Shown one piece after another: positions 1 to 10,000 of a stretch of 10,000 bases of DNA. This DNA is from Nitrospira sp. (lineage in GTDB: Bacteria > Nitrospirota > Nitrospiria > Nitrospirales > Nitrospiraceae): the NCBI GenBank assembly GCA_020216985.1, contig JAIWOH010000006.1, positions 1 through 10,000 on the forward strand, read 5' to 3'. Every line of letters starts with the position of its first letter. Position 1 is the stretch's first letter. The position numbers were made by a program, and so were the translations under genes. The notes below the pieces were generated by a model. That model saw only the letters and a program-made list of their open reading frames with translations, was not told the DNA's origin and ran no database searches.

Positions 1-696
1 GATCGGCCACCAGGTCGGGTTCCAGGTGGCGGCCCAGGCTCGTTCGATGGCCGTGCCTTCGGCGATCACAACCGGGCTTGACTGGAACGTCGCCCAAGCA
101 TTCGGGACGATCATGATGAAGATGGCAAAAAAGTTCAGGAGAAAGCCGAGGAAAATGTGCAAGGTTTTCTTGCCGCCATGCTGCATTGCGTCCCACCCAT
201 ACCAATAGAGATACAGCGTCGCGGTCTCAAACAAGAACAAAAGGCAGTACACAAGGAAGGACGGAAAGAAAATGTCCGTCAGATAGTTCATGAGTTTGGG
301 ATAGAAGACGATGAGCAGGAACAGTAAAATCCCACCGAACAGGGCGGTGGTGGCGTAGGCGGACGTGAGCAGCTTGGTAAATTCCTTGGCCAGCTTGTCG
401 TACCGCTGCTCGCCCCCTTTCCACGCGATGACCTCGCAGAGCCAGGCAAAGATCGGAACTCCCAAGACAAACCCCGCCAGAAGCAAATGGAGCTGCGCGA
501 CAATCCAAATCATATTCCTGCTGCCGATGTATGGAATATCCCTGTACTCCGTCGGACCGGCTGCGGTTCCCTCGGCCGCGAGACCGATGGCTGGCAGAGC
601 GAGCCAGCCCGCCGTGAGCAACAGGCCCACGAGCCAGCCCGCGTGAGCACCTCCGGCATGGATCGCTCGTTGAATCATTCTCTCCCCATGGCGCAT
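1..696 (-). CDS. Cytochrome bd-like oxidase subunit I, second copy (3' part beyond window)
   Basis: Partial gene; 232 codons are open to the left edge with no stop. Residues 1-42 look like a long signal peptide ending near GLAA. The rest aligns by eye with the bd-like protein at 4715-6424: a WIVAQLH segment with His70 (position of the haem b595 ligand His19 in E. coli CydA), a following RYDKLAKEFTK stretch, four predicted membrane helices, a YGWD motif and His180. Unlike its paralogue it keeps a glutamate (Glu157, LFET) at the place of CydA Glu107, a proton-channel residue in true bd oxidases. Start chosen at ATG 696 because AGGTGA lies five bases upstream; the in-frame ATG at 678 (GGGGAG upstream) is the alternative. 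It is the last visible gene of the operon, 46 bases after the six-helix protein. The family is clear; the function as an oxidase is inferred. Confidence 0.87.
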   Translation of the reverse strand, partial: MRHGERMIQRAIHAGGAHAGWLVGLLLTAGWLALPAIGLAAEGTAAGPTEYRDIPYIGSRNMIWIVAQLHLLLAGFVLGVPIFAWLCEVIAWKGGEQRYDKLAKEFTKLLTSAYATTALFGGILLFLLIVFYPKLMNYLTDIFFPSFLVYCLLFLFETATLYLYWYGWDAMQHGGKKTLHIFLGFLLNFFAIFIMIVPNAWATFQSSPVVIAEGTAIERAWAATWNPTWWPI

Positions 697-701
697 GAAG
701 C

Positions 702-717
702 TCACCTCTTCACCTCT
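702..717 (-). promoter_or_regulatory. Tandem duplicated Shine-Dalgarno (2 x AGAGGTGA)
   Basis: On the minus strand the octamer AGAGGTGA occurs twice in direct succession. The proximal copy ends five bases before ATG 696, ideal for ribosome binding. This supports 696 rather than 678 as the start of the second bd-like gene. Confidence 0.65.
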
Positions 718-742
718 CACGTTACGGTTTGCCGAGAGTAGG

Positions 743-1741
743 TCACTCACCGGTTTTCGTCCCGATTTTGTGATGTTCGGCCTTGGCTCCGCTCTTTTCC
801 TTCTCTTTGACAACCGCCTCGCCCGCTTTCTTCTCTTCCAACGCCTCGACTTGGGCGATCAGGTTCTCTATCTGTTGTTCATCGCGTGCCAGAGTCTCCA
901 TAGGCTTGAACGGCCGATGAGCCACGACCTCCGGCTTAGGACAGCATTCGTGAGGATGCGGCGTCGTCACCGGAAGGGCGACCCAAAACAGGATACAGAA
1001 GATGAGTCCCACTCCTACGACCGTCGTGACGAACAACCCCTGATCACGAGGCACGCGCATCAAATCCCATCGCGTAATCAACGCCTGATAGGTGCCGGAT
1101 GCCGGCGATGCGGCGGCGGCAATGTCGCGGATTATGCGGCCGATGGTTGAAACTCCTATCGTCAACAGAACCATTAAGACTCCGAATGCGATGGTTCCCC
1201 AGATCGCGACCTCCAGTCCGATTCGTTCGGCTACCGGAAGCCCGGTATGGAACAGATGCCGCAGACTTTCCATTTGGGCCAAAGAATGCGACGTCGACAT
1301 CGCCGTTTCCGTAACCGTACCGACCACCACCCAAAGGATCGGCAGAAAGAAGGCACCGACGACCGAAGATTTCCACCAGAGGGTGAACCCCAGTCTCGGA
1401 GGAGGCTCCTTTCTGAGCCGCTCAAGAAAAAACGTTTGCCCGACGACTCCGAACGCCCAGATATCGATTGGAATGGAGAGAAAGAGGAGCAGCGGCAACC
1501 CGATTCCTTCACCGAAATTTCCATCCAGCGCGAGAGAAATAATCGGCACGGCAAAGACCGTCACCGGACTGGCGAGCAACATCAAAAAGGCCAACCCCAG
1601 CCGGGCCTCCAGATGCATCAAGCCGACCGCCAAGGCGATCACGGCCAACGGCAGCTTGATGGGAAGCCCCGTCCAACAGGTCGGCCAGAGTACTCCGATC
1701 CCTATCTGTGTTGGCGATAAAGAGTCTCGCTCGCCGGCCAT
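743..1741 (-). CDS. Six-helix membrane protein of unknown function with C-terminal coiled coil
   Basis: I do not recognise a named family. The 332 residues contain about six hydrophobic helices (roughly 27-44, 49-70, 82-102, 123-141, 175-197, 235-257). Just after the last helix comes a His/Cys-rich patch, HPHECC (His262, His264, Cys266, Cys267), that could bind a metal. Residues about 280-318 form a charged, probable coiled-coil tail rich in Glu, Gln and Lys, ending in a Lys/His-rich stretch. The ATG at 1741 has GGATGA upstream. It sits 42 bases after cytochrome b and 46 bases before the second bd-like gene, so it is very probably a structural or assembly subunit of the same respiratory complex. 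That role is inferred from position only; nothing in the sequence shows a haem CXXCH motif. Confidence 0.85.
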   Translation of the reverse strand: MAGERDSLSPTQIGIGVLWPTCWTGLPIKLPLAVIALAVGLMHLEARLGLAFLMLLASPVTVFAVPIISLALDGNFGEGIGLPLLLFLSIPIDIWAFGVVGQTFFLERLRKEPPPRLGFTLWWKSSVVGAFFLPILWVVVGTVTETAMSTSHSLAQMESLRHLFHTGLPVAERIGLEVAIWGTIAFGVLMVLLTIGVSTIGRIIRDIAAAASPASGTYQALITRWDLMRVPRDQGLFVTTVVGVGLIFCILFWVALPVTTPHPHECCPKPEVVAHRPFKPMETLARDEQQIENLIAQVEALEEKKAGEAVVKEKEKSGAKAEHHKIGTKTGE

Positions 1742-1752
1742 CGGTCATCCGT

Positions 1753-1768
1753 CGGCGCCGCTGCGCCG
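1753..1768 (-). other. Perfect GC hairpin in the cytochrome b / six-helix gene gap
   Basis: CGGCGC and GCGCCG pair perfectly (1753-1758 with 1763-1768) around a four-base loop. There is no T-run after it, so it is not an intrinsic terminator. It lies immediately upstream of the ribosome-binding region of the gene starting at 1741 and may set the relative expression or mRNA processing within the operon. Confidence 0.5.
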
Positions 1769-1783
1769 CTCCTAAATCTAGTT

Positions 1784-2896
1784 CTAGTCCAGAAACTCTC
1801 GGTTGATCACGGCGGACACCGTGAAAATCGCCATGATCGCCATCATCGCGATCCAACTGATCAACGCCACGGGGCGCTTGAAAATATTCCGTTCCGGATC
1901 TCGATCGAAAAAGGGGAGCGCCACGAGCAGGCCCATAAAAATCACCGGCAACGCCACGGCTCCCATGAACTGCCCGAATTCGCCGGAAAACATCTTGAGC
2001 CTGAGCAGCTGGAAGTAAAAGAGAAAATACCATTCCGGCTCGGGGTGATACTCGCCCGGATCGGGCGTGGCCTCTTCCAACAGCACCACCGGTTCCCAGA
2101 ACGCCAATCCGCAAATCGCGGCGAAGACGACGGCCATGCCTACAATGTCCTTCCACACTTGCCGGGGGAAAAAGTAGTCGGTCTTTGCCTTGATCTCTTC
2201 CGGCGTCCCCCTGAACGGACCGGCCGGCGCGGCTACTCGGAATAAGTACAGGTGCAACCCGGCCAAGGCCATGAGCGCGGCCGGCAGAATCATCACATGG
2301 ATGACGAAAAACCGACTCAGCGTCAGTTGGCCCGGCGTCGGTCCTCCCTTCAGGAACCGCGCCATGAAATCGCCGAGGATCGGCGTTTTGTCGAGAATTT
2401 CAACTCCCACCGTCGTGGCCCAATAGGCCCGTTGGTCCCAGGGGAGCAAATACCCGGTAAACCCGAATCCGATGACGATGCCGAACAACGCCAACCCAAC
2501 AATCCACAGGAGTTCGCGGGGAGGCTTATAGGCTCCCCAGAGAAACACTTGCGACATGTGCGCGACGACGCAGACGGCCATGGCGCTGGATCCCCAAAAG
2601 TGATAGCCCAGCAGAAACCATCCGTAATCCACCTCGTGAATGATGTATTGGGTGCTGGCATAGGCATGGTCCGCCGTCGGGACGTAATAAAACATCAGCA
2701 ACACGCCGGTGATCGCCTGCATGATGAAAAGAAACAGCAGGATGGAGCCGAACACATAGGCCCACCGGGAGCCGCCGGGGATCGGCTCGTTGAGCATCTT
2801 GGCTTGAATTTCCTTCAGGCCGACGCGCTGGTCGAGAAACGCGACGATTTTTTCGACGGCTGTTGAAGGAACGTTGGAAACGGACGGCTGCCGCAT
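1784..2896 (-). CDS. Cytochrome b (fused b6/subunit IV type) of a bc1/b6f-like complex III
   Basis: Membrane subunit that oxidises quinol and carries the two b haems of complex III. Residues 1-40 are a cytoplasmic lead-in, followed by about seven to eight helices. Haem ligand pairs are visible: His99/His113 (13 residues between) and His200/His215 (14 between). The 14-residue spacing in the second pair is the b6-type pattern; mitochondrial-type cytochrome b has 13. The quinol-site PEWY motif is at 287-290, in the part corresponding to subunit IV of b6f, so b6 and subunit IV are fused in one 370-residue chain. The ATG at 2896 directly abuts the TAA of the Rieske gene, implying translational coupling. 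Reading continues into three in-frame TAG codons (1784-1786, 1778-1780, 1772-1774). Identification is secure; the redox partners come from context. Confidence 0.96.
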   Translation of the reverse strand: MRQPSVSNVPSTAVEKIVAFLDQRVGLKEIQAKMLNEPIPGGSRWAYVFGSILLFLFIMQAITGVLLMFYYVPTADHAYASTQYIIHEVDYGWFLLGYHFWGSSAMAVCVVAHMSQVFLWGAYKPPRELLWIVGLALFGIVIGFGFTGYLLPWDQRAYWATTVGVEILDKTPILGDFMARFLKGGPTPGQLTLSRFFVIHVMILPAALMALAGLHLYLFRVAAPAGPFRGTPEEIKAKTDYFFPRQVWKDIVGMAVVFAAICGLAFWEPVVLLEEATPDPGEYHPEPEWYFLFYFQLLRLKMFSGEFGQFMGAVALPVIFMGLLVALPFFDRDPERNIFKRPVALISWIAMMAIMAIFTVSAVINREFLD

Positions 2897-3832
2897 TTAC
2901 ATGATCCGAATTTGAGACTTGACTCCGGCCTTGAATTCCATGTCGATGATCTCCACGTCGCCATTGGCGGCCACCTTGATCGGCAAGGCATCAAGCGGCC
3001 TGGGTGCCGGACCGTCAAGCACCTTCCCCGCCGCATCGTAAATGCTCAGGTGACAGGGGCAAAGAAACACCTCTCCCAGAGTCTTGTGTTGTCGCCATTT
3101 ATACGCGCAACCCAGATGAGGGCATTTGCCTGAAAACGCGACGTAGGGAACGTCTTTTTTGTTCGTCCAAATGAGTTTCCCTGACGAATCGCGGAACTCT
3201 TGATCCTTGCCTTGATAAATCTGATCGAGCACCGAAGGAGTGGCTTTTAAGATCCACACCGACTTCTCGATTTCGGCTTCCGGCATATAGGCTTCTTTGA
3301 CCGTTTTCTTGTATTGGAACTGCACGCCGATGTCGTCCTGCTTGATCTTGCCGACGTTTCCGACCTTCAGCCATCCGTTGTCGAACGGTGCGTACATCGG
3401 CTTCATCAGATAACGCAGCACCGGATAGACCATCGGCAAACCGATCAGAAAACCGATGGCATGCGTGAAGTTCATGAAGAAGGTTCTACGCTTGATGTCT
3501 TTTTCAAGATCGGGCAGCGGAACGAGCACTTCGCCGGGAACGACGTCGAGATTGTCTTCCAGATGCGAGATCTCAACCTCGTGCGTGGTGACGTAATCCC
3601 CTCGATTGAACGGCGGGAGAGCCGCAATCTCGGAAGAAGGAATCTTTAATTCCACGGTACTTTCCGAGACGGCTCGCACGTGTTCCATAGACACTTGCCG
3701 CGCGCCATCGCCGTCCAGCGACACCACAAGATGGCTGATGTCGTGGGAAATCGGGTCCAGAATGACCCTCGTCACTTCACCAATGTCTCGGTCCGTGCAA
3801 CGAACCTTTGATTTCAGCTTCGGCTGCACCAT
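2897..3832 (-). CDS. Rieske [2Fe-2S] protein with N-terminal PRC-barrel-like domain
   Basis: Iron-sulfur subunit of complex III, taking an electron from quinol to a cytochrome c. From ATG 3832 the protein has 311 residues. Residues about 1-105 resemble a PRC-barrel domain (GEVTRVILDP, then a strand with HLVVSLDG). A twin-arginine motif, KRRTFF (114-119), then precedes a hydrophobic segment (about 123-142), fitting Tat export of a folded cluster domain. Cluster ligands are Cys237/His239 in CPHLGC and Cys258/His261 in CPCH; the GPAPRPL stretch (274-280) is typical of Rieske folds. The internal Tat signal would leave the PRC barrel in the cytoplasm and put the Rieske head in the periplasm. GTG 3835 is an alternative start; ATG 3832 overlaps the upstream stop by one base. 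The Rieske call is secure, the PRC-barrel call is by eye. Confidence 0.94.
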   Translation of the reverse strand: MVQPKLKSKVRCTDRDIGEVTRVILDPISHDISHLVVSLDGDGARQVSMEHVRAVSESTVELKIPSSEIAALPPFNRGDYVTTHEVEISHLEDNLDVVPGEVLVPLPDLEKDIKRRTFFMNFTHAIGFLIGLPMVYPVLRYLMKPMYAPFDNGWLKVGNVGKIKQDDIGVQFQYKKTVKEAYMPEAEIEKSVWILKATPSVLDQIYQGKDQEFRDSSGKLIWTNKKDVPYVAFSGKCPHLGCAYKWRQHKTLGEVFLCPCHLSIYDAAGKVLDGPAPRPLDALPIKVAANGDVEIIDMEFKAGVKSQIRIM

Positions 3833-4644
3833 CACTTCTTCTTGATCGGTTTCGGCGTGGCGACCGCCGTGTTCTTAAACGTATAGAGCCACGAGGCGAG
3901 CGCGGTTATTTCTCCGTCACTCATCACGTCCTTGAATTTGTCCGGCATCCGACCCTTTTCCCACTCTTTTTCGAATCCCTCCGCCATGAAACTCTTGGGG
4001 TCGATAATCTTTTGCTTGATCTCCTCGACCGTCAGATAGGACCCGATGTTATCCAACTCCGGACCGCGCTTTTTCCCGCCCTCGCCTCTCAATTTATGGC
4101 AGTTGTAACATTCCTGAAGCTGCCACTGCTCTTCCCCTATTTTCATGAGGTCGCCGGAATCCGCGCTCGCACTCACGGTCGTTGCGGCAGCGGAGGCGAC
4201 GGCCTTCGGGGCCACGACGGGAGCTTGATCGCCTCCCAATGCCTGAATTCGTTCGGCCAGCATTTTGGCCTTCTCATCAAGCTCTTGAATTCGCTTGGTC
4301 ACTTCGGCCGCGTTCCAGGGATCAAGCGGATTTTCCTTGCCGTCGAGAATCTTGGCGATCTTTTCTCTCTCGTCCTCAGGGTCAAACTGAGGCCAGAGTG
4401 ACGCCGTGGCCCCATACCCGAAGCAGAGAATCAAGTAGAACGCCACGACGGACATGGCCGCCGGCCATCCGCTCGGCCCGTTCGTCTGCGGCACGTCCAA
4501 CAGCAGAAACATCAACGTGCCGACGATCGCGAACCCGACGAACAACCCTTGAAACACCGGCGGGAACTCCATCGCCATCGACCCGAACCAGAGACCGGCG
4601 GCAACCGCCAGGCCGACAACGATTTTGACCATTGCCTTCCCCAT
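3832..4644 (-). CDS. Membrane-anchored monohaem cytochrome c with three N-terminal helices
   Basis: Electron-carrier subunit. From ATG 4644 it has 270 residues: hydrophobic helices at about 5-22, 29-50 and 64-82, then a charged probable coiled coil (about 90-137), an Ala/Val-rich linker (141-162), and a class I cytochrome c domain. The haem motif is CYNCH (Cys179, Cys182, His183); Met233 in GRMPDKF is the likely sixth ligand. ATG 4644 has AGGGGAG five bases upstream; the GTG at 4668 lacks comparable support. The stop overlaps the Rieske start by one base, so the two are likely made in fixed proportion, and this cytochrome may play the cytochrome c1/f role for the complex. The three-helix anchor is unlike classical c1, which has one C-terminal helix. 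Confidence 0.93.
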   Translation of the reverse strand: MGKAMVKIVVGLAVAAGLWFGSMAMEFPPVFQGLFVGFAIVGTLMFLLLDVPQTNGPSGWPAAMSVVAFYLILCFGYGATASLWPQFDPEDEREKIAKILDGKENPLDPWNAAEVTKRIQELDEKAKMLAERIQALGGDQAPVVAPKAVASAAATTVSASADSGDLMKIGEEQWQLQECYNCHKLRGEGGKKRGPELDNIGSYLTVEEIKQKIIDPKSFMAEGFEKEWEKGRMPDKFKDVMSDGEITALASWLYTFKNTAVATPKPIKKK

Positions 4645-4714
4645 AAGGACTCCCCTGGTTACGCCCACTCGACTCCGTACGCCCGCCGATGCAACGGCCC
4701 GATGGTGCCGATTG

Positions 4715-6424
4715 TCACTTGCTTCCGGCGGGAACGGGGATGCCCTGCGGCTCGCGCTCTTTCGCCTCGACGGACCGAAGGGCCAGAAAAACCGCCACGC
4801 TCACGACGACAAAAAAGAACACCGTGATCCCCGTAATCAGCCAGGCGGAATAGGACAGCGTCGGGGTGAACGACTCAGCCGTAAAATCCGGCACCAAGTT
4901 GTAGGCATGGAAAAACTTGCGCAACAACGACCGGACAGCCCCCATCAATCCCATCGCCCAAATCGACGTGAACGCCAAAAAAATAAGGACAAATTGAGAG
5001 ATGCCGTCGATCTTGCCCCACGCGATGGTTCCCCGACGAATGGCCCGGCCATAGACCACGTAATTGACAACCGTGACGAACACCAACGAGAAGATGGCGC
5101 CGAGCTTGGTCGGCATCTTACCGAGCACTTCCCATGCCTCCGGCAATTGAACGTCTTCCGCCATCTTGGCTCCGGTCGCCGCAAACCCGTTGGGAATCAC
5201 CCACAGCGCGTCGCTCACCACAACCATTAAAAACCCGATCTTCATGACCGTTTGCACGGACACCGTCATCGGCACGAATCGACCTAAGATGAACGGACTC
5301 AGCACGAACGGGATCAGGAACGCGAGCGACATCGGATCGGGGATCCAATATTCCGTAAAGACGACGACCATGACCACGGGAGACAAGACCATCATGAGCG
5401 GAGCCAACGCCGTCATCCTGACCTGTTCCACCCCTTCAATACGCCGCAGGCTGAGCCAGACGTAATAATTACAGCCCAGGAACATCACGCCCACGACGGC
5501 ACCTTGCATCTCGAAAAACATCGAGAGCTGATCGGCCATCATGTAGGGGCAAAACGAAAAGTCATAATCGCACATCTCGTAGGCCAACAATAATCCGGTA
5601 AAGGGCTGAAGAAGCATGGCGCCCACAGCGATCAAGTTTCCAACAAAACCCATCCAGTCGTAATAGGCACGATCCTCCCTGTTCTGAGCTCCCATGTACA
5701 TGTAGGCGGCGATCAAGCCAGCCACGAATCCCCCGAACGCCACGTTCCCGTCGATCCGATGGAGATTGAGCGGCATCCAGCTCGTGTTCGCGATTTTGTC
5801 CCATAAGGTCGCCGCGGCCAGGGCCTCCATCGGCGACACTCCCTCACCTCTGACAGGGGTATTCATAAACGATGTCGGACCGTTGATCACGAACATCGTC
5901 GCCAGACAGATCAAATTAAGAAGCACACCCAAAGCGATATGACGTCCCTTTTTCTCTCCTTTCCAAACATCCCAACTGTAAAAGTATGCGTAGAGCACGA
6001 TCGTTCCGACGATGAACAACAGCGGGTAGATCACGGCGAACACAAGATAAAACTGATTGATGAACCAGGTCGTGAACTGAGGGTAGGCGGCCAGGAGCAC
6101 AAAAATAAAGAGTCCGCCGGTCAGAGCGGTCATACTGAAAAGAATGACCGTGATCTTTGTGATCTCTTGGGCCATGCGATCATACCGAGGATCCTGCTTG
6201 CGATACCCCAGCCATTCGGCCATGACGATGAACATCGGAGCCCCGAGAATGAACGCGCCGAGAAGCGTATGGAGCTGTGCGACAATCCACACGGCGGTTC
6301 GGTTCCCCGTGTACGGAAACTCAACGGAGCCTCCCGGCATTTGCGCATGGACATCGGAAAGCCCCGCTGAAACAAGCCCGAGAAACACGACGATCGCGGT
6401 GAGATTACGAAGCCGTATGTTCAT
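4715..6424 (-). CDS. Cytochrome bd-like oxidase subunit I, full-length, lacking the Q loop
   Basis: A 569-residue polytopic protein distantly related to CydA. Residues 1-27 form a signal peptide (cleavage after VHA), which CydA lacks. His52 (AQLH) matches the haem b595 ligand His19 of E. coli CydA, and His222 (NLHRIDGN) matches the b558 ligand His186. His161 and the SWD motif (150-152) also align. Met306 may correspond to Met393. Two departures stand out. Position 140 is Gly where CydA has Glu107. The region between the helix at 258-282 and the next at about 299-322 is only some 16 residues, so the long quinol-binding Q loop is absent, and no GRQPW motif is seen. That short loop carries Cys285 and Cys292. 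ATG 6424 was chosen over 6439 for its GGGA-containing upstream region and cleaner signal peptide. Electron donor probably cytochrome c; this is inference. Confidence 0.9.
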   Translation of the reverse strand: MNIRLRNLTAIVVFLGLVSAGLSDVHAQMPGGSVEFPYTGNRTAVWIVAQLHTLLGAFILGAPMFIVMAEWLGYRKQDPRYDRMAQEITKITVILFSMTALTGGLFIFVLLAAYPQFTTWFINQFYLVFAVIYPLLFIVGTIVLYAYFYSWDVWKGEKKGRHIALGVLLNLICLATMFVINGPTSFMNTPVRGEGVSPMEALAAATLWDKIANTSWMPLNLHRIDGNVAFGGFVAGLIAAYMYMGAQNREDRAYYDWMGFVGNLIAVGAMLLQPFTGLLLAYEMCDYDFSFCPYMMADQLSMFFEMQGAVVGVMFLGCNYYVWLSLRRIEGVEQVRMTALAPLMMVLSPVVMVVVFTEYWIPDPMSLAFLIPFVLSPFILGRFVPMTVSVQTVMKIGFLMVVVSDALWVIPNGFAATGAKMAEDVQLPEAWEVLGKMPTKLGAIFSLVFVTVVNYVVYGRAIRRGTIAWGKIDGISQFVLIFLAFTSIWAMGLMGAVRSLLRKFFHAYNLVPDFTAESFTPTLSYSAWLITGITVFFFVVVSVAVFLALRSVEAKEREPQGIPVPAGSK

Positions 6425-6440
6425 AGCGTGACGTCCCATT

Positions 6441-6462
6441 CACACAAAAGGTCACACAAAAG
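6441..6462 (-). repeat. Short tandem repeat upstream of the bd-like gene
   Basis: The decamer CACACAAAAG (plus strand) occurs at 6441-6450 and 6453-6462, a 12-base period, inside the 62-base gap between the lipoprotein cytochrome gene and the bd-like gene. It could be an operator-like direct repeat or a replication slip; no function is evident. Confidence 0.6.
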
Positions 6463-6486
6463 AATCTTCTATCCAGATCTTCGCGC

Positions 6487-6996
6487 CTATTCCTCACCGG
6501 CTGAGGCCGCTGGAAGGCTTCCGACATCAACCCACTGCTTTTTCTCGTCGCTCCATGCCTTCCCAGATAACGCAAAACTCCGCTCGTAGAGCACCAGCTT
6601 CCACATATCTTCTTCTGAAAGCTTGCTCTTCCATCCCTTCATTTTCGTGTTGGGAACCCCCTCGGCAATGCGCCAGAACCACACCGAATCCGAGGCAAGT
6701 TTCATCCGTTCGACATTGCGAAAGTCTCGCGCACCAGCCTTGACCGGCTTCCCGTCTTTTCCGTGGCAACTGGCACAATTGACGTCAGGGTTCGCCTCGC
6801 CCAGATAAATCTTTCTCCCTTCTTCCATTTTGACGGGGTCATTCCACCACCCTACAGGCATATGTTTCTCAGCATATTCCGGAGGAGGCGGGGGCGGCGG
6901 GACAATCGGCCCATCTCCCGGTCCACCGTCTTCAGCACTACAGGAGATCAGCATTCCCATGCTGATGATCAATACGGCTTGCACCGCGACGCGCAT
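6487..6996 (-). CDS. Lipoprotein monohaem cytochrome c
   Basis: First gene of the respiratory operon, 169 residues. A short signal peptide ends in a lipobox, LISC, with Cys19 as the predicted lipidated residue, followed by a Gly/Pro linker with seven consecutive prolines (33-39) that would hold the domain away from the membrane. The haem motif is CASCH (Cys74, Cys77, His78) in the NCASCHGKDG context typical of small class I cytochromes; Met119 in NTKMKGW is the likely sixth ligand. The ATG at 6996 is preceded by GGAGAGGAATC, a strong ribosome site. It probably shuttles electrons between the complex III part and the bd-like subunits encoded downstream, on the periplasmic face. Not clearly assignable to a named cytochrome. 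Confidence 0.93.
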   Translation of the reverse strand: MRVAVQAVLIISMGMLISCSAEDGGPGDGPIVPPPPPPPEYAEKHMPVGWWNDPVKMEEGRKIYLGEANPDVNCASCHGKDGKPVKAGARDFRNVERMKLASDSVWFWRIAEGVPNTKMKGWKSKLSEEDMWKLVLYERSFALSGKAWSDEKKQWVDVGSLPAASAGEE

Positions 6997-7065
6997 GATT
7001 CCTCTCCGGACAACCTCTCACTCCCGCCCCACATCCAGGACTCACGAGAGTTTATGAAGACGGAT

Positions 7066-7114
7066 AAAAATAAAAAACGCTTCTACACGGATGACAACAT
7101 CCTGTAAAAGCGTT
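7066..7114 (-). terminator. Rho-independent terminator of the hpnH-side transcription unit
   Basis: On the minus strand a stem forms from three paired blocks: 7108-7114 with 7076-7082 (7 bp), 7103-7106 with 7084-7087 (4 bp) and 7098-7102 with 7089-7093 (5 bp), with a four-base loop, one mismatch and one bulged base. It is followed directly by a T-rich run, TTTTTTATTTTT (7077-7066). It lies 102 bases after the stop of the gene at 7216-7854 and upstream of the respiratory operon, so it separates the two units. Confidence 0.88.
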
Positions 7115-7215
7115 CACCATTGCAACCGCACACAGTGTTCCGCCCACGAAACCTCGAGCTCACCTCGACCGACGCGTGAGATCGGTACGGCCCCCACGGG
7201 CTATCAGAGGAATGA
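7115..7215. other. Intergenic spacer
   Basis: Non-coding DNA between the stop at 7216 and the terminator. Only weak short inverted repeats are visible (for example GCCC/GGGC around 7190-7201). I see no gene or clear promoter here. Confidence 0.5.
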
Positions 7216-7854
7216 TTAGGACCTTCGTTTGCCCTGCGATTTTTCTTTCGTCCGTTCCAACTTACGCCCGGAACGGACCATTTTCATCCCCATGAACGCT
7301 CCGACCCCCACGACCATCATCCCCATTCCCATCCAAAACCACTGAAGAGAACCGCTTGCCTCACAGCCGGCTCCAAAATTGACCCGAATCTTTCGCTCGG
7401 ACTCCAGATCTTTCGGGTCGAACTGGACTTTGCGATTTTGCTGCTCCCCCCTTGCTTCAATCAGAATAGGGTCGCCGAGGTTATCGTTATGGAGGTGAAA
7501 TATCGCTTTGTAATATCCGTCGCTATCTGTTTTAACAACTTGCCCGTAAGCAATCTTGGTGTCTTTAATCAAAACGTCTATGCCCGCGACTGCCTTTCCA
7601 TCCACCCCACAGACATACCCATCAACGGTAAAACGATGGTCTGCCTCATGAGTGGCAGAAACCCAAGAAGGAGCCAACGTGCCAGCGACTGCCCAACACG
7701 TGGCCATAGCAAGCCCCCGTGGAATGTCTTTCCACCGTCTGAGCCAAGCTACATTCTGAAACTTGCCTGCCACTCGACTTCCGATAACCCAACGCCACCC
7801 TTGGAATCGAGGCAGACACCGTTTCAGCAAATTTAGGGCGGGGTTTTTTAGCAC
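7216..7854 (-). CDS. Exported protein with carboxypeptidase-regulatory-like domain and C-terminal helix
   Basis: Function unknown. Numbered from GTG 7854 (212 residues), a basic N-terminal stretch (1-47) leads to a hydrophobic export signal (about 48-67, AVAGTLAPSWVSA). A beta-sandwich of the carboxypeptidase-regulatory/CNA-B-like type follows (about 74-160, with DGYVCGVDGKAVAGIDV and TDSDGYYKA). A Met/Gly-rich transmembrane helix (about 170-191) precedes a strongly basic tail, so the domain should sit in the periplasm, anchored by its C-terminus. The start is uncertain: GTG 7854 has GAGAGGGGG upstream, while ATG 7707, with GGGGG upstream, would give 163 residues and a normal-length signal peptide. 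A terminator follows. It is 167 bases from the gene before it and may belong to the hpnH unit or have its own promoter. Confidence 0.8.
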   Translation of the reverse strand: MLKNPALNLLKRCLPRFQGWRWVIGSRVAGKFQNVAWLRRWKDIPRGLAMATCWAVAGTLAPSWVSATHEADHRFTVDGYVCGVDGKAVAGIDVLIKDTKIAYGQVVKTDSDGYYKAIFHLHNDNLGDPILIEARGEQQNRKVQFDPKDLESERKIRVNFGAGCEASGSLQWFWMGMGMMVVGVGAFMGMKMVRSGRKLERTKEKSQGKRRS

Positions 7855-8021
7855 AGCCCCCTCTCTTTGTCAATGAGATGACACACCTTGCTTGATTCAT
7901 ACGTTGACCCGCTCTCTTGAAATACAATGCCTTCGTCTGCTCGGCACACACAAGCCACCATGCTCGTGCTCAACACTTGAAAACCATCGGTTCGGAAAGA
8001 ATGAAAACGGTGATGGAGGAG
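7855..8021. other. Intergenic spacer, no clear signals
   Basis: 167 bases between two minus-strand genes. No intrinsic terminator and no convincing sigma70 promoter is visible. Read-through from the hpnH unit is therefore possible, but an unrecognised promoter here cannot be excluded. Confidence 0.4.
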
Positions 8022-8459
8022 TTACAGCAGTCCGCGGTTCCGTGCATCATCCTCGACTCGCTTCGCCTCGGCTCGTCGCTCAGATTCTTTTTTCGATACC
8101 CACGCTTCCCAGGATTTGCCGTCCGCCGTATCTTCACCGGTAAACGCAATGGTCGCGATCGCACTGTAGGGAATTCGCCGAGGCGATGGATCATCGACGG
8201 GGAAGATCTCGATCCATGGATCGACTCCGCCAACTTCCCGGTTGAACAAATATCCTTCAACAACCTCGCCGGAAGTCAACGTCAGCGTCACGTCGCCACG
8301 ATAGTCCAGTGCAAGCTCCACGACCTCCCCCAATTCCCGCGTCGTTATCGGCCTAAACAAGCGACCTTGGAGAGAAGTGGAGCCATTTGACCCATGATTC
8401 TTCGTGTCGGTCATAAGAGGAAAGTCACCATCTGAAACAAGCAGATCAAATGAGTTCAC
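8022..8459 (-). CDS. Conserved-looking hypothetical soluble protein, possibly a small beta-barrel
   Basis: 145 residues; I do not recognise a family. No signal peptide, membrane helix or cysteine is present. The centre (about 48-107) alternates hydrophobic and polar residues, with a GDVTLTLTSGEVVEGYLFN stretch and then IEIFPVDD and RIPYSAIATIAFTG, which suggests a small Sm-like or SH3-like beta-barrel; the C-terminal 30 residues are charged and helical (KKESERRAEAKR). The start is GTG 8459, chosen because AAGGAAGG lies just upstream; the internal ATG at 8414 is preceded only by pyrimidines. It follows hpnH by 50 bases on the same strand with no terminator, so the two are probably cotranscribed. 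A link to hopanoid or membrane function would be guesswork. Confidence 0.75.
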   Translation of the reverse strand: MNSFDLLVSDGDFPLMTDTKNHGSNGSTSLQGRLFRPITTRELGEVVELALDYRGDVTLTLTSGEVVEGYLFNREVGGVDPWIEIFPVDDPSPRRIPYSAIATIAFTGEDTADGKSWEAWVSKKESERRAEAKRVEDDARNRGLL

Positions 8460-8509
8460 CGGCCTTCCTTTGCAAACTTTAGCCCACGCTCGCCTTCATG
8501 GGGCACACT

Positions 8510-9526
8510 CTATCGCAGCGTCGGCAATAACGTAAGCTTGGCGGTGCGCACAAACCCTGACAGTGAGCCGAACGTATCATTCACCGCCGATGCCTCGTAT
8601 CCACAATGGACCATACATTCGGCGCACTTCTCGTTCTTGCTCGTGCCATAGTTCTGCCATTCCGTCGTATCCAACAATTCCTGGAAGGTTTTTGCATAGC
8701 CGTCCTGCAACAGATAACAGGGTTTCTGCCACCCAAAAATGTTGTAGGTGGGATTGCCCCATGGCGTGCAGTGATAGTCTCGTTTCCCCATCAGGAAATC
8801 CAAAAACAGCGGCGACTGATTGAACTTCCACGAGCTCTTGGGCCGGCTGAGAATTTTCGAGAATAACTCTTTGGTTTTGGCTTTCTTGAGGAAGTGTTGC
8901 TGGTCGGGAGCTTTTTGATAACTGTAGCCGGGCGAAATCATCATCCCCTCAACGCCGAGCATCATCATTTCATCAAAAAACTGGCGCACTCGATCGGGAT
9001 TGGCATCATCGAAGAGCGTGGTATTGGTGGTCACCCGATGGCCCAGCTTCAACGCTTCCTTGATCGCCCTGACGGCGATCTCATACACCCCATCCCGACA
9101 GACGGCCATATCATGCTCGTTCTTGAGCCCGTCCATGTGCACACTGAACGTCAGATACTGCGACGGCTTGAACTCCTTGAGTTTCCGTTCGAGCAAAATC
9201 GCGTTCGTGCAGACATAGAGATACCGTTTTTGCGCCACCAACCCCTCGACAATCCGCCCGATTTCCGGATGAATGAGCGGCTCGCCGCCCGGAATCGCCA
9301 CGATCGGCGCGCCGCACTCCTCGGCCGCAGCCCAGCACTGTTCAGGGGTCAGCCGTTTATCAAGAATATGGTCGGGATACTGAATTTTCCCGCAACCGGC
9401 GCAGGCAAGGTTACACCGGAAGAGGGGTTCCAGCATTAACACCAATGGGTAGCGTTTGACACCCTTCAACTTTTTTGAAAGCACGTAGCTCGCGACGGTC
9501 AACATTTGAGATACGGGGACGGCCAT
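8510..9526 (-). CDS. hpnH: HpnH, radical SAM adenosylhopane synthase
   Basis: Radical SAM enzyme that joins a 5'-deoxyadenosyl group to hopene (diploptene), giving adenosylhopane, the first step to C35 side-chain hopanoids. The 338 residues show the radical SAM cluster motif Cys38, Cys42, Cys45 (CNLACAGC), a GGEPL motif (80-84) that contacts SAM, and a C-terminal cysteine group Cys301, Cys304, Cys308 (CAECMVHC) of the kind that may bind an auxiliary cluster. The N-terminal VPVSQMLTVASYVL and the LMLEPLFRCNL context match HpnH as I remember it. The ATG at 9526 has AAGGAG at proper distance. No other hopanoid gene (shc, hpnG) is in the window, so the pathway must be completed elsewhere. Length is normal for the family. 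Confidence 0.95.
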   Translation of the reverse strand: MAVPVSQMLTVASYVLSKKLKGVKRYPLVLMLEPLFRCNLACAGCGKIQYPDHILDKRLTPEQCWAAAEECGAPIVAIPGGEPLIHPEIGRIVEGLVAQKRYLYVCTNAILLERKLKEFKPSQYLTFSVHMDGLKNEHDMAVCRDGVYEIAVRAIKEALKLGHRVTTNTTLFDDANPDRVRQFFDEMMMLGVEGMMISPGYSYQKAPDQQHFLKKAKTKELFSKILSRPKSSWKFNQSPLFLDFLMGKRDYHCTPWGNPTYNIFGWQKPCYLLQDGYAKTFQELLDTTEWQNYGTSKNEKCAECMVHCGYEASAVNDTFGSLSGFVRTAKLTLLPTLR

Positions 9527-9561
9527 TCCGTTCTCCTTCCACTCGTTCTGTCGTTATAACA

Positions 9562-9576
9562 GCGGCGAACCGCCGC
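9562..9576 (-). promoter_or_regulatory. GC hairpin in the hpnH 5' leader
   Basis: GCGGCG (9562-9567) and CGCCGC (9571-9576) pair perfectly around three bases. The hairpin lies inside the roughly 70-base leader predicted between the promoter and the hpnH start. It may stabilise or tune the mRNA; no T-run follows. Confidence 0.5.
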
Positions 9577-9604
9577 ACGAATTGGCTTGTTCGTAAACGG
9601 ATGG

Positions 9605-9634
9605 ATTCTAACACCCGCTGAAAAGAGCCGTCAA
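9605..9634 (-). promoter_or_regulatory. Sigma70-type promoter for hpnH
   Basis: Minus strand: -35 TTGACG (9634-9629), an 18-base spacer, then -10 TAGAAT (9610-9605). Each box matches the consensus in five of six positions. Transcription would start near 9598, giving a leader of about 70 bases before the hpnH ATG. It is placed after the stop of the gene at the right edge, supporting hpnH as the first gene of its unit. Confidence 0.7.
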
Positions 9635-9696
9635 TTTTTCAGCAAAGTACACGTGGCCACTACCATGCAAGTCAGCATAAAGCTCAGACTGGCAGC

Positions 9697-9760
9697 AGAT
9701 GAGGAGGAATTTTGAAATGGATTCCATCTTGCCCTTTGCTCTTGCCCTCCTCCCTCATCT
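9697..9760. repeat. Long-loop inverted repeat between the edge gene and hpnH
   Basis: AGATGAGGAGGA (9697-9708) is complementary to TCCTCCCTCATCT (9748-9760) except for one extra base. The 39-base loop contains a direct repeat of CTTGCCCT (9729-9736, 9741-9748). It starts just downstream of the edge gene's stop. No T-run follows on the minus strand, so it is at best a weak terminator or a 3'-end stabiliser. Confidence 0.5.
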
Positions 9761-9764
9761 AGGC

Positions 9765-10000
9765 TCAACCCCATTGTTCCTTGGTTTCCTCCGGCAGGTG
9801 AACTTTCCGCAGGTTTGGCACTCCAATCATCGATGGGGCATCACGCGCATCGATAGCAACTCTGGCACCGGAACACTCAAACCGGTAGTGCCTGCCTGTG
9901 ATAGGGCCCAAGGCGGTAAGGCTCGTTCTTCCAACATATTCAAAATAGTGAAAGTCCGGCGTTCGACGAACAGATACGGTTGGTTGTCTGATAACACCAT
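9765..10000 (-). CDS. Small hypothetical protein (5' part beyond window)
   Basis: Partial gene: 77 codons are open from the right edge (first full codon at 9998) to a TGA at 9765-9767. The visible part reads like a compact beta protein: FEYVGRTSLTALGPITGRHY, then RFECSGARVAIDARDAP and a PNLRKV ending. This pattern (YVG, then GPxTGRxYRF, then DxRDAP and an LRxV end) resembles small proteins that I associate loosely with phage or plasmid gene neighbourhoods; this is memory, not a search. A phage or mobile origin is only a possibility. The true start and full length are outside the window. The frame was chosen over the overlapping 57-codon frame beginning at the very last base because its residue pattern is protein-like. 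Confidence 0.6.
   Translation of the reverse strand, partial: GVIRQPTVSVRRTPDFHYFEYVGRTSLTALGPITGRHYRFECSGARVAIDARDAPSMIGVPNLRKVHLPEETKEQWG

Follow-up and report, generated by a model that had tools for sequence, protein, structure and literature searches.

A seven-gene respiratory operon and its host

The window, i.e., the whole stretch of DNA that was analyzed, spans bases 1-10000 of contig C62 (10000 bases of C62 sequence were analyzed). It holds seven genes that lie on the minus strand and read from position 6996 down to position 1; they are listed here in the direction of transcription, with an upstream neighbor placed last:

6487..6996, minus strand: lipoprotein monoheme cytochrome c; 169 aa, one CxxCH motif, Pfam cytochrome c
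4715..6439, minus strand: bd1, a CydA-like (cytochrome bd subunit I-like) protein; 574 aa, PF01654 at E 6e-20
3832..4668, minus strand: anchored cytochrome c; about three N-terminal membrane helices, one CxxCH motif, Pfam cytochrome c
2897..3835, minus strand: Rieske protein; PRC-barrel-like domain at residues 1-81, a helix at about 107-131, C-terminal 2Fe-2S domain
1784..2896, minus strand: cytochrome b with b6-type His spacing; 370 aa, b6 and subunit IV parts fused, PEWY motif
743..1741, minus strand: 332-aa six-helix protein; about six membrane helices, long C-terminal helix, no Pfam family
1..696, minus strand: bd2, a second CydA-like protein; N-terminal 232 aa, cut at the window edge, CydA family at E 3.7e-12
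7216..7854, minus strand: 212-aa protein; weak CarboxypepD_reg match, below cut-off

The seven genes are closely spaced: intergenic gaps measure 46, 42, 46, and 47 bases, the cytochrome b and Rieske genes abut, and the Rieske and anchored cytochrome c genes overlap by 4 bases. Open reading frame positions and Pfam matches bear out the original prediction, which had listed these same seven genes on one strand. The start of bd2 at 696 is our choice; the window holds about 232 of its approximately 611 residues, and the full length was read from a close relative (locus L033). We take bd2 to be the putative NIDE0901-like protein by its place in the published cluster. Upstream of the seven genes, the window encodes the 212-aa protein, a 145-aa protein, and HpnH. 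The 212-aa protein recurs beside these clusters, rearranged ones included, and was found in only one of 12 loci of family f3; it is possibly an extra component or an assembly factor.

What kind of Nitrospira carries this operon? The host genome (2.26 Mb in 222 contigs, 87% complete) contains amoA and three CydA-family genes, namely bd1, bd2, and one on contig C98, and yielded no match to heme-copper oxidase subunit I. The presence of amoA and the failure to detect a heme-copper oxidase make the host probably a comammox Nitrospira, and the latter result leaves the CydA-family genes as the terminal oxidase candidates seen in this incomplete genome. The original prediction spoke of a nitrite oxidizer, an incomplete description: amoA is present, and searches of the 87% complete genome with the narG and DMSO_red_II families gave only below-cut-off matches for NXR. 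At this completeness, absences weigh little.

Conservation of the gene order

A check proposed with the original prediction, that the gene order be conserved beyond one genome, gave a clear answer. A genome scan retained the best 80 of 287 bd1 relatives as named loci, a choice that favors close kin; among these, the seven-gene order is kept in all 62 loci that could be evaluated, i.e., that reach far enough on both sides. The order is also seen in four further loci of the 80, including L111, in which a scaffold gap leaves just part of bd2, and the remaining 14, which lack the full order, look cut by their ends. The seven-gene order is kept far more often than chance would allow.

The cluster extends past these seven genes. 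In L033, bd2 is followed by genes for a 207-aa anchored cytochrome c, a 239-aa anchored cytochrome c, a 276-aa EB_dh (NxrC-like) protein, and a 341-aa diheme cytochrome c, and then by a UbiA-family gene on the opposite strand. These four cytochrome and NxrC-like genes continue, in order, in 57 of the 59 loci with enough sequence, defined as at least 10.8 kb from the bd1 start, with stray bd1 hits inside bd2 passed over. The two misses are L111, where the scaffold gap falls inside bd2, and L124, which ends inside an insert of about 3.5 kb; L043, which has the same coordinates as L124 but is longer, contains the insert in full, after which the gene order resumes.

A second sample, 43 hand-picked Nitrospirales loci from families f1-f4 (some of whose genomes overlap the named set), gave the seven-gene order in 21/21 loci of f1, 11/12 of f3, 4/7 of f2, and 0/3 of f4. 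Taken together, f1, f2, and f3 show it in 36 of 40 picked loci, and three of the misses look like contig-end cuts. The fourth, L064 of f2, places the Rieske, bd1, and 239-aa cytochrome genes one after another, and its full contig (L202) carries no cytochrome b and no bd2; this arrangement is either a real rearrangement or an assembly fault. The three f8 and f9 loci have the same order with a short protein replacing the 332-aa one; in f4, the genes from lipoprotein cytochrome c through cytochrome b stay together, and bd2, the 239-aa cytochrome, and the NxrC-like gene are missing from the locus; and in the six f18 and f21 loci that were read, Rieske and cytochrome b genes occur with neither bd gene beside them.

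Two CydA homologs that differ in residues

Both bd-like proteins score above the cut-off for PF01654 (CydA), Geobacillus CydA (5doq) matches bd1 at E 1.6e-8, and bd1 and bd2 are homologous to each other almost end to end (hhalign probability 100, E 6.7e-85, 476 aligned columns). The operon thus encodes two paralogous CydA subunits, a feature expected of an OR-N CydAA' oxidase; CydB, which belongs to a canonical cytochrome bd quinol oxidase, found no match among the cluster proteins scanned. The match to the Pfam CydA profile extends to position 240-242 of 418, about where we take the quinol-binding loop of CydA to follow.

How well are the ligand-like residues kept? Here H19, E107, and H186 are cytochrome bd residue numbers, used for the equivalent positions of bd1 and bd2. 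In alignment rows drawn from Nitrospirales, f8, and f9, which do not equal independent lineages because some genomes were fetched twice, the H19-like His (placed by alignment of bd2 to E. coli CydA and, as H57 of bd1, by alignment to 5doq) is present in 121 of 122 bd1 rows, with one gap, and in 110 of 110 bd2 rows. The E107-like Glu is found in 108/110 bd2 rows, with Ser in the other 2, whereas the bd1 position has Glu in 96 and Gly in 25 of 121 rows, Gly145 of the window protein among the latter. Likewise, bd2 His369 is kept in all 109 rows that have a letter there, whereas bd1 position 417 is not His in 51 of 121 rows and is Asn417 in the window. The candidate for H186 is a His conserved in both proteins, one residue off in the only pairwise alignment that reaches it. 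By these sequence counts, the loss of ligand-like residues is far greater in bd1 than in bd2.

The notion that loss of Glu145 from bd1 marks comammox bacteria was considered and rejected: with all 21 Gly145 rows of the named loci and 29 of the 58 Glu145 rows tested, amoA is present in 17 of 21 Gly145 genomes but also in 12 of 29 Glu145 genomes. Gly145 is a lineage mark and gives no comammox rule.

A quick tree, to be read as a sketch because the program warned of converging long branches, those joining bd1 to bd2 included, puts bd1 and bd2 on opposite sides, with other bd-like genes on the bd2 side; the exceptions to these labels are one f8 "other" row among bd1 and two f18 rows beside the other bd-like genes.

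bd1 and bd2 keep different company

With which genes does each protein travel? In a set of 20 test genomes, hand-picked to test bd1/bd2 pairing and hence non-random, and scored with identity thresholds of our choosing, both genes occur together in two (f8 and f9). Orthologues of bd1 are present in six (four f4 genomes, one of them by a fragment, f8, and f9), and the Rieske/cytochrome b pair was seen beside bd1 in five of these, G046 having a bd1 fragment only. The four f4 genomes have bd1 without a close bd2, the best match being at 45-46% or only bd1 itself. Conversely, bd2 orthologues (52-71%) occur without bd1 in nine of the 20 (four f7, f10, f11, f12, and two f18). Neither gene was found in four genomes, and G041 lacks bd1 and has a bd2 gene interrupted by the end of its contig. 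Of the nine bd2-only genomes, seven gave no match to the window-type Rieske protein at E <= 1e-25, and the two from f18 have a match to the window Rieske at 44%. These patterns suggest that bd1 tracks complex III and not bd2; every bd1 in the loci that were read had the window-type Rieske gene as a neighbor. The original prediction treated the two bd-like subunits as alike, and this is so for family membership but for neither their distribution nor their residues.

In several relatives, bd2 is joined to a cytochrome c. In six of the nine bd2-only loci (L188-L193), bd2 and a relative of the 207-aa cytochrome c form one frame of 806-836 residues; the two are separate frames in L187 and L195, and L194 ends after bd2. 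A single 787-residue frame in L043 also holds bd2 plus cytochrome c. It is bd2, and not bd1, that the fusion links to a cytochrome c, which favors cytochrome c as the electron donor of bd2. Inside the bd2 cluster, four of five f7/f10 loci contain a Rieske/cytochrome b pair that is distant and different from that of the window; complex III and bd2 are thus neighbors in two arrangements.

An unusual complex III core

The Rieske ligands C238, H240, C259, and H262, together with C243 and C261, are invariant in 13/13 sequences. In cytochrome b, the heme His residues H99 and H113 are present in 125 of 126 rows (one gap) and H200 and H215 in all 126; the PEWY motif is conserved, with Glu replaced by Ala in 3 of 126 rows. 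The Rieske 2Fe-2S motifs, the four heme His residues, and PEWY are those of a bc1/b6f-type complex III. A b6f complex proper would have separate cytochrome b6 and subunit IV, in place of which there is one 370-aa protein. Also, Cys35 of b6 binds heme ci; the aligned position here is V48, and V, I, A, or T occupies it in all 123 lettered rows of 126.

The N-terminal part of the Rieske protein has the PRC-barrel fold and resembles the H subunit of the photosynthetic reaction center. The PRC-barrel match of the window protein scores 15.6 bits against a Pfam gathering score of 21.2; matches at E <= 0.1 were obtained for 43 of 48 close relatives and 6 of 13 diverse ones. The helix at about 107-131 is taken as a membrane helix, a stretch where the hydropathy sketch made no call. 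The database product name of one such protein, P0171, is "FeS subunit, modulated with PRC-barrel". In the literature searched, no paper was found to combine "PRC-barrel" with "Rieske"; with spelling variants, the one co-mention listed is a Moraxella secretion study that contains "PRC domain".

Searches with the 332-aa protein found no known family or fold, and its make-up varies among relatives. Beyond residue ~217-228, the protein matches one-helix proteins that stand on their own in f8 (L077, 91 aa) and f9 (L079, 121 aa), both read from short open frames, and also the start of longer, low-complexity f4 proteins; the preceding portion, of about five helices, occurs in f1, f2, and f3 loci. The short f8/f9 counterpart is matched at E <= 1e-3 in three of three loci and at 1e-4 in one of three.

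Two modules, one electron path?

Nitrospira are widespread nitrifiers whose electron route to oxygen, or back to quinone, is unsettled. If complex III and bd oxidases normally belong to separate quinol branches, as the original prediction had it, why would they share an operon? The paradox is weaker than it looked: published analyses hold that such bd-like proteins are likely fed by cytochrome c and have no quinol site (PMC10839748, PMC12324825), which puts them downstream of complex III and not on a rival quinol branch. The same reports, together with the bd2-cytochrome c fusion, lead us to reject a second quinol branch. As for the predicted coupling of complex III to the bd-like subunits, gene-order conservation speaks for it, and it had already been proposed as a III-IV supercomplex (PMC6606698).

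We give about even chances to the view that the operon encodes two modules that cooperate as a cytochrome c-linked respiratory unit. Module A would be a bc/b6f-type complex III composed of the Rieske protein, the fused cytochrome b, the anchored and lipoprotein cytochromes c, and the six-helix protein, plus bd1; module B would be a bd-like oxidase made of bd2, the two anchored cytochromes c encoded after it, the NxrC-like b-heme protein, and the diheme cytochrome c. Electrons from quinol would pass through the cytochrome b/Rieske center and bound cytochromes c to bd2, which would reduce oxygen; high-potential donors could feed in electrons at the cytochromes and the NxrC-like protein, and these electrons would travel either to bd2 or in reverse through complex III to quinone. 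Gene content, order, motifs, distribution, and the bd2-cytochrome c fusion in relatives are observed; we infer the physical association of the modules, the direction of flow, the role of bd2 as the oxygen-reducing site, and that of bd1 as a complex III subunit. Several observations pull the other way: a shared operon can mean shared regulation alone; few families outside Nitrospirales were sampled, with chosen identity thresholds and picked genomes; f18 combines a relative of this complex III with bd2 and lacks bd1; on one f2 contig, bd1 and Rieske are adjacent and cytochrome b is missing; and finding bd1 and bd2 in one operon fits the published CydAA' pairing too. A bolder proposal, tentative and on balance rather unlikely, is that Nitrospirales and their near relatives possess a distinct complex III in which bd1 would reside between the Rieske/cytochrome b core and the cytochromes c, being a non-oxidase where its Glu and His are lost; the reaction-center-H-like barrel of the Rieske protein would cap the core on the cytoplasmic side, and the core would dock onto a separate bd2 oxidase module.

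The main rival to the two-module unit, and one close to the published view, has bd1 and bd2 pair up as the two subunits of a single CydAA' cytochrome c oxidase (a heterodimer of OR-N1 and OR-N2), with complex III a separate or loosely bound partner; in that view, the identity of bd1 as OR-N1 is only putative. A NIDE0901-like OR-N2 and an OR-N1 likely form such an oxidase in most Nitrospirales genomes (PMC12342949), a pairing put forward as a hypothesis in PMC10839748. Homology of bd1 and bd2 over nearly their whole length is what a pseudo-symmetric pair would show, and both genes are in the operon in f1, f2, f3, f8, and f9 loci. Yet nine of the 20 test genomes have bd2 but not bd1, f4 has bd1 with no close bd2, and bd1 sits inside the complex III gene block, separated from bd2 by four genes. 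We regard the heterodimer as a serious contender whose chances fall somewhat short of even. Complex III and the bd-like proteins could instead be distinct complexes, the operon merely co-regulating core respiratory genes. The f18/f21 loci that keep Rieske and cytochrome b with no bd1 or bd2 alongside fit this explanation, and a joint particle is a prediction; but the order is fixed across several families, with genes that overlap or abut, and complex III is combined with bd2 in a second arrangement in f7/f10, so that we consider full separation unlikely, albeit not negligibly so. Least probable, and in our judgment improbable, is that the bd-like proteins are non-oxidases that shuttle electrons between cytochrome c and quinone, with the operon making quinol by reverse transport. 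The lack of a heme-copper oxidase match in the host leaves the CydA-family genes as oxidase candidates, and the Pfam CydA match stops near the point where the quinol-binding loop would presumably follow. On the other hand, complex III has been discussed as working in reverse during nitrite oxidation (PMC12324825), and a quinone-linked role has been raised for a related bd-like protein (PMC3578206).

What is at stake in the two-module reading? A conserved cluster of complex III and oxidase genes supplies a defined set of proteins to seek in one particle, and the odd parts of the operon make its wiring testable. It would be a surprise to find a CydA-like protein among the subunits of complex III; if bd1 does belong there and not in the oxidase, the subunit lists of both complexes have to be revised.

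Comparison with known systems

An operon joining complex III with bd-like genes is already known. In N. moscoviensis, Mundinger et al. (2019) described the cluster, its high expression, and a possible complex III-IV supercomplex for which alt_NxrC_1, the product of NITMOv2_0740, might provide the contact with NXR (PMC6606698). Its CIII_1/bd-like_1/bd-like_2/alt_nxrC_1 region contains the same kinds of genes and corresponds to our locus L129 (NZ_CP011801, 689890-711524), a link made by gene content and rough position and not by matched locus tags. The available part of that description mentions neither the PRC barrel, nor the 332-aa protein, nor a differing distribution of the bd genes. Measured against the portions of these sources at hand, the bd1/bd2 distribution, the residue losses in bd1, the bd2-cytochrome fusion, the PRC barrel, and the make-up of the 332-aa protein are apparently added here.

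Related bd-like clusters, some with complex III-like parts, have been reported (PMC9040806). The TO_2 cluster of Ca. Manganitrophaceae described there is similar to the f7/f10 loci L189-L193, which combine bd2 with cytochromes c; they have an NxrC-like protein along with Rieske and cytochrome b in four of five cases, and two many-helix genes before bd2, of which the three tested are antiporter-like, as in TO_2. Unlike the Nitrospira cluster, these loci have no bd1, and their cytochrome b is distant and shorter. The f7/f10 genomes are presumably Manganitrophaceae.

The likeness of the Rieske N-terminal domain to the photosynthetic reaction-center H subunit has its limits: the Nitrospira barrel precedes a helix and a Rieske domain, and no photosynthesis is implied. 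In the actinobacterial III2IV2 supercomplex, complex III and a bound cytochrome c feed a heme-copper oxidase within one particle. The arrangement proposed for Nitrospira would follow the same plan with a different oxidase, which would be CydA-like, in a predicted shared particle.

Genes Flanking the Cluster

Three stretches accompany the cluster, two in the window and one read in the locus of a relative:

window 7216-7854, gene for a 212-aa protein
window 8022-9526, region of HpnH and a 145-aa protein
L033:1692-2582, UbiA-family prenyltransferase gene

Among the loci of the best 80 of 287 bd1 relatives, a relative of the 212-aa protein directly precedes the lipoprotein cytochrome c gene in 72, but it is detected in just 1 of the 12 f3 loci. 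HpnH is matched in 66 of the same 80 loci and in 31 of the 40 picked from families f1, f2, and f3, and the count for the 145-aa protein in this 40-locus set is 30; where the position was read, both lie upstream of the cluster. The UbiA-family gene (58 of the best 80, 29 of the 40) faces the cluster end in the loci where its orientation was read; methyl-plastoquinones are reportedly used by these bacteria (PMC12324825). Elsewhere, the host's own genome carries a second stretch, L002:1069-1326, that shares 71% DNA identity with a section of the gene for the lipoprotein cytochrome c.

Variation in bd1 and in Cluster Layout

In the window's lineage, bd1 (4715-6439) lacks the ligand-like residue at both position 145 and position 417, whereas bd2 retains the two. 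Among the genomes tested, amoA is present in 17 of 21 with Gly145 vs. 12 of 29 with Glu145.

Some loci depart from the standard layout. In genome G021 a diverged bd2 is fused to the 207-aa cytochrome c (L043:10527-12887), and an insert of ~3.5 kb lies 5' of the 239-aa cytochrome gene; the rest of the cluster is standard. One f2 contig (L202:3393-6866) has consecutive Rieske, bd1, and 239-aa cytochrome genes, without cytochrome b or bd2.

Rearranged Clusters of Families f7 and f10

The five f7/f10 loci (L189-L193) have two many-helix genes directly 5' of bd2, whose products matched Proton_antipo_M in all three proteins tested; in four of the five, distant Rieske and cytochrome b genes follow the NxrC-like gene. 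In four loci (L189, L191, L192, and L193), a relative of the 212-aa protein has the NxrC-like/diheme gene on one side and Rieske on the other. Together with its place ahead of the lipoprotein cytochrome c gene in the standard layout, this means that the protein remains with complex III despite the rearrangement, its scarcity in f3 notwithstanding. This layout, with many-helix genes, bd2 and, in four of the five, NxrC-like and Rieske/cytochrome b genes, resembles the TO_2 cluster described for Manganitrophaceae (PMC9040806).
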